A stretch of DNA of 64,000 nucleotides from Catonella massiliensis (GTDB lineage: Bacteria; Bacillota; Clostridia; Lachnospirales; Lachnospiraceae), in the NCBI RefSeq assembly GCF_016651435.1, contig NZ_JAEPRJ010000001.1:1054001-1118000 (forward strand). Direction: 5' to 3'. Position 1 is the first letter of the stretch. Each line of letters begins with the position of its first letter. The notes below the pieces were generated by a model that was given only the letters and a program-made list of their open reading frames with translations, searched no databases and was not told the DNA's origin. Made by a program: the position numbers and the translations under genes. Below are positions 1 through 64,000 of the stretch, one piece after another.

Positions 1-1
1 A

Positions 2-712
2 ACAGTTTACAGAGATGGTAATAAGGTAATTAAGTTGTTTGATGCTCAGTACTCTATGGCTGATATCCTCAATGAGGCACTCAATCAGGCAAGGGTTATG
101 GAGACAGGATTAAATATACCTAAATTACATGGAGTGACTGAGATTGATGGAAAGACAGCTATCGTGCTTGATTATATCGAGGGCAAGACTTTCGAGCAGC
201 TTATGAATGAGCACCCTGAGAAGCAGGATGAATTTCTTGAAAGATTTATTGCTATTCAGGCGGATGTTCACTCAAGAAAGGCTCCAATGCTTAACAGGCA
301 GTATGATAAGTTTTATAAGAAAATATCCGATTCAAGCTTTGACGCTACAACAAGGTATGATTTACATTCAAGGCTTGATGCAATGAAGCGTCACGACAAG
401 CTATGCCACGGAGATTTCAACCCAAGCAATATCATTGTTACCGCAAATGATGATGTTTATATCATTGACTGGGCACATGCTACACAGGGCAATGCATCCG
501 CTGATGTAGCAAGAACATACTTGCTGTTCTATCTTAACGGAAAAGAGGAATTTGCTGACAAGTACCTGAATCTCTTCTGCGAAAGAACAGACACAGCTAA
601 GCAGTATGTACAGAAGTGGCTCCCTATCGTTGCCGCATCACAGTCAGTAAAGGGAAATAAGGAGGAAGTAGGACTCCTTAGCCGTTGGGTAAATGTAGTT
701 GACTATATGTAA
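2..712 (+). CDS. Aminoglycoside-phosphotransferase-fold kinase, 5' partial
   Basis: The reading frame is already open at base 2, and residues encoded before the first possible TTG (base 35) fit the kinase N-lobe (RDGNKVIKLF, with the likely ATP-binding lysine), so the true start lies upstream of the window. The motif HGDFNPSNI followed by IIDWAHA matches the catalytic loop and metal-binding Asp of the APH/choline kinase (phosphotransferase enzyme) family. The substrate cannot be told from sequence; it could be a small-molecule or sugar kinase. The gene ends at a TAA followed by a strong hairpin terminator, so it is the last gene of its transcript. Confidence 0.8.
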   Translation, partial: TVYRDGNKVIKLFDAQYSMADILNEALNQARVMETGLNIPKLHGVTEIDGKTAIVLDYIEGKTFEQLMNEHPEKQDEFLERFIAIQADVHSRKAPMLNRQYDKFYKKISDSSFDATTRYDLHSRLDAMKRHDKLCHGDFNPSNIIVTANDDVYIIDWAHATQGNASADVARTYLLFYLNGKEEFADKYLNLFCERTDTAKQYVQKWLPIVAASQSVKGNKEEVGLLSRWVNVVDYM

Positions 713-727
713 ATAAAATTGTATTTC

Positions 728-756
728 AGGCAGTACCTTTTGGTACTGCCTCTTTT
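728..756 (+). terminator. Intrinsic terminator after the kinase gene
   Basis: A perfect 10-bp stem (AGGCAGTACC / GGTACTGCCT) with a TTTT loop is followed by CTTTT. It lies 16 bases after the kinase stop codon. Confidence 0.9.
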
Positions 757-772
757 CTGTTTAAAGAAAAAA

Positions 773-781
773 TGTTATAAT
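773..781 (+). promoter_or_regulatory. Extended -10 promoter for the Nudix-serine dehydratase operon
   Basis: TGTTATAAT is an extended -10 box with perfect TATAAT. The -35 region at 17-bp spacing (TTTTCT) is weak and overlaps the T-tract of the preceding terminator. It lies about 40 bases upstream of the Nudix start codon. Confidence 0.55.
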
Positions 782-818
782 ATGGAGATGTATGGATTAA
801 ACTTATAGGAGAACCATT

Positions 819-1430
819 ATGGGAAAGATAACTAACATAAAAAAACAGACGGATAACAGGTTCTTAAATATTTATGAACTGGATAATATTCATAAATCAG
901 GCAGAAAGGGTAAGTATTTTGTTGCCTCTAGGGCAAAGGATATAGACAGCTTAAAAATCACAACAGGAAAAAACAATCCTGATGGTGTTATTATATATGC
1001 GCTTTCGGGAGAAGATAAGGACAAAGTTGTGCTAATCAGACAGTATAGGTATCCTATTAATGATTATATTTATGAATTTCCTGCAGGACTGGTTGAGGAG
1101 GGAGAAGACTATTCTGAGGCGGCAGGAAGGGAGATATACGAAGAAACCGGTATGAGATTTACTCCTATTTCTGTACCTGATGGCTATAACAGACCGTTTT
1201 TCACAACCATTGGGATGACAGATGAATCCTGTGCTACAGTATTTGGATATTGTGATGGAGAACCTTCCCACGAACACCAGGAGGATAGCGAAGAAATTGA
1301 GATTATCTTAGCTGATAAGGATGAGGTTAGAAGAATACTAAAGGAAGAGAAAATTGCAATAATGACAGCGTACATGCTTATGCACTTTATAAAGGATGAA
1401 GAGCCTTTTGGCTTTCTGAAGGAGGATTGA
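819..1430 (+). CDS. Nudix hydrolase, ADP-ribose pyrophosphatase type
   Basis: A 203-residue protein with a complete Nudix box from G90 to M112: G, five residues, E96, seven residues, R104-E105, E108-E109, G111. These residues bind the metal and hydrolyse a nucleoside diphosphate linked to X. The upstream IRQYRYP segment and the overall length resemble the ADP-ribose/NDP-sugar pyrophosphatase branch, but the substrate is an inference. The ATG at 819 follows a TAGGAGA site. The stop codon is immediately followed by the TTG start of the serine dehydratase gene, whose ribosome site lies inside this gene, so the two are co-transcribed. Confidence 0.88.
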   Translation: MGKITNIKKQTDNRFLNIYELDNIHKSGRKGKYFVASRAKDIDSLKITTGKNNPDGVIIYALSGEDKDKVVLIRQYRYPINDYIYEFPAGLVEEGEDYSEAAGREIYEETGMRFTPISVPDGYNRPFFTTIGMTDESCATVFGYCDGEPSHEHQEDSEEIEIILADKDEVRRILKEEKIAIMTAYMLMHFIKDEEPFGFLKED

Positions 1431-1431
1431 A

Positions 1432-2082
1432 TTGAGCGTTTTTGAGATACTTGGACCTATTATGGTTGGTCCATCAAGCTCACATACAGCAGGAGCTTGT
1501 AGAATAGGGCTTATCACAGCCAAGCTGCTGGGTGAAAAGCCGGTAAAGGCAGAGATTATATTATCTGGTTCATTTGCAGCAACAGGCAAGGGACATGGAA
1601 CTGACAAAGCGTTGGTTGCGGGTCTTTTGGGTTTTGAACCGGATGATATGAGGATACCTGATAGCTTTGAAATGGCAAAAGAGATGGGGCTTGACTTTGA
1701 GTTTAAGAATAATGAGGTCAAGGATGCCCACCCCAATACAGCGATAATTACAGCTATAGGAGATAAAGGCAGGGAAGTCTGTGTACAGGCGGCTTCCATA
1801 GGTGGAGGCAGAATTAAGGTAAATAAGATAGATGGCATTGAGGTCAATTTCTCAGGGGTGCTTCCTACCCTTATAGTGAATAATATAGACGCTCCCGGTC
1901 ATGTGGCAGCAGTTACAGGGACTTTGTCAAGGAGTGGATTTAATATAGCCAATATGCAGCTCTACCGCAATAAAAGAGGCGGCACTGCAGTTATGATAGT
2001 GGAAATGGATCAGAAGATGTCACCTGAACTGATTAAAGAAGTTGAGAACCTGAAAGGAGTGCTTAGAGTAACCTATGTATGA
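1432..2082 (+). CDS. sdaAB: L-serine dehydratase, iron-sulfur-dependent, beta subunit
   Basis: A 216-residue protein starting MSVFEILGPIMVGPSSSHTA, the hallmark N-terminus of the small subunit of the [4Fe-4S] L-serine deaminase of Gram-positive anaerobes (serine to pyruvate plus ammonia). The last 70 or so residues (from about residue 145, LPTLIVNNIDAPGHVAAVTG) form an ACT domain, a typical amino-acid-sensing module. The start is TTG, placed by the GGAGGA site at 1421-1426 in the end of the Nudix gene. The gene overlaps the alpha subunit gene by 8 bases, as expected for a stoichiometric heterodimer. Confidence 0.93.
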   Translation: MSVFEILGPIMVGPSSSHTAGACRIGLITAKLLGEKPVKAEIILSGSFAATGKGHGTDKALVAGLLGFEPDDMRIPDSFEMAKEMGLDFEFKNNEVKDAHPNTAIITAIGDKGREVCVQAASIGGGRIKVNKIDGIEVNFSGVLPTLIVNNIDAPGHVAAVTGTLSRSGFNIANMQLYRNKRGGTAVMIVEMDQKMSPELIKEVENLKGVLRVTYV

Positions 2083-2938
2083 TTCTTTAGAAGAAATTGT
2101 ATCTGTCTGCGAAAAAGAAAATATTTCTTTTCCGGACTTAATTATAAGGGAAGATGCCGCAGATGCAGATATTACCATAGAGGAAGAAATAGGAAAGATG
2201 CGGGTAATGTGGCAGGCAATATTAGACGGAGCCAGGAACTATGATCCTAAGCTTAAGTCAAGGAGTGGACTTGTGGGCGGCGATGGATATAAGATGCAGG
2301 CCTATAGGGAGAGCAACACCACAATCTGCGGGGACTATATGGGAAGGGTTATACAGGCTGCGATAGAGACCTCAGAGTCCAATGCCTGTATGAAGAGGAT
2401 AGTGGCTGCGCCTACAGCAGGCTCTTGTGGTGTACTTCCGGCTGTGTTGGTACCTTTTTATGATGAATATAAGGTGTCTGACGATGAGATGGTAAAGGCA
2501 CTATTTGTGGCGGCAGGCGTAGGAGAGGTTGTTGCAAGAAGGGCTTCTATATCAGGTGCAGAAGGAGGATGTCAGGCTGAGATGGGTACTGCGGCAGCCA
2601 TGGGAGCAGCAGCCCTCGTGTACCTCAAGGGTGGAAGTCCTATGCAGATGATAACTGCTTCGGGGATGGCCATTCAGAACCTTCTTGGTCTTGTATGTGA
2701 TCCTGTTGCAGGACTTGTAGAGGTACCTTGTGTGAAAAGAAATGTAATAGGTGCTGTGAATGCCTGTTCTGCTGCTGATGTAGCACTTGCAGGTATTAGT
2801 GTTAGGATTCCACCTGATCAGATTATAGATGCAATGAAGGACGTTGGTGACAGCCTTAACTCCAGATTCAAGGAAACCGCCAGAGGAGGGCTTGCAATTA
2901 CACCTGAAGGCATTAAAATAAGGGAGCTGGTTAAGTAG
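2075..2938 (+). CDS. sdaAA: L-serine dehydratase, iron-sulfur-dependent, alpha subunit
   Basis: A 287-residue catalytic subunit. Visible family motifs are the APTAGSCGVLPA segment (residues 112-123) and DPVAGLVEVPCVKRN, which carry conserved cysteines expected to hold the [4Fe-4S] cluster; C105 (SNACMKR) may be another. It pairs with the beta subunit encoded just upstream. Serine deamination feeds pyruvate and ammonia into fermentation. The stop codon overlaps the -35 box of the next operon's promoter, so transcription units are packed tightly here. Confidence 0.93.
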   Translation: MYDSLEEIVSVCEKENISFPDLIIREDAADADITIEEEIGKMRVMWQAILDGARNYDPKLKSRSGLVGGDGYKMQAYRESNTTICGDYMGRVIQAAIETSESNACMKRIVAAPTAGSCGVLPAVLVPFYDEYKVSDDEMVKALFVAAGVGEVVARRASISGAEGGCQAEMGTAAAMGAAALVYLKGGSPMQMITASGMAIQNLLGLVCDPVAGLVEVPCVKRNVIGAVNACSAADVALAGISVRIPPDQIIDAMKDVGDSLNSRFKETARGGLAITPEGIKIRELVK

Positions 2939-2939
2939 C

Positions 2940-2968
2940 TTGCTACCTGACCAAAATAGTGGTAAAAT
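2940..2968 (+). promoter_or_regulatory. Sigma-A-type promoter for the polymer export/c-di-AMP operon
   Basis: TTGCTA, a 17-bp spacer ending in TGG, then TAAAAT gives a -35 box and an extended -10 box. It lies about 60 bases upstream of the ABC ATPase gene. Confidence 0.6.
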
Positions 2969-3028
2969 AACCCTTTAGATTATATATTTCAGATTATAGA
3001 GTAATAATTTTGGATAAAAGGATGGATA

Positions 3029-3772
3029 ATGGGCAAATACGCAATTGAAGTAGAAAATGTCGGAATGAAGTTTAATATGAGCTCCGAAAAGGTGGATGAT
3101 CTTAAGGACTATGTGATTAAGCTGCTTAAAAGGCAGCTAAACTACAAGGAGTTCTGGGCACTCAAGGATATTTCTTTTAATATTGAAAAGGGTGACAGGG
3201 TTGGCCTTGTAGGACTAAATGGTGCCGGGAAAAGTACTCTTCTTAAGGTTATCTCAGGAGTACTTAAGCCGACAGAGGGAAAAGTTAAGATATCGGGTAA
3301 TATTGCACCTCTTTTGGAGCTGGGTGCCGGGTTTAATAAACAGTATACGGGCACAGAGAATATATTTCTTTATGGTGCTATGCTTGGACATTCTAAGGCT
3401 TTTTTAACTGAAAAGTATAATGAGATTGTTAAGTTTTCAGAGCTTGGAGAATTCATTGATGTACCCGTTAAGAACTATTCCTCAGGTATGAAATCAAGGC
3501 TTGGATTTGCAATAGCAACTATTGTAGAGCCTGATATTCTGGTACTTGATGAGGTTCTCTCTGTTGGTGATGCCAAGTTTAGAAAAAAGAGTACCAATAA
3601 AATCAAGTCGATGATTGAAAACAATGTTACGGTACTTTTTGTATCGCATTCTATAGATCAGGTATTAGATCTTTGCAACAAGGCTATACTCCTTGATAAG
3701 GGGCACCTTGTGGCATATGGAAGCGCACAGGAGATAGCTGATCTTTATCAGCAAAGACTCGAAGATAAATAA
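3029..3772 (+). CDS. Polysaccharide/teichoic acid export ABC transporter, ATP-binding protein
   Basis: A 247-residue ABC ATPase of the TagH/RfbE/Wzt type. Walker A is GLNGAGKST (residues 62-70), the signature is SSGMKSRLGFA (from about 151) and Walker B is PDILVLDEVLSVGD (from about 168). These ATPases power flipping of undecaprenyl-linked polymers with an ABC-2 permease; the matching permease is 3.7 kb downstream at 7456. There is no C-terminal carbohydrate-binding extension of the Wzt kind, so it resembles the short TagH/RfbB forms. It opens a long + strand run through the c-di-AMP synthase genes, with small gaps or overlaps throughout. Confidence 0.88.
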   Translation: MGKYAIEVENVGMKFNMSSEKVDDLKDYVIKLLKRQLNYKEFWALKDISFNIEKGDRVGLVGLNGAGKSTLLKVISGVLKPTEGKVKISGNIAPLLELGAGFNKQYTGTENIFLYGAMLGHSKAFLTEKYNEIVKFSELGEFIDVPVKNYSSGMKSRLGFAIATIVEPDILVLDEVLSVGDAKFRKKSTNKIKSMIENNVTVLFVSHSIDQVLDLCNKAILLDKGHLVAYGSAQEIADLYQQRLEDK

Positions 3773-3787
3773 AAAATGAGGTAATAT

Positions 3788-4201
3788 ATGATAGTTAAAA
3801 ATAAGGTGGGTCTTATGTCTAAGCTTGCTATGTTTGAAAAGTCTTCCGAGGGGAAGATGGCACTTAGAGATATCAGCCTTTTTAGATATGACCATATCAG
3901 ATGGGATTTGCTAAAAACCGGTGCAAGTGTAACTGTAGGTTATGCTTTGATACTGGCTCTAATAATAATGTATAATCTTGAATATCTCATTAAGAATGCG
4001 ACTTCACTTGATTATAAGGACATTGGAGTTAAGACGCTGGGGATATATCTGGTGGTTATGGTGGTTTATCTGGTATTTACTTTTCTATATTCTGCCTATA
4101 CATACAGTAAAAACAGAAGAAAGTTTGTAAAGTATCGTAAACTATTGTCGCAGATGGAGAGGATTTACGATGAAGAGGAGACAGAGGAGGAGAGTAAATG
4201 A
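3788..4201 (+). CDS. Small two-helix membrane protein of unknown function
   Basis: A 137-residue protein I do not recognise. It has a hydrophilic N-terminal stretch of about 40 residues, two hydrophobic segments (roughly residues 44-65 and 78-103), and a charged tail ending EEETEEESK. Its stop overlaps the ATG of the next membrane protein (ATGA), so the two are translationally coupled and probably act together. The position between an export ATPase and c-di-AMP synthase suggests an envelope role, but that is inferred from context only. Confidence 0.75.
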   Translation: MIVKNKVGLMSKLAMFEKSSEGKMALRDISLFRYDHIRWDLLKTGASVTVGYALILALIIMYNLEYLIKNATSLDYKDIGVKTLGIYLVVMVVYLVFTFLYSAYTYSKNRRKFVKYRKLLSQMERIYDEEETEEESK

Positions 4202-5142
4202 TACAGCTTCTGCTAATTAGAGACAGCATTAAAAGCGTGGTAAAGAAGTACAATGCAGCAATTGTTCCTATTTTCCGTTTCGTTGCCGCCTTTATTACAT
4301 TTTTATTAATTAACTATAATCTAGGCTACAACGAAAAATTCTCGGGAATATCTGTAGTTGTTATGTTTTCAGCTATATCGGCATTTTTACCAATGGCGGT
4401 AACAGTGTTTTTGGCAGGACTTTTAATGACTATACACATATACTCAGCCTCAATGTTCCTTGCACTTATATTTGTGCTGATTATAGCTATCCTTTATTTT
4501 ATGCTGGTTCGTTTTGCACCTGAATACAGTGGGCTTATTATTGCAGTCCCGGTACTTTCATTTTTCCATATGGAAGCCCTTACACCTATGGCAGTTGGGC
4601 TTACGGGCAATCCTATAGCTATATTTGCAATGGTTCCGGGAGTCTTTATCTCTACGTTATTTAATGTGATAAAAGAAGCTGTAAAAATGTCTGCCGGAAA
4701 TACCCAGATAGAGGATAACCTTCAGATTTACATCTATGTGATGAAATCTCTAATTGAGAATAAACTTATGATACTTACCATAGTTTCATCTATCTGCGTA
4801 TACTTTGCAGCGTATGTATGCAGGAGGCTCGCTATATCACATGCATATATACTTGGAATACTGGCAGGGATGATAGTCAATCTTATGGTAATGATAATAG
4901 GAGGCCTCATATTTGATGTTAAAACAGATGTCCTTTGGGTATTCTTAGGTACCATGCTTTCGGGCGTATTTGCGTTTGTTGTGCAGTTCTTTAAGTATCT
5001 TCTTGACTACACCTCTGTCGAGCATTTACAGTTTGACGATGATGATTATTTTTATTATGTTACTGCAGTGCCTAAGCTATCGGTCACATCACCTAATTTG
5101 AATATTCTTAAGATAAACGGTAACGAAACAGATAAGGAATGA
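4198..5142 (+). CDS. Polytopic membrane protein of unknown function next to cdaA
   Basis: A 314-residue integral membrane protein with about eight predicted hydrophobic helices and an acidic cytosol-like C-terminal stretch (FDDDDYFYYV) after the last one. No transporter or enzyme motif is recognisable. It is coupled by a 4-base overlap to the small membrane protein upstream, and cdaA begins 7 bases after its stop. A partner in envelope polymer assembly or an accessory membrane factor for CdaA are both possible; the sequence does not decide. Confidence 0.78.
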   Translation: MIQLLLIRDSIKSVVKKYNAAIVPIFRFVAAFITFLLINYNLGYNEKFSGISVVVMFSAISAFLPMAVTVFLAGLLMTIHIYSASMFLALIFVLIIAILYFMLVRFAPEYSGLIIAVPVLSFFHMEALTPMAVGLTGNPIAIFAMVPGVFISTLFNVIKEAVKMSAGNTQIEDNLQIYIYVMKSLIENKLMILTIVSSICVYFAAYVCRRLAISHAYILGILAGMIVNLMVMIIGGLIFDVKTDVLWVFLGTMLSGVFAFVVQFFKYLLDYTSVEHLQFDDDDYFYYVTAVPKLSVTSPNLNILKINGNETDKE

Positions 5143-5149
5143 GTGTTAA

Positions 5150-6043
5150 ATGGAAACGATTGTAGAAACGATAAGCGATTATTTTACGTGGCTTACCTTA
5201 CCGGCATTTAAGTTTACAGATGTACTAGAAATACTTATTTTAGCTTTTTTGATTTACAATATCATCAAATGGATAAAGTATACCAGAGCCTGGACCTTGT
5301 TTAAGGGACTCCTGGTATTACTTGCCTTTTCTGTGTTTTCCGCTATCATGCAGTTTGATGTAATACTCTGGATTATACGGAATACTATCAGTGTCGGTAT
5401 TATTGCATTTGTAATACTATTTCAGCCGGAACTAAGAAGAGCACTTGAAGAACTGGGCAAAAGAAACATATTTCCAAAGTTTATAAGTCTGACAGACTCC
5501 GATGAAAATGACAGATTTTCTGATAAGACGATAGAAGAGTTAGTGAAGGCTTCATTTGAACTTGCAAGAAATAAAACCGGTGCTCTCATAGTTATAGAAA
5601 AGGATTTGAGCCTTACCGAGTATGAAAAAAGCGGAATACCTATAGATGCAGTTGTAAGCAGCCAGTTGCTTATCAATATATTTGAGCATAACACACCTCT
5701 TCATGATGGAGCAGTTATCATGAGGGGGGATAGGATTGTATCTGCTACCTGTTACCTGCCACTATCTCCTAATCTTTCTCTTAGCAAAGAGCTTGGCACA
5801 AGACATAGGGCCGCTGTTGGAGTAAGTGAGGTGACAGATAGCTTAACTATCATAGTCTCTGAAGAGACCGGAAAGGTTTCTATAGCTCAAGATGGTAGAA
5901 TATTAAGAAATGTTGATGGTGGAAGGCTCAAGTCTGAGCTTGTAAAACTTCAGAAGCTTGATGCTTTTGCACAGGAAACTAAGCTTAAATGGCAGAAGGT
6001 TAAAAAACATCTGTTTCGCAATAAGCAGGATGGAGAATTGTGA
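5150..6043 (+). CDS. cdaA: Diadenylate cyclase CdaA (c-di-AMP synthase)
   Basis: A 297-residue protein with three N-terminal membrane helices (about 24-44, 51-68, 73-92) and a cytosolic DisA_N (DAC) domain. The catalytic motifs DGA (186-188) and RHR (218-220) are both intact. CdaA condenses two ATP to c-di-AMP, a messenger controlling potassium and osmolyte transport and cell-wall integrity in Firmicutes. The next gene encodes its known partner CdaR. Unlike the usual cdaA-cdaR-glmM arrangement there is no glmM here; the genes sit inside a polymer-export operon instead. Confidence 0.96.
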   Translation: METIVETISDYFTWLTLPAFKFTDVLEILILAFLIYNIIKWIKYTRAWTLFKGLLVLLAFSVFSAIMQFDVILWIIRNTISVGIIAFVILFQPELRRALEELGKRNIFPKFISLTDSDENDRFSDKTIEELVKASFELARNKTGALIVIEKDLSLTEYEKSGIPIDAVVSSQLLINIFEHNTPLHDGAVIMRGDRIVSATCYLPLSPNLSLSKELGTRHRAAVGVSEVTDSLTIIVSEETGKVSIAQDGRILRNVDGGRLKSELVKLQKLDAFAQETKLKWQKVKKHLFRNKQDGEL

Positions 6044-6045
6044 TT

Positions 6046-7434
6046 ATGAAGAAGTTGTTTACAGAAAATATAGGACTTAAGCTTGGCTCTATTGCCATAG
6101 CCATTATCCTATGGGTTTTGGTCGTATACACATATGATCCCGCTGCAACTACGACATTTACCATAGGAGTAGACATTATTAACGGGGACTCCATAGCATC
6201 TTTGGGAAAGGTATATGAAGTCGTTGAAGGTGACACGATTACCATAAAGGTGAAAGCGAACGCAAGCCTTATAAAGAACCTTAAGGCATCTGATTTTAAG
6301 GCTACTGCCGATGTATCTAAGCTCTCACCTACAGACCATGCCAACATAGATGTCGTATGTACTAAGTCGGACAATGTTGAGATAACCATCATAGGCAGTG
6401 CAAAGCTACTTGAAGTTAAGCTTGAAGACCGTGTAACCAAGCAGTTTTCAGTTACGGTTGAAAAGTCAGGAAATGCGATGGAGGGCTACTTTGTAGGGGA
6501 TGCCGTCGCCAAGCCTAATCTCATAACAGTAAGCGGAGGTAAGAACTCTATAGAAAAAATTGCATCAGTTAAGGTGGTTGCTGACATAAATGGTGCTGGA
6601 AGTTCGTTTAATGTTAAGGGTGTTCCTAAGGCCTATGATTCTGACGGCAACGAAATAACTACAGGAAGCCTAACGTTTTCTGATAATCCTGTAAGTGTTG
6701 CAGTAAAGGTGTATAAGACTAAGAGGATTAGTGTGATTGTGGAAGCGAGCGGAGAACCATATAAGGGATATTCTGTTCAGGATATTGACTATGAGCCAAA
6801 GTCTGTATTGGTCGCAGGTGATAAGAATCTGCTCTCAAGGATTTCAAGTATTAGAGTGCCTCTTGATGTTGAAGGAAAGATAACGGATGTAGAGGAATCT
6901 ATTAGTCTTTCTGACTTTTTGGAAAGCGGCATATACCTTGTTGACAAGGATGTAACCATCAATGCTAAGTGCAATATAGTAAGGCTTGGAACTAAAGAAC
7001 TTGAAGTATTGCCAACAGATATTAGTCTTAACAATAAATCAGACAAATTTAATTATGAATTCGTTAATACAGAGAAGTTAGTTGTTACCTTGAGTGGCCT
7101 TTCTGATAAAATAAAAGATATTGGAGTTTCAGACATAGCTCCGTATATTGATTTATCCAATACAAAGGAAGCGGGTAATTACTCTTACATACTCAAGTTT
7201 AGAGACATTGACGGTGTAAAAGTGGAGACATCTAATGCTGTTACCATAAGGGTAACCGATATTAGTGGAGGAGCATCGGAAAATACAGGGGAAGATGCAA
7301 ATGATGAAGCCAGCGGTGCCGCCATTGAATCAGATGACAAAAAGAGTGAGACAAAAGAATCAAAAGAATCAAAGGGGTCAAAAGAAGGAGAGTCATCTTC
7401 TGTAACGAATGAAGAAGGAAAGAACCATGAATAA
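6046..7434 (+). CDS. cdaR: YbbR-domain protein CdaR, regulator of CdaA
   Basis: A 462-residue protein with one N-terminal membrane helix (IAIAIILWVLVVYTY) followed by several YbbR-type beta repeats and an acidic, Ser/Lys/Glu-rich low-complexity tail. CdaR proteins are anchored outside the membrane and modulate the cyclase. A GTG at 6040 would overlap cdaA by 4 bases, but the GGAGA site at 6032-6036 is correctly spaced for the ATG at 6046, so I use that start. The tail (ESKESKGSKEGES-like) probably spans or contacts the wall. Confidence 0.9.
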   Translation: MKKLFTENIGLKLGSIAIAIILWVLVVYTYDPAATTTFTIGVDIINGDSIASLGKVYEVVEGDTITIKVKANASLIKNLKASDFKATADVSKLSPTDHANIDVVCTKSDNVEITIIGSAKLLEVKLEDRVTKQFSVTVEKSGNAMEGYFVGDAVAKPNLITVSGGKNSIEKIASVKVVADINGAGSSFNVKGVPKAYDSDGNEITTGSLTFSDNPVSVAVKVYKTKRISVIVEASGEPYKGYSVQDIDYEPKSVLVAGDKNLLSRISSIRVPLDVEGKITDVEESISLSDFLESGIYLVDKDVTINAKCNIVRLGTKELEVLPTDISLNNKSDKFNYEFVNTEKLVVTLSGLSDKIKDIGVSDIAPYIDLSNTKEAGNYSYILKFRDIDGVKVETSNAVTIRVTDISGGASENTGEDANDEASGAAIESDDKKSETKESKESKGSKEGESSSVTNEEGKNHE

Positions 7435-7455
7435 GTTGTATATGGAGGAAAGCTT

Positions 7456-8232
7456 GTGCTTAGAGTAATAAAGAATTTTAAAAAGTTCAGATTTTTACTG
7501 CTTGAACTTGTGAAGAAGGATATCAAGCTAAAATACAGACGTTCTTATCTTGGTATATTGTGGACTCTGCTTGAGCCACTTTTAACCATGATAGTTTTAA
7601 CTGTCGTGTTTTCCGGGTTTTATGGCAAGAGTGACAGGTCATTCCCTATATATGTCCTTTCAGGAAGGCTTTTGTACAGCTTTTTCTCATCAGGTACAAA
7701 GGCGGCCTGCAAGTCAATCAGGAGTAATGCATCCATTATCAAGAAGGTGTATGTACCCAAATACATATATCCATTTGCTTCAATCATAGCCAACTATCTG
7801 ATATTTATGATATCGCTTACTGTACTGGTGGTTGTTTCACTGGTTTTAGGTGTATATCCTACAAAACATATATTTGCTGCAATCATACCTCTCATAACAC
7901 TTTTGTTTATGACAATAGGTGTGGGTATGGTGCTTGCTACCATGGCTGTATTTTTCAGGGACCTGGAGTATCTGTGGGATGTAATGCTAATGCTTATAAT
8001 GTATTCATCAGCTATCTTCTATAACCCTGCGAAGGTTATTAAGAATGGTTACGGCTGGATTATTACATATAACCCTGTATACGCCTGCATAGCCAACTTT
8101 AGAAATGCGATTTATGGCAGCAGCATCGACAGATGGAGCCTTTATTATTCGGTAGGAGTCGCAGCTATAAGTGTGGTTGTTGGTCTTTTTGTATTCTACA
8201 AAAAGCAGGATGAGTTTATCTTAAATATTTAA
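7456..8232 (+). CDS. Polysaccharide/teichoic acid export ABC-2 permease
   Basis: A 258-residue permease with about six membrane helices and the family signature KLKYRRSYLGILWTLLEPLL near the N-terminus, typical of TagG/Wzm/RfbA proteins. It is the expected partner of the ATPase encoded at 3029 and would move lipid-linked polymer across the membrane. The start is GTG, 5 bases after a GGAGGAA site at 7444-7450. A TagB/TagF-family transferase gene follows 20 bases later. Confidence 0.9.
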   Translation: MLRVIKNFKKFRFLLLELVKKDIKLKYRRSYLGILWTLLEPLLTMIVLTVVFSGFYGKSDRSFPIYVLSGRLLYSFFSSGTKAACKSIRSNASIIKKVYVPKYIYPFASIIANYLIFMISLTVLVVVSLVLGVYPTKHIFAAIIPLITLLFMTIGVGMVLATMAVFFRDLEYLWDVMLMLIMYSSAIFYNPAKVIKNGYGWIITYNPVYACIANFRNAIYGSSIDRWSLYYSVGVAAISVVVGLFVFYKKQDEFILNI

Positions 8233-8252
8233 CAAAACTAAAGAAGTGGCAA

Positions 8253-9404
8253 ATGATGAAAATAAAAGAATTAAGCTATGCCTTGTTTGCGTTTAACTAC
8301 AAGTTTGGTTCGATTCTTCCCATCAAAAAGAATTTTGTGTTCTCCATAATGACACATGATGAATCTCCAAGCGGAAATATCAGGACTCTTACCAAGTATC
8401 TAAGCAAGGTGGGTAAATATAGCTTTTACTACGTGGCTAAGGAAGAGAGGAGAGCTTATTTTCATCTCCTTTTTGTACTGCCGTTTGTAATGAGTAGAGC
8501 AGAGATTATCCTTATGGACAACGCATTTATGCCTATGTCCTTCTTTAAGGTGAGAAAGGAAACAAAGGTGCTTCAGCTCTGGCATGGAACAGGAAGCATC
8601 AAAAAGTTCGGACAGGACAGCAATACAGGGAGATTAAGGGAATTAGAAAGAAGACATAACGCAAACATTGACTGTCTCTTTGTTAATTCATCCGGGCTTG
8701 TACGTGAATATGCCGGAGCTTTTGGCGTACCGGAATCAAAAGTATACGCTACAGGGCTTCCAAGAACTGATTGGCTCCTGACACTTTTGTCTGATAAAAA
8801 CAGGGCTAAAAAAATCCGGGACATAAGAGAAAAGATAGAAAAATTTATGGTGGGCAGCTTGAAGGACAAAAAGATAATCCTATATGCGCCAACCTTTAGG
8901 GACAATGAAACGGATGCTCCAAAGCTCCATATGAATGTATCAAAGCTTGCAGAGACGCTTTCTTGCGATTATCTTATATTTCTTAAGCTTCATCCTTTTG
9001 TGAGCAGGGCATTTAAGGGGAGTGATTTACCCGCCAGGGTAATAAATATATCAGACTATAAGGACTTAAATGAACTTATGGTTGTCTCTGATGGGTTAAT
9101 AACAGATTATTCATCTATTATTTTTGACTATGTTGTACTTGATAAGCCGATGTATTTTTTTGCTGATGATATACTTGATTTTGAAACGAATGGGAGAGGT
9201 TTTTACCTTGACTATAGAAATGAGCTTCCAGGTATTTTGCCTTCTGATGAGACCGAACTTGGAAGGATAATTGTAAATGATATAGAGGGAAGCGAAAGCA
9301 ATGAGACCAGGCTTAGTAGAAGGTTGTTTCTTGATAAATACTATGATTGGTTAGATGGTAAGTCTGCGATGAGAGTGTATGAGGAGGCAATTAAAAAGAA
9401 GTAA
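8253..9404 (+). CDS. CDP-glycerol/CDP-polyol phosphotransferase family protein (TagB/TarF type)
   Basis: A 383-residue protein with only the catalytic domain of the CDP-glycerol:poly(glycerophosphate) glycerophosphotransferase family. Visible motifs are LWHGTGSIKKFG, ATGLPRTD, APTFRDN, KLHPFV and LITDYSSIIFDY. Such enzymes transfer glycerol-phosphate or ribitol-phosphate from the CDP donor to a lipid-linked acceptor at the inner face of the membrane. It is shorter than the two paralogues at 15555 and 19112 and lacks their N-terminal domain, so a priming (TagB/TarF-like) rather than polymerising role is plausible. ATG codons occur at 8253 and 8256. It ends the operon before a terminator. Confidence 0.85.
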   Translation: MMKIKELSYALFAFNYKFGSILPIKKNFVFSIMTHDESPSGNIRTLTKYLSKVGKYSFYYVAKEERRAYFHLLFVLPFVMSRAEIILMDNAFMPMSFFKVRKETKVLQLWHGTGSIKKFGQDSNTGRLRELERRHNANIDCLFVNSSGLVREYAGAFGVPESKVYATGLPRTDWLLTLLSDKNRAKKIRDIREKIEKFMVGSLKDKKIILYAPTFRDNETDAPKLHMNVSKLAETLSCDYLIFLKLHPFVSRAFKGSDLPARVINISDYKDLNELMVVSDGLITDYSSIIFDYVVLDKPMYFFADDILDFETNGRGFYLDYRNELPGILPSDETELGRIIVNDIEGSESNETRLSRRLFLDKYYDWLDGKSAMRVYEEAIKKK

Positions 9405-9453
9405 GAGCCTCACCACATAAGAACATTCGGAGAGGTTAACAGACTGGAATAAA

Positions 9454-9496
9454 GAGGCTGCTACATAATATAAGTATTACGTGGCGGCCTCTTTTT
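9454..9496. terminator. Terminator between convergent genes
   Basis: An 11-bp stem (GAGGCTGCTAC / GTGGCGGCCTC, two G-U pairs) with a 16-base loop is followed by TTTTT on the + strand. On the - strand the same hairpin is followed by CTTT, so it may also serve the convergent sugar transferase gene. Confidence 0.8.
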
Positions 9497-9512
9497 GAGG
9501 ATTTTTGGTATT

Positions 9513-10913
9513 TTAATAAGCGTTTTTATTGATAAAGCCCTTAAAGAAGGTTAAAAACAGTATCTTAAAATCAAGCCCAAGTGTCCAGTTCTCGATATAA
9601 TAAAGGTCACAGTCTATTCTTTTTCTTATGGAGGTATCTCCTCTGAAACCATTTACCTGGGCCCAGCCGGTTATGCCGGGACGTACCTGATGCTTAACAT
9701 TGTAGCGCGGAATCTCCTCTTGAAATTTCTCCACGAAGAAAGGGCGTTCAGGTCTTGGGCCGACAAGGCTCATGTCCCCCTTAAGCACATTAAAGACCTG
9801 GGGAAGCTCATCAATACTGGTTTTTCTGATGAAACTGCCTATTGAGGTTACCCTTGGATCATTTTTGGTAGTCCATGCCTTCTTTTCGGCTCCTGCGTCC
9901 TGTATCTTCATAGAGCGGAACTTGTACATGTTAAACTCTTTGTTGTGCAGGCCTACTCTTACCTGCTTGAAGATAAGAGGGCCGGGCGAGGTAAGCTTAA
10001 CAAGTATGCTTACAATAAGCATTGGTATACCAAATACAATAAGCATGCATACTGCCCCGAATATATCAACAACCCTCTTGATAAATTTGTTAAATGAGTT
10101 GCTAAGAGGCACATTCCTGATATTGATTACGGGAAGACCATCTATATCCTCAGTATGTGCAGTAGTAGGAATAACGTTGTTATAATCAGGTACAAACTGA
10201 GTGTGTACCCCGCTTTTTTCGCATACTGCCACGATATGTTCAAGCTTATGATAGTCACGAAGTCTAAGTGTAATGGCAATTTCATCAAGGGTGTGTGAAG
10301 CACATATTTCTTCCAGGTCCGAAATGGCTCCAAGAACTTTTATATTGCGGTACTTTGAGCCCTCCTGCTTGTCATCGTCCAGAATTCCAAATATAGTATA
10401 TCCCCATTGTGGATTGGAAATAAGCCTGTCAATATAGCTTTCTGCTGCAGAACTATAGCCAACAATCAACATATGTTTCTGGTTAAGGCCCTTTCTTCTC
10501 GCTGCATGAAGCAGTTTTCTTAAAAAGAAACGAAAGGTCCAGCCAAAGAATACATTTACACCATAAAATATAGTAATGAAAGAACGCGAAATATCACTTT
10601 CCTTAAGTACATACAGGAGTACAGGAAAAGTAAGAATGGCTATGGTATTAGCCTTAAAGAAGTTCCACATCTCAAACCTTAATCTAATCTGCCTCATAGG
10701 TGTGTAGACTCCTGAAAATGAGTATATTACAAGGTAGATAGGTATCAGGTAGATTAAAAATTTCATATAGTGGACTAAAGGCCACCACATGGTATGTTCA
10801 GGTGGAAATACTTCAAACTTTATAAGCCAGGCATATACAAAGGATATTATTATTATCAGTATGTCGCAGAGTAAATATACCCTGTTAAGTACTTTTTGAT
10901 TTTCTCTAATCAT
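9513..10913 (-). CDS. Undecaprenyl-phosphate sugar-1-phosphate transferase (initiating enzyme)
   Basis: A 466-residue polyprenyl-phosphate glycosyl-1-phosphate transferase of the WcaJ/CpsE type. It has about four N-terminal helices plus one before the catalytic domain, a central nucleotide-binding-like (CoA-binding) domain, and a C-terminal bacterial sugar transferase domain with KRVVDIFGA, YKFRSM, DELPQ and LVGPRPERP motifs. It would place the first sugar on the lipid carrier for a surface polymer. An upstream in-frame ATG exists at 10943, but the AGGAG site (minus strand, about 10921-10925) is spaced for the ATG at 10913. It is divergent from the HtrA gene and convergent with the export operon. 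Confidence 0.92.
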   Translation of the reverse strand: MIRENQKVLNRVYLLCDILIIIISFVYAWLIKFEVFPPEHTMWWPLVHYMKFLIYLIPIYLVIYSFSGVYTPMRQIRLRFEMWNFFKANTIAILTFPVLLYVLKESDISRSFITIFYGVNVFFGWTFRFFLRKLLHAARRKGLNQKHMLIVGYSSAAESYIDRLISNPQWGYTIFGILDDDKQEGSKYRNIKVLGAISDLEEICASHTLDEIAITLRLRDYHKLEHIVAVCEKSGVHTQFVPDYNNVIPTTAHTEDIDGLPVINIRNVPLSNSFNKFIKRVVDIFGAVCMLIVFGIPMLIVSILVKLTSPGPLIFKQVRVGLHNKEFNMYKFRSMKIQDAGAEKKAWTTKNDPRVTSIGSFIRKTSIDELPQVFNVLKGDMSLVGPRPERPFFVEKFQEEIPRYNVKHQVRPGITGWAQVNGFRGDTSIRKRIDCDLYYIENWTLGLDFKILFLTFFKGFINKNAY

Positions 10914-11069
10914 CGAAGTGCTCCTAAGATTTAATGATACCATTATAGTACATTTATGCAGATATTTCTACAAGGAAAGACACAAAGATTTCACAAGACT
11001 ATGGTTAAATTTATATATTTATGATATGCTTAGTATAGTATGATTCTTACTTTAGGAGGAGTGATAAAG
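10914..11069. promoter_or_regulatory. Divergent intergenic region between sugar transferase and HtrA genes
   Basis: This 156-base AT-rich gap must carry promoters for both directions. On the minus strand TATAAT reads at 10947-10942 with no convincing -35. On the plus strand TATAGT (11034-11039) is the best -10 candidate for the HtrA gene, again with a weak -35. No operator palindrome stands out. Confidence 0.4.
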
Positions 11070-12338
11070 ATGGAAGAGAAAAAGGATAATGGCACAACAA
11101 AGGGGCTTCTTATACTCATTGTTGTTTTTTTCATGATTATTGCAGGCATGGTAGGATTTGGATTGTCCGGATATAGTGAGTTTAATATATTGCAGAGCCC
11201 GGATACAGGTGTAAGTGACAAATCTAATACGGATGAAGAAAAACCTGTAAAGATCAACGAGGATAAAGGGGATAAAGAAGAACATCAGGACAGAAAAGAA
11301 AATGTAAAGCTTCCTAAAACGGAGACTGATTCAAAGCTTGCAGCTGTCAGGACTTCTGACTTGTCGGATGTAGTAGAGAAAGTAATGCCTTCTCTTGTTG
11401 CCATAACTACTGAAGGTGAAGAGAGCATAGTAAGTTGGTTCGGGGAGCAGACAAGAAAAACTCAGGATATGGGCTCTGGCGTGATAGTAGATAAGGACCA
11501 AAGGAGCTTATATATCATAACCAATAACCATGTTATAGACGGGGCTAGAAAGCTTGTTGTGGCTTTCGAGGATGGAAGCACTGCAAAGGGAGAAGTAAAA
11601 GGAACTGCGGCATATACAGATCTTGCCCTCGTGGAAGTAAAGCTTGACAGTCTTGCTAAGAAGACTCTTGACAGAATAAAGGTAGCAGAGCTGGGTGATT
11701 CGAACGGAATAAAAGTAGGTCAGATGGTTATGGCAATAGGCAACGCACTAGGTTACGGTCAGTCGCTTACTGTAGGCTATGTGAGTGCCAAAGACAGGGT
11801 AGTAAACATAAATGATATAACAATGAAGCTCATACAGACTGATGCAGCCATCAATCCCGGCAATTCAGGAGGAGCTTTATTAAACCTTAACGGCGAAGTC
11901 GTAGGAATCAACTCCGCCAAATTCTCAGACAGGGCTGTAGAAGGAATGGGCTATGCTATACCTATGGCAACTGTAAAACCACTAATAAATGAGCTTAAAA
12001 CCAAGAAAAATATCACAGACACCGAAAGAGGATATCTTGGCATATATTACAGAGAAATAGATGATGCTTCACACGAAGCCTTCAATATGCCTTACGGACT
12101 CTATATTACAGATGTTGCAGACAATGGAGGAGCAAAGAAAGCAGGTCTTATCAAGGGAGATATAATTGTGGCAGTAAATGACAATGAAACCTTGAAATCT
12201 GATACCATTAACTCTATAATCTTAGGTAAGAAAAAAGGCGAAAAGGTCAAGGTAACATTTTGCAGATATGAAAATGGGGAATATGTCAAAAAAGATGTTA
12301 ATGTAACGCTTGCCGAAAGACCGAAAACAAATAATTAG
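11070..12338 (+). CDS. HtrA/DegP-family membrane-anchored serine protease
   Basis: A 422-residue protein with an N-terminal signal anchor (about residues 14-36), a Lys/Glu/Asp-rich linker, a trypsin-like protease domain with triad H154 (TNNHVID), D184 (AYTDLALVEV) and S266 (NPGNSGGALL), and one C-terminal PDZ domain (GLYITDVADNGGAKKAGL). HtrA proteases degrade or refold damaged exported proteins at the cell surface. An ATG at 11040 is in frame, but GGAGGA at 11055-11060 lies downstream of it and is correctly spaced for the ATG at 11070. Confidence 0.94.
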   Translation: MEEKKDNGTTKGLLILIVVFFMIIAGMVGFGLSGYSEFNILQSPDTGVSDKSNTDEEKPVKINEDKGDKEEHQDRKENVKLPKTETDSKLAAVRTSDLSDVVEKVMPSLVAITTEGEESIVSWFGEQTRKTQDMGSGVIVDKDQRSLYIITNNHVIDGARKLVVAFEDGSTAKGEVKGTAAYTDLALVEVKLDSLAKKTLDRIKVAELGDSNGIKVGQMVMAIGNALGYGQSLTVGYVSAKDRVVNINDITMKLIQTDAAINPGNSGGALLNLNGEVVGINSAKFSDRAVEGMGYAIPMATVKPLINELKTKKNITDTERGYLGIYYREIDDASHEAFNMPYGLYITDVADNGGAKKAGLIKGDIIVAVNDNETLKSDTINSIILGKKKGEKVKVTFCRYENGEYVKKDVNVTLAERPKTNN

Positions 12339-12353
12339 ATTTTGGAGGTTTGC

Positions 12354-13511
12354 TTGACAAATAAATATGAGTTGTTTGCACCCTGCCACTTTGGCTTAGA
12401 GGCAGTACTAAAAAGAGAGATAATAGATCTTGGTTATGAGGTAACCGAAGTAGTAGATGGTAGAGTTTCTTTTGAGGGAGATGAAGAGGCAATCGCCAGA
12501 TGTAATGTATTTCTTAGGACTACAGAGAGGGTTATGCTTAAAGTAGGAAGCTTTAAGGCTGTTACCTTTGATGAGCTTTTTGAGAAAACTAAGGCGCTTC
12601 CTTGGGAGAATTTCATCCCAAAGGATGGTAAGTTCTGGGTAAAGAAGGCTTCTTCAATAAAGAGTAAGCTTTTTTCTCCTTCCGACATTCAGAGAATAGT
12701 AAAGAAGGCTATAGTTGACAGGCTTTCCGGAAAGTACAACATACTTAGGTTTCCTGAGGACGGAAGTGAATATCCTATTAGAATAACCATACTTAAGGAT
12801 GAGGTTACTGTAGGACTTGATACGTCTGGTGAATCGCTTCATAAGAGAGGCTATAGAAGGCTTACAGTTAAAGCCCCTATCACTGAGACACTGGCAGCTG
12901 CACTTATAAGCCTTACACCTTGGAAGAAGGACAGGCTTCTCATCGATCCATTTTGTGGAAGCGGTACCATACCTATAGAGGCTGCCTTGATAGGCCTTAA
13001 TATTGCACCTGGAATGAAAAGGGATTTTCAGGCTATGGCCTGGGATAATATCCTTCCAAAGAGTCTATTTAAAGAGGCCAAGAAGGAAGCAGAAGACCTT
13101 ATTGACAGAGAAACAAAGCTTTCCATACAGGGCTATGATTTGGATACATCTGCACTGGATGCGGCAAGGGGGAACCTCTCCCTAGCTGGACTTGAGGGAA
13201 ATATCCACTTTCAGCAGAGAGACATGAGAGATATAAGCAGTGCTAAAAAATACGGCTTTATTATAACCAATCCTCCATATGGAGAGAGGCTTGAAGAAAA
13301 AGAAGCCATGCCACAGCTTTATCGCGAGATGGGAAAGGCATTCCAAAAGCTTGATGAATGGTCATATTATATAATTACAGGCTTTGAAGATGCGCCAAAG
13401 TATTTTGGAAGGAAGCCTGATAAGAACAGAAAGATATACAATGGCATGATGAAAACCTATTTTTACTCATACCAGGGCGCAAAGCCTCCAAGACAGAGAG
13501 CAGGTCAGTAA
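12354..13511 (+). CDS. THUMP-domain RNA/DNA methyltransferase (RlmL/YpsC-like)
   Basis: A 385-residue class I methyltransferase. An N-terminal THUMP RNA-binding domain (about residues 45-165) is followed by a SAM-dependent domain with DPFCGSGTIPIEAA (motif I) and the amino-methylating motif NPPYGERL. Family members such as YpsC and the N-half of RlmL methylate guanine N2 in 23S rRNA, which is the likely role. The start is TTG, 5 bases after GGAGG at 12344-12348; it lies 15 bases after the HtrA stop, so the two are probably co-transcribed. Confidence 0.9.
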   Translation: MTNKYELFAPCHFGLEAVLKREIIDLGYEVTEVVDGRVSFEGDEEAIARCNVFLRTTERVMLKVGSFKAVTFDELFEKTKALPWENFIPKDGKFWVKKASSIKSKLFSPSDIQRIVKKAIVDRLSGKYNILRFPEDGSEYPIRITILKDEVTVGLDTSGESLHKRGYRRLTVKAPITETLAAALISLTPWKKDRLLIDPFCGSGTIPIEAALIGLNIAPGMKRDFQAMAWDNILPKSLFKEAKKEAEDLIDRETKLSIQGYDLDTSALDAARGNLSLAGLEGNIHFQQRDMRDISSAKKYGFIITNPPYGERLEEKEAMPQLYREMGKAFQKLDEWSYYIITGFEDAPKYFGRKPDKNRKIYNGMMKTYFYSYQGAKPPRQRAGQ

Positions 13512-13529
13512 ATATATTATCATTTTTAC

Positions 13530-13557
13530 TTGCAAAACTATCTAATTGCGGTATAAT
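13530..13557 (+). promoter_or_regulatory. Promoter for the amidase operon
   Basis: TTGCAA, 16 bases, then TATAAT gives a good sigma-A-type promoter between the methyltransferase and amidase genes, about 60 bases upstream of the amidase ATG. Confidence 0.65.
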
Positions 13558-13617
13558 GGATATGTTAAAGCTTTTTAGGATTTTAAGGATGAAATCTATA
13601 GTTTTGGAGTGAATAAA

Positions 13618-14907
13618 ATGAACTCGAAAGATAAGAAGAAGGAACTTAGGAAAATAACTGCGGCCGGTGTCTCGATTATGACAGTGGCTCTGTTGTTTTC
13701 CTCTATTTTTTCGGGAAACAAAGTTGAAAGAACTACTCTTTGGGCAAAGCCTTTTGAAGTACATGACAGTATCGCTGCCATTGATGAGACACATATAGAG
13801 ATTGAGAATGATGATACTGCCCTGGCCGGTGAATTTGAAAAGGCAGAAGCAGGCTTTGTATTTGACAGAGAGAAGATGCCTGAGAATTATGTAGTTATAC
13901 CTAAGCAGGACAGTGAGGATGGACTTGCTATGATTAGTGATGAGTATAACTATAGAACAGTGTATCTGGATATCAGGGATAAGAGCAAGAACTTTTACAG
14001 TACTTCCTCTGTTGTAAGATACAACAAATCTGAGAAATTTACCGGAGAACCTGTGGGACAGGTATTTCCTCCTTATCTTATGGCATTTATAAATGGAGAG
14101 GCAGAGCCCTCTGAAAATGATAGGGAGGCCTACGATAAGTATGAAAAAGAGAATAAAAATCAGGATGAAAGCCCAGACCCGGTAGCCAATATCAAGATTG
14201 AACGAAAGGACAAAGATGTCACCAGATTTGTACTTACTTTCAACAGGCTCTATGTACCTGAGCTTTTCGAAGATGATGATAATTACTACATTTCACTTAG
14301 AAGGCCTAAAGATGTCTACAAAAAAATACTTGTAATAGACTTAGGGCACGGCGGAAAAGACGCTGGAACATTTAGTGGTGACAGTAAGGTGTATGAAAAG
14401 GATACAGTGCTTAAGTTTGGGTTGAAATTAAAAGCTCTTTTTGATAAACAGGACGATATCAAGGTGTATTACACAAGGCTTACTGACACCTTCCTCTACA
14501 GGAGAACGAGAATTGATTTAGCAAATGGCCTGGATGCTGACTTCTTTTTAAGCATTCACAACAATAACTATACTGTAATGGGCAGTCCTGTTGACTTTAA
14601 TGCTGTAAGGGGAACTGAGATTCACTATAACGAGAAGATTAAAGATACCAAGGTAAGCTCTAAGCAGTTTGCATCCCTCATCTTAGAGAGCATCTGCAGT
14701 GTACTTAAAACAAAAAACAGAGGAGTGGTGGAAGGCAGCGGGTACTATGTTTTAGGGCATACCAATATGCCATCTGCCTTGGTTGAAATAGGATATCTTA
14801 CCAACAAAGACGACCTAAAGATTATACAGAATAATAAAAAAATGACCGCCTGTGCAGAAGCTGTTTACAAGGCTATAGTTCAGGCTTTTAAGGAAAATGA
14901 GGAATAA
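13618..14907 (+). CDS. N-acetylmuramoyl-L-alanine amidase (Amidase_3), membrane-anchored
   Basis: A 429-residue protein with an N-terminal signal anchor (about residues 16-32, VSIMTVALLFSSIFSG), a region of about 200 residues without obvious motif, and a C-terminal zinc amidase domain. The zinc and catalytic motifs are VIDLGHGGKDAGT, a Glu in VYEKDTVLKF, FLSIHNNN and ALVEIGYLTN. It cleaves the stem peptide from N-acetylmuramic acid. GGAG at 13606-13609 supports the ATG at 13618 over an upstream GTG. Its TAA overlaps the next ATG by one base. Confidence 0.92.
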   Translation: MNSKDKKKELRKITAAGVSIMTVALLFSSIFSGNKVERTTLWAKPFEVHDSIAAIDETHIEIENDDTALAGEFEKAEAGFVFDREKMPENYVVIPKQDSEDGLAMISDEYNYRTVYLDIRDKSKNFYSTSSVVRYNKSEKFTGEPVGQVFPPYLMAFINGEAEPSENDREAYDKYEKENKNQDESPDPVANIKIERKDKDVTRFVLTFNRLYVPELFEDDDNYYISLRRPKDVYKKILVIDLGHGGKDAGTFSGDSKVYEKDTVLKFGLKLKALFDKQDDIKVYYTRLTDTFLYRRTRIDLANGLDADFFLSIHNNNYTVMGSPVDFNAVRGTEIHYNEKIKDTKVSSKQFASLILESICSVLKTKNRGVVEGSGYYVLGHTNMPSALVEIGYLTNKDDLKIIQNNKKMTACAEAVYKAIVQAFKENEE

Positions 14908-15500
14908 TGGATAAAATAGTTTTTGCAACTACCAATGAAGGCAAGGTTAAGGAAATAAAAGAGATACTAGGGGATTTCCCCATTGAAGTAGTGTCTATGA
15001 AGGAAATGGGCATAACAGCAGACATTGAAGAAAATGGTACAACCTTTGAAGAGAATTCACTTATCAAGGCAAGGGCTTTAGCGAAGCTTACCGGACTTCC
15101 TGCACTTGCCGATGATTCGGGACTTGAAGTAGATTACTTAAACGGTGAGCCGGGTATATATTCGGCCAGATATCTGGGCAGAGATACAGACTATGATTAT
15201 AAGAATAATTATATCATAGACAAGCTAAGTGGGGCAAAGGGCGAAGATAGAAGTGCCAGGTTTGTATGCGTTATCTCTTTAGTGCTTCCTGATGGCAGGG
15301 AGTTTGTAGAAAGAGGAGTTGTTGAAGGTCTGATAGGCTATGAGCAAAAAGGAGAAAACGGCTTTGGATATGACCCTATCTTTTATTTACCTGAATACGA
15401 AAAGACCTCGGCAGAACTCCCTCCTTGGGAAAAGAATAAGATAAGCCACAGAGGAAAGGCTCTTACTGCTATGAAGAAGCTGATTGTGACTTTGGATTGA
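14907..15500 (+). CDS. rdgB: XTP/dITP diphosphatase (RdgB/HAM1 family)
   Basis: A 197-residue house-cleaning nucleotide pyrophosphatase that removes ITP, dITP and XTP. The N-terminus FATTNEGKVKEIKEIL, the central LPALADDSGLEVDYLNGEPGI-type segment, GFGYDPIFY and SHRGKAL are all characteristic of the family. It is translationally coupled to the amidase gene (one-base overlap). Confidence 0.94.
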   Translation: MDKIVFATTNEGKVKEIKEILGDFPIEVVSMKEMGITADIEENGTTFEENSLIKARALAKLTGLPALADDSGLEVDYLNGEPGIYSARYLGRDTDYDYKNNYIIDKLSGAKGEDRSARFVCVISLVLPDGREFVERGVVEGLIGYEQKGENGFGYDPIFYLPEYEKTSAELPPWEKNKISHRGKALTAMKKLIVTLD

Positions 15501-15554
15501 TATGGACTTTGAATTGATATAGAAAGAAGACGTATAAAGAAAGAGGATGTATTA

Positions 15555-17321
15555 GTGGATATAAGTGTTAAAGTATTTGAGTTATTTGTTGAGAATTCAA
15601 GTCTTAAGATAGGACTTAGAGTTAGAGGGGACTATGATCCTAAGGTTAGGAAGCCTATGGTTACAGTCATATTTGACAATGGAAAGGAAAACAGAAGGAT
15701 TCCAATGCCTATTCAGGCTTATTACCCAAGTGAAGACTTAAAGACCTTTGACTTTTTTGCAGGCTACTCTTATCTTTTAGATCAGGTGTTTTTTAAAAAC
15801 TATGGTAATGAAAAAATGAGGATGAGCATCGAAGTAGCTTATGGTGAACACCTCTTTGTAAGCCCTGTTATGACTGAATCCAGCGATTTGCTTATCTATG
15901 GTTCCGAGTTTTATGGTGTAGCCTTTGGTAAGAAACACCAAGACATAGTGATTAAGCCTCTTCAGGGGGAGACAGAAACCAGCATAAGAAATAACATCGT
16001 TAATTCTATTCAAAGTATAGTAAACCTGCTTTGGAGCATTGTACTTATTGTAACGGCGATTGTACTTATACCTGTATTTGTTGTTGAAGCACTGCTTAAC
16101 TTTATATACTGTGTAAAGCCTGCACCAAGAAACAACAAAACCGGTCTTATGAGAATCCTCTTTCATATAAAGTGGAGGGTGAGCGGCATAATTAGAAAGA
16201 ATCTAAGCTTTGCGTACTTAAAGCTTAGTCTTGCAAGCCTCGGATTTGATTTGTTTAAGGCATTTAAGGTGAAAAAGAACAGAATAGTATTTATCTCAAA
16301 TAGAAGGGAAGCCATAAGCGGAAACTACGAATATATCTATGATAAATTAATAGACAATAAAAAACTTGACATAAGAACCGTATTTGATACTACGGAGGGT
16401 TATTTAACCTGCTTTAAGTATGGTTATTATATGGCTACTGCCAAAGTGCTTTTAGTAGATGATTACATAGAGCTTATATACAAGCTTCCAAGAAGAGAAG
16501 ACAACTATCTCATACAGGTGTGGCATGCCTGCGGTGCGTTTAAGACATTTGGTTTTAGCAGACTTGGAAGACCGGGTGGGCAGAAGCAGAAGAACAATGC
16601 GCATAGAAACTATGATTTCTGTACAGTTAGTTCTTCGGAGATATGCAAGTACTATGCGGAAGGATTTGGGCTATCCCTTGAAAAGGTGGTTCCTACCGGG
16701 GTTCCAAGAACTGACGTCTTCTTTAGCAAGGAATATAAAGAAAAGGCAAGAAGTGAAATCTATAGTAAATACCCTGAACTAAAGGATAAAAAGGTAATTC
16801 TTTTTGCCCCTACCTTTAGAGGGAATGGTAAAAAATCAGGATTTTATCCTGAGAACCGTTTTGACTTTATAAAATTATATGAGCATTTTAAAGGAGAATA
16901 TGTTATTATAATTAAGCATCATCCTTTTGTGAATAACAGAGTGGAGATTCCTGCGGAATATGAAGGTAAAATCATTGACATGTCAGAAAATGAAGAGTTA
17001 AATGAACTTTTATTCATCACTGATATTCTAATCACTGATTATTCATCAGTGGTATTTGAAGCGAGCCTCCTTGATATTCCGATGTTGTTTTATTCTTTTG
17101 ATTTGCAGAATTATATTGCAACCAGAGGATTTTATTATGAATACGACTCCTTTGTACCCGGCAAGATAGTCTACAATATGGATTCGCTCATTGAAGCCAT
17201 AGACAAGAAGGACTTTGAGAGCGAGAAGATAGATGCATTTAAGCACAAGTTCTTTGATGAGTTAGACGGTAAGGCGGGGCAGAGAGTAGCCGATTTAGTT
17301 GTTAGTTTACTTGATAAATAG
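15555..17321 (+). CDS. TagF/TarL-type CDP-polyol phosphotransferase, paralogue 1
   Basis: A 588-residue protein in two parts. The N-terminal part of about 150 residues is beta-rich and unrecognised; it is followed by a strongly hydrophobic segment (about 157-187). The C-terminal part is the glycerophosphotransferase family domain with WHACGAFKTFGF, PTGVPRTD, APTFRGNGK, KHHPFVN and LITDYSSVVFEA motifs. These enzymes polymerise glycerol- or ribitol-phosphate from CDP donors. The start is GTG after an AGAGGATG site. The gene stands directly before tarI, so CDP-ribitol is a likely donor. It shares its whole architecture with the protein at 19112. Confidence 0.85.
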   Translation: MDISVKVFELFVENSSLKIGLRVRGDYDPKVRKPMVTVIFDNGKENRRIPMPIQAYYPSEDLKTFDFFAGYSYLLDQVFFKNYGNEKMRMSIEVAYGEHLFVSPVMTESSDLLIYGSEFYGVAFGKKHQDIVIKPLQGETETSIRNNIVNSIQSIVNLLWSIVLIVTAIVLIPVFVVEALLNFIYCVKPAPRNNKTGLMRILFHIKWRVSGIIRKNLSFAYLKLSLASLGFDLFKAFKVKKNRIVFISNRREAISGNYEYIYDKLIDNKKLDIRTVFDTTEGYLTCFKYGYYMATAKVLLVDDYIELIYKLPRREDNYLIQVWHACGAFKTFGFSRLGRPGGQKQKNNAHRNYDFCTVSSSEICKYYAEGFGLSLEKVVPTGVPRTDVFFSKEYKEKARSEIYSKYPELKDKKVILFAPTFRGNGKKSGFYPENRFDFIKLYEHFKGEYVIIIKHHPFVNNRVEIPAEYEGKIIDMSENEELNELLFITDILITDYSSVVFEASLLDIPMLFYSFDLQNYIATRGFYYEYDSFVPGKIVYNMDSLIEAIDKKDFESEKIDAFKHKFFDELDGKAGQRVADLVVSLLDK

Positions 17322-17330
17322 GAGGTTATT

Positions 17331-18041
17331 ATGGTATTTGCAGTTATTTGTGCAGGTGGTATAGGCAGTAGAATGGGAAATGCTGAGAAGCCAAAACAGT
17401 ATCTTAATGTAGGCGGCAAGCCGATTATCCTACATACTATTGAGAAGTTTGTGGTAAATGAGGAGTTTGAAAAGATTATAGTTCTTGTTCCTGAAAGCTG
17501 GATAAGCTATACAAAGGATATAATCAACAAGCATCTTCAGGGGATTGAGAAGGTTGAGGTTATGGCAGGAGGAAGTGACAGAAATTCAACTATCATGAAT
17601 GCCATTAACTACATAGAAGAGAAGTTTACTCTTGATGATGATACCATCATTGTAACTCATGATGCGGTTAGACCTTTTGTTACACACAGAATAATTATGG
17701 ATAATATAGAGGCGGCAGTTAAGGTAGGTGCCTGCGATACAGTTATCCCTGCTACAGATACAATAGTGGAGAGCTTAGACGGAGAGAAGATAAGCAGCAT
17801 ACCTGACCGCTCTAAGGTGTATCAGGGACAGACTCCTCAGAGCTTTAGGGCGAAGCGCCTAAAGGAGCTTTACTCATCACTTACAGATGAGGAAAAGGCT
17901 ATACTAACTGATGCAGCCAAAATTTACCTCCTTAAGGGTGAGGCTGTGCATCTTGTAAGGGGAGAAGTGTTTAATATCAAGATTACCTATCCTTATGATC
18001 TAACAGTAGCTGAAACTTTGATTAACACAGACAGGGAGTAA
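17331..18041 (+). CDS. tarI: D-ribitol-5-phosphate cytidylyltransferase (TarI; IspD fold)
   Basis: A 236-residue IspD/TarI-family cytidylyltransferase. The N-terminus AVICAGGIGSRMG carries the CTP-binding loop, and THDAVRPFV and QTPQSF are family motifs. Sequence motifs alone also fit IspD of isoprenoid synthesis, but the adjacent tarJ-like dehydrogenase and flanking TagF/TarL enzymes point to TarI, which makes CDP-ribitol. It starts at an ATG 5 bases after GGAGG, which overlaps the stop of the upstream transferase; tarJ follows after 3 bases. Confidence 0.87.
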   Translation: MVFAVICAGGIGSRMGNAEKPKQYLNVGGKPIILHTIEKFVVNEEFEKIIVLVPESWISYTKDIINKHLQGIEKVEVMAGGSDRNSTIMNAINYIEEKFTLDDDTIIVTHDAVRPFVTHRIIMDNIEAAVKVGACDTVIPATDTIVESLDGEKISSIPDRSKVYQGQTPQSFRAKRLKELYSSLTDEEKAILTDAAKIYLLKGEAVHLVRGEVFNIKITYPYDLTVAETLINTDRE

Positions 18042-18044
18042 AAT

Positions 18045-19073
18045 ATGCTAAATACCGTATATAGATTGGTTGCACCCAGAAGGTTTGAGGTGGCATTTTC
18101 GGATATCCAGTTATTTAAGGAGAATCAGGTCATAGTAAGGCCTCAGTTTCTCTCTATCTGTCACGCAGACCAGAGATACTATCAGGGACTGCGTCCTGCG
18201 GCCATACTAAGTAAAAAGCTTCCTATGGCGCTTATACATGAGTCTATAGGCGTGGTGGTTCAGTCCTGCTCTGACAAGGTAAAAGTGGGCGACAAGGTTG
18301 TTATGATACCCAATACACCTGTGGAAAAGGACGAGTATATAGCAGAAAACTACCTTAGGAGTTCTAAGTTTAGAGCAAGTGGTTTTGATGGATTTATGCA
18401 GGACCTGGTTGCTCTTGATGCAGACAGGGTAGTAAAGGTGCCCGAAGGGATTGATAACCATGTGGCTGCATTTATTGAGTTGATGAGTGTAAGTGTGCAT
18501 GCGATTCTTAGGTTTAAGAATTTCTCACATGGCAGGAGAGATAATATTGCTATCTTTGGAGACGGTAACTTAGGCTTTATTACAGGTATCTTCCTAAAGT
18601 CAATGCTGCCTGACTCAAAGCTTACAATTTTTGGCGTAAATGATGATAAGCTAGCGAGCTTTTCATTTGCAGACAACACATATAACGTGGCAGGTGAACT
18701 AAAGAACATAAGCTTTGACCATGCCTTTGAGTGCGTGGGAAATGCTGCAAGTGGACAGGCAATTGAGCAGATTATCGATTTTATTAATCCTGAAGGTACT
18801 ATATCTTTACTCGGAGTATCTGAGTATCCTGTTCCTATCAATACCAGAATGGTGCTTGAAAAGGGACTTAAGCTTTTTGGAAGCAGCAGGAGCGGGCGCG
18901 AGGACTTCAAGATGACTGTTAACATGCTTAGTGAAAATCCTTGGATGGTTAATTACTTAAGCAACATAATAAATAATATAGTGCCTATAAGGAATATGAC
19001 AGACATGAATCGGGCATTTGAGCTTGATATACAAAAGCCCGGCGGAAAGACTATAATGGAATGGGATAAGTAA
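18045..19073 (+). CDS. tarJ: Ribulose-5-phosphate reductase (TarJ)
   Basis: A 342-residue medium-chain zinc alcohol dehydrogenase. ICHADQRYYQGLRP and ALIHESIGVV match the TarJ subgroup, with the usual catalytic-zinc Cys and His-Glu ligands. The Rossmann segment IAIFGDGNLGFITGI binds NADPH. TarJ reduces ribulose 5-phosphate to ribitol 5-phosphate, which TarI then activates to CDP-ribitol. The gene pair tarI-tarJ is known from wall teichoic acid loci of Staphylococcus, Streptococcus and some Bacillus strains. Confidence 0.88.
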   Translation: MLNTVYRLVAPRRFEVAFSDIQLFKENQVIVRPQFLSICHADQRYYQGLRPAAILSKKLPMALIHESIGVVVQSCSDKVKVGDKVVMIPNTPVEKDEYIAENYLRSSKFRASGFDGFMQDLVALDADRVVKVPEGIDNHVAAFIELMSVSVHAILRFKNFSHGRRDNIAIFGDGNLGFITGIFLKSMLPDSKLTIFGVNDDKLASFSFADNTYNVAGELKNISFDHAFECVGNAASGQAIEQIIDFINPEGTISLLGVSEYPVPINTRMVLEKGLKLFGSSRSGREDFKMTVNMLSENPWMVNYLSNIINNIVPIRNMTDMNRAFELDIQKPGGKTIMEWDK

Positions 19074-19111
19074 GCTGTTAAGTATGTATTATAGGGATGA
19101 GGAGGTAGTTT

Positions 19112-20875
19112 TTGGAACGCTTTGAGATAAATATACTTAAGTTGAATGTAACGGAAACTACATTAAACATAGATGTTAAGGTAAGAGGTAAATATAATCC
19201 AGAGGTCAGAAACCCTATCGTTACCATCATTTTTACCTCAGGCAGCAAATACAGAAGACTCCCCGTCCCTATAAAGACTTACCTGCCGGAAACGGACCTG
19301 AAAAGCTTCTTTATTCTGGCGGGCTACAGCTATTCCATAAAAGACTTGTACATTGACTATGATAAGCCTGAAAATATAGAAGTAAAGCTTGAACTTACCT
19401 ATGGCGGTGATACATATACCGATATAATCTTAGATAAACCTGATGAATTAAAGATTATATCTTCAAGACAGTATTTGGTTTCACTCGCTAACGATGGATT
19501 AAGTATTAAGTTAATAAGGACAGCAGGTGATAAAGGTAGTGCAAATGTGATTCCTGTTTTATTAAATGGGCTGATTTCATTTGCGTGGAGCTTTATACTC
19601 TTTATTCTGGCTGTCATTTTTATGCCAATTTTTACCATCGAGGCAATTCTTGAGGCTATAGGACTTACAACAACAGCTTCTCCCAAAAAATATAAGAAAA
19701 TAATGGGAGTTATAGAACATGTCAGATGGCGTACAGAGCTTATTATGGATAGAACTATAGGACTCAGTACGTTTAAGAATCTGATGACTAAGCTTGGTTT
19801 TTATCTGTTTAAGCCTTTTAGGCTAAAGGAAAACCGAATTACTCTTATATCAAACCGTAGAAATAGTATAAGCGGTAACTATGAAAGTATTTATGCAGAG
19901 CTTATCAAAGATAAAAATATTGATATAAAGACTGTGCTTGATACAAAGGAAAGCTTCATATCCTGCTTTAAGTACGGCTATTACCTTGCATCGTCAAAGG
20001 TCATTTTAATTGATGATTATATCCGTTCGGTCTATGAGATAAAAAAGCGTAAGGATAACTATCTTATACAGGTGTGGCATGCCTGTGGAGCATTCAAGGC
20101 CTTTGGTTTTAGCAGACTAAGCAGAGAAGGCTGTTGGCCACAGGATAGCCGCTCTCACAGAACCTATGATTATTGTCTGGTAAGTTCAAGGAAAGTAGCA
20201 AAGCATTATGCTGAAGCATTTGGGATGAATGTTGACAGGGTTATTGCTACAGGAGTTCCAAGAACCGATATCTTCTTTGATGAAGCCTATAAGAGGGAAA
20301 TAAGAGCAAAAATATTTTCTGCATATCCTATGTTAAAAGATAAAAAGGTTATTCTTTTTGCACCTACATTTAGGGGGTCAAGTAAAAAAGAGGGCCACTA
20401 TCCTCATTACCGCTTTGATTATAAGAAGATATTTGAAAGATTCGGTGATGAATACAGAATTATAATTAAGCACCATCCTCACGTAAACAATAAGCTTGTT
20501 ATAGAGGATGAGTACAAGGATAGAGTGATTGACCTATCAAAGAACGAGGAGCTAAACGAGCTTTTGTTTGTCACTGATATTCTTATTACGGATTATTCAT
20601 CCGTGATATTTGAGGCGGCGCTCTTAGACATACCTATGCTCTTTTATGCTTTCGATTTAGATGAGTATATATCAAGAAGAGGCTTCTACTGCGAATATAT
20701 TAGCTTTATACCGGGAAAGCTTGTGGAAAACATGGATGAAATAATAGATGCACTTATGGTGGGGGACTTTGAAGCAGATAAGATAAAAGAATTTAAGCAA
20801 GACTTCTTTGATGACCTTGACGGTAAGTCCGGAAAGAGAGCATCAGAGTTCATAAAAAGACTTATGAAAAATTAG
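19112..20875 (+). CDS. TagF/TarL-type CDP-polyol phosphotransferase, paralogue 2
   Basis: A 587-residue protein colinear with the paralogue at 15555. The N-terminal beta-rich region of about 150 residues, the hydrophobic segment (about 155-185) and the C-terminal phosphotransferase domain are all present (WHACGAFKAFGF, ATGVPRTD, APTFRGSSK, KHHPHVN, LITDYSSVIFEA). The start is TTG after a GGAGG at 19101-19105. Two such enzymes around tarIJ suggest either a primer/polymerase split or two different polyol donors; the sequence does not say which takes CDP-ribitol. Confidence 0.85.
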   Translation: MERFEINILKLNVTETTLNIDVKVRGKYNPEVRNPIVTIIFTSGSKYRRLPVPIKTYLPETDLKSFFILAGYSYSIKDLYIDYDKPENIEVKLELTYGGDTYTDIILDKPDELKIISSRQYLVSLANDGLSIKLIRTAGDKGSANVIPVLLNGLISFAWSFILFILAVIFMPIFTIEAILEAIGLTTTASPKKYKKIMGVIEHVRWRTELIMDRTIGLSTFKNLMTKLGFYLFKPFRLKENRITLISNRRNSISGNYESIYAELIKDKNIDIKTVLDTKESFISCFKYGYYLASSKVILIDDYIRSVYEIKKRKDNYLIQVWHACGAFKAFGFSRLSREGCWPQDSRSHRTYDYCLVSSRKVAKHYAEAFGMNVDRVIATGVPRTDIFFDEAYKREIRAKIFSAYPMLKDKKVILFAPTFRGSSKKEGHYPHYRFDYKKIFERFGDEYRIIIKHHPHVNNKLVIEDEYKDRVIDLSKNEELNELLFVTDILITDYSSVIFEAALLDIPMLFYAFDLDEYISRRGFYCEYISFIPGKLVENMDEIIDALMVGDFEADKIKEFKQDFFDDLDGKSGKRASEFIKRLMKN

Positions 20876-20912
20876 TGCAATTTATTTCATCATCTTTCGT
20901 GAATATTTGTGC

Positions 20913-20941
20913 TTTAAAATTCTTCATATATCGTGTATAAT
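20913..20941 (+). promoter_or_regulatory. Promoter upstream of the unknown membrane protein
   Basis: TTTAAA, 17 bases, then TATAAT lies about 50 bases before the ATG at 20994. The -35 match is modest; the -10 is perfect. Confidence 0.5.
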
Positions 20942-20993
20942 ATTACGGGCGTCAAAGGATTTGTGCTTAGAATATGAAGGGAAGGTATAAAAG

Positions 20994-21944
20994 ATGATTG
21001 ATGGCAAGATTACGGAACTTTTGCAGACAAAAGGGATGGAGTATGATGAAACATCTGCTTCATGGTATGGTACAGTTTCAGGCTACAGTATGAAACTTGT
21101 CCGTACAAATGATGGAAAGAACTACGAACTGGTAGTTCCCGTAACCAATGGAAGTATGCCGGACAAGCAGACTATGGCGGAGCTTGGTAAGCAGATAAAC
21201 GCCGTAGGAAGAGTAACAGTTAAGCAGTATGATGTTACCTTTTTTATTAAAAGACCTCTTACGACAGGTGCTTATCTTGAAAACATTTCTGCTGCAGTTT
21301 CTGCTGTTCCTGAAGCTCTTAGAAGCTCAGGTTTTACAAGCTGCTGTGAGGCAAGTGGAAGAACTGACAACCTCTTATTCTGTGTGGTTGGCGGTGAAGT
21401 ATTACTGTTAACAGACGAGGAATACGGTAAACGTGAAATCGCTGTAAAGGAAAGACATTACACAAAGAGCGAAAAGGGTGAAAATGTTGTTACAGGTATT
21501 GTAGGAGCATTTTTGGGAAGTATCATAGGACTTATTGTTATAGTGTTAGTAGGCCAGTTAGGCTATGTTGCAGTTCTGTCGGGAATTGTTATGGGTGTTT
21601 GTACCGTGAAGGGTTATGCTATTCTCGGTGGTAGATTATCCAAAAAAGGTGCTGTTATTTCACTTATCATCATGGTGGGTATGACATTTGCGGCATTTAT
21701 TTTAGATTCCTGTATATATGTAATCAGACAGAGTCCTGACGATGTAGCTTATATAGAGGAGATGATAAGATACTTTGCAGATGCAGTATTTAAGGAACCA
21801 AAATATGCTGTTGAGCTGATAAAGCTGTTTGCATTTACTTTGATTGGTGCTGTTCCTGCTATGCTTGGAGCATTTAGAGATGAGAAGATGTCTATAACAG
21901 CCTATAAGCTAAAAGATGTAAGAAAAGATGATGAATATATGTAA
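20994..21944 (+). CDS. Membrane protein of unknown function
   Basis: A 316-residue protein I do not recognise. The first 155 residues or so look soluble (alpha/beta), and the rest holds about four membrane helices (near 162-182, 188-210, 217-240 and 282-300). Cytosolic and membrane halves are separated by a basic stretch (KERHYTKSEKG). It is probably co-transcribed with the secreted beta-helix protein that starts 14 bases after its stop. Possible link to surface polymer handling is by position only. Confidence 0.75.
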   Translation: MIDGKITELLQTKGMEYDETSASWYGTVSGYSMKLVRTNDGKNYELVVPVTNGSMPDKQTMAELGKQINAVGRVTVKQYDVTFFIKRPLTTGAYLENISAAVSAVPEALRSSGFTSCCEASGRTDNLLFCVVGGEVLLLTDEEYGKREIAVKERHYTKSEKGENVVTGIVGAFLGSIIGLIVIVLVGQLGYVAVLSGIVMGVCTVKGYAILGGRLSKKGAVISLIIMVGMTFAAFILDSCIYVIRQSPDDVAYIEEMIRYFADAVFKEPKYAVELIKLFAFTLIGAVPAMLGAFRDEKMSITAYKLKDVRKDDEYM

Positions 21945-21958
21945 AAGGAGATTACAGA

Positions 21959-23077
21959 GTGAAAATTAAAAATATATTGCTTTGTGGTGGAATTATACTT
22001 ATGGCGGCTTTATGCGTTGGTAAGACAGATAGCGTAAAGGCGGCAGTGGTAGTTGAAGCAAGTGGAGTAGATGACACTGCAAATATTCAGCAGGAACTTG
22101 ATACAATGGGAGTTGCTATACTAAAAAAAGGTTCTACTTACAGACTTAATAAATCCATTATATTAAGAGATAATATGACTATAAAGGCAGAAGGTGCGAC
22201 TATAATCTGTGAAAGACCTATTGCTTACAATATCCCTGAAACAACCAATTATAGTGCATTGTCAAATGTAACCATAATTGGTGGAACCTGGAAGTCTGAA
22301 TACAGTGGTTATACCGGATCATCATTTAAGTTCACTCACGCAAGCAATATAACACTTAAAAATATGAAAATCAGAGCAGCTAATGCAGTGGGGCACAGTT
22401 TAGAATTTGTAGCCTGCCGGAATGTAACCATAATTAAGTGCGACATTGCCTGCATTGGTGAGTCGGATTCTAAGACGGAAGAAGCTGTTCAGCTTGACAT
22501 TGCCTCATCAGTCACAGCCCCTTACTTAAAAAGTGTTCCATTTAGAACTGATTTAACTGAGGAACTTTGGAATCATGCAGGTTGCAGAAATGTTACAATC
22601 AAGGATTGTAAAATAACGGGGAATAGAGGAGTGGTTGCGAACTATACTGCAAAAGATGGTAATTCAGTTGAAACCATTCACGATAATATTGTGCTTAAAA
22701 ACAATGAAATCACCGGTCTTAAGGGTGAGGGAGTTGTACTTTTCAATACTAAGAATGCTTCAGTTGTAAATAATAAAATCAAGAGCCTTAGAAAGGGTAA
22801 GGCAGATGCTTATACTGTTGGCTTACATGTAGCTAATTTTTCAAAGAACAAAGACATGAACAATTCCGTTATTACTCTTAGCAGAAATACTGTATACGGT
22901 GGAAGACAGGCAATTATGTTTTATTCTCATTCAGGTGTTAAGTATGGTGTGGTTACCATAAGTGGCAACAAGCTTTTCTGTAAAGCAGGAAAGAAGAACG
23001 CGGTATATGCTAATCACAAGAGTGCCAACCTCTTAACTGTGTCTTCAAATACAGCTAAGACTTATAAGGATAAATAA
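21959..23077 (+). CDS. Secreted right-handed beta-helix protein (pectate-lyase-like fold)
   Basis: A 372-residue exported protein. The signal peptide (residues 1-29) has a basic start, a hydrophobic core and an AxA-type cleavage site. The mature part carries repeated short segments of the NVTIKxCxI type (for example NITLKNMKI, NVTIIKCDI, NVTIKDCKI), as in parallel beta-helix polysaccharide-acting enzymes and adhesins. No catalytic residues can be assigned, so enzyme activity is uncertain. GTG start with AAAAGGAG at 21943-21950. Confidence 0.8.
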   Translation: MKIKNILLCGGIILMAALCVGKTDSVKAAVVVEASGVDDTANIQQELDTMGVAILKKGSTYRLNKSIILRDNMTIKAEGATIICERPIAYNIPETTNYSALSNVTIIGGTWKSEYSGYTGSSFKFTHASNITLKNMKIRAANAVGHSLEFVACRNVTIIKCDIACIGESDSKTEEAVQLDIASSVTAPYLKSVPFRTDLTEELWNHAGCRNVTIKDCKITGNRGVVANYTAKDGNSVETIHDNIVLKNNEITGLKGEGVVLFNTKNASVVNNKIKSLRKGKADAYTVGLHVANFSKNKDMNNSVITLSRNTVYGGRQAIMFYSHSGVKYGVVTISGNKLFCKAGKKNAVYANHKSANLLTVSSNTAKTYKDK

Positions 23078-23110
23078 TAAAAATCAGGAGAATTAATTTG
23101 TATTTTGTAC

Positions 23111-23139
23111 TTGAATAATTTAGATTTATGTGCTACAAT
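23111..23139 (+). promoter_or_regulatory. Promoter for carAB
   Basis: TTGAAT, exactly 17 bases, then TACAAT. Expected transcription start is near 23146, which places the hairpin at 23171-23212 inside the carA leader. Confidence 0.7.
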
Positions 23140-23170
23140 TCTAACAATTTGGGCATAAATAGAAAGGAGG

Positions 23171-23212
23171 AGGAAGAGCGAAATCAAATCTTTTGTTCTT
23201 CCTTTTTCTTTT
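23171..23212 (+). terminator. Terminator-like hairpin in the carA leader (possible attenuator)
   Basis: A 9-bp stem (AGGAAGAGC / GTTCTTCCT, one G-U pair) with a 15-base loop is followed directly by TTTTCTTTT. It lies between the carA promoter and the carA ribosome site. It may attenuate carAB transcription or simply end readthrough from the beta-helix gene. No PyrR-type binding loop or alternative antiterminator pairing was recognised. Confidence 0.6.
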
Positions 23213-23255
23213 GCCAAAAGTAGTGAAGTTTGTAAAGTAAGATTTGGAGGAAATG

Positions 23256-24407
23256 ATGAAAGCATATTTGATTCTTGAAGACGGAACGGTATTTACGGGA
23301 GAATCTTTTGGTGCCAGAACGGAAGTCATAAGCGAAATAGTATTCAATACTTCCATGACAGGCTATCTAGAGGTGCTTACCGATCCTAGTTACGCTGGAC
23401 AGGCAGTTACAATGACCTATCCTTTGATTGGTAATTACGGTATTAATTATCAGGACATGGAGTCAAAAAAAGCTCAGCCTGATGGCTTTATAGTTCGTGA
23501 AATAGCAGGAAAAGCCTCTAATTTTAGAAATGACGATTCTCTGACCAGATTCTTAGTTGACCAGGGTATTACCGGCATTTATGGCATTGATACAAGAGCA
23601 CTTACAAGGATTCTTCGTGAGAGTGGTACCATGAACGGCATGATAACAACTGACGAAACAAAACTTGGAAGTGCTAATATTTTAAATAAAATTAAGCGCT
23701 ACAGGGTTGAAGGAGTGGTTGAGCGGGTATCCTGTAAGGAAAAGGAGATATTTGAGCCTCGTTTTGCAAGAAGGCCAGACAAGGTATTTAAGCCTGAATT
23801 CCAGTTCAAGAATGATTTTATAACAGAAACAAAATACAAGATTGCACTTATGGACTTTGGTGCAAAGAAGAATATAGTGGATTCCCTTTTAAGAAGGGGC
23901 TGTGAGGTAACGGTATATCCACAGAATACAAAGGCTGAAGAGATATTTAGGGATAAGCCTGATGGGATTATGCTAAGTAACGGACCTGGAGACCCTGCAG
24001 AATGTACTGATATAATAGAGGAGCTTAAGAAGCTCTTTGATGGAGACATCCCTATCTTTGGTATCTGCCTCGGACATCAGCTTATGGCTCTTGCAAAGGG
24101 TGGAAGAACTGAGAAGATGAAGTATGGCCACAGGGGAGCAAACCACCCTGTAAAGGATCTCTCTACAGGAAGAGTATACATATCTACTCAGAATCATGGC
24201 TATATGGTAGTTGATAAGAGTATGCCTGAAGAAGTGGCAACTACAAGCTTTATAAATGTAAATGACGGAACTGTTGAAGGTATACGCTACACAGGTAAGA
24301 GAATATTTACCGTACAGTTCCACCCTGAGGCCTGCTCAGGACCGCTTGATACAGGATATTTGTTTGATGAGTTTTTAAGGGAGGTTAATGATGCCAAGAA
24401 TAACTGA
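23256..24407 (+). CDS. carA: Carbamoyl-phosphate synthase small (glutaminase) subunit
   Basis: A 383-residue protein starting MKAYLILEDGTVFTGESFG, the standard CarA N-terminus. The C-terminal class I glutaminase domain has nucleophile C271 in FGICLGHQ and the His/Glu pair in QFHPEA. It frees ammonia from glutamine for CarB, supplying carbamoyl phosphate for pyrimidine and arginine synthesis. TTG 23244 and ATG 23253 are also in frame, but GGAGG at 23246-23250 and homology favour the ATG at 23256. Confidence 0.96.
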   Translation: MKAYLILEDGTVFTGESFGARTEVISEIVFNTSMTGYLEVLTDPSYAGQAVTMTYPLIGNYGINYQDMESKKAQPDGFIVREIAGKASNFRNDDSLTRFLVDQGITGIYGIDTRALTRILRESGTMNGMITTDETKLGSANILNKIKRYRVEGVVERVSCKEKEIFEPRFARRPDKVFKPEFQFKNDFITETKYKIALMDFGAKKNIVDSLLRRGCEVTVYPQNTKAEEIFRDKPDGIMLSNGPGDPAECTDIIEELKKLFDGDIPIFGICLGHQLMALAKGGRTEKMKYGHRGANHPVKDLSTGRVYISTQNHGYMVVDKSMPEEVATTSFINVNDGTVEGIRYTGKRIFTVQFHPEACSGPLDTGYLFDEFLREVNDAKNN

Positions 24408-27400
24408 TATTAAAAAAGTAATGGTTTTAGGTTCAGGACCTATCGTTATAGGGCAGGCTGCTGAATTTGACTACGCAGGTACACAGGCCTGCCGTTCCCT
24501 TAAAGAAGAAGGCATAGAAGTAGTACTTGTTAACTCAAACCCTGCTACAATTATGACAGATAAGGATATTGCAGATAAGGTATACATAGAGCCTCTTAAT
24601 GTAGATGTTGTTAAGAAAATCATTAAAGAAGAACAGCCTGACAGTATCCTTCCAACACTTGGAGGACAGGCAGGACTTAACCTTGCTATGGAGCTTGAGG
24701 AGAGCGGCTTCCTTAAGGAGAATAATGTAAGGCTTATAGGTACCACAGCTTTGACTATCAAAAAGGCTGAGGACAGGCTTGAGTTCAAGAATACCATGGA
24801 GAAGCTTAAGGAGCCTGTAGCTGCTTCTACAATAGTAGAAGATATTGAAGCTGCTGTAGAATTTGCCAAAGAAATAGGCTATCCGATAGTGGTAAGGCCT
24901 GCCTATACCCTCGGAGGCTCAGGCGGTGGTATAGCTGATGATGAAGCTTCACTTCGCTTAATTTGTGAGAATGGACTTAGACTGTCAAGAGTAGGTCAGT
25001 GTCTTATAGAGCGTTCAATCGCAGGCTGGAAAGAGATAGAGTATGAGGTAATGAGAGATAGCAGAGGTAACTGCATTACTGTCTGCAACATGGAGAATCT
25101 TGACCCTGTTGGAGTTCATACAGGTGATAGTATAGTAGTAGCCCCTTCTCAGACACTTTCTGATAAAGAGCACCAGATGCTAAGGACATCTGCGCTTAAC
25201 ATAATAGATGAGCTTGGAATCACAGGTGGCTGTAACGTGCAGTATGCCCTTAACCCTCATACCTTTGAATACTGCGTTATAGAGGTGAACCCTAGAGTAA
25301 GCCGTTCATCTGCGCTTGCCTCAAAGGCTACGGGCTATCCTATAGCTAAGGTAGCGGCTAAGATTGCGCTTGGCTACACCCTTGATGAGATTAAGAATGC
25401 CGTTACAGGAAGAACATTTGCAAGCTTTGAGCCTGCACTTGACTATGTGGTAGTTAAGATACCAAGACTTCCTTTTGATAAGTTCATTACAGCAAAGAGG
25501 ACCCTTACTACTCAGATGAAGGCTACAGGTGAGGTTATGAGCATCTGTACCAACTTTGAAGGTGCTCTTATGAAGGCTATACGCTCCTTGGAGCAGCACG
25601 TAGACAGTCTTATAGTGAATTACTATGAGGGCTTTACTGATGAGGATATAAAGGATGAGCTTCAAAAGGTGGATGACAGAAGAATCTTCCTCATAGCTGA
25701 GGCTATCAGAAGAGGAATTACACCTGAGTACATACATGATATAACCAAGATAGACGAGTGGTTCATAGATAAGATAGAGCGTCTTGTAAGATGTGAGCTT
25801 CGCCTTAAAAATGAAGAGCTTACAAGGGAGCTTTTATTTGATGCCAAGCGTATGGAATTCCCTGACAAGGTAATTGCAAATCTTACAGGAAAGACTGAAA
25901 AAGAAATCTACGAGCGTAGAATAAAAGAAAATATCATTGCGGGCTTCAAGATGGTAGATACCTGTGCTGCTGAGTTTGAGGCTGTTACGCCTTATTATTA
26001 TTCCTGCTTTGATGGAGAAAATGAGAATACTTCAGTTACTGATAAGAAAAAGGTGCTTGTACTTGGTTCAGGTCCTATAAGAATCGGTCAGGGCATCGAG
26101 TTTGACTTCTGCTCAGTACACTGTGTGTGGGCGTTTTCAAAGGCAGGCTATGAGACCATCATCATAAACAACAACCCTGAAACCGTAAGTACTGACTTTG
26201 ATATAGCTGATAAGCTTTACTTTGAGCCTCTTACTCCAGAGGATGTAAGAAATGTAGTTGAGCTTGAGAAGCCTTACGGAGCAGTAGTTCAGTTTGGAGG
26301 CCAGACAGCCATCGGACTTACCAAGGCTCTTATGGAAATGGGAGTAAAGATACTGGGAACATCCGCAGAAGATGTGGATGCAGCAGAGGACAGAGAGTTA
26401 TTTGACAATATCTTAAATGAAACAGGCATACCAAGGGCATCAGGCGGTACAGTATTTACCGCAGATGAAGCGGTTGAAGTTGCTGGTAGACTAGGATATC
26501 CTGTGCTTGTCCGCCCTTCTTACGTGCTTGGCGGTGCCGGCATGAGAATAGCCATATCTGACTCTGATATAAGGGAGTATATAGACATAATAAATCGTAA
26601 TGTTCAGGAGCATCCTATCCTTGTAGACAAGTATCTAATGGGTGAGGAGCTTGAAGTAGATGCGGTTTGTGACGGAGAAGATATCTTAATTCCGGGCATT
26701 ATGCAGCATATTGAAAGAGCAGGCATACACTCAGGCGACAGTATATCAGTTTATCCTTCACAGAATATCTCGGCAGAGCTTATAGAAAGGATTGAGGACT
26801 ATACCGGAAAGCTTGCAAAGAGCCTTCACGTAATAGGACTTGTAAATATACAGTTCATCATTTACGAGAATGAAGTATATGTCATAGAGGTAAACCCTCG
26901 TTCAAGCCGTACAGTACCATATATAAGCAAGGTCACAGGCATACCTATAGTAGAGCTTGCCTGCAAGGTCATAATGGGAGATAAGATTAGAGACCTTGGA
27001 TTTGAGCCTGGACTTCAGAAGGAAGCTCCATATGTGGCAGTAAAGATGCCTGTATTCTCCTTTGAAAAACTAAGAGGAGCTGAGATTTCCTTAGGACCTG
27101 AGATGAAGTCTACAGGAGAGTGCCTCGGTATAGCAAAGACCTTTGATGAGGCTCTCTTTAAGGCCTTCCTTGGGGCAGGAATTGACCTTCCTATCCACAA
27201 GAAGATGATAATTACGGTTTGTGATGAGGACAAGAAGGAAATTGTGCCTATAGCCGCAGGCTTTAGTAAGCTTGGCTATGAGATATATGCAACAAGAGGG
27301 ACTGCAGAAGTGCTTAAGAATAACGGTGTGGAAGTAACTCAGGTAAACAAGCTTGAACAGGCAGCGCCTACACTTATGGACCTTTTACTTGCACACAACA

Positions 27401-27612
27401 TTGACCTTGTTATAGACACACCTTCTAAGGGTGCAGGAAAGTCTAAGGATGGTTTCCTTATCAGACGAGTTGCCATAGAAACCGGAGTTTCTGTCATTAC
27501 TGCGCTTGATACAGCGACAGCCCTTCTTAGGAGCTTAACAAACTCTCATAAAGATGAGCTTGAAATGATTGACATAGCAACAGTTGCACGTAGGGGAAAT
27601 ACCAATGGTTGA
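24391..27612 (+). CDS. carB: Carbamoyl-phosphate synthase large subunit
   Basis: A 1073-residue full-length CarB with two homologous ATP-grasp halves (VLGSGPIVIGQAAEFDY near the start; VLGSGPIRIGQGIEFDF at about residue 555) and a C-terminal MGS-like regulatory domain (ATRGTAEVLKNNGVEV). It forms carbamoyl phosphate from bicarbonate, ammonia and two ATP. The ATG at 24391 follows GGGAGG at 24379-24384 and overlaps carA by 17 bases. Confidence 0.97.
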   Translation: MPRITDIKKVMVLGSGPIVIGQAAEFDYAGTQACRSLKEEGIEVVLVNSNPATIMTDKDIADKVYIEPLNVDVVKKIIKEEQPDSILPTLGGQAGLNLAMELEESGFLKENNVRLIGTTALTIKKAEDRLEFKNTMEKLKEPVAASTIVEDIEAAVEFAKEIGYPIVVRPAYTLGGSGGGIADDEASLRLICENGLRLSRVGQCLIERSIAGWKEIEYEVMRDSRGNCITVCNMENLDPVGVHTGDSIVVAPSQTLSDKEHQMLRTSALNIIDELGITGGCNVQYALNPHTFEYCVIEVNPRVSRSSALASKATGYPIAKVAAKIALGYTLDEIKNAVTGRTFASFEPALDYVVVKIPRLPFDKFITAKRTLTTQMKATGEVMSICTNFEGALMKAIRSLEQHVDSLIVNYYEGFTDEDIKDELQKVDDRRIFLIAEAIRRGITPEYIHDITKIDEWFIDKIERLVRCELRLKNEELTRELLFDAKRMEFPDKVIANLTGKTEKEIYERRIKENIIAGFKMVDTCAAEFEAVTPYYYSCFDGENENTSVTDKKKVLVLGSGPIRIGQGIEFDFCSVHCVWAFSKAGYETIIINNNPETVSTDFDIADKLYFEPLTPEDVRNVVELEKPYGAVVQFGGQTAIGLTKALMEMGVKILGTSAEDVDAAEDRELFDNILNETGIPRASGGTVFTADEAVEVAGRLGYPVLVRPSYVLGGAGMRIAISDSDIREYIDIINRNVQEHPILVDKYLMGEELEVDAVCDGEDILIPGIMQHIERAGIHSGDSISVYPSQNISAELIERIEDYTGKLAKSLHVIGLVNIQFIIYENEVYVIEVNPRSSRTVPYISKVTGIPIVELACKVIMGDKIRDLGFEPGLQKEAPYVAVKMPVFSFEKLRGAEISLGPEMKSTGECLGIAKTFDEALFKAFLGAGIDLPIHKKMIITVCDEDKKEIVPIAAGFSKLGYEIYATRGTAEVLKNNGVEVTQVNKLEQAAPTLMDLLLAHNIDLVIDTPSKGAGKSKDGFLIRRVAIETGVSVITALDTATALLRSLTNSHKDELEMIDIATVARRGNTNG

Positions 27613-27889
27613 TATAAAGGATGTTCTCTCTTTTAACTATTATACCTATAAAAAGCCATTTACCGGCAGTGATAACGGTAAGAGATACAGAATCGTAAGG
27701 CTTGAAAAGGAAATACAGGCAGAAGAAGGGACTGAGCCTGAAAAGGAGATAGTCTTTAAGGCTTTTCTTTGGAAAGATGTTCTTGCCTTTGAGAAAACAC
27801 CTGAGGAGGAGATTCTTGCTAAAGAATTTGATTTCACTCCTTCCGGATTAGAACAGGTGGTTGACTGGATAAATACAACAATGCTATAA
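27605..27889 (+). CDS. Small hypothetical protein coupled to carB
   Basis: A 94-residue soluble protein I do not recognise, rich in Lys and Glu, with segments KRYRIVRLEKE and FEKTPEEEILAKEFDFTPSG. The ATG at 27605 lies inside the end of carB (8-base overlap), indicating translational coupling. The complete frame, a plausible ribosome site (AGGGG) and natural composition support it as a real gene. The next operon's promoter lies within its last 30 bases. Confidence 0.7.
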   Translation: MVDIKDVLSFNYYTYKKPFTGSDNGKRYRIVRLEKEIQAEEGTEPEKEIVFKAFLWKDVLAFEKTPEEEILAKEFDFTPSGLEQVVDWINTTML

Positions 27890-27890
27890 T
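27861..27890 (+). promoter_or_regulatory. Promoter for the zinc-ribbon/YARHG membrane protein operon
   Basis: TTGACT, 18 bases, then TATAAT preceded by TGC (extended -10). It lies inside the end of the preceding gene. Expected transcription start is near 27897. Confidence 0.75.
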
Positions 27891-27901
27891 CGATTTAAAC
27901 A

Positions 27902-27949
27902 CCCAAATTATTTACCTTTGGATAAGGTTCATTTGGTAGATAATTTGGG
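27902..27949 (+). other. Leader stem-loop at the 5' end of the zinc-ribbon operon
   Basis: A perfect 10-bp inverted repeat (CCCAAATTAT / ATAATTTGGG) with a 28-base loop that itself contains a 5-bp hairpin (ACCTT / AAGGT). No T-run follows, so it is not an intrinsic terminator. It would form the first structure in the mRNA, or act as a DNA operator. Confidence 0.6.
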
Positions 27950-27972
27950 AATATTATTCTTGGAGGAAAGAT

Positions 27973-28998
27973 ATGGGAAGGTTTTGTAAGTTTTGTGGAA
28001 ATCCTATAGAGGATGGACAGGAATGTAACTGCGATGGAGCAGTAAAGGAGAGACAGGAGAAGGCTGCATCAAGTGTAAGCGAGTCAGCAAATCCTGTAGT
28101 GGAGGCACCTGTAAATGCTGATGCTAACAGTGCTCCTGAAGTAACTAAAGATAGCAAGGCAATGGCTAACGAGACAGCTGTAAACGCTGATGTAAACAAT
28201 GAAACAAATTCAGAGAACAAGGGAAGCAACAATGCAGTAAATAATACAGAAAGCACACAGCAAACACCTGTAGCAAGCGCAGTTAACAACGCACCTCTTC
28301 CTGCGCAGAATGCAGGAAGTACCGGACAGGCTGGAAGTTCTGCGGGAAAGAGCTTAAATATTGATGCAGCTAAGATATTGAAAGATACCTTAGGTGTAAC
28401 CAAATCATTTTTAATGAACCCTTTTGAGGCATTAAAATCATCATTTGCAGAGAAAGATAAGCTAAGCCAGCTGGTTGCAGGTGGTATATCGGCCTTTATT
28501 ATGTTTATATTTTTCATAATAATGTTTAATTACCCTGTATTTGATGCATTTACAAAGTTTAAGATAGCATTTTTCTTAATCTTATCTTACGTAGCTATAA
28601 AGGCAGTATATGCATTTGGAGTATTCATTTTTGCTAAGAAGCAGACAAAACCGGTGTCATACTTATCAGTACTTGGACTTTGCAGTCTGACTACGATATT
28701 AGATATGATAATTCTATTTCTTGTAGTGATATTTATGTCGCTTTCACTATACCTGCTTTCCGGAATTTGTCTTGTATTTTTGCTGGTAAACAACATTATG
28801 TCCTCAGTAGTCATTGCTTACATAGCTTTTGAAGAGAACTTTGTTAAGACCTATAGAATTGGTCTTTTACTTCAGCTTATTATTGTTTGTATAGTTATAC
28901 TGTTGCTTGATATTGTAGGAAGAAGTATCTTATCCGGCATATATTCAAGCATATTTGGCAATATGAACTACATGAATATGTTTGGTAACGTTTATTAA
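27973..28998 (+). CDS. Zinc-ribbon protein with Yip1-like membrane domain
   Basis: A 341-residue protein. The N-terminus FCKFCGNPIEDGQECNC has four Cys (5, 8, 18, 20) for a zinc ribbon. Residues 25-130 are a low-complexity Asn/Ala/Ser/Glu linker. From about residue 165 there are five hydrophobic helices resembling Yip1/DUF1189-type membrane domains. Function is unknown; similar zinc-ribbon membrane proteins are common in Lachnospiraceae. It is first in a run of three related envelope genes and has its own promoter and structured leader. Confidence 0.75.
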   Translation: MGRFCKFCGNPIEDGQECNCDGAVKERQEKAASSVSESANPVVEAPVNADANSAPEVTKDSKAMANETAVNADVNNETNSENKGSNNAVNNTESTQQTPVASAVNNAPLPAQNAGSTGQAGSSAGKSLNIDAAKILKDTLGVTKSFLMNPFEALKSSFAEKDKLSQLVAGGISAFIMFIFFIIMFNYPVFDAFTKFKIAFFLILSYVAIKAVYAFGVFIFAKKQTKPVSYLSVLGLCSLTTILDMIILFLVVIFMSLSLYLLSGICLVFLLVNNIMSSVVIAYIAFEENFVKTYRIGLLLQLIIVCIVILLLDIVGRSILSGIYSSIFGNMNYMNMFGNVY

Positions 28999-29000
28999 AT

Positions 29001-29049
29001 ATAGAGATTATTAAGGCCACAGAAGTACTATTATCTGTGGTCTCTCTAT
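29001..29049 (+). other. Intercistronic hairpin between two membrane protein genes
   Basis: GGCCACAG / CTGTGGTC pairs over 8 bp, extended by ATAGAGA / TCTCTAT across an asymmetric internal bulge. No T-run follows. It may stabilise or process the mRNA rather than terminate it. Confidence 0.5.
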
Positions 29050-29104
29050 AAGAATTAGTGATACCTGGAGGAAAGAAGTACACATAAAAGATAGGAGTTA
29101 AGAT

Positions 29105-29905
29105 ATGAAAAAAGGCGGATTAGTTTTCTTGTCAATTATATTGGCTCTTGTAATTATTGCGATTGGAGCATCCGCAGGTGCACTTGCCTACACCAATGGA
29201 GTGCCTGCGATAAAACAAACATCAGTTACTGCTGAGAATACAGATGATAATTCAGACAGTGGATATACCTCAGAAGATGTTGCTGACACACAGCTTACAA
29301 AGAGCTTTGACCAGTTCACTGTAGACAACACTATGTCGTCATCAGAAGATAAAGACAAGAAGGATGATGATAGTGACAAGAAGGATGGTGAAGAGGAATC
29401 TACCGAGAATAAGGAAGATGCACGTGAATCCACAGAGAGCAGTGAAAACAGCGATGATACGACTACCAACGGAGCTATTGAAGCTGGTGAATCAAAAGAA
29501 AATAGCGAAAATGGCGAAGACAGCAACAATACAGAGGGTACTGTAACAGAAGAAGACAAAAAAGAGGTTAAGGAAGAGGAAAAGAAATCAGGCACAAAAT
29601 ATCTCTTTGCCGACAGTGCTAAAAAGAAACTGAATAAGAAGAGTGCGGAGGCACTTGTAGATAAGATTGAAAGCAAAGACTACAAGATGCCGAGTGACAG
29701 ATCCGTTGCAAGGATGATAATAAATGAGATGTACGCAAAACATGGAGCAAAGTTTAAGGATAAAGAGGTTCAGAAATACTTCAATAAAAAAAGCTGGTAC
29801 AAGAAGATAAAAAAGAAAGTAAGTACGGACAAGGCTTTTTCTAAAATGAGTGCACTTGAAAAAAAGAATATCGAAGTACTTGATGAGATTGATAAAGCGA
29901 ATTAA
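29105..29905 (+). CDS. Membrane-anchored YARHG-domain protein
   Basis: A 266-residue protein with an N-terminal hydrophobic anchor (about residues 5-29), a highly acidic Asp/Glu/Ser/Lys-rich linker of about 130 residues, and a C-terminal YARHG domain (MYAKHG at 209-214, then KFKDKEVQKYFNKKSWY). YARHG domains are extracellular modules of Firmicutes envelope proteins with no established activity. The linker suggests the domain is displayed across the wall. It shares its run with two zinc-ribbon proteins. Confidence 0.82.
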   Translation: MKKGGLVFLSIILALVIIAIGASAGALAYTNGVPAIKQTSVTAENTDDNSDSGYTSEDVADTQLTKSFDQFTVDNTMSSSEDKDKKDDDSDKKDGEEESTENKEDARESTESSENSDDTTTNGAIEAGESKENSENGEDSNNTEGTVTEEDKKEVKEEEKKSGTKYLFADSAKKKLNKKSAEALVDKIESKDYKMPSDRSVARMIINEMYAKHGAKFKDKEVQKYFNKKSWYKKIKKKVSTDKAFSKMSALEKKNIEVLDEIDKAN

Positions 29906-29922
29906 TTAAATGGAGGGATTAT

Positions 29923-31269
29923 ATGTTTTGTGAAAATTGCGGAGCAGAATATTTCGGGAAGCAGGTATTTTGCGAAAAATGTGGCCACAAACTGCCTGAT
30001 ACAGATTCTTCTCTTGATGACAATAAAGACGAGCAGAAAGCGTTAGAGCCTGCGATAGAGCCTGTGTCTATAGAAAACAATCAGCAGGCACAGCCTTCTC
30101 CTGCGGTAAATAATATGCAGCCTCAGAAGAACAACGGCAAGCGTAAGAAGGGTATATTTGGAGTAATCAAGTTTTTATTTTTAGAAATTATCATTCTTGG
30201 AGCTATGATATACTTTTTAGTCCCTTATATCTTTGATAATTTCAGTGCGGAACATAAGGCAAAACAGTATTTCGTTGCTCTTGTAAATGAAGATTATGAC
30301 AGTGTGTATTCTTTGTTTAATATAAATACAGAGGATGATAAGAATTTCCTGCTTAAAAAAGACGGAATAAAGCAGTACCGTGCTTCTGCAGGCTTGACTG
30401 ATGTCCTTAATTATAAGGTAAACGATAATTCTCCTTTTTGGAAAATGGACAAGGATGATGAGATACGTAAAGAAGTTGTTATATCCTACACCAACCGAGG
30501 TGATAGTAAGGAGCATACATTCACTGTAAATCTGGTAAAGGAATCAGCCAAGAAGTATTATATATTTGATGATTGGAGCATAGATTATGTCGGAATTGCT
30601 GCTTCTAATGTCAAGATAAATGTGGCTGAGGGAGCTAAGGTAAAGGTTGATGATGTCGAGATTCCTGAGAAGTATTTGACAACAGGTGAAGTACCGGGGG
30701 ATAGTACTTATACAATACCTATAATATTTACCGGTAATCACAAAATTGAAGTATCTAAAGATGGTTTAGAAACATTGAAAAGAAACGAGACAGTTACAGG
30801 CAATAATGATAATATCTCACTTGACGATATGAGACTGTCTAAGGATACTGCAGAAGCACTTGAAGAGCTGGCTATAAACAATATGAAGTCGGTATATTTG
30901 GCTGCGTTAAATGGTGATTCTTTTGACAAGATTAAAGATATCTTTGTGCAGGATGCGGATAGTCTTAACTCGATTAAGGCCCAGTACGATGAGCTTGCAC
31001 AGGGCTTAAATAATGACAGCAGACATGTTACTAAGATTGATTTTACATCTGCGAATACTGAGATAGATGTGACAGAGCCTGTTGTGACAAAAACCGTGTT
31101 TTATCAAATATATTTTTCTTATTACTACAGGCCTTGGTTTGGCGATCCGGAATGGAAGGACAGCAATAACACAGGAAGTATGTACATAAGAACAGAGTTT
31201 AAGTATGTTGATGGTAAATGGCTTCAGACAGATCTTGGCTGTAAAAAACCAAGTATATATGCTTTTTAA
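29923..31269 (+). CDS. Zinc-ribbon membrane protein with extracellular domains (TcaA/YvbJ-like)
   Basis: A 448-residue protein. The N-terminus MFCENCGAEYFGKQVFCEKC holds four Cys (3, 6, 17, 20). After a linker and a basic patch (KRKK) one membrane helix (about 82-103) leads to an extracellular region with two or more alpha/beta domains. This order matches TcaA of staphylococci and YvbJ of Bacillus, which are linked to envelope stress and glycopeptide response; shared function here is inference. It ends the operon before a strong terminator. Confidence 0.8.
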   Translation: MFCENCGAEYFGKQVFCEKCGHKLPDTDSSLDDNKDEQKALEPAIEPVSIENNQQAQPSPAVNNMQPQKNNGKRKKGIFGVIKFLFLEIIILGAMIYFLVPYIFDNFSAEHKAKQYFVALVNEDYDSVYSLFNINTEDDKNFLLKKDGIKQYRASAGLTDVLNYKVNDNSPFWKMDKDDEIRKEVVISYTNRGDSKEHTFTVNLVKESAKKYYIFDDWSIDYVGIAASNVKINVAEGAKVKVDDVEIPEKYLTTGEVPGDSTYTIPIIFTGNHKIEVSKDGLETLKRNETVTGNNDNISLDDMRLSKDTAEALEELAINNMKSVYLAALNGDSFDKIKDIFVQDADSLNSIKAQYDELAQGLNNDSRHVTKIDFTSANTEIDVTEPVVTKTVFYQIYFSYYYRPWFGDPEWKDSNNTGSMYIRTEFKYVDGKWLQTDLGCKKPSIYAF

Positions 31270-31296
31270 TATCTATGCTCGATTTATTTGAAGTAA

Positions 31297-31352
31297 AAAT
31301 GCTGTAAACACAGTAGGGCAGAAGCTCTGAGAGTGTTTACAGCATTTGTTTT
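31297..31352. terminator. Strong hairpin terminator between convergent genes
   Basis: A perfect 15-bp stem (AAATGCTGTAAACAC / GTGTTTACAGCATTT) with a 21-base loop, followed by GTTTT. On the minus strand the stem is followed by TTTTAC-type sequence, so it probably works for both convergent genes. Confidence 0.9.
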
Positions 31353-31376
31353 ATAAATCTTAATACTTAAGAGCCA

Positions 31377-31823
31377 TCATTCATCATTTAAGAAAGAATA
31401 GTCATCTTCATTTTCATCCGCCTCAGCAAGGGCATTGATAGAGTCCATATCAAGCTCTCCTGTAAAGAGTTCATCATCATCCACATCATCATCATCATCA
31501 GCAGCGGCAACAATTTCATCTTCACTAACATCATCCATTAGAGTCTCGTCCGGTTCACGCTCGGAAAGTTGTGCCTCATACAGGCTGTTTGCTTCTTCTA
31601 TGATAATTTCAGCAAGTTCATTTGTATCTATAATTTTGGCTTCTTCCACAACCAGCTGGGTATATTTAACAACATTGCCGGATACCATTCTTATATCACT
31701 TTCTTTGATAAGGTTTATATCCTTCCTATAAGGCAAATGGTCATAGATAGTATTGGTAGGATCCTTCAAATCGCTAAAAGGTCTTAGAGCTCTCATAAAA
31801 TTTGACTCGCTAATACCAAACAC
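31377..31823 (-). CDS. Small acidic protein of unknown function
   Basis: A 148-residue protein I do not recognise. Residues 1-90 could fold (NTIYDHLPYRKDINLI, then a helical VVKYTQLVVEEAKIIDTNEL). The rest is strongly acidic and disordered-looking, including DDDDDVDDDE. No membrane segment or signal is visible, so it is probably cytoplasmic. The start is uncertain: GTG at 31823 has only AAAGG/CAGG close by, and an ATG at 31796 is an alternative. It is alone on the minus strand. Confidence 0.65.
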   Translation of the reverse strand: MFGISESNFMRALRPFSDLKDPTNTIYDHLPYRKDINLIKESDIRMVSGNVVKYTQLVVEEAKIIDTNELAEIIIEEANSLYEAQLSEREPDETLMDDVSEDEIVAAADDDDDVDDDELFTGELDMDSINALAEADENEDDYSFLNDE

Positions 31824-31897
31824 CTGCCTTTCACAAAATATTTTTTGTCAAATAACTTGACAACTGTATCGTAAGATTATATCACAAAAACTTTGAA

Positions 31898-31926
31898 TTG
31901 GCTATAGCTAAAATAAGTGGTATAAT
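31898..31926 (+). promoter_or_regulatory. Promoter for the secreted propeller-like protein
   Basis: TTGGCT, 17 bases ending TGG, then TATAAT: a -35 with a perfect extended -10. It lies 45 bases before the ATG at 31971. Confidence 0.75.
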
Positions 31927-31970
31927 AGACAAAGAGACATGCAACACTAAATAAAAATTGGAGGCAGGGT

Positions 31971-32969
31971 ATGAAAGCAAAGGGTATTACAGTATTATTT
32001 TCGATTGTTTTAATTTTTAATTTATTTTTTTCGGTATTCAGCACAGTTCCTGTCCTGGCAAAGGATAAAGCTCCGGTCATATCTGTAGACGGAAGGATTG
32101 CTATAGAGAATCCCGGAAGTGTAGTCTCAGACGGAAAATACATCTATTATGCCTATCAGGGTGATGGCAAGCGTATGGACATTATAAAGCTTAACCCTAA
32201 GACTCTTAAAAGCAAGAGTATTGCTAAAAAAACGGGAAACGGATATACCAACCTATCTATAAAGGGTAATTATATCTATGCTGTACTTGATAAGGTGTTT
32301 GGATATGGTACAGGCTATGAAGAACCCTATATTTACCGCATTTCAAAGGATGGAAAGACTAAGACTAAGCTTGCGGTTGGAAAAGAGCCTGTAATTATAG
32401 GTGATAAAATCTATTATTTTTCAGGTAAGATATACACAGTTAATGAAGGAAACCTGAAATTCAAGGATTTCAAAAGTGACGGCTATATCTCAAGTATGGA
32501 CTTAAACGGAAAGAATAAAAAGAAGGTGTTTGGAGTCAGCGTTGAATACAATGGCTTGCTGAAATTATTTAAGAGTGGCGAGAGGTTTTATTATACTACT
32601 GATAACAAGACAGTTTATGATATGAGGGGTAATGTAGTTAAGTCAAGAAAGTTTATAAATGCAGGAGAAATACGCCTTGATACCTTCAGTCTTGACAGCA
32701 GCTACAATGTAAAAACTAAGCTTCTATACCGTAAAGCCGGTAAATACGGTGAGGGGGAGATTCAGGTTGGAACATATAAAAATAAAAAATGGAAGTATAA
32801 AAAGATATTGACCAACAGCGTAACTATCAACTTTTCTGTTCAGGGCGACTATATGATGGTAAAGGAGATTGTAAATGTTACATCTGAGAAGTCTTTAATA
32901 AAAGTATATCTACTTGATAAAAGCGGAAAGATACTTAAGGAGCTTCATTCTTGGACGCCGGCAGAATAA
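31971..32969 (+). CDS. Secreted DUF5050-like beta-propeller protein
   Basis: A 332-residue exported protein with a signal peptide (about 1-30). The mature part repeats a pattern of short beta strands of the SDGKYIYYAYQ, KGNYIYAVLD, GDKIYYFSGK type, as in DUF5050 or propeller-like domains of Clostridia cell-surface proteins. No catalytic or anchoring motif is visible, so it may be released or held non-covalently. ATG 31971 follows GGAGG. It has its own promoter and seems monocistronic. Confidence 0.75.
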   Translation: MKAKGITVLFSIVLIFNLFFSVFSTVPVLAKDKAPVISVDGRIAIENPGSVVSDGKYIYYAYQGDGKRMDIIKLNPKTLKSKSIAKKTGNGYTNLSIKGNYIYAVLDKVFGYGTGYEEPYIYRISKDGKTKTKLAVGKEPVIIGDKIYYFSGKIYTVNEGNLKFKDFKSDGYISSMDLNGKNKKKVFGVSVEYNGLLKLFKSGERFYYTTDNKTVYDMRGNVVKSRKFINAGEIRLDTFSLDSSYNVKTKLLYRKAGKYGEGEIQVGTYKNKKWKYKKILTNSVTINFSVQGDYMMVKEIVNVTSEKSLIKVYLLDKSGKILKELHSWTPAE

Positions 32970-33110
32970 GTCTGCATAGAGACGATTATAAACATAATGC
33001 TGTTGTTTAGAACTGTATTTCCTAACGGATAGACCTTGTTAGATAAGATTATGCCGGGATTAAAAATTAAAACGTGAGTAGGTAAATAATAGAATTGGGA
33101 GCTTTATTAA
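32970..33110 (+). other. Intergenic region upstream of miaA
   Basis: A 141-base AT-rich gap. I see no convincing hairpin terminator. TTGTTA followed by TTAAAA at 18-bp spacing (about 33038-33067) is a weak promoter candidate for miaA; nothing else stands out. Confidence 0.35.
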
Positions 33111-34037
33111 ATGAAAGATTTGATAGTTTTAACAGGTCCTACTGCGGTAGGTAAAACTTCTCTGTCCATAGCCCTTGCAAAGGCTGTGGACGGAGAGATA
33201 ATATCCGCAGACTCCATGCAGGTATATAAATACCTGAACATAGGAACTGCTAAAATTACAGAAGAAGAAAAGTGCGGTATTCCTCATTTTCTGATAGATG
33301 AATTAGAGCCTGATGAGGAATTCAATGTAACCATATTTAAAAATAAGGTTATGGGATACATTGAGGATATAAAAAGCAGAGGGAAGGTGCCTATCATAGT
33401 AGGAGGTACAGGCTTTTATATCCAGTCCGTCATCTATGATATTAACTTTAATGAATATGGTGATGACAGCAAGGTCAGGAAAAAATATGAGGCTATGGCA
33501 GAAACTTTAGGCAAAAGCGAACTTCACAAAAAGCTTGCTCTGGTTGACAGGGAATATGCTGATTCGGTTTCTTATAATAACGTAAAAAAGGTTGTGAGGG
33601 CGCTTACTTTCTTTGAAATGACAGGAGAAAAGCTATCGGAGCATAATAAGAGGGAGAGAGAGAGGAGTTCCCCTTTTGACTTTGCTTACTTTGTGTTGAC
33701 CATGGACAGAAAAAAGCTTTATGAGAGAATTGATAAGAGAGTTGACCTTATGTTTGATATGGGGCTTGTGGAGGAGGTTAAAGCTCTCATGGCAAAAGGA
33801 TATGATAAGTCATTGGTGTCTATGCAGGGTATTGGCTATAAAGAAGTGATTGATTATCTAAGTGGTAAAACGAGCCTTGAAGAATGTATAGATATTATCA
33901 AAAGGGATACCAGGCATTTTGCCAAAAGGCAGCTTACCTGGTTTAAGAGGGAAAAGGTGGTAACTTATATCGACAAAGATGAATTTGATGCAGAAGATAA
34001 ATGTTTAAAAGAAATGCTAAGAGTATATAATTCATAG
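33111..34037 (+). CDS. miaA: tRNA dimethylallyltransferase MiaA
   Basis: A 308-residue protein with P-loop GPTAVGKT, the substrate-binding segment SADSMQVYKYLNIGTAK and the downstream FAKRQLTWF motif, all diagnostic of MiaA. It adds a dimethylallyl group to N6 of A37 in tRNAs reading UNN codons. ATG with a TTGGGAG site. Confidence 0.96.
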   Translation: MKDLIVLTGPTAVGKTSLSIALAKAVDGEIISADSMQVYKYLNIGTAKITEEEKCGIPHFLIDELEPDEEFNVTIFKNKVMGYIEDIKSRGKVPIIVGGTGFYIQSVIYDINFNEYGDDSKVRKKYEAMAETLGKSELHKKLALVDREYADSVSYNNVKKVVRALTFFEMTGEKLSEHNKRERERSSPFDFAYFVLTMDRKKLYERIDKRVDLMFDMGLVEEVKALMAKGYDKSLVSMQGIGYKEVIDYLSGKTSLEECIDIIKRDTRHFAKRQLTWFKREKVVTYIDKDEFDAEDKCLKEMLRVYNS

Positions 34038-34045
34038 TTTGTTTA

Positions 34046-34054
34046 TGTTATAAT
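34046..34054 (+). promoter_or_regulatory. Extended -10 promoter before the beta-CASP nuclease gene
   Basis: TGTTATAAT is a perfect extended -10 about 100 bases upstream of the nuclease ATG. There is no clear -35. Confidence 0.5.
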
Positions 34055-34155
34055 GTTAAGTATACTTTTGGAAAGTCTATAATACGAGTGAACCGGAATT
34101 TTAGTAAGAAAATGACGGATTATATGTATTTCCCAGCAGTTACAGGAGACAAGGT

Positions 34156-35751
34156 ATGAAACTACATTTTATTGGTGCTGATCACGAGGTCACAGGAAGT
34201 GCACATTTTTTGTCTGCTTGTGGCAAAAACATATTGGTAGACTATGGTATGGAGCAGGGAGTAAATGTATTTGAAAATGCTGCATTACCTGTATCTCCAT
34301 CAGAAATTGATTATCTTTTGGTTACACACGCTCACGTAGACCATACAGGCATGATACCTGCTCTTTATAAGAATGGGTTTAAGGGTGAGATATATGCTAC
34401 TTCTGCTACCTGTGAGCTTTGTGATATTATGCTTAGAGATTCTGCTCATATTCAGGAGTTTGAAGCTGAATGGAAGAATAGAAAGAATAAAAGAGCAGGT
34501 AAGGAGCATTTTGAACCTGCTTATACTATGGAAGATGTAGAGGGAGTTCTTAGTCATTTCCACAAAGTAAGCTATAATGAAGACTTGACATTATGTGAGG
34601 GTATAACCATCTCTTTTACTGATGTGGGACATCTTTTAGGCTCATCAAGTATAAAGATTATTATAACTGAGGATAATGTCACCAAGACCATAGTATTCTC
34701 TGGTGATATAGGTAATATCAATCAGCCTATAATAAAGGATCCTGCTTACACAACTGAAGCCGACTATGTAGTGATGGAATCAACCTATGGTGACAGACTT
34801 CATGGGGATAGGATTGACTACGTGTCTGAGCTTTCTGATATCCTAAACGATACCTTTAGCAGGGGAGGCAATGTAGTTATACCATCCTTTGCAGTTGGAC
34901 GTACTCAGGAGATACTTTATTTTATCAGGAAAATAAAAGAGGACAGGCTGGTATACGGCTATGACGACTTTGAAGTAATAGTTGACAGCCCTCTGGCTAT
35001 AGAGGCTACTAATATATTCAAGGAGAATTATGCTGACTGCTTTGATGAAGAAGCTATGGAGCTTATCAACGCCGGCATCAATCCAATCAGCTTTGAAGGG
35101 CTTAGAACCTCTGTGACGAGTACGGACTCGATTGCAATTAACTTTGACAAGAAGCCTAAGGTTATTATCTCAGCATCAGGTATGTGTGAGGCAGGACGAA
35201 TAAGGCATCACTTAAAGCATAATCTCTGGCGGAAAGAATGTACTATACTATTTGTGGGATATCAGGCCGTGGGAACCTTAGGGCGGATACTTGTGGACGG
35301 TGCAGAGCGGGTTAAGCTTTTTGGAGAAGAAATTGAAGTAAATGCTGAAGTAAAAGTGCTTGCAGGAGTTAGTGGACATGCGGATAAAAATGGGCTCATT
35401 TCTTGGATTTCAGCCTTTAATCCAAAGCCGGCGGCAGTGTTCATAGTGCACGGAGAAGACAGGGTTGCAGAGAGCTTTAGACTGGCTCTAGAAGAAGAGT
35501 ATCACCATAATGCTTATGCCCCATACAGTGGCTCGGTATATGACCTTTCTTCAGGAAAGTGGGAGTATATTGCAGAACCTGTATTCATTAAGAAAGAAGT
35601 TAAACAGGGTACTCATAAGGCAGAGTATGATAAGCTCATAAATGCTGGTCAGAAACTGCTTGACATCATAAATGCAAACAGCGGACTAGCCAACAAAGAC
35701 ATGATTAAATTTGCGGAACAGATTGAATCACTGTGTAACAAGTGGAAATAA
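34156..35751 (+). CDS. MBL-fold beta-CASP RNA-processing nuclease
   Basis: A 531-residue metallo-beta-lactamase-fold protein with the zinc motif THAHVDHTG, later DVGHLLGSS and SGDIG, a beta-CASP domain in the middle and an SGHAD segment near the C-terminus, the standard order for CPSF73-like/YmdA-type exonucleases. It probably degrades or processes RNA; exact target unknown. It heads a run of closely spaced + strand genes up to yaaA. Confidence 0.88.
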   Translation: MKLHFIGADHEVTGSAHFLSACGKNILVDYGMEQGVNVFENAALPVSPSEIDYLLVTHAHVDHTGMIPALYKNGFKGEIYATSATCELCDIMLRDSAHIQEFEAEWKNRKNKRAGKEHFEPAYTMEDVEGVLSHFHKVSYNEDLTLCEGITISFTDVGHLLGSSSIKIIITEDNVTKTIVFSGDIGNINQPIIKDPAYTTEADYVVMESTYGDRLHGDRIDYVSELSDILNDTFSRGGNVVIPSFAVGRTQEILYFIRKIKEDRLVYGYDDFEVIVDSPLAIEATNIFKENYADCFDEEAMELINAGINPISFEGLRTSVTSTDSIAINFDKKPKVIISASGMCEAGRIRHHLKHNLWRKECTILFVGYQAVGTLGRILVDGAERVKLFGEEIEVNAEVKVLAGVSGHADKNGLISWISAFNPKPAAVFIVHGEDRVAESFRLALEEEYHHNAYAPYSGSVYDLSSGKWEYIAEPVFIKKEVKQGTHKAEYDKLINAGQKLLDIINANSGLANKDMIKFAEQIESLCNKWK

Positions 35752-35762
35752 CGGGGGGTAAA

Positions 35763-36773
35763 ATGGGAAAAAATAATAATGTGGTAGTTCTAGACAATGA
35801 GATTGCTAACAAGCTTAGTCAGTTAGATACGATATCACTTAAAGACGGACTTACAGGCCTGTGGAATAAAAAATGCCTCGCTGATAAAGTAGATGATTAT
35901 GTTGGTGGAGAAGTTAATTCAGGAGCCTTATTTATCATTGAAATTGATGATTTCGCAAAGATAAATGATGAATATGGCCACATTATGGGTGATGCCTGCC
36001 TTGTTAGACTTGCAGGGGTTCTTAGCAGCTCATTCCGCGAAAGAGATGTGGCTGCGAGGATATCAGCAGATGAATTTGGCGTATTTTTGGTAGGTACCCT
36101 TACATACAAAGACATCAACAGCATAGCGGCCAAGCTCTTAAAGGTATCAAGGGAGAGCTTTGAGGGTATGAAGTTAGATAAGGACTTCACCATATCCATA
36201 GGCATAGCCAAAGCACCTGCAAATGGAAGTGATTTCCTCTCGCTATACAGAAAGGCTGTAGAGGCACTTACCAAGTCTAAGCAGGGCGGTAAAAATGGTT
36301 TTATGATTGCTGAGGAGAACTATTCAGAGAATAAATCCATCAATACTGATGCGGATATGGACATAGTTAAGCACCTTATATCCGAGAAAGATAAACCTCT
36401 TGGGGCCTATAAGGTGGAGTATGATGGGTTTAAGCATATATTCAGGTTTATTTCCAGATATTCTGATAGGAAAGAAACAGGCATAGAAATCATCCTCTTT
36501 ACAATATCAAAAAAAGACGGAAGTATGATAGATCCACTCACTTTGTCAGAGGCTATGTTTGACCTGGAAAATATAATCAAAGTGTCTCTTAGAATAGGGG
36601 ATGTGGCCACCAAGTACAGCTCCTGCCAGTATCTGGTAATGCTTGTAGGTGCCAATAAGATTAAGCCTCAGGACGTAGTTGAAAGGGTGGTAAAGAACTA
36701 TTCTTTCTTTGCTGACAAATACAATATTGTTGTAAAATATGATATTGATTATAAATCGCTTCAAGAGGGATAA
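35763..36773 (+). CDS. GGDEF-domain protein with degenerate active site
   Basis: A 336-residue soluble protein. A GGDEF domain spans about residues 20-180 (DGLTGLWNKK, IEIDDFAKINDEYGH), but the signature is SADEF (101-105) instead of GGDEF, so cyclase activity is doubtful. The inhibitory I-site RERD (92-95) is intact and correctly placed five residues upstream. The C-terminal 150 residues resemble a second degenerate GGDEF-like or regulatory domain without recognisable motifs. No membrane segment or sensor is visible. The ATG at 35763 follows GGGGGG, which rules out the GTG at 35742. Confidence 0.85.
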   Translation: MGKNNNVVVLDNEIANKLSQLDTISLKDGLTGLWNKKCLADKVDDYVGGEVNSGALFIIEIDDFAKINDEYGHIMGDACLVRLAGVLSSSFRERDVAARISADEFGVFLVGTLTYKDINSIAAKLLKVSRESFEGMKLDKDFTISIGIAKAPANGSDFLSLYRKAVEALTKSKQGGKNGFMIAEENYSENKSINTDADMDIVKHLISEKDKPLGAYKVEYDGFKHIFRFISRYSDRKETGIEIILFTISKKDGSMIDPLTLSEAMFDLENIIKVSLRIGDVATKYSSCQYLVMLVGANKIKPQDVVERVVKNYSFFADKYNIVVKYDIDYKSLQEG

Positions 36774-36775
36774 TG

Positions 36776-37279
36776 ATGGAGATAGAAAGAAAATTCCTTA
36801 TAAATGAGCTTCCCAAAGACCTTGAAGCTTATGAAAAAATAGAGATAGAACAGGGTTATATAAGCAATAAGCCTACTATAAGGATTAGAAAAGCTAATGA
36901 AAAGTATTTATTAACTGTCAAAAGTAAGTTTGGAGTCAGCGGGAATGAAGGCGGTCCGATAGTTAATAATGAGCACGAGTTCGAAATAACCAAAGAGGAA
37001 TATAATCACCTTAAAGAAAAACTAAAAAGGGATGTCTTAAAGAAAATGAGATACCTCATTCCTTTAGAAGGTGGACTTGTTGCGGAGCTTGATGTATTTA
37101 AGGAAAGGTTTGAGGGTCTTGTATTCGCTGAGGTGGAATTTCCTTCCATAGAGGCTTCTAACAGTTTTGTTAAGCCCCATTGGTTAGGCAAGGATGTAAG
37201 CGATGATAAAAGATACAAGAATGCTAAGATAATAAAGCTAAGCGGTTATAATAAGGCATATTTTGAGGAGAATGTATGA
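36776..37279 (+). CDS. CYTH-domain protein (triphosphate tunnel metalloenzyme)
   Basis: A 167-residue protein starting MEIERKFLI, the ExExK signature of the CYTH superfamily. Alternating charged residues on beta strands (RIRKANEKYLLTVKSK, EHEFEI, AELDVF, AEVEF) fit a triphosphate tunnel. Bacterial members are usually inorganic triphosphatases or adenylate cyclase relatives; the substrate here is not known. ATGs occur at 36773 and 36776; the ribosome site (AGAGGG) and homology favour 36776. It overlaps yaaA by 4 bases. Confidence 0.88.
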   Translation: MEIERKFLINELPKDLEAYEKIEIEQGYISNKPTIRIRKANEKYLLTVKSKFGVSGNEGGPIVNNEHEFEITKEEYNHLKEKLKRDVLKKMRYLIPLEGGLVAELDVFKERFEGLVFAEVEFPSIEASNSFVKPHWLGKDVSDDKRYKNAKIIKLSGYNKAYFEENV

Positions 37280-38022
37280 AGATTATATTGTCTCCTGCCA
37301 AGAAAATGAAGATGGACACAGACTTTTCGGGAGTTATCGGAAAGCCTGTGTTTCTTGACGATACGAAGATAATCCTCTCTTGGCTGAAGGGAAAAAACAG
37401 AGAAGAATTAAAGAAATTATGGAAGTGCAACGATAAGATTGCTGATGAAAATTATGAAAGAATTGCAGGTATGAAGCTAACGGGCAATCTACCCCCTGCA
37501 ATTTTATCTTATGAGGGTATAGCTTATCAGTATATGGCTCCGGCTGTATTTGATGATGAACAGCTAAGCTACATACAGAGTAATCTAAGAATTTTGTCTG
37601 CATTTTACGGTGTAGTAAAGCCTATGGACGGTGTAAGCCCTTACAGACTGGAAATGCAGGCAAAGGCTGATGTAAATGGAAGCAAAGATTTATATGAGTT
37701 TTGGGGAGATAAACTCTATAAGGAGGTAAGGGATGAGAGTGGAATCATCATAAATCTTGCTTCGAAAGAATATTATAAGTGCATTGACAAGTATTTAACG
37801 GATGAAGATAGGTTTATTACCTGCGATTTTGTGGAGGAGGTGAAGGGAAAGCTTGTCACCAAGGGAACCTATGCGAAGATGGCAAGGGGCGAAATGGTGA
37901 GGTTTATGGCTGAAAAAAGAATAGATAATCCTCTGGATATTAAGAAGTTTGACAGGCTTAGCTATATTTTTAGGGAAGATTTATCCAATAATGTGAAGTT
38001 TGTATTTGAAAGAAAAAAATAA
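37276..38022 (+). CDS. yaaA: YaaA-family peroxide stress protein
   Basis: A 248-residue member of the YaaA (DUF328) family, recognised by the start MKIILSPAKKMKMDTDFSG and by NLASKEYYK and the downstream FVEEVKGKLV segment. In Escherichia coli YaaA lowers intracellular iron-driven damage during peroxide stress and binds DNA. It is coupled to the CYTH gene by an ATGA overlap. Confidence 0.93.
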   Translation: MKIILSPAKKMKMDTDFSGVIGKPVFLDDTKIILSWLKGKNREELKKLWKCNDKIADENYERIAGMKLTGNLPPAILSYEGIAYQYMAPAVFDDEQLSYIQSNLRILSAFYGVVKPMDGVSPYRLEMQAKADVNGSKDLYEFWGDKLYKEVRDESGIIINLASKEYYKCIDKYLTDEDRFITCDFVEEVKGKLVTKGTYAKMARGEMVRFMAEKRIDNPLDIKKFDRLSYIFREDLSNNVKFVFERKK

Positions 38023-38064
38023 TTGTGTTAAAATAAAAGTCGACTATTCCTTTTACACTAACCG

Positions 38065-38793
38065 ATGATTATGGAGACTGTAAGAATTGGAGATTTACCG
38101 GATGAATTAAAGCCGTTTGAGAAGTATCAGAAGCAGGGTATAGATAGACTATCTGACATTGAACTTCTGGCGCTTATTCTAAGGACTGGTACAAAGAAGC
38201 TAAACTGTATTGACTTATGTAAGAAGGTGCTCGATGTTAGTGGAGGTACTTTGGCAGGCCTATATGGCAAGACTGAAAAAGAACTTCAAGATATCGAGGG
38301 TGTAGGACCTGTTAAGGCAGTGAAGATTATTTGTATCTGTGAGCTTGCAAGAAGAATAGCAAGAACGAAACGCACGTATGATGAGTCACTAGACACTGCA
38401 GATAAGATAGCTAAGCGGTATATGGAAGAAATGAGGCACTTTAAAGAGGAGCATGTCGTATTACTCCTCCTTGATATCAAGTGTAGGTTAATTAAAGAAA
38501 TTACCATTAGCATTGGAACAGTTAACCAGTCTTTTCTAAGGCCAAGAGAGGTCTTTATGCAGGCGCTCAAGTACGAGGCGGTCAATATTGTTCTTCTTCA
38601 CAATCATCCCAGTGGAGATCCGACTCCGAGCAGGGCAGACATACAGATTACCGACATGATACTTGAAGTGTCAAAGCTTATTGGTATTCCCCTTGTTGAT
38701 CATATCGTTATCGGGGACTGCTGCCATGTGAGTCTAAGGGAAAAGGGATTAGTGGACTTTGAAACAAATAAACAGATATTTGAAAGGACTTAG
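38065..38793 (+). CDS. radC: RadC-family JAB-domain protein
   Basis: A 242-residue RadC (YeeS/MPN+) protein. A helix-hairpin-helix region (IEGVGPVKAVKI) precedes a JAB metalloprotease-like domain with HNHPSGDPTPSRAD, carrying the zinc-binding His-x-His and Asp. Despite the name its role in DNA repair is not established. No strong ribosome site is visible before the ATG at 38065; the second ATG at 38071 is an alternative. It precedes the mreBCD cluster by 2 bases, a common arrangement in Firmicutes. Confidence 0.94.
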   Translation: MIMETVRIGDLPDELKPFEKYQKQGIDRLSDIELLALILRTGTKKLNCIDLCKKVLDVSGGTLAGLYGKTEKELQDIEGVGPVKAVKIICICELARRIARTKRTYDESLDTADKIAKRYMEEMRHFKEEHVVLLLLDIKCRLIKEITISIGTVNQSFLRPREVFMQALKYEAVNIVLLHNHPSGDPTPSRADIQITDMILEVSKLIGIPLVDHIVIGDCCHVSLREKGLVDFETNKQIFERT

Positions 38794-38795
38794 TT

Positions 38796-39860
38796 ATGCT
38801 TGGAAAAAGTATTGGGATAGATTTGGGAACAAAGAGAATCAAATATTATAGAAAAGGCGATGGAATTATCTTTGATGAGGAAAATTGCATTGCGATAGAA
38901 AACAAGGATGAGATAAGGGCCATAGGTGATGAGGCAGCAGAGATGGTGGGAAGGACGCCCGAGACGATAGAGGTAATCTATCCTGTAAACCGTGGAGTTA
39001 TTGCCAATGTAAGTGCTATGGAGCTTCTTTTCAATGCTTCCTTTGACAGAATCTACGGTAAAGCAAAAAGAGCATCAGGAACCAACTTTGTTATAGCTCT
39101 TCCTACAGATATTACTGAGGTGGAGAAGAGGTCATTTGCAGACTTAGTTCATAAGTCCGGTCTTAAGCCAAAGAATGTCTCTCTGGTTGATAAGCCTATC
39201 TGCGTAGCTATGGCAGCAGGCCTCGATATCATGAAAGCAAAGGGTGTAATGACCGTGGATGTAGGTGCTGATACTACAGAGATAGCAATCATTGCTCTCG
39301 GCGGTATAGTTAGAAGCAGGCTCTTACCTACAGCAGGCAATAAGTTTGATGAATCGATTTGCAATTATATCAGACAAAAATGTGCTCTTGTCATCGGTAA
39401 GAGTAATGCAGAACAGCTTAAGATGGGTATAGCGGGAGCAGTTTCCGGACAGTCTCTTACCATGCAGGTAAACGGTAGAGATGTGGTTACAGGACTTCCT
39501 AAGCGTATGGAGATTGAGTCTGATCTCGTATATGAAGCGATAAAGGATGACCTTAAGAATATCACAGAGAACATAAAGAGCACTCTTGAGCACATTCCAC
39601 CGGAAGTATCATCTGATATTATAGATGCGGGTATATATGTAACGGGTGGTTCAGCACGTATAGGCAATTTCGATAAGCTCCTCAATGCTGAGACAAGCCT
39701 TAAAATAAATATACTTGAAGATCCTCAGGACAGTGTAATAAACGGTCTTGGCAAGCTTATTGATGAAGATAACTTTAAGACGCAGCCTTATATCTACAGG
39801 CAGCCCGGATATTCAGTTAATTTAAGGAATGTAAATAATGGCATCACAAAGAAAAAATAA
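38796..39860 (+). CDS. mreB: Rod shape-determining protein MreB
   Basis: A 354-residue actin-like protein with the phosphate-binding motif IGIDLGTK near the start, VDVGADTTEIAII in the middle and TGGSARIGN near the end. MreB filaments guide lateral cell-wall synthesis with MreC, MreD, PBP2 and RodA, all encoded downstream. Phosphate-1 loop residues (GTKRIKYY) are somewhat divergent from classical MreB (GTANTLVY). It overlaps mreC by 23 bases. Confidence 0.94.
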   Translation: MLGKSIGIDLGTKRIKYYRKGDGIIFDEENCIAIENKDEIRAIGDEAAEMVGRTPETIEVIYPVNRGVIANVSAMELLFNASFDRIYGKAKRASGTNFVIALPTDITEVEKRSFADLVHKSGLKPKNVSLVDKPICVAMAAGLDIMKAKGVMTVDVGADTTEIAIIALGGIVRSRLLPTAGNKFDESICNYIRQKCALVIGKSNAEQLKMGIAGAVSGQSLTMQVNGRDVVTGLPKRMEIESDLVYEAIKDDLKNITENIKSTLEHIPPEVSSDIIDAGIYVTGGSARIGNFDKLLNAETSLKINILEDPQDSVINGLGKLIDEDNFKTQPYIYRQPGYSVNLRNVNNGITKKK

Positions 39861-40698
39861 GATTAAGATAAAAATTGTTCCAAGATATCTGTTTATTGCA
39901 ATGATTGTTATCTGCTTGGTTTTACTTATTGTATCCTATCGTTTCTCAGATAGCTTAGGACCGGTAAAATCTGTGGCAGGTAATGTTATTACACCTATGC
40001 AGGTGGGAATCAACAGGATTGGCAGTTTTTTTACGTCAAAGCTTGATTATCTTAAAAAAGTAGATGACCTGATTGCAAAAAACAAAGAGCTGACAGACAA
40101 ACTAAATGAGGTCAGCTATGAGAATAAGCTATTGCTTCAGGGCAAATATGAGCTTGATAACTTTAGAAAGCTATATAATCTTGATCAGACCTACGCCGAC
40201 TATCCGAAGGTAGCCGCGAGAGTAATATCAAAGGATACCAACAACTGGTATAGTAAATTTAAGATAGACAAGGGAAGTGATGACGGCATAAAGCCCGGAA
40301 TGAATGTTATGGCCGGCAATGGTCTTGTAGGCATAATAACAAAGACGGGTAAGAACTATGCTGATGTACGCTCTATTATAGACGACAGCAGTAATGTAAG
40401 AGGTATGTTCCTTGATAACTCTGAAACCTGTACGGTTAAGGGTAACTTAAAACTGCTTGATGAAGGACATATTGAGGTTACCGATATCAAGAAAGGCTCA
40501 AGTATACAAGATGGATATGAGGTTGTTACGTCTTATACCAGTCAAAAATATCACCCGGGTATACTTATTGGCTATGTAAGCGGTATCAAAGTAGATCCTT
40601 CCAATATGACAGAATCAGGCTACCTCACTCCTGCAGTGGACTTTTCAAAGCTTGATATGGTGCTTATTATTACCCGTGAAAAGGAAGAATTATATTGA
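39838..40698 (+). CDS. mreC: Rod shape-determining protein MreC
   Basis: A 286-residue protein with one N-terminal membrane helix (about 16-36), a coiled coil (about 70-105) and the extracellular double beta-barrel MreC domain (VAARVISKDTNNWYSKFKID). It scaffolds the elongation complex between MreB inside and PBP2 outside. The start lies within mreB, preceded by AAGGA. Confidence 0.94.
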   Translation: MASQRKNKIKIKIVPRYLFIAMIVICLVLLIVSYRFSDSLGPVKSVAGNVITPMQVGINRIGSFFTSKLDYLKKVDDLIAKNKELTDKLNEVSYENKLLLQGKYELDNFRKLYNLDQTYADYPKVAARVISKDTNNWYSKFKIDKGSDDGIKPGMNVMAGNGLVGIITKTGKNYADVRSIIDDSSNVRGMFLDNSETCTVKGNLKLLDEGHIEVTDIKKGSSIQDGYEVVTSYTSQKYHPGILIGYVSGIKVDPSNMTESGYLTPAVDFSKLDMVLIITREKEELY

Positions 40699-41207
40699 TG
40701 AAGCGTGTTATAGGCTCTTTTATTATGGTTGTTTTATTGTATCTTTTACAGACTACGATATTTAACAACATCGCCATAGCAGGTGTAAAGCCAAATGTGA
40801 TTCTCATCCCCATAGTGATAGTCGGATATAGATACGGTAGAGTCCAGGGTATGGTCTTAGGCTTCTTTACAGGACTATTCATAGACCTTAATGAATCCGA
40901 CTATCTTGGATATTATGCTTTATTTTATCTCATTATCGGTTATCTGGTAGGATTTAGCAGCAAGCTTTACAGCAACGATTCTACACTTGTGCCTCTTGGC
41001 TTAGTTGGAGCATCGGATATGGTGTTGAATTTTCTTATATATGTTACAGGGTTTTTGCTTAGAAACAGGCTCGATTTACCTTATTATATGATAAGAATTA
41101 TCTTGCCTGAACTTGTGTATACAATGATAGTTGCAGCCCTATTGTATAGGGTTATTGATTTTGTTTACCTTAGAATAGATTCGATAGGGAAAGGGGATGA
41201 AGCCTAG
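40695..41207 (+). CDS. mreD: Rod shape-determining protein MreD
   Basis: A 170-residue membrane protein with about five helices and the MreD hallmark around FFTGLFIDL. It overlaps mreC by 4 bases (ATGA). Its function is as a membrane partner in the elongasome. Confidence 0.92.
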   Translation: MMKRVIGSFIMVVLLYLLQTTIFNNIAIAGVKPNVILIPIVIVGYRYGRVQGMVLGFFTGLFIDLNESDYLGYYALFYLIIGYLVGFSSKLYSNDSTLVPLGLVGASDMVLNFLIYVTGFLLRNRLDLPYYMIRIILPELVYTMIVAALLYRVIDFVYLRIDSIGKGDEA

Positions 41208-41209
41208 TT

Positions 41210-44047
41210 TTGTTAGACACTTTGATGACTTTTGTCAAAAATATCCTTAAGACAAGGACTATTCCACTGATTTTAATATACTCTGTTTTCTCCGTTGTTT
41301 TGGTATATAAGGTGTTTACCATACAGGTAGTAAGACAGGAAGAACTTACTAAGAACACTGTAAATAACGAGGAGATTACTCGTGAGACCAAGGCAACCAG
41401 AGGCAATATTTACGATTGTAACGGTGTTCTTTTGGCCTCAAACAGACTCTCATATAATGTTACCTTACAGGATTATAAGGCATTTAAGACTGATGAAGAA
41501 AAGAATGCCATGATAATAAAGTTAATTAGAATCATTGAGGTTAATGGAGGTAAGCTTTATCCTGAGTTTTATATCGAGAAAGATAAAAAAGGAAAGTTAA
41601 GATTTACAGTTGAAGGCACGGCAGAGAGCAGATTCAAGAGAGATGCCTATATGTCTACTTCTATTGAGAAGCTTACAACTGCCCAGAGAAATGCAACTGC
41701 TGCAGAAGTTTTTGAGCACTTAAGACATGGAAAGTACATGTTTGACATAAGTGACGAATACAGTATAGACGATGCTCTTAAAATCATGACAATACGTTTT
41801 GCCCTCCTTTTAAATACTTATAACAGGGGTAATCCGATTCTTGTAGCAACAAATGTCAATGAAAAGATTGTTGCCGCAGTACTTGAGAATTCCTCAGACC
41901 TCCCTGGGGCTGAGATAGCAGAGCATACATACAGATACTACAATGACAGTAAGTATTTTGCACATATCATAGGGTATACCGGCAATGTAAACGAAGGTGA
42001 AATAGCCGAGGATAAGGAGCATTATTACAATACAACTGACCAGATAGGAAAGATAGGTGTAGAATACTCCTTTGAGAAATACCTGCGAGGTAAAAAGGGT
42101 TCTGAGAAGGCCACTTTAAATTCTGATTACTATGTAACAGGTGTGGAAAATGTATCAACCCCTAAAGCCGGAGATGATATCTATCTGACTATAGACAGTA
42201 AGCTGCAGAAGATTTGCTATAACATATTAGAAAAAGAGCTGGCAGCTATCCTGCTTAGCAAAATACACAATTCTGCAAGCTACGGTGGCAAGGGCAAAAA
42301 TGCCTATGACATCAAGATACCTATATATGAGGTATATAACGCCCTGTTTGATAATGGAGCAATAGACCTTGAAAGGCTTGAGAAAAAGAAGGCGGGAAAG
42401 GTTGAAAAGGCTGTCTTTTCTAAGTTTAAGAAAGAAGAGAGCAGTGTCCTAAAGAAGCTAAAGAACCTGCTGCAGATAAACAGCGTTTCAAAAGAACGTG
42501 ATAACAAGACAATCAGTGAGTATATGGATTATATATATACTTATGTCAAGAATGAAAAGCTGATTGACGTGACCTTAGTCAATGAGGATGATATTAACTT
42601 CAAGGATTATATTGCACATAAGAAAAGCCTTGGAGAATTCCTTAAGTACGCAGTATCTAACAGATGGATTAATCTGCCTAAGCTTGATATAGGAAGTGAG
42701 TACTTAAGCACAGATGAAATATATAAAATACTGCTTAACTACATATTTGACAATATAACATCTGATTTGCAGTTTAAGAAAATCATCTATAAGAATCTTA
42801 TATTTAATTATGAGATTTCAGGGACAGAGGTATCACTTATACTATTTTCGCAAGGTTTCTTAAAAGAGGATGAGAAAGCATACCGCAATCTCTTAAATGG
42901 CTCGCTTTCACCTTATACATTTATAAAGAGTAAGATAAAGAGTCTTGAAATAACACCTGCGAATCTGGCACTTGATCCTTGTTCAGGCTCAATGGTTATC
43001 ACAAACCCTAATAATGGTGATGTAAAGGCTTTGGTTACGTATCCAAGCTATGATAACAACAAGCTTGCCAACCAAATAGATGCCAAGTACTATGCTAAGC
43101 TCTCTACTGACGGGTCCTATCCGCTTATCAACAGGCCTTGTCAGCAAAAGACTGCACCCGGTTCAACCTTTAAGATGGTGTCTGCAGCCGCAGACCTTTC
43201 AACCGGCGCCATAGGTGACCATGAGAAGATATATGCGAAAGTATTATTTACAAAGACTGACAAGCCTCCAGCCTGCTGGAGCAATGTCCCACACGGTAAT
43301 ATAGATATCAGAACAGCTATTGAGGTATCCTGTAACTACTTCTTTTATGAAGGCGGATACAGAATGAGTCTTGACTCTGAAGGCAAATATAACTCAAAGC
43401 TAGGTCTTGAGAAGCTTAATAAATACGCTGCAATGTTCGGCTTTAAGAAGGGCACTACTTCAGGAGTCGAATTATACGAGTACGAGCCTTCTATATCAGA
43501 CACCGATTCTGTAAGATCTTCTATCGGTCAGGGCAGCTATGCATTTACACCTACCCAGATAGCAAGGTATACGGCCGCTATTGCGAACAAAGGTACACTT
43601 AATTATCTTACAGTGATTAAGGAGATAAAGGACATCAAGGGAAATACTGTGAAGAATACAGTTTCTAATTCCAAAAATAAGAAAACACCACAGATTTCGC
43701 TTAGGCCTGATGTTTGGAGCGTTATAAGAGATGGTATGTATCTTGCAGTAAACGGCAGTCGAAGTTCCCATAAAGAACTTTTTAAGAAGGTTAAGAACCT
43801 CATAGCAGGTAAGACCGGTACAGCTCAGTTTTCTAAGCAGAGAGCTGACCACAGTCTCTTCACGTCCTATGCGCCTTATAAAAAGCCAAAGATATCAGTG
43901 ACCTGTGTCATTCCTAATGGTTATACCTCAGGAAATGCCGCAAGTGCTGTGGCCGACTTTTATGAATATTACTTTGGCGTTGAGGATGAAGAGGCATTAA
44001 ATAAAAAAGCTGTCAAAGATAAAGTTAAAAATATAATTGCAGACTAA
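41210..44047 (+). CDS. mrdA: Penicillin-binding protein 2, elongation transpeptidase, with large insertion
   Basis: A 945-residue class B PBP. It has one N-terminal membrane helix, a PBP dimerisation domain (ATRGNIYDCNGVLLA) and a transpeptidase domain with active-site S652 (GSTFK), SCN (707-709) and KTG (868-870). It crosslinks side-wall peptidoglycan with RodA. Usual PBP2 length is about 600-720. The extra length lies mainly between the YLTID segment (near residue 325) and SMVITNPNNGDVKALV (near 590), about 230 more residues than normal, mostly charged and helical-looking. TTG start 41210 is weakly placed (GGGG 14-17 bases upstream); an ATG at 41225 is the alternative. Confidence 0.93.
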   Translation: MLDTLMTFVKNILKTRTIPLILIYSVFSVVLVYKVFTIQVVRQEELTKNTVNNEEITRETKATRGNIYDCNGVLLASNRLSYNVTLQDYKAFKTDEEKNAMIIKLIRIIEVNGGKLYPEFYIEKDKKGKLRFTVEGTAESRFKRDAYMSTSIEKLTTAQRNATAAEVFEHLRHGKYMFDISDEYSIDDALKIMTIRFALLLNTYNRGNPILVATNVNEKIVAAVLENSSDLPGAEIAEHTYRYYNDSKYFAHIIGYTGNVNEGEIAEDKEHYYNTTDQIGKIGVEYSFEKYLRGKKGSEKATLNSDYYVTGVENVSTPKAGDDIYLTIDSKLQKICYNILEKELAAILLSKIHNSASYGGKGKNAYDIKIPIYEVYNALFDNGAIDLERLEKKKAGKVEKAVFSKFKKEESSVLKKLKNLLQINSVSKERDNKTISEYMDYIYTYVKNEKLIDVTLVNEDDINFKDYIAHKKSLGEFLKYAVSNRWINLPKLDIGSEYLSTDEIYKILLNYIFDNITSDLQFKKIIYKNLIFNYEISGTEVSLILFSQGFLKEDEKAYRNLLNGSLSPYTFIKSKIKSLEITPANLALDPCSGSMVITNPNNGDVKALVTYPSYDNNKLANQIDAKYYAKLSTDGSYPLINRPCQQKTAPGSTFKMVSAAADLSTGAIGDHEKIYAKVLFTKTDKPPACWSNVPHGNIDIRTAIEVSCNYFFYEGGYRMSLDSEGKYNSKLGLEKLNKYAAMFGFKKGTTSGVELYEYEPSISDTDSVRSSIGQGSYAFTPTQIARYTAAIANKGTLNYLTVIKEIKDIKGNTVKNTVSNSKNKKTPQISLRPDVWSVIRDGMYLAVNGSRSSHKELFKKVKNLIAGKTGTAQFSKQRADHSLFTSYAPYKKPKISVTCVIPNGYTSGNAASAVADFYEYYFGVEDEEALNKKAVKDKVKNIIAD

Positions 44048-44060
44048 TACAGGAGGAAAA

Positions 44061-44735
44061 ATGAAGCAACCGGTTGTTATTAAAGCAAATAATTTTGGGC
44101 TTATGATAATTCTTGATCCAGAGCTTGAATTTGATGCTTTATGTAAAGCAGTGGCTGAAAAATTTAAGGAATCAGCTAAGTTCTTTGGAAATGCGGACAT
44201 GGCAGTGGCATTTGACGGAAGAAAGCTTACCGATGACGAGGAAGAGACTATAATTGATACTATAATTCATAATTCTTCCATCAACATAGTGTGTACAATC
44301 GACAATGATCCGATAAGGGAAGAACGTTTCAAGAAAAAACTGGATCAGATAGCCATATCGGAGGATATTAGCCTTACAAAGATACATAAAGGGTATTTTA
44401 GATCCGGTCAGATGATGGAATTTGATACCGGTGTTATCATCATTGGTGATATCAATCCCGGAGCAAAAGTCGTAGCTAAGGGCAGTATAGTGGTACTGGG
44501 TGCCCTAAAGGGAGAGGCTGAAGCCGGTGCAGGAGGTAATGACAATGCTTTCATCATTGCCCTTGATATGGCACCTATACAGCTTAGAATAGGCTCAAAG
44601 ATAGCCAGAAGTGCCGACAACACTGCGTTTTCAGGTAAGTCTAAGTGCTTATCACCTCAAGTTGCCTTTGTTGAAAATGACAATATATGCATTGAGGATC
44701 TTGATAAAAATGTACTTGATTCACTACAAATATAA
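44061..44735 (+). CDS. minC: Septum site-determining protein MinC
   Basis: A 224-residue protein with an N-terminal FtsZ-inhibiting domain and a C-terminal beta-helix (GDINPGAKVVAKGSIVVLGA) that dimerises and binds MinD. It blocks division away from midcell. The ATG at 44061 is 4 bases after AGGAGG; the upstream in-frame codon is not supported. Confidence 0.94.
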   Translation: MKQPVVIKANNFGLMIILDPELEFDALCKAVAEKFKESAKFFGNADMAVAFDGRKLTDDEEETIIDTIIHNSSINIVCTIDNDPIREERFKKKLDQIAISEDISLTKIHKGYFRSGQMMEFDTGVIIIGDINPGAKVVAKGSIVVLGALKGEAEAGAGGNDNAFIIALDMAPIQLRIGSKIARSADNTAFSGKSKCLSPQVAFVENDNICIEDLDKNVLDSLQI

Positions 44736-44754
44736 AAAAAGTTTACTTATTCAC

Positions 44755-44783
44755 TTGTAATTAATTCATTTTAATTATATTAT
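44755..44783 (+). promoter_or_regulatory. Possible internal promoter before minD
   Basis: TTGTAA, 17 bases, then TATTAT in the 87-base minC-minD gap, which may give extra transcription of minD-minE-rodA. Confidence 0.5.
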
Positions 44784-44822
44784 ATTATTGATGGAATATT
44801 GATTTAGTTAGGAGATTTTTTT

Positions 44823-45611
44823 ATGGGAGAAGTTATTGTTATAACCTCCGGTAAGGGTGGTGTTGGAAAAACCACTACTACAGCTAATGTAGGTACCGGT
44901 CTTGCTATGCTTGGTAAAAAAGTAGTTCTTATCGATACTGATATCGGTCTTAGAAACCTTGACGTGGTTCTTGGACTGGAGAATCGTATTGTGTATAACC
45001 TTGTTGATGTAATTGAGCAGAACTGCAAAATCAAGCAGGCGCTTATTAAGGACAAGAGATATGAGACTTTATATCTTCTTCCTAGCGCTCAGACAAGAGA
45101 CAAGGATGCTGTAAACCCCGAGCAAATGGTTGCACTTACTGAAGAGTTAAAGAATGAGTTTGATTATATTATTCTTGATTGTCCTGCCGGTATAGAGCAA
45201 GGCTTCAAGAATGCTATTGCGGGTGCAGATAGAGCGATTGTAGTTACCACGCCTGAAGTATCAGCAGTAAGAGATGCTGACAGAATAATTGGCCTTCTTG
45301 AAGCAAATGAGATTAAAAAGACAGAGCTTATAGTCAACAGGCTTCGTATGGACATGGTTAAAAGAGGTGACATGATGTCAAGTGAACAGGTTCTTGATAT
45401 CTTAGCCATCAGCCTTCTAGGTGTTGTTCCTGATGACGAAAATATCGTTGTAGCTACCAATACAGGGGAGCCTCTTGTAGGTAACGATAGTCTTGCAGGT
45501 CAGGCATATATGAATATTTGTAAGAGAATAACAGGCGAAGAAGTACCTTTACTTGACCTTGAAAGCAAGAAAGGATTTTTGGCACGTCTTGGAGAAATAT
45601 TTAAGAAGTAA
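44823..45611 (+). CDS. minD: Septum site-determining protein MinD
   Basis: A 262-residue ParA-like ATPase with the deviant Walker A GKGGVGKTT (residues 11-19), ATPase motif YIILDCPAGIE and a C-terminal amphipathic membrane-targeting helix (KKGFLARLGEIFKK). It recruits MinC to the membrane and is released by MinE. TAGGAG site at 44810-44815. Confidence 0.97.
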   Translation: MGEVIVITSGKGGVGKTTTTANVGTGLAMLGKKVVLIDTDIGLRNLDVVLGLENRIVYNLVDVIEQNCKIKQALIKDKRYETLYLLPSAQTRDKDAVNPEQMVALTEELKNEFDYIILDCPAGIEQGFKNAIAGADRAIVVTTPEVSAVRDADRIIGLLEANEIKKTELIVNRLRMDMVKRGDMMSSEQVLDILAISLLGVVPDDENIVVATNTGEPLVGNDSLAGQAYMNICKRITGEEVPLLDLESKKGFLARLGEIFKK

Positions 45612-45623
45612 AGGAGTTAAGCT

Positions 45624-45899
45624 ATGAGTTTAATGGATTTTTTCAAGAAGAAATCTTCGGGACAACAGGCAGTAGACAGGCTTAAGCTTGTGCTGGTATC
45701 AGACAGGGCTAACTGTTCTCCTGAAATCATGGAGCAGATTAAAAATGACATACTTAAGGTTATTTCAAAATACGTTGAAATAGATGTTGATGGACTTGAC
45801 ATTAAGATTGAACAGACAGAGTCTGATTCAAGGAACGGCTCTGTACCTGCAATCTGTGCAAACATCCCTATTAAGGAGATGATAGGGAAAAGGTCATAA
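45624..45899 (+). CDS. minE: Division topological specificity factor MinE
   Basis: A 91-residue MinE: an N-terminal helix (MSLMDFFKKKSS) and a topological specificity domain (ILKVISKYVEIDVDGLDIKIE). Presence of MinE means oscillating Min control rather than the DivIVA/MinJ-anchored type, even though DivIVA is also encoded 7 kb downstream. Confidence 0.94.
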   Translation: MSLMDFFKKKSSGQQAVDRLKLVLVSDRANCSPEIMEQIKNDILKVISKYVEIDVDGLDIKIEQTESDSRNGSVPAICANIPIKEMIGKRS

Positions 45900-45907
45900 G
45901 GATACTG

Positions 45908-47068
45908 ATGTTAAAAAATAAAAAATACGATTTTAAGGATTTTAGTTTTTCCTTACTTGCAGCAGCTTTGTTGCTTTGTCTTATCTCTGTCTATTGCCTC
46001 TTTAGGTCTGATGGAGCAGGAATGGCAAAAAGACAGCTGATTGGTGTTGTGTTGGGCTTGATTGTCGCTATAGTAGGAGCGTTGATTGACTACCATTTAA
46101 TTTGCAAATTTGCAATCATGTATTATTTAATCGGAATAATATTACTTGTACTTGTTAGATTTACGTCCTTTGGTATTGACTATGATACCGGAGCTTATAG
46201 ATGGCTTGCGATAGGTTCTGTTGTTATTCAGCCGTCTGAATTAGTTAAAATAATACTTATAATAGTGTTGGCTGTATTATTTTCAAAAGTCAAGAATAAG
46301 CTGAATAAATGGTCGATATTTGCTTTAACAGTGGTGATTATGATGCTTCCAACATCACTAATTCTCATACAGACAGATCTTTCATCCAGTATGGTATGTA
46401 TGTTTATTTTTGCTATTATGATTTTTATGGCAGGACTGAGCCTTAAAATTATTGGTATTACCCTAGCTGTATCTGTCCCTGTTTGTGCCGGACTATTCTG
46501 GTATGTTATTCAACCGGGGCAAAAGCTGCTTACCAATAAACAGCAACTTAGAATTCTTGGATTCTTAAACCCTGAAGAATATGCACTTACTGAAAGATAT
46601 CAGCAGATAAACTCTGTAAATGCTATTGCCGCTGGTAAGGTTTTGGGAAAAACTCTTGGCGGAGACACTTCGGATTTCAGACTTTTTAATAAAGTATTTG
46701 TTAATGAAAGTGACTTCGTTTTCTCGGTTCTTGCTGAAGAGCTTGGATTTTTAGGCTGCGTTTTGGTCATAGTTTTATTTGCTTTTATAGTATTTAAGTG
46801 CGTATTGATAGCTAGAAGAACAGCAGATTTTACCGGCAAGATGATAGCGATTGGTGTATCTGCGATGCTTGCGTTCCAGTCTTTTGTTAACATTGGAGTT
46901 GCTACAGCGCTTTTGCCAAATACAGGACTTCCGTTGCCGTTTCTAAGCTATGGGTTGTCGTCACTGCTAAGTAATTTCTTAGCAATAGCAATGGTATTAA
47001 ATGTTGGCCTTCAAAAGGCAAAACATGGATTGACATTTAATTCAGGAGAGAATGAAATATTATTTTAA
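45908..47068 (+). CDS. rodA: RodA/FtsW-family peptidoglycan polymerase
   Basis: A 386-residue SEDS protein with about ten membrane helices and family motifs such as DTGAYRWLAIG, QPSEL and PNTGLPLPFLSYG. Its position after minCDE and with PBP2 in the same cluster points to RodA, the glycosyltransferase of elongation, rather than FtsW. Confidence 0.93.
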   Translation: MLKNKKYDFKDFSFSLLAAALLLCLISVYCLFRSDGAGMAKRQLIGVVLGLIVAIVGALIDYHLICKFAIMYYLIGIILLVLVRFTSFGIDYDTGAYRWLAIGSVVIQPSELVKIILIIVLAVLFSKVKNKLNKWSIFALTVVIMMLPTSLILIQTDLSSSMVCMFIFAIMIFMAGLSLKIIGITLAVSVPVCAGLFWYVIQPGQKLLTNKQQLRILGFLNPEEYALTERYQQINSVNAIAAGKVLGKTLGGDTSDFRLFNKVFVNESDFVFSVLAEELGFLGCVLVIVLFAFIVFKCVLIARRTADFTGKMIAIGVSAMLAFQSFVNIGVATALLPNTGLPLPFLSYGLSSLLSNFLAIAMVLNVGLQKAKHGLTFNSGENEILF

Positions 47069-47092
47069 ATAAACACTGTAAAGGGGTGGAAT

Positions 47093-47491
47093 ATGAATAT
47101 TGGTTTAGTTGCTCATGATGCGAAAAAAAAGCTGATGCAGAATTTTTGCATTGCTTATAGAGGCATACTAGGCAAGAATACTTTATACGCAACCGGGACT
47201 ACCGGAAGGCTTATAGAAGAAGTTACCAATCTAAATGTGCACAAGTATCTTGCCGGACATTTAGGTGGTGAGCAGCAAATGGCTGCGCAGATAGACCATA
47301 ATGAGATAGATTTGGTTATATTTTTAAGAGATCCACTTTCTTCAAAGACCCACGAGCCTAATGTAAGCAACATTCTTAGGCTTTGTGATGCTAACAATAT
47401 CCCTGCTGCAACTAATCTTGCATCAGCTGAGCTTATGATAAAAGCTTTGGATAGAGGCGACCTTGACTGGAGAGAATTGTATAAGTCATGA
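47093..47491 (+). CDS. mgsA: Methylglyoxal synthase
   Basis: A 132-residue protein with the full MgsA pattern: AHDAKK near the start, ATGTTGRLI, HLGGEQQMAAQI and FLRDPLSSKTHEPNV, with the catalytic Asp in FLRDP. It converts dihydroxyacetone phosphate to methylglyoxal and phosphate, a bypass of lower glycolysis. It sits directly after rodA and overlaps the carboxypeptidase gene by 4 bases; this link with shape genes is common in Clostridia. Confidence 0.96.
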   Translation: MNIGLVAHDAKKKLMQNFCIAYRGILGKNTLYATGTTGRLIEEVTNLNVHKYLAGHLGGEQQMAAQIDHNEIDLVIFLRDPLSSKTHEPNVSNILRLCDANNIPAATNLASAELMIKALDRGDLDWRELYKS

Positions 47492-48477
47492 TTAAGTTAA
47501 AAAGTAAAATAATTCTTGCAGCCCTGTGTGGAATTATATTGACCGGCTGTGGAAACAATGCCATAGCATATTTCCCATATGGGGATGAGGGAACAGGCGG
47601 CAGAGCTTATGAAAAGGTAACCTCTGCCTCTGATATCTCTCTGATGTCAGATGGTCTCTGTGTAATCACAGACAAAAATGTTAATAAATTAACAGACAAA
47701 CCATCGTTTAATGCTAAGTCGGTTATAGTAGCTAACGAAGAAAGTCCTATTTATGCTAAGAATTGCTTTAAGAAGATGTACCCTGCCAGTCTTACAAAGA
47801 TGATGACTGCTTATGTGGTTTTTACCAAAGAAAGTGATTTGGATAGGGTAGTAAAAATAAATGGAGAAGCAATTAAAATCACTGAGCCTTATGCTAAGAG
47901 AATGAGGCTTATGGATGGAGACCAGCTTACTATAAGACAGCTCTTAAATGCTGCTCTTGTAACATCTGCCAATGATGCGGCAAAGGCTCTTGCTGTTGCT
48001 GTAAGTGGAAGTGAAGAGAAGTTTGCCGTTCTTATGAATGAAGAGGCTAAGAAAATAGGAGCTACCCATAGTAGATTTGTAAATAGTACCGGACTTCACG
48101 ACAATGCCCACTATACTACCTTGTATGACCAGTATCTCATATTCCATAAGCTTCTTGAAATCCCGGAATTTGTTAAGATAATTAATCAGGGGTCATACAC
48201 ATTAGAATATAAAAATGTCCTGGGTAACAAGGTCATAACTAAGGTCATTTCTACCAACCAGTATCTGGCAGGCTTGCTTAGAGTACCTGACGGATATACA
48301 GTTATAGGAGGGAAGACAGGTACTACAGATGAGGCAGGCTCTTGTATTTTGATGTCATTTAAGTCATCAGCCGATAAGAATTATATCGTGGGTATTCTTA
48401 AAGCATCAGATAGCCTCAACCTCTATGCGCAGCTTGGAACTGTTTTTGAAAATTTACCTCAAAATACTTCAAACTGA
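47488..48477 (+). CDS. D-alanyl-D-alanine carboxypeptidase, lipoprotein
   Basis: A 329-residue DacA/PBP5-family enzyme with active-site motifs PASLTKMM (SxxK), SAND (SxN) and GGKTGTT (KTG). The N-terminal signal ends in LTGC, a lipobox, so it should be a lipoprotein rather than tail-anchored, and it lacks the C-terminal amphipathic helix of PBP5. It trims the terminal D-Ala from pentapeptides. Signal peptidase II to process it is encoded in this window at 54977. Confidence 0.94.
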   Translation: MIKLKSKIILAALCGIILTGCGNNAIAYFPYGDEGTGGRAYEKVTSASDISLMSDGLCVITDKNVNKLTDKPSFNAKSVIVANEESPIYAKNCFKKMYPASLTKMMTAYVVFTKESDLDRVVKINGEAIKITEPYAKRMRLMDGDQLTIRQLLNAALVTSANDAAKALAVAVSGSEEKFAVLMNEEAKKIGATHSRFVNSTGLHDNAHYTTLYDQYLIFHKLLEIPEFVKIINQGSYTLEYKNVLGNKVITKVISTNQYLAGLLRVPDGYTVIGGKTGTTDEAGSCILMSFKSSADKNYIVGILKASDSLNLYAQLGTVFENLPQNTSN

Positions 48478-48506
48478 TTGAATTTTATGGTATTTTGACA
48501 TATAAT
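48478..48506 (+). promoter_or_regulatory. Promoter for the small P-loop protein
   Basis: TTGAAT, 17 bases, then a perfect TATAAT, beginning immediately after the carboxypeptidase stop codon. The gene downstream starts at 48550. Confidence 0.8.
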
Positions 48507-48549
48507 ATTAGTGCTTAATAAACTTTTTCATATAAAGGAGGGTTTTACT

Positions 48550-48969
48550 ATGGTAAATATTATTTGTGGGGAAAAGGGAAAAGGTAAGACTAAAGTAATA
48601 CTCGATAAGGCCAATGAAGCAGTGAAAACTTCAGGTGGTAATGTTGTATTTCTTGACAAGGATCTTGCTCATATGTATGAGCTCAACAATAAGATCCGTC
48701 TTATAAATGTGAAGGATTTCTTTGTAGAGAATTCTGGAGAATTTATTGGATTTGTTTGCGGAATTATCTCTCAGGACCACGATCTTGAGGCTATTTTCCT
48801 TGATAGCTTCCTTAAGATTTCATTGACAGATAAGGAAACAATGAAGCCTGTATTAGATAAGATTATTCAGGTTGCAGATAAATACAGTGTTGACATTATT
48901 CTCAGTCTTTCTGTTAAGAGTGAGGAACTTCCTGAGGAATATAAGCGTAATGTGCTGGTTTCCTTATAA
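48550..48969 (+). CDS. Small P-loop protein of unknown function
   Basis: A 139-residue protein that begins with a P-loop, GEKGKGKT (residues 7-14), followed by an alternating beta/alpha fold. AIFLDSF (about 90) could be the Walker B strand. It is too small to be a typical kinase and no family is recognised; it may be a minimal ATPase. A longer frame exists from 48511, but AAAGGAGG at 48535-48542 fixes the ATG at 48550. It has its own promoter and terminator, so it is expressed independently. Confidence 0.75.
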   Translation: MVNIICGEKGKGKTKVILDKANEAVKTSGGNVVFLDKDLAHMYELNNKIRLINVKDFFVENSGEFIGFVCGIISQDHDLEAIFLDSFLKISLTDKETMKPVLDKIIQVADKYSVDIILSLSVKSEELPEEYKRNVLVSL

Positions 48970-48987
48970 GATTATTGCTTTATTTTA

Positions 48988-49026
48988 CAGACTGTCACAT
49001 TATTTTTGGTGTGGCAGTTTGTTTGT
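48988..49026 (+). terminator. Terminator after the small P-loop gene
   Basis: A 12-bp stem (CAGACTGTCACA / TGTGGCAGTTTG, two G-U pairs) followed by TTTGTTT. It runs up to the ribosome site of the next gene. Confidence 0.7.
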
Positions 49027-49041
49027 TTGGAGGGATAGATA

Positions 49042-50442
49042 TTGGCAGAAAGAAAGATGACAAAGAGAAAGAGAAGTAATGTTGTCCGATACGGAGGGAA
49101 AAACCAATTTCATGTAGGCTTTGTTGTTTTTGGAATCATATTGATTTATATATTAGGACACACTATTTCTTATATGCTAAGAGAAAAGACTTCGATATAC
49201 AGAGTAGTAAGTGATGAAAAGACCGAGGTTATCAATACTACCGGATTAGCTTTAAGAGATGAAAATGTAGTAAAGTCCAAAGAAGCAGGATATATCAATT
49301 ATTATGTAAACGGTAACTCAAGGGTGAGAAGAAAAGAAGCAGTATTTTCCATAGATAAGACAGGAAAAATATATTCAAAGCTTACTACTGACGACCAAAG
49401 TGATGAGTCGGGGGAGAGAATTACAGGAATACTACATCAGTTCCAGATAAACAGAGATGATAATTTCCTTAGCACCTATGGTCTTAAAGAGTCTATGAAA
49501 GAGACTGTTATGACTACTTCGGGCAAAAAGATTATGGCTTCACTTAAAAAGTCTTCTGACGCAAAGGGGTCTTTTAGCGTTAGCACCGCAAGCGACAGTG
49601 GTATTGTAGTATATGGAGCCGACGGGCTTGAGAATCTTACCGAAGACAACATTACTTCTGATATATTTGAGAAGCAGAACAGCTATATACTGAAAATAGC
49701 TACTGAAAATGATGGTAAGGTCGAGGCAGGAGTTCCTGTGTACAAGCTTATTTCAGATGAAACCTGGAAGATAGTGGTTCCTGTCAATGAAACTCAGATA
49801 GAACTGCTTAAGGATAAAGGCTATGTGGATGTTAATGTTGACAACAAGGGCTTTAATGCAAAGGCAAAGGCGGATATCACTGAAATAAACGGGAGCAATT
49901 ATCTCGTTCTGACATTTTACAACTATATGGTGGACTATGCTGACAAGAGATTTGTGAATGTGTATATTGTGCTAAGAAGCGTAACCGGCCTCAAAGTGCC
50001 AAAGTCTTCAGTGGTTGAAAGACAGGTATATGAGATTCCCGAAGAATATTATATGAATGGAGGCGGCAATAGGACAGGAGGATTTACCCTGCGCAGTACC
50101 AATAAGAGTGGTGAAACAGTGACTAGTTATGTTGAGGCAGACATCTGCTACAGGGATACTAAGAAAAAAATGGTGTATGTAGATGTAAATGAGGGCTTTA
50201 AGTCCGGGGATGAACTAATGGCTGCCAACAGTCAAAATACGTATACGGTTAGCGCTACTAAGCTTATGAAGGGGGTATATAATATTAATAACGGTTATCC
50301 GCGATTCAGGCACGTAGAGCCTGATACGGACATTTTGACGGGTGACAATAGTGAATATTATCTCATCCCTATAGATAAAGGCTATAATATAAGTGAATAT
50401 GACAATATAATTCTTAATGCGGATAAGATGGATAAGGAGTAA
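49042..50442 (+). CDS. HlyD-like membrane protein of the division gene cluster
   Basis: A 466-residue protein with a basic N-terminus, one membrane helix (about residues 27-46) and a long extracellular part with lipoyl/HlyD-like beta segments (KSKEAGYINYYVNGNSRV; VEAGVPVYKLI). It resembles the HlyD-family proteins found directly upstream of ylmE in many Clostridia; function is unknown, and no transporter partner is nearby. The start is TTG after TTGGAGGGA. Confidence 0.8.
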   Translation: MAERKMTKRKRSNVVRYGGKNQFHVGFVVFGIILIYILGHTISYMLREKTSIYRVVSDEKTEVINTTGLALRDENVVKSKEAGYINYYVNGNSRVRRKEAVFSIDKTGKIYSKLTTDDQSDESGERITGILHQFQINRDDNFLSTYGLKESMKETVMTTSGKKIMASLKKSSDAKGSFSVSTASDSGIVVYGADGLENLTEDNITSDIFEKQNSYILKIATENDGKVEAGVPVYKLISDETWKIVVPVNETQIELLKDKGYVDVNVDNKGFNAKAKADITEINGSNYLVLTFYNYMVDYADKRFVNVYIVLRSVTGLKVPKSSVVERQVYEIPEEYYMNGGGNRTGGFTLRSTNKSGETVTSYVEADICYRDTKKKMVYVDVNEGFKSGDELMAANSQNTYTVSATKLMKGVYNINNGYPRFRHVEPDTDILTGDNSEYYLIPIDKGYNISEYDNIILNADKMDKE

Positions 50443-50443
50443 T

Positions 50444-51139
50444 ATGGAAATATCTGATAACCTGAGATTAGTTGAAGCAAATATTGCAGCTGCCTGCAAG
50501 CGTGCAGGAAGAAAAAGAGAAGAGGTAAAGCTTATAGCGGTTAGTAAGACTCATCCTGTAGAAGCTATAAAAGAAGCCATAAGATGTGGGATAAGGTCAT
50601 TTGGAGAAAATAAGGTTCAGGAGCTTAAAGACAAGCTGGAGAAGCTTGACGAATCTCTTGATTGGCATCTAATAGGCCATCTTCAGACCAACAAAGTAAA
50701 ATATGTGGTTGGAAAGGTCTCGCTGATACATTCTCTTGAAAGTGTTAGACTGGCAGAAGCGCTTGAAAAGGAAGCGGTCAAACGAGGAGTGATTGTGGAT
50801 GTACTTGTTGAAGTAAATATTGCAGGGGAAGATACCAAGTTCGGTGTGTTGCCTGAAAATGTGGAAGATTTTATTAGAGAAGTGGCAAAATTCGAGCATA
50901 TAAGAGTGAAAGGATTGATGACGGTAGCGCCTATTGCTGAGGAATCTGAAGAAAATCGTAAATATTTTAAAAATCTTAATAAAATAATGGTTGACTTGAA
51001 TAGCAAAAACATTCATAATGTGAGTATGAATGTCCTTTCGATGGGAATGACCGGTGACTATGAAACGGCAATTGAAGAAGGAGCTACTCTAGTTAGGGTG
51101 GGTACCGGAATATTCGGTCACAGAGACTATTCGATTTGA
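50444..51139 (+). CDS. YggS/YlmE-family PLP homeostasis protein
   Basis: A 231-residue single-domain fold-type III PLP-binding protein. The PLP lysine is in KLIAVSKTHP; other family motifs are FGENKVQEL, WHLIGHLQTNK and LSMGMTGDYETAIEEG. It helps maintain pyridoxal phosphate levels. An earlier in-frame start at 50417 is rejected because AAGGAG precedes the ATG at 50444. Confidence 0.95.
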   Translation: MEISDNLRLVEANIAAACKRAGRKREEVKLIAVSKTHPVEAIKEAIRCGIRSFGENKVQELKDKLEKLDESLDWHLIGHLQTNKVKYVVGKVSLIHSLESVRLAEALEKEAVKRGVIVDVLVEVNIAGEDTKFGVLPENVEDFIREVAKFEHIRVKGLMTVAPIAEESEENRKYFKNLNKIMVDLNSKNIHNVSMNVLSMGMTGDYETAIEEGATLVRVGTGIFGHRDYSI

Positions 51140-51161
51140 GATTAATAATAGGAGTGTGTTT

Positions 51162-51716
51162 ATGTTTAAGAAGATTAGCCATATGTTTACGTCATTCAAA
51201 GACGGCAGCGACTATGATGATGACTATGATGAGGATTATGAAGATGAGCTTGAAGAAGAGCGTTTAGAGTCTTCAAGATCAAGACAGCTTAGAAGAAACG
51301 ACTATGATGATGACTACGATGATGAGGATGAAGATGAGGAGCCTTCATTCTTTGAGAAAAAGAAGAAAACAGCTGCTCCAAAGGATAATCGCAAGGTTAT
51401 ACCTATTAAAAAGAGTGGAAGAGCAGGAACAGAGGTCTGTGTAAAGCTCCCTAAGGGGTTTGATGAGGTTGAAGACATTTGTGATAAGTTGCTTGCTGGC
51501 TCTATTGTTGCCCTCAATCTCGAAGCACTTGATACGGTAGAAGCACAGCGTATAGTGGACTTCGTTTTTGGAACGATGCACGCAATCAATGGTAAGTTCA
51601 GAGCCGTATCTAAGTATGTTTATATCATATCACCTGAGAATGTTGAGCTTTCAGTTGAAAATGAAGAAGAGCTTATAGATACTCTCTTTGCTGTACCAAA
51701 GTTAAATGGACAGTAA
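51162..51716 (+). CDS. sepF: Cell division protein SepF
   Basis: A 184-residue protein with a short N-terminal membrane-binding helix (MFKKISHMFTSF), a very acidic Asp/Tyr-rich linker (about residues 15-65), and the SepF domain (AGTEVCVKLPKGFDEVEDIC; GSIVALNLEALD; AQRIVDFVFG). SepF links FtsZ to the membrane and aligns its filaments. ATG 51162 follows TAGGAG. Confidence 0.94.
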   Translation: MFKKISHMFTSFKDGSDYDDDYDEDYEDELEEERLESSRSRQLRRNDYDDDYDDEDEDEEPSFFEKKKKTAAPKDNRKVIPIKKSGRAGTEVCVKLPKGFDEVEDICDKLLAGSIVALNLEALDTVEAQRIVDFVFGTMHAINGKFRAVSKYVYIISPENVELSVENEEELIDTLFAVPKLNGQ

Positions 51717-51717
51717 T

Positions 51718-52494
51718 ATGGATAAGGAAGAAAATTTAGTATTCAGGCATTTGCTAGACTTGGCAAAGCTGTCTTTTGCCAGAGATATAAGTGTTTTTTC
51801 AGATTTTCTTAATAACAGGGAAGTTGCAATTTTAAAAAGACAGGTGGCAGACCTTCCGTTAGGAAGGTTTTTCCTATATGGAGGCTTAGAAGACGCAGAG
51901 AGAGTCATGGTTTGTTTTCCTGCATCGTATGAGGATAGAGAAGATATTAAGTTCCCAATTGAGTGTATTGAAATACTTATAAAGAGCGTAAAGTATGAAA
52001 ATAACTCGCTTACACATAGGGATTTTCTTGGAGCCATACTTGGGCTTGGAATAGACAGGAAGCTGATAGGTGATATCTTTACCGTATCAGAAAATGGAAG
52101 TATAGTTAAAGCCTTTGTATTTTGTCAGGAGAAAATTGCTGATTTCATCGTAAGTGAACTTAGGCAGATTGGAAGATGTAATGTAAGTGCACAAAGGACA
52201 TCTGTAGACAAAGTTATGGTTTGCAGACGGATTGAAGACAAGTATGGTACTGTACCATCACTTAGACTGGACGTAATAATCGGAGAGGCTCTTAACCTTT
52301 CCAGGACTAAGGTAAAGATGTTGATTGATGGAGATAAGGTCGCTGTTAATTCGGCAGCATCATCAACGAGCCATTACCAGGTATCAGAAGGTGATGTAAT
52401 ATCCGTAAGAGGTTTTGGAAAATTTATTTTTTATGGAAGTTTAGGAAAAACAAAAAAAGACAGGCTACAGATTCATATCGGAAAATATTGTTAA
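51718..52494 (+). CDS. YlmH-like S4-domain RNA-binding protein
   Basis: A 258-residue protein with an N-terminal ylmH-type region and a C-terminal S4 RNA-binding domain (LRLDVIIGEALNLSRTKVKM; VAVNS). YlmH of Bacillus has been linked to ribosome rescue and division. ATGs at 51706 and 51718 are both in frame; neither has a strong ribosome site, and coupling to the sepF stop (TAATATG) favours 51718. Confidence 0.9.
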   Translation: MDKEENLVFRHLLDLAKLSFARDISVFSDFLNNREVAILKRQVADLPLGRFFLYGGLEDAERVMVCFPASYEDREDIKFPIECIEILIKSVKYENNSLTHRDFLGAILGLGIDRKLIGDIFTVSENGSIVKAFVFCQEKIADFIVSELRQIGRCNVSAQRTSVDKVMVCRRIEDKYGTVPSLRLDVIIGEALNLSRTKVKMLIDGDKVAVNSAASSTSHYQVSEGDVISVRGFGKFIFYGSLGKTKKDRLQIHIGKYC

Positions 52495-52510
52495 TTTGCA
52501 GGAGGGGATT

Positions 52511-53833
52511 ATGCTTTCACTAAACGAGATAAAGAACCATGAATTTAAGAAGGGTATTGGCTATACGAAAAAGAGCGTAGATGATTTCGTAAATGAAATT
52601 GTTGAGTCTTTCGAAGAGGTGAATAGAGAAAATTCTGAGCTTAAAGAGAAATTAACTACATTAAGTGAGGGAATGCAGTACTATAAGTCTATAGAAAAGA
52701 CCCTGCAGAAGTCACTTGTGCTTGCTCAAAAGACTGCTGATGAAAAGAAAGAAAAGGCGCTTAATAATGCCAAAATCATTGAAAAGGTTGCACGTTCAAG
52801 AGCAGATTCGATAATTACCAAAGCCAAGAATGATTTGGATGCTATTTACAGACAGACAGATGAGCTAAACAGAAGATTTGAACTCTATAAGTCTTATGTA
52901 AAGAACCTTATTACCACTCAGTTAGACCTCATTAATAGTGACACTTACAAGATATCCGTTAATGATTTGGATGGTTATTTAAAGCTTAAGGATGAACTTG
53001 AAGATGCACGAAATGCAATACCGGAGGATGAGGATAATACATCCGAGGTAGATGAGAATATTGCGGATTTTTTATCTGACAAAGAAACTGCAGATGATGA
53101 AGAAGCTGTAGAAAAAGATGAATTTGAAGCAGTAATGGAGAAAAGCAAAGAGGAAGATGTAGATCATGTTCCTGAATTGAAACATAAAACTGCCACAAAA
53201 CCTGTCCAGGAAGCAAAGCCTGCTTCTGCGGGAACGCCTGTACAGGGAGTAAAACCGATGACTTCTGCTAAACCAATGCAGGAAGCAAAAAAAGCAAGTG
53301 ATGTAAAGCCTGTACAGGAAAATACTGCAGCGAAAGCCGTAACTACTCAGGAAATTAAGCCTGTTAAAGTTCCAAAAATAACGCCTTCTGCAAAACCTGT
53401 ACAGGGAGTTCATCCTGCCTCAGAATCAGCTCCTGTTAGTGATGCAAGACATTTTGCAGAGACTCGTACTATTAGGGGAGTAAGAACAGAGAATGACAAG
53501 CACTTACATGAGTCAAAGCCTGTTACTGATGTAAGCCCTGCCTCTGAGCTAAAAGCTGCAGCAGAAGAAGTACATCCACACGAGTCAGTTCCTACTGCTG
53601 TAGAGATGCTTTCATCTGCAGCAAAGAGCCAGTCTGCAGGCAACTTACGCGCAGGAGAGATGAATGCACAGGAGAGAAGAGTGCTTCTTGCAAAAAAGAT
53701 TGCTGCAGAAGAAAAGACAAGACAGGAAATTGATAGGATGCAGAATCTAAGAGAGCAATCGACTTCTGTAAATGACAATCTTATTAACAGAATACCTCGT
53801 GATATCTTAGGCACGGATGATGAAATTTTATAA
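52511..53833 (+). CDS. divIVA: DivIVA-family polar/division protein with extended repeat tail
   Basis: A 440-residue protein. The N-terminal 60 residues match DivIVA (SLNEIKNHEFKKGI, then YTKKSVDDFVNEIVESFEEV), followed by coiled coil to about residue 160. The remaining 280 residues are low-complexity and lack the usual compact C-terminus: an acidic stretch, then Pro/Ala/Lys/Val-rich segments of the KPVQExKPAS kind repeated several times. DivIVA marks curved membrane and recruits partners. ATG 52511 follows GCAGGAGGGG. Confidence 0.9.
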   Translation: MLSLNEIKNHEFKKGIGYTKKSVDDFVNEIVESFEEVNRENSELKEKLTTLSEGMQYYKSIEKTLQKSLVLAQKTADEKKEKALNNAKIIEKVARSRADSIITKAKNDLDAIYRQTDELNRRFELYKSYVKNLITTQLDLINSDTYKISVNDLDGYLKLKDELEDARNAIPEDEDNTSEVDENIADFLSDKETADDEEAVEKDEFEAVMEKSKEEDVDHVPELKHKTATKPVQEAKPASAGTPVQGVKPMTSAKPMQEAKKASDVKPVQENTAAKAVTTQEIKPVKVPKITPSAKPVQGVHPASESAPVSDARHFAETRTIRGVRTENDKHLHESKPVTDVSPASELKAAAEEVHPHESVPTAVEMLSSAAKSQSAGNLRAGEMNAQERRVLLAKKIAAEEKTRQEIDRMQNLREQSTSVNDNLINRIPRDILGTDDEIL

Positions 53834-53864
53834 TGATAACAGGCTTTAAATTGCAAAGGGAAAT

Positions 53865-54974
53865 ATGAGTAAAATACTTAGTGTTGAGATAAATTCAGGC
53901 GTAGATGACTCCTATAACATAGTCATTGAGCCTGATTTTATCAAATTGGCGGATATATTATCAGTAGTTTTTGCTACCTGCAACAAATTTATGCTGGTAT
54001 TTGATTCAAACACAGCTGGATGCTTTAAGGATGAAGTTTCTAGGTTATTGTCAAATACAAAAAAGATAGTAAGTAGTTTTACATTTACTGCAGGAGAAGA
54101 TAACAAAAATCTGACTACAGTTTACAAGCTATATGAGAAACTTATAAAAGAGAAGTTTGAAAGAAATGATGTAATACTTGCCGTAGGCGGCGGAGTTGTG
54201 GGGGACCTTGCAGGGTTTTGTGCAGCCACTTATCTTAGAGGAATAAGATTTGCACAGCTTCCTACTACCTTACTCGCCATGTCGGATTCGAGTGTTGGAG
54301 GTAAGACAGGAGTAGACTTTCTCTCCTATAAAAACATGGTAGGGGCTTTCCACCAACCCAAACTTGTCTATATGAATGTCAATACTTTGATTTCACTGCC
54401 TGAAAGAGAATATCTATCGGGTATGGCTGAAGTCATCAAATATGGTTATATTTATGATAAAGAGTTCATTGACTATCTTAGGGATAATGTAAATAAAGTG
54501 TTAGGCAAAGACTATTTAACTCTGGAGTATATCATATTCCACTCTTGTAGAATAAAAAAAGAAGTGGTAGAGAAAGACCCGCTGGAAGATGGCCTTAGAG
54601 CAATATTAAACTATGGGCATACTATAGGGCATGCAGTCGAGAAACTAATGGAGTTCAAGCTTCTTCATGGAGAATGTGTTGCATTGGGCATGGTAGCCGC
54701 TGCACGAATTGCGCTTAGCCGTGGACTTATGTCGGAGGAAGAGTTTTCTGATATGAAAGACATACTTGTGAGCTTCAAGTTGTTTAGAAGGATTAATTTA
54801 TCTGAAACATCCTTTAGCAAAGAAGACATACTAACTGCAACAAAGTCAGATAAAAAGATGCAGGGTGGAAGGATTAAGTTTGTTTTGACTACGGAGATAG
54901 GAAGAGCAGAAATCTACAGAGATGTGACTGATGAAGAGCTGATGCTTGGAATAAATGAGGTATTTGAAGGTTAG
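53865..54974 (+). CDS. aroB: 3-dehydroquinate synthase
   Basis: A 369-residue protein with the NAD and zinc site motifs of AroB: AVGGGVVGDLAGF, TTLLAMSDSSVGGKTGVD, and the C-terminal ILNYGHTIGHAVE and LLHGECVALGM. It carries out the second step of the shikimate pathway. No other aro gene is in the window. Confidence 0.96.
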   Translation: MSKILSVEINSGVDDSYNIVIEPDFIKLADILSVVFATCNKFMLVFDSNTAGCFKDEVSRLLSNTKKIVSSFTFTAGEDNKNLTTVYKLYEKLIKEKFERNDVILAVGGGVVGDLAGFCAATYLRGIRFAQLPTTLLAMSDSSVGGKTGVDFLSYKNMVGAFHQPKLVYMNVNTLISLPEREYLSGMAEVIKYGYIYDKEFIDYLRDNVNKVLGKDYLTLEYIIFHSCRIKKEVVEKDPLEDGLRAILNYGHTIGHAVEKLMEFKLLHGECVALGMVAAARIALSRGLMSEEEFSDMKDILVSFKLFRRINLSETSFSKEDILTATKSDKKMQGGRIKFVLTTEIGRAEIYRDVTDEELMLGINEVFEG

Positions 54975-54976
54975 GT

Positions 54977-55516
54977 ATGAATAAAAATAAGATTTTTCTT
55001 TTTGAGATTATAGCCGTTGTGATTTTGGCAGCCATCGATTTTGTGACCAAGCAGCTGGCTGTAAAGTTCTTGTCAAATGGCAGCTTTGATATAATACCTG
55101 GTGTGTTTAGCTTTACCCTGCTTGAGGGAGGAAACTCCGGGGCGGCATTTGGTATGCTTCAAGGCGGCTTTTGGATATTTATTGTCATTACTATAGCAGT
55201 GGTGGCACTGGTTATATTTATGCTTAGAAAGTTAGTGTATGAGAAAAGATATAGTTTTTTTCATTATGCGCTGGTTCTTTTGCTTGCAGGAGCCTTGGGA
55301 AACTTTGGAGACAGAGTACTCACTATGATTAAGTATGGTCACAGCTATGTCATTGATTTCCTATACTTTGAACTTATTAATTTCCCTATTTTCAATGTGG
55401 CTGACTGCTATGTGACTGTAGCAGCAGGTGCAATGATATTTCTCGGTATTTTTTATTATAAGGATGATGACTTTGATAAGATGCTTGGTAAGGTGAAGGA
55501 TGAAACAAAACAGTAA
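54977..55516 (+). CDS. lspA: Lipoprotein signal peptidase (signal peptidase II)
   Basis: A 179-residue membrane protein with four helices and the two catalytic Asp motifs, GNFGDRV and FNVADCYV. It cleaves the signal of lipid-modified prolipoproteins such as the carboxypeptidase at 47488. It starts 2 bases after aroB. Confidence 0.95.
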   Translation: MNKNKIFLFEIIAVVILAAIDFVTKQLAVKFLSNGSFDIIPGVFSFTLLEGGNSGAAFGMLQGGFWIFIVITIAVVALVIFMLRKLVYEKRYSFFHYALVLLLAGALGNFGDRVLTMIKYGHSYVIDFLYFELINFPIFNVADCYVTVAAGAMIFLGIFYYKDDDFDKMLGKVKDETKQ

Positions 55517-56474
55517 AACAGAAACATACGATACAGAAATGGATGAGGATTCTGATGATATCATTGAGCTAAACTCAGAGGAAGAGGGGGAAAGAATAGA
55601 TAAATATCTGTCTGAAACTCTCACTGATTACTCCAGGTCCTATCTGAAAAACCTAATAGATGAGGGCAGAGTACAGGTTGCAGGGAAAATAGTTAAAGGT
55701 AGCTTCAAGGTATATAACGGTGCTGCCATTACAGTGAATCTACCTCCGGTAAAGGATGTCAAGATACTTCCTGAGGATATACCACTTGATATTCTATATG
55801 AGGATGAAGATGTTATCCTTGTAAATAAACCCAAAGGGATGGTAGTCCACCCTGCTGCAGGTCATTACACCGGAACCCTTGTCAATGCACTGATGTTTCA
55901 TTGCAGGGATAACCTCTCTGGTATAAATGGAGAGCTCCGTCCGGGTATAGTGCATAGAATTGATATGGATACTACAGGTGTAGTAATAGCCTGTAAGAAT
56001 GATGCGTCTCATAGATTTATTGCGGAACAGTTAAAAGAGCATAGTATTAAAAGAAAGTATCAGGCCATTGTCTATGGTACTTTTAAGGAGAATGAAGGAA
56101 GAATCGAAGGAGCCATTGGAAGGTCTAAGACTGACAGAAAAAAGATGGCTATAGTGCCAAACGGGAAACCGGCAGTTACGCACTACAAAGTTCTAAAGAA
56201 CTCTTCATCTCCCAATGGAAATAATTATGCTCACATCGAGTGTGAACTTGAGACCGGAAGAACACATCAGATTAGGGTACATATGACTAGCATCGGTCAT
56301 CCTCTTCTTGGAGATAATGTCTACGGGGTGGCGAAGAATCCTTTTAAGCTTGATGGGCAGACCCTTCATGCTGAGATGCTTGGGTTTATTCATCCGAGAA
56401 CTAAAGAATATATGGAGTTTCATGCCCCTTTGCCAGATTATTTTACAAAGTTGTTAACAAAGTTAAATTTATAG
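55500..56474 (+). CDS. RluD-type pseudouridine synthase
   Basis: A 324-residue protein with an N-terminal S4 domain (about 20-80) and a pseudouridine synthase domain with the catalytic Asp in HRIDMDTTGVV and the ETGRTHQIRVHM segment. It modifies uridines in 23S rRNA, most likely the RluD sites. It overlaps lspA by 17 bases; the lspA-rluD pair is widespread in Firmicutes. Confidence 0.94.
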   Translation: MKQNSKTETYDTEMDEDSDDIIELNSEEEGERIDKYLSETLTDYSRSYLKNLIDEGRVQVAGKIVKGSFKVYNGAAITVNLPPVKDVKILPEDIPLDILYEDEDVILVNKPKGMVVHPAAGHYTGTLVNALMFHCRDNLSGINGELRPGIVHRIDMDTTGVVIACKNDASHRFIAEQLKEHSIKRKYQAIVYGTFKENEGRIEGAIGRSKTDRKKMAIVPNGKPAVTHYKVLKNSSSPNGNNYAHIECELETGRTHQIRVHMTSIGHPLLGDNVYGVAKNPFKLDGQTLHAEMLGFIHPRTKEYMEFHAPLPDYFTKLLTKLNL

Positions 56475-56760
56475 TTTGTTTTGTTAAGTAAGCAATTCGT
56501 AAAATGATGGTTACAAAATGGTTACAAAAAATACATGAAAAACATTGAATAATGTGTAATGTACTCGTTATGATGTTTTTTGTGTATTTTTTTTTCGTTT
56601 TTTGATTGCAAATTTTAATAAAATATGGTATTAATATTAACAAGTAAGTAATAAAAAATAGTTAAAATGTAACTGATTATTTTTTATTCATTGTCCCAAG
56701 GAGGGGATATTACTTCTACTTGCTGACGGAGACTAACAGACATCAAAAAGGAGAAAAAGT
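56475..56760 (+). promoter_or_regulatory. Regulatory region upstream of the first adhesin gene
   Basis: In order: a tandem 11-bp repeat (ATGGTTACAAA, 56507-56517 and 56518-56528); a terminator (56532-56595); a promoter candidate TTGCAA-17-TATTAA with TGG before the -10 (56606-56634); and a leader of about 120 bases with the element TCCCAAGGAGGGG at 56694-56706. A second strong site (AAGGAG) precedes the ATG. No small gene is seen. Confidence 0.6.
56532..56595 (+). terminator. Terminator after the RluD-type gene
   Basis: A 14-bp stem with two G-U pairs (TACATGAAAAACAT / ATGTTTTTTGTGTA), a 27-base loop and a run of nine T. AT-rich, so strength is uncertain. Confidence 0.65.
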
Positions 56761-59700
56761 ATGTGGAAAAAACATGGTTCTGCGCTTCTTGGGTTAATAC
56801 TTACAATAGCTTTATTCATAACAGGCATAAAGCTTCCTGAGTATGTAGCAGCAGCAGGCAGCGACAAGACAAGCCTGGTAGCAGGCAAGGATAGTACAAC
56901 TTTTGTACTTAGTCAAAAGGATAGCTGGGGTAGTTATTATCCAATTACGGATACTACCAAGATTGACACCAATAAAGAGATAAAGGTTGAGATGTCATTC
57001 GAGGCGATATTTAATGATACCCTTCAGCCTGATGAACGTATCAATAAAGGAGATTATGTTCAGTTTGACTTAGGCGACAGGCTTAAGTTTGCAGGAGCTG
57101 ATGAAGCTTCGGCTTCACTTACTCTTCCAATCACTGATACTGAGTCTAAGCTCAAAATCTGTGATGCTGTATTTACAAAGGATTCTGCTACAGGACATAT
57201 CACAGTTAAGTTTGATTTTTCAAATTCAGATGATGCAGTATTTGAGATGAAGAGCGGTAAGGTAGGAGCAAGCGTATCTGTAATGCCTGACGTAACCAAG
57301 CTTGACTGGGAGAAGAATTCTGAAAAGACAATAAAGCTTTTTGGAAAAGACTATGAAGTTGGTTATATTGAAGGTGAACTAATTGTTAAAAAAACCGGTA
57401 AGCTTGATCCTAAGAATCATAAAGTAGACTGGACTATCGAAATCGAAAGACATGTTAAAGGCATGCCTGACAAACAATTAAGCCTTGAAGGATATAGGGT
57501 TCGTGACCTACCATCAACTGAGACTGTAGATGGTGTAAAGTATGGTGACTTCATTAGAGGAACCTATAAGATAAACGACAGACTTGTAGAAGAATCAAAT
57601 AAATATGAAGAAGGCAAGTTACATATATATGATAACGGATCAGCCGATTATGAGTATACAATTACTGCAGGTGATTTAGATGCTTCCAATGTAGGAAAGG
57701 CAGTGGTTACACTCAGCACAGTTGCAAACTTTGGAATCAACCAATACGGCAGTATAAACACCACTGAATCTAACAGGGCTCAGGTATCTAAGCCTTATGG
57801 AAGTGGTGAAAGTGCTGATGTGTGGGCAAGTGTTAACCTTGAAAAGTTTGGTATAAAAGAAGGTAAGATAGACGACAGCGGTAAGAAGATTATCTGGACT
57901 GTCGAGTTTAACAAGCCTCCATATGAGCTTGGAACTGTTAAGATATCTGACGAGTTCACACCTGATAGGACTGGAAGAATAGAGCAGAAGTTCTTAAATG
58001 CAAAGTACCAGAGATGGAATGAAGCAGATAAGACCTGGGGCGCAGTGAGCACATTGACTGCTATCTCTAATACAGGAAACAATTATACATTTAGCATTGA
58101 TAATGTTAATGAAAAGATAAAGGTTACATTTGAGACTGAAATTGAACCTGACAGCGTTCGTGCTGATTTTGACAACGATGCTTATGTATGGTGGAACGAT
58201 AAAGAAGAGTACAAGGTTAAATTAAGTGGTAGTGTATCCACAACTCTTCCTGGTGGACAGACTTATGGCGATATAAAAAAGTCTGCTAAAAATCACTCAT
58301 TTTGGTTCTCTTTTGTTGGCTTTGAACCTGAGTGGACTATTTCTGCTGACAGCAAAGTTGTTCCTGTAGGTACAGGCGACTACTATATGTATGACGTTCT
58401 CATTTTTGATGAGAATGTAACCATAAACAAGAAGACTGTAAATGAAGGAAATGGTTTTTCTCTAAAGAAGGTTGGAGCCCCTTCAGTTACATCACTTGCA
58501 GGCAATGTATCACTTGCAAAGATAATGCCTGATAGCGGAACGCACCAGAAACTCGTTGATATCAACGATCCATTAAAAACTAAGACTGACGGTATTACTA
58601 ATGCAGTTTATGAGATAGTTAAGGATGGCAAGACAGTAGGCCATGTACTTGAGGTTAAGCTTGTACCGGGAGTAAACAATCAAGCTACATTTAAGTCAAG
58701 GATTATGGATAGATCTGCTCTTGTAAATGAAAATACTTATAATGGTTCTCGTGTTGCAAACAGAGTAGTTCTCGCTAAAAATGGCAAGACACTGCTTACC
58801 AAAGATGCAGAATACAATTATCTGTCAAGAATACTGGCTAAGAGCACTCTTTCAAAGGATGCAGCTAAAAAGTTACAGAAAGATTATGATGCTGTAGCAG
58901 CAAACGCTGATATTTATGACGATAAGGGTCATTCTCCTTATTATGGTTATAAAGGAGCGGCAAAGAACAATAGTGAAACAGCTTACGATAGAGAGACTAA
59001 GTCTGTATACTTTTGGATAAGCGTAAATGCTGCTGATATTAAGGATGTTGATGGAGATATAGGTAAGTTTGTGCTTAAGGATACACTTCCTTATGAGTTC
59101 CAGCTTGCTCCAATCAAAAAGGATGCTGCAAACCCTGCTAATGATAAATATTTCCTTGTATATAGAGGAACTTCTGCAGACAAGTATCCTGGAACTAATG
59201 ATACTTTGACTTCACTTGTATCAACTAATGTAGTAAAGGCTGTTAGTGGTGCGCTTACAGATGCTGAGCTTACGCAAGAAGGTATAAGCGGCGAGGTTGT
59301 TGAGAACTATCCAAAGATTAAGAACCAGCTTAATATAACCTTTGACAAGCTAAACGGACCTTATGTAGTTCTTGTGAAGGCTGAACTTAGAAATGATATA
59401 CCTCAGTATACCAATAAAATAGCTACTGCTTATAACAATGTATCACTTACATTAGATAAGTATACTGCTAACAGAAGAGCAGCCTTTGATTATGACGGAA
59501 GATTCCTTACAAAGGGAATAGATGGAGATAAGGTTAACATAAGCGATAACGGATACATCAAGTGGAACCTTAACTACATCCCATACAAGGTATACAACGA
59601 TAACAATGCAACCAAATTAAGAATCGAGGACAAGTTAAATGGAAATCTCGTTCTTAGAAAAGAAAAGGGTACAGGAAACCTCGTATTTGAGGGGGACAAT

Positions 59701-60840
59701 TACAAGATATGGAAGGGTGAGATAGACAAGGACGGAAAGTTCGTTAATCCTGTAGAGATTACAGAAGGACTTGACAAGATTTTCACCTATGATACAACAG
59801 CTGAAAAGCTTGTAATCAATATCCCTGACAACGATTCAGTATATAAGATTTCTTATATAACTGATTTTGCGGACAATGCAAAGCCTGGTGACAAATTAAG
59901 TAATGAGGCGGCTCTTATAGAGACCTCAAAGCAGATAGGCAGTACAGTAACAGTTAACCATAAGATTGACGGTACAGCTTGGGGAAGCTTAACCAAGAGG
60001 ACCTATGAGCGTCTCCAGATAGTTAAAACTGATGAGAATGGCGAAAAGCTTGCAGGAGCTAAGTTCACTTTAACAAGGCTTGCCAATGGAGCAAACCCTA
60101 AGAAGGTTATTGGAACATTTGATTCTACGACTAATTCAGCCATTGTTATTGAGAAGCTAACACCTGGTGAGTATGAGCTTACTGAAGATAAGACACCTGA
60201 TGGATATGACTCAAACGGCATAGTTTATAAGATTAAGGTTACACAGCTTGAAAGCGGATTTAAGGTGGAGTTCTCCGATGAGGCAGCTAAGTATGATGGA
60301 AAGGCAAAACTTTCAGAGAATGAGCTTACTATAATCAATAAGAAGAAGCCTGTGACACCTCCTACACCTGTAGTACCACCAACACCGGTTAATCCTACAC
60401 CTGTAGTACCGCCTACACCGGTTAATCCAACTCCTGTAGTGCCACCAACACCGGATAACCCTACACCTTTAATTCCGGTAACCCCAACACCAGAGAATCC
60501 AACACCGGTTATACCTATAACACCTACACCAACCCCAACTACACCTATAACCCCGGCCACACCTTCGACTATAACTCCTACTCCAAATAGTCCTAAGACA
60601 CCTGATGGAGTGGTGGTTGATGAAGATAAGACCCCACAGGGTAAGGTAGTAAAGCCCAACAAGCCAAAGGGAAAGAACAATCAGATAGTAGATGATGATG
60701 ATACTCCTTTAGATGGAAATAAAGCGAAGAAGAACCTTCCAAAAACTGGTGGAACTTCTACAGTTTGGTACTATGTTGCAGGTATTGGTTTGGTATTTGT
60801 AGCAGGACTTGTATTTAAGAGACGTAAAGAAGAAAAGTAA
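56761..60840 (+). CDS. Large LPxTG wall-anchored surface protein, paralogue 1
   Basis: A 1359-residue adhesin-like protein. Signal peptide about 1-32; a long extracellular part with Cna/SpaA-type adhesion domains (for example DPKNHKVDWTIEIE; FVGFEPEWTI); one SpaA/Cna_B-like prealbumin domain at about 1083-1195 (IVKTDENGEKLAGAKFTL; GEYELTEDKTPDGY), with possible Lys-Asn isopeptide crosslinks; a Pro/Thr-rich wall-spanning stretch (about 1197-1280); then LPKTGG (1326-1331), a membrane helix and an RRKEEK tail. Sortase would attach it to peptidoglycan; none is encoded here. It is tandem with a close paralogue. Confidence 0.9.
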   Translation: MWKKHGSALLGLILTIALFITGIKLPEYVAAAGSDKTSLVAGKDSTTFVLSQKDSWGSYYPITDTTKIDTNKEIKVEMSFEAIFNDTLQPDERINKGDYVQFDLGDRLKFAGADEASASLTLPITDTESKLKICDAVFTKDSATGHITVKFDFSNSDDAVFEMKSGKVGASVSVMPDVTKLDWEKNSEKTIKLFGKDYEVGYIEGELIVKKTGKLDPKNHKVDWTIEIERHVKGMPDKQLSLEGYRVRDLPSTETVDGVKYGDFIRGTYKINDRLVEESNKYEEGKLHIYDNGSADYEYTITAGDLDASNVGKAVVTLSTVANFGINQYGSINTTESNRAQVSKPYGSGESADVWASVNLEKFGIKEGKIDDSGKKIIWTVEFNKPPYELGTVKISDEFTPDRTGRIEQKFLNAKYQRWNEADKTWGAVSTLTAISNTGNNYTFSIDNVNEKIKVTFETEIEPDSVRADFDNDAYVWWNDKEEYKVKLSGSVSTTLPGGQTYGDIKKSAKNHSFWFSFVGFEPEWTISADSKVVPVGTGDYYMYDVLIFDENVTINKKTVNEGNGFSLKKVGAPSVTSLAGNVSLAKIMPDSGTHQKLVDINDPLKTKTDGITNAVYEIVKDGKTVGHVLEVKLVPGVNNQATFKSRIMDRSALVNENTYNGSRVANRVVLAKNGKTLLTKDAEYNYLSRILAKSTLSKDAAKKLQKDYDAVAANADIYDDKGHSPYYGYKGAAKNNSETAYDRETKSVYFWISVNAADIKDVDGDIGKFVLKDTLPYEFQLAPIKKDAANPANDKYFLVYRGTSADKYPGTNDTLTSLVSTNVVKAVSGALTDAELTQEGISGEVVENYPKIKNQLNITFDKLNGPYVVLVKAELRNDIPQYTNKIATAYNNVSLTLDKYTANRRAAFDYDGRFLTKGIDGDKVNISDNGYIKWNLNYIPYKVYNDNNATKLRIEDKLNGNLVLRKEKGTGNLVFEGDNYKIWKGEIDKDGKFVNPVEITEGLDKIFTYDTTAEKLVINIPDNDSVYKISYITDFADNAKPGDKLSNEAALIETSKQIGSTVTVNHKIDGTAWGSLTKRTYERLQIVKTDENGEKLAGAKFTLTRLANGANPKKVIGTFDSTTNSAIVIEKLTPGEYELTEDKTPDGYDSNGIVYKIKVTQLESGFKVEFSDEAAKYDGKAKLSENELTIINKKKPVTPPTPVVPPTPVNPTPVVPPTPVNPTPVVPPTPDNPTPLIPVTPTPENPTPVIPITPTPTPTTPITPATPSTITPTPNSPKTPDGVVVDEDKTPQGKVVKPNKPKGKNNQIVDDDDTPLDGNKAKKNLPKTGGTSTVWYYVAGIGLVFVAGLVFKRRKEEK
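60358..60560 (+). repeat. Proline/threonine-rich repeats in the first adhesin gene
   Basis: Short in-frame repeats coding TPVVPPTPVNP-type units. They form the wall-spanning stalk before the LPKTGG anchor. Codon variation between units suggests old expansion rather than recent slippage. Confidence 0.75.
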
Positions 60841-60877
60841 TCTGTAATAGTTACAAATGCTTTTAATTAACTAATTT

Positions 60878-60927
60878 ACGAAGGTTGTGCTGTCTGTATA
60901 TATACGGCAGCATGACCTTCGTTTTTT
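60878..60927 (+). terminator. Terminator between the two adhesin genes
   Basis: A 15-bp stem with one G-U or mismatched position (ACGAAGGTTGTGCTG / CAGCATGACCTTCGT) followed by a run of T, 37 bases after the stop codon. Confidence 0.9.
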
Positions 60928-60960
60928 ATTAATTTTAGGATATAATAATTATTATTTAGC

Positions 60961-60989
60961 TTGATTATTTTTATTATATTTGGTATAAA
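60961..60989 (+). promoter_or_regulatory. Promoter for the second adhesin gene
   Basis: TTGATT, 17 bases ending TGG, then TATAAA. The same layout and a shared AGTAAGTAAT just after it are seen before the first adhesin gene. Confidence 0.7.
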
Positions 60990-61041
60990 TTAGGATAGTA
61001 AGTAATGGGGAAATAAGCAATATTTTGCTTTGAGCCTGTTA

Positions 61042-61054
61042 TCCCAAGGAGGGG
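61042..61054 (+). promoter_or_regulatory. Shared leader element of the adhesin genes
   Basis: TCCCAAGGAGGGG occurs here and at 56694-56706, 58 and 54 bases before the respective ATG. CCC and GGG can pair to display AAGGA in a small loop. A second hairpin (TCTGC / GCAGA, loop TTTTTT) at 61068-61083 follows in this leader. Confidence 0.55.
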
Positions 61055-61112
61055 GCAACTGTAACTTTCTGCTTTTTTGCAGAGCGACTATTATTACATA
61101 AGGAGAGAATGT

Positions 61113-64000
61113 ATGTGGAAAAAACATGGTTCTGCGCTTCTCGGGCTAATACTTACTGTGGCTTTATTCATCACCGGAATAAGGCTTCCTGATTATGTGT
61201 TAGCTGCAGAGAATGACAAAACAAGTATTGTAAAAGACGCAAAGCTAACCATCTCGCAAAAGGAAGGATATAATGGTTATAAGCCTGTGACAGGGGATAT
61301 AAGCACAGATAAAGATATCCAGGTTGATATCTCATTTACGGCTGTTTTTAACAAGACATTAAATGAAGGGAATTATATTAAAAAAGGTGATTATGTACAG
61401 TTTGACTTGGGTGAAAAGCTCAAGTTTACAGGTGACAATGCGTCTGCCAATGAAGTTGTAATTCCTATTAATGATAAGTCATTAAATGTGAAGATTTGTG
61501 ATGCAATATTTACAAAGGATGCATTAGGTAATATTAAGGTGAAGTTTGATTTTTCAAACAGTGATGATAAGGTATTTGATAAAGAAAGTGCAGATATCGG
61601 AGCATCAATCAAGGTAGATGTGGACCTTTCAAAGTTTGACTTTGAGAATACCACTGAGAAAGTCATCAAGATATTTGGCAAAGAGTACAAGGTTGGCGTT
61701 ATTGACAGTGATGTTGAATTAACAAAATCCGGTGTCATTGATGTAAAGAACTCCAAGATTGACTGGACCATTACTGCCAAAAGATTTGTAAAGGGTGTTG
61801 AACCTAGACAGCCTCTTAGCATAGAAGGCTATACTTTTCTTGAAGACCCTACCTCCCAGGGAGAGTGGGGTAATAACTATATACCTGGCACATTCACAAT
61901 CAACGATAAGTCCAGAGACGAGACATCAGGCTTAAAGGTGGGTAAAGTATATGGTACAGATTATACCGATGCTATGTCTTATACTATCAAGGCTGATGAC
62001 TTAGATACTGCTGATACTAGTAAGGCAGTAGTGAAATTCAGTACAGATGTTAATTTTGGTGGTGAATTTAGCGGGGGAGATCGCTATTATTATAATGCTG
62101 TTGAGCTGGTTAAGTTCAATACATCCCAGAGATGGCGTGTTTCTACCGGTGTTTCAGCAAGAAGAATGGGTAATAAGACAGGTACATATGACGCCAATAC
62201 AAAGACAATTACCTGGGCTATAGACTTCAACTACCCTAAGTATGAGCTTGGTGATGTAACAATATCTGATGAACTTACCAAGGACAATCAGGGCAGGATA
62301 CCACAGAAGTTTAAGAAGGCATATATCCAGGCTTATGATTATGATAAATATGATTTTAGTAGTGTTAAGACTGAAATAACACCAGTGGTTTCAGGTGACA
62401 ATCATACATTTACCATACCTAATGTTACAGGTAGATTTAAGCTTATTATCGAAACAGAGATTGAGCCTGACAACTACCGTATAGATTTTAGTAACGATGC
62501 ATACGTATGGTGGAATAACAATGTAAAGAATAAGACTAAGCTACATGCTGATATCTATACTGTACCAGGTGGAGATATCAAGTTTGGTGAGATTAACAAG
62601 ACTGCTAAAAGCCAGGCCTCACCAGATGGTGAACTTGGCTATGTTGGTGGAAAGGGCGATTATATCGGCTATGAGCCTGAGTGGACAGTAACAGCTAATA
62701 AGGGTGCTGTATCTACTCCTGGCGACTACTATATGTATGACGCTTTCATTTTTGATAATAACGTAAGTGTTGACAGAGAAACAATAAATACAGCTAATGG
62801 TTTCTCCATAAGAAAAGTAGGAGACAACAGCGTTACTGCTCTTGCAAACGGTGTGGGCTTTGATAAGGTATTTTCAAATAAATCAAAAAATGCAATCTAT
62901 AAAAGACACCAGAAGCTTGTTAATCCTGAAAGTCCTGTCACAGATGCTACAAGCGGAGTGACCAATTCAGTATATGAAGTTCTCAAGGGCGGTGTAGTAG
63001 TTGGCCACATACTTGAGCTTAAGCTTGTGCAGGGAGTAGATAACTATGCTAAGTTTAAGTCAAGAGTTATGGACAAAGACCTCGTTGTATTAGACCGTGA
63101 TGACGGTGTATATCAGGTACAGAACTACCTTGCTCTTACAAAGGGAGCCCACGTAGTGCTTGATAAGCTGGTTGGATACCACTATCAGCCAAAGCTTTTA
63201 GATAAGCATGTACTCTCAAAGACAGTAGCAAAGCAGTTCCTTACCGATTATAACGCAGAGGCTACAAACAGTAATGTATATGACGCTGTAAACAACAGAG
63301 CAATTGACAACAGAGACACTGCTTATGATAGAGATACCAGATCTGTGGTCTTTAGAATCAGCGTAAATGCAAAGGATATCAAGGATGTAAATGGTGACTT
63401 AGGAAAGTTTATCTTAAATGATAAACTATGCTACAAGCTAAAACTGGCACCAATAAAAGATAATAAGTACTTCCTTATATACAAGGGCGAGCCTACACTA
63501 AAGTACAACAATACAAACGAAGCAGACCAGAGATATGGCAGTATTCCTACATTTTCTAACGATATAACAGGAAAGATAGGATCGCTGGTAAATGCTGTAG
63601 GTAATCCTCTTTCAGATCAGGAAATAGCAGACAAAGGTATAGAGGCTACAATCGGAAAAGATGGTTATAACGATGATTTAATTACCTTTTCATTTGACAA
63701 GATAGACAGCCCTTATGTTATCTTCGTAAAGGCTGTAATGAAAAATGATCTTCCTTTGAATGAAAAAGGTGAGGTATGGAACAATGCCACAATTATGCTT
63801 GAAGGTGGCAATACCGCTATTACTAAAAATGCATATGCTAAGTATGATGAAAGATTCCTTTGGAAGAACCATGACGCAGATAAGGTCTTCATCGATGACC
63901 ATGGCTACATCAATTGGAATGTGTACTATAAGCCATACAGAGTATATGCTGCCAACGATACAGCTACAGTTAGACTGGAAGATGAGTTAAACCGCTATCT
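61113..64000 (+). CDS. Large surface protein, paralogue 2 (3' end beyond the window)
   Basis: The frame from ATG 61113 is open to the end of the window (about 962 codons). It matches the first adhesin along its length: signal MWKKHGSALLGLILT, then QFDLGEKLKFTG, KIFGKEYKVGVID, ELGDVTISDEL, GYEPEWTVTA and DYYMYDAFIFDN equivalents. The shared 5' coding DNA (the first 30 or so bases are identical) suggests duplication or gene conversion. A SpaA-like domain and LPxTG anchor are expected downstream but not seen. AAGGAGAG precedes the ATG. Confidence 0.88.
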   Translation, partial: MWKKHGSALLGLILTVALFITGIRLPDYVLAAENDKTSIVKDAKLTISQKEGYNGYKPVTGDISTDKDIQVDISFTAVFNKTLNEGNYIKKGDYVQFDLGEKLKFTGDNASANEVVIPINDKSLNVKICDAIFTKDALGNIKVKFDFSNSDDKVFDKESADIGASIKVDVDLSKFDFENTTEKVIKIFGKEYKVGVIDSDVELTKSGVIDVKNSKIDWTITAKRFVKGVEPRQPLSIEGYTFLEDPTSQGEWGNNYIPGTFTINDKSRDETSGLKVGKVYGTDYTDAMSYTIKADDLDTADTSKAVVKFSTDVNFGGEFSGGDRYYYNAVELVKFNTSQRWRVSTGVSARRMGNKTGTYDANTKTITWAIDFNYPKYELGDVTISDELTKDNQGRIPQKFKKAYIQAYDYDKYDFSSVKTEITPVVSGDNHTFTIPNVTGRFKLIIETEIEPDNYRIDFSNDAYVWWNNNVKNKTKLHADIYTVPGGDIKFGEINKTAKSQASPDGELGYVGGKGDYIGYEPEWTVTANKGAVSTPGDYYMYDAFIFDNNVSVDRETINTANGFSIRKVGDNSVTALANGVGFDKVFSNKSKNAIYKRHQKLVNPESPVTDATSGVTNSVYEVLKGGVVVGHILELKLVQGVDNYAKFKSRVMDKDLVVLDRDDGVYQVQNYLALTKGAHVVLDKLVGYHYQPKLLDKHVLSKTVAKQFLTDYNAEATNSNVYDAVNNRAIDNRDTAYDRDTRSVVFRISVNAKDIKDVNGDLGKFILNDKLCYKLKLAPIKDNKYFLIYKGEPTLKYNNTNEADQRYGSIPTFSNDITGKIGSLVNAVGNPLSDQEIADKGIEATIGKDGYNDDLITFSFDKIDSPYVIFVKAVMKNDLPLNEKGEVWNNATIMLEGGNTAITKNAYAKYDERFLWKNHDADKVFIDDHGYINWNVYYKPYRVYAANDTATVRLEDELNRY

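Follow-up and report, generated by a model that had tools for sequence, protein, structure and literature searches.

How do genes for c-di-AMP synthesis come to lie inside the gene set of a surface-polymer exporter? The question is raised by a window of 64,000 nucleotides from Catonella massiliensis (Lachnospiraceae), the whole stretch of DNA that was analyzed, in which seven genes follow one another in the order wzt-u1-u2-cdaA-cdaR-wzm-tagF, all on the forward strand (Table 1). An initial annotation had proposed that this arrangement couples c-di-AMP output to polymer export, with the two unnamed membrane proteins, here called u1 and u2, as part of the link. Are they indeed a bridge to the exporter? 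Or do they belong with the cyclase? The observation itself was confirmed, and its interpretation held in part: the single predicted unit, the usual adjacency of the exporter genes and the usual company of glmM stood, while the role of u1 and u2 as a link to export did not. The stronger finding is the u1-u2 pair itself. Nearly all Lachnospiraceae genera sampled encode these two proteins together with CdaA, and the pair may be missing regulators of an enzyme whose control is called poorly understood in excerpts of two papers (PMC8573169, PMC13289029).

A predicted seven-gene unit

The coordinates were re-checked and are correct, and they agree with a tight run in which u1, u2, cdaA and cdaR lie between the genes of the exporter ATPase and permease. 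In gene order, the junctions are 15 bp, a 4-bp overlap, 7 bp, a second 4-bp overlap, 21 bp and 20 bp. Upstream, a promoter-like site sits in the 90-bp gap between sdaAA and wzt and is kept in Catonella morbi (locus L119); its pattern is frequent by chance, with 59 sites in 14 kb versus 39 expected. Downstream, tagF is followed by a hairpin of −22.5 kcal/mol (z −6.46), equalled in stability by 0 of 200 shuffles. Because of the tight junctions, the promoter-like site shared with C. morbi and the hairpin, the seven genes are likely to form a single predicted transcription unit, as had been suggested for the exporter and cda genes.

Table 1. Features of the predicted unit and of its two ends (positions in the window)
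Feature	Positions	Strand	Basis
Promoter-like site (inferred), TTGCTA-17-TAAAAT with TG ahead of the second hexamer	2940..2968	+	Pattern, 9/12
wzt, TagH/Wzt-type ATPase of a polymer exporter	3029..3772	+	ABC_tran; NCBIfam; tree
u1, membrane hairpin protein of two helices (137 aa) from an unnamed family	3788..4201	+	AlphaFold; neighbourhood
u2, polytopic membrane protein (314 aa) from an unnamed family, near-invariant C-terminal motif QFDDDDYFYYVTAVPK	4198..5142	+	AlphaFold; neighbourhood
cdaA, membrane diadenylate cyclase	5150..6043	+	TIGR00159; CdaA_N; DAC residues
cdaR, YbbR-domain regulator of CdaA; start may be ATG at 6046	6040..7434	+	Four YbbR stretches
wzm, ABC-2 exporter permease	7456..8232	+	Family searches; tree
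tagF-like, CDP-glycerol glycerophosphotransferase	8253..9404	+	PF04464, 249 bits
Terminator-like hairpin and T run, end of unit	9454..9496	+	Folding versus shuffles

The hairpin, which the pattern scan had not listed, lies between tagF and a convergent gene (9513-10943, reverse strand) for a WcaJ-type undecaprenyl-phosphate glucose phosphotransferase (TIGR03023, above cut-off); in L119, taken to be C. morbi, wcaJ is likewise convergent at the equivalent place. Control of the locus by a c-di-AMP riboswitch was considered and rejected: RF00379 has no match in the whole genome, though this genome has a c-di-AMP synthase, and no Rfam family matches the window at gathering score.

The cyclase is readily recognized. 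CdaA scores 254 bits with TIGR00159, above the cut-off, and 46.7 bits with CdaA_N. It joins an N-terminal transmembrane domain to a DAC domain that has the DGA and RHR residues, with DGA at residue 186 and GTRHRA at residue 216; cdaR, a YbbR-domain gene, is immediately 3′. The genome, 97% complete, holds no other DAC match that could be found, and wzm, likewise, is the only match of its kind found there. The best NCBIfam relatives of the wzt product are TagH/Wzt export ATPases, with scores below the cut-offs. An ABC-2 permease and a TagH/Wzt-like ATPase, the components of a TagGH or Wzm-Wzt exporter, are both present, at scores short of the equivalog cut-offs. Judging by the TagF-like neighbour, the exported substrate may be a teichoic-type polymer.

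The u1-u2-cdaA-cdaR block within the order

How far does this gene order extend? The family was surveyed with 150 Lachnospiraceae genomes, one per genus, and u2 was matched in 144. Of these loci 140 were read, leaving out the window's own genome, two with fragmented matches (G093 and G142) and one whose match is cut by a contig end (G092). In every one of the 140, cdaA directly follows u2. The gene directly before u2 is u1 in 139, the exception (L219) being cut at a contig edge, and cdaR comes next after cdaA in 138, the exceptions being a contig end (L209) and a broken cdaA frame (L272). Gaps within the block are operon-like, with medians of −1, 29 and −23 bp when starts are set at the first start codon. 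A survey of named loci, which covers the best 80 of 585 confirmed ones and overlaps the family set, agrees: u1, u2 and cdaA were detected in all 80 and cdaR in 79 (the other, L067, reaches a contig end), and a few other genes in this set are cut by contig ends.

The block is constant while its flanks vary. Downstream of cdaR, glmM is found in 36 of the 140 family loci and in 38 of the best 80 of 585 named ones, so that in this family u1 and u2 are tied to cdaA more closely than glmM is. The commonest upstream neighbours look like comFC and recD2 (68 and 62 of 138 family loci), and surface-polysaccharide genes are often abundant 3′ of cdaR; the neighbour names comFC, recD2, mreB, GT2 and gmd were assigned by eye from sequence.

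Six family genomes gave no u2 match. Four of them (completeness 67, 89, 99 and 68%) also lack a DAC match. In the remaining two, a comFC-like gene directly adjoins cdaA, and the u1-u2 pair is thus cleanly absent. One of the four, G095, 99% complete and with neither a DAC nor a u2 match, is possibly a Lachnospiraceae genome without c-di-AMP synthesis.

At the level of the order, 179 of 246 genomes gave a u2 match. Twenty loci were picked from its other families: 19 have u1 ahead of u2, and in 17 cdaA comes no more than 440 bp after u2. Of the 67 u2-negative genomes 20 were tested, and all 20 have a DAC match; one of them holds a diverged u2, two loci break off where cdaA begins, and in the others neither u1 nor u2 was seen in roughly 1 kb upstream of cdaA. 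In the class sample u2 matched 11 of 291 genomes, 10 from its own family and one, weak and partial (E 1e-4), from outside the order; in the phylum sample it matched 5 of 398, all from its own family and the window's genome included. Outside the order, u2 was therefore not found convincingly in these two samples. The neighbourhoods show an order-level four-gene operon for c-di-AMP synthesis, u1-u2-cdaA-cdaR. Together with the class and phylum samples, this distribution makes the u1-u2 pair a feature of the order, gained or lost within it, and no essential part of CdaA in general.

The exporter genes near the block

Is the exporter equally faithful to the block? Of the 140 family loci, 12 have wzm and wzt together 3′ of cdaR, three of them (L201, L235 and L251) with low scores, and among the best 80 of 585 named loci 13 do; glmM and the exporter were never both found downstream in one locus of either set. 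Upstream of the block neither wzm nor wzt was seen, be it in the 140 family loci (up to about 5 kb) or in the best 80 of 585 named ones (up to 10 kb). It had been pointed out that the ATPase and permease genes are normally adjacent, and so they are in all 12 family loci that have both and in three of the four other members of the genus, where they stand together downstream. The fourth, taken to be C. morbi ATCC 51271, shares the split. Only there and in C. massiliensis, two of five genus members, was wzt seen ahead of u1. An order confined to one strain is contradicted by C. morbi; comparison across Lachnospiraceae shows equally that the order is not family-wide. With 2 of 5 genus members, 0 of 140 family loci and 0 of the best 80 of 585 named loci, the split is neither strain-unique nor general.

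In the wzt tree the window's gene groups with wzt of its genus (support 96/87), and the wzm tree agrees at a lower support of 93/93. Since the window's wzt groups with these genes, it was probably shifted ahead of the block, and the tree supports the view that the relocated gene would be the one found downstream in the three other genus members. The linkage of exporter and block is recurrent, not general; the split is young and looks like a later local rearrangement.

Of 49 named loci (those of the best 80 of 585 with enough flank), 29 carry surface-polymer genes in the 7 kb downstream of cdaR and 1 carries them upstream of u1, counted with markers chosen from the block's own neighbours, a selection bias that favours matches; in arbitrary control stretches, a small set, the markers appeared in 1 of 10. 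What becomes of u1 and u2 where the exporter is missing? The 6.5-8 kb examined downstream showed no wzm-wzt pair in 128 of the 140 family loci, and u1 and u2 are present there all the same; for 18 of the 140, the downstream sequence is shorter than 6.5 kb. The pair thus belongs to the cda module itself. A part for u1 and u2 as exporter accessories was rejected on these grounds, and the initial annotation's idea of a link from c-di-AMP to export through them is not supported.

What u1 and u2 may do

Neither protein of the window reaches the cut-off of any Pfam or NCBIfam family, and no common family emerges across the two alignments: at E ≤ 1, a given Pfam family matches at most 2 of 68 u2 members (lowest E 0.00071) and at most 10 of 56 u1 members (lowest E for any listed family 0.00019). 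The AlphaFold model of u1 (pLDDT 88.1) has helices at 33-62 and 76-136; that of u2 (pLDDT 81.0, pTM 0.75) was graded confident. For u2, the PDB gave no sequence match at E ≤ 10 and no Foldseek match at E ≤ 0.001. A remote relationship between u2 and S-components, CdaA, CdaR, Wzm or u1 was sought with hhalign and dropped, none being convincing; the best pair of those tried was u2 with u1, 11 columns at 19%. Coupling analysis over 222 loci gave inter-protein scores not separable from noise. The most conserved portion of u2 is its tail after the last membrane helix, where a near-invariant cytosolic motif, QF-D--Y-YYV-A-PK, recurs in 136 of the 140 family proteins. In open-licence PMC papers, preprints excluded, no description of u1 or u2 was found, nor, in the open-licence PMC literature, anything on CdaA or c-di-AMP cyclases in Lachnospiraceae.

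Precedents for partners of the cyclase come from other bacteria. Excerpts of PMC8573169 describe CdaR and GlmM, encoded with CdaA in Bacilli, as forming a complex with CdaA and regulating it, and GlmM as connecting it with cell-wall precursor synthesis. More recently, according to excerpts of PMC13289029, the membrane transporter-like protein SMU_723 of Streptococcus mutans binds DacA, and disruption of the contact lowers c-di-AMP; CdaR, GlmM and SMU_723 are the partners known so far from these sources. Given such precedents and a tie to cdaA tighter than that of glmM, u1 and u2 are good candidate membrane subunits. They are co-localized with cdaA at operon-like spacing, in a block that stays coherent amid changing flanks, and the u2 tail is conserved. 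The explanation that we consider probable is that u1 and u2 are membrane subunits tuning the CdaA-CdaR complex, co-transcription with the exporter being secondary; regulation of CdaA, its direction, physical contact and the sensing of a signal are what we infer. Within the membrane, polytopic u2 would act as a sensor or scaffold, its second half possibly having an S-component-like fold. Its cytosolic tail would touch the CdaA cyclase domain or the linker to the CdaA transmembrane part; u1 would pair with the u2 tail and CdaA through its long cytosolic helix. Beside CdaR and GlmM, the two would then tune the cyclase to an envelope or nutrient cue. As the exporter flanks the block in C. massiliensis and C. 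morbi, all seven genes are probably co-transcribed there, which would match export expression to c-di-AMP synthesis, protein contact not being required. In gut commensals, u1 and u2 are thus a small set of candidate CdaA regulators that can be put to the test.

Could u2, with u1, be a membrane receptor of S-component-like fold that feeds a ligand or envelope signal into CdaA through the tail? This can be entertained only tentatively. The second half of the u2 model is most like ThiT, a vitamin-binding S-component, and excerpts of PMC11109136 assign this fold to ECF S-components, 5TMR sensor receptors and MreD. The resemblance to ECF S-components is weak, and hhalign of u2 against PF12822, represented by 29 frames chosen for lying where PF12822 matches, gave a probability of 3.9% over 25 columns.

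The mention of MreD leads to another reading, which seems unlikely: u1 and u2 would be assembly or localization factors, an MreD-like scaffold placing CdaA-CdaR at the cell-wall synthesis machinery. The S-component fold of MreD, the tie of CdaA through GlmM to cell-wall precursors and mreB-like genes (named by eye) that occupy position −4 in 34 of 138 family loci would suit it; against it, the window's u2 has no Pfam match, MreD included, no family recurs in more than two of the 68 u2 members, and the fold match is weak. This reading overlaps the tuning-subunit explanation, and the likelihoods expressed here are not exclusive and do not sum to one.

Quite unlikely is a u1-u2 transporter, of c-di-AMP or of an osmolyte or nutrient regulated by it, merely co-expressed with CdaA and no regulator of the cyclase. 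A polytopic u2 with a ThiT-like half would fit, as would the reported control of potassium and osmolyte transporters by c-di-AMP. However, the four-gene block has no ATPase or energizing gene, conservation peaks in the tail past the last membrane helix, and the AxxxA motif, which in helix 1 of S-components serves docking to EcfT (excerpts of PMC11109136), occurs within residues 104-126 of only 2 of 68 u2 sequences.

Least probable, and improbable, is a physical connection of CdaA to the polymer exporter through u1 and u2 that couples c-di-AMP output and export at the protein level: the one predicted unit, the downstream surface-polymer genes, the exporter pairs in 12 of 140 genera and the several ABC transporter components in S. 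mutans DacA pull-downs (excerpts of PMC13289029) speak for it, but u1 and u2 persist in the 128 loci with no pair nearby, the split was read in no locus outside the two Catonella species, and the markers carry their selection bias.

How does the locus compare with known systems? Excerpts of PMC8573169 describe a cdaA-cdaR-glmM operon in Bacillus subtilis, Listeria monocytogenes and Staphylococcus aureus, and the classical association with glmM that had been invoked for this locus is sound in that sense. Like that operon, the family loci have a membrane CdaA gene followed by an overlapping cdaR, with glmM 3′ in about a quarter of them; unlike it, they add u2 (140 of 140) and u1 (139 of 140) ahead of cdaA, and in the present genome glmM lies outside the operon, at G000:C1:1436223, about 0.37 Mb off. 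With TagGH and Wzm-Wzt exporters the locus shares an ABC-2 permease, a TagH-like ATPase and an adjoining TagF-like gene, whereas here the four-gene cda block splits the ATPase and permease genes. SMU_723 and DacA of S. mutans, likened here by description, offer the case of a membrane protein put forward as direct partner and modulator of the cyclase, although SMU_723, in contrast to u1 and u2, is described as a putative calcium transporter (excerpts of PMC13289029). The S. mutans findings, ABC transporter components in the pull-downs included, support membrane partners for the cyclase and leave some room for a transporter link.
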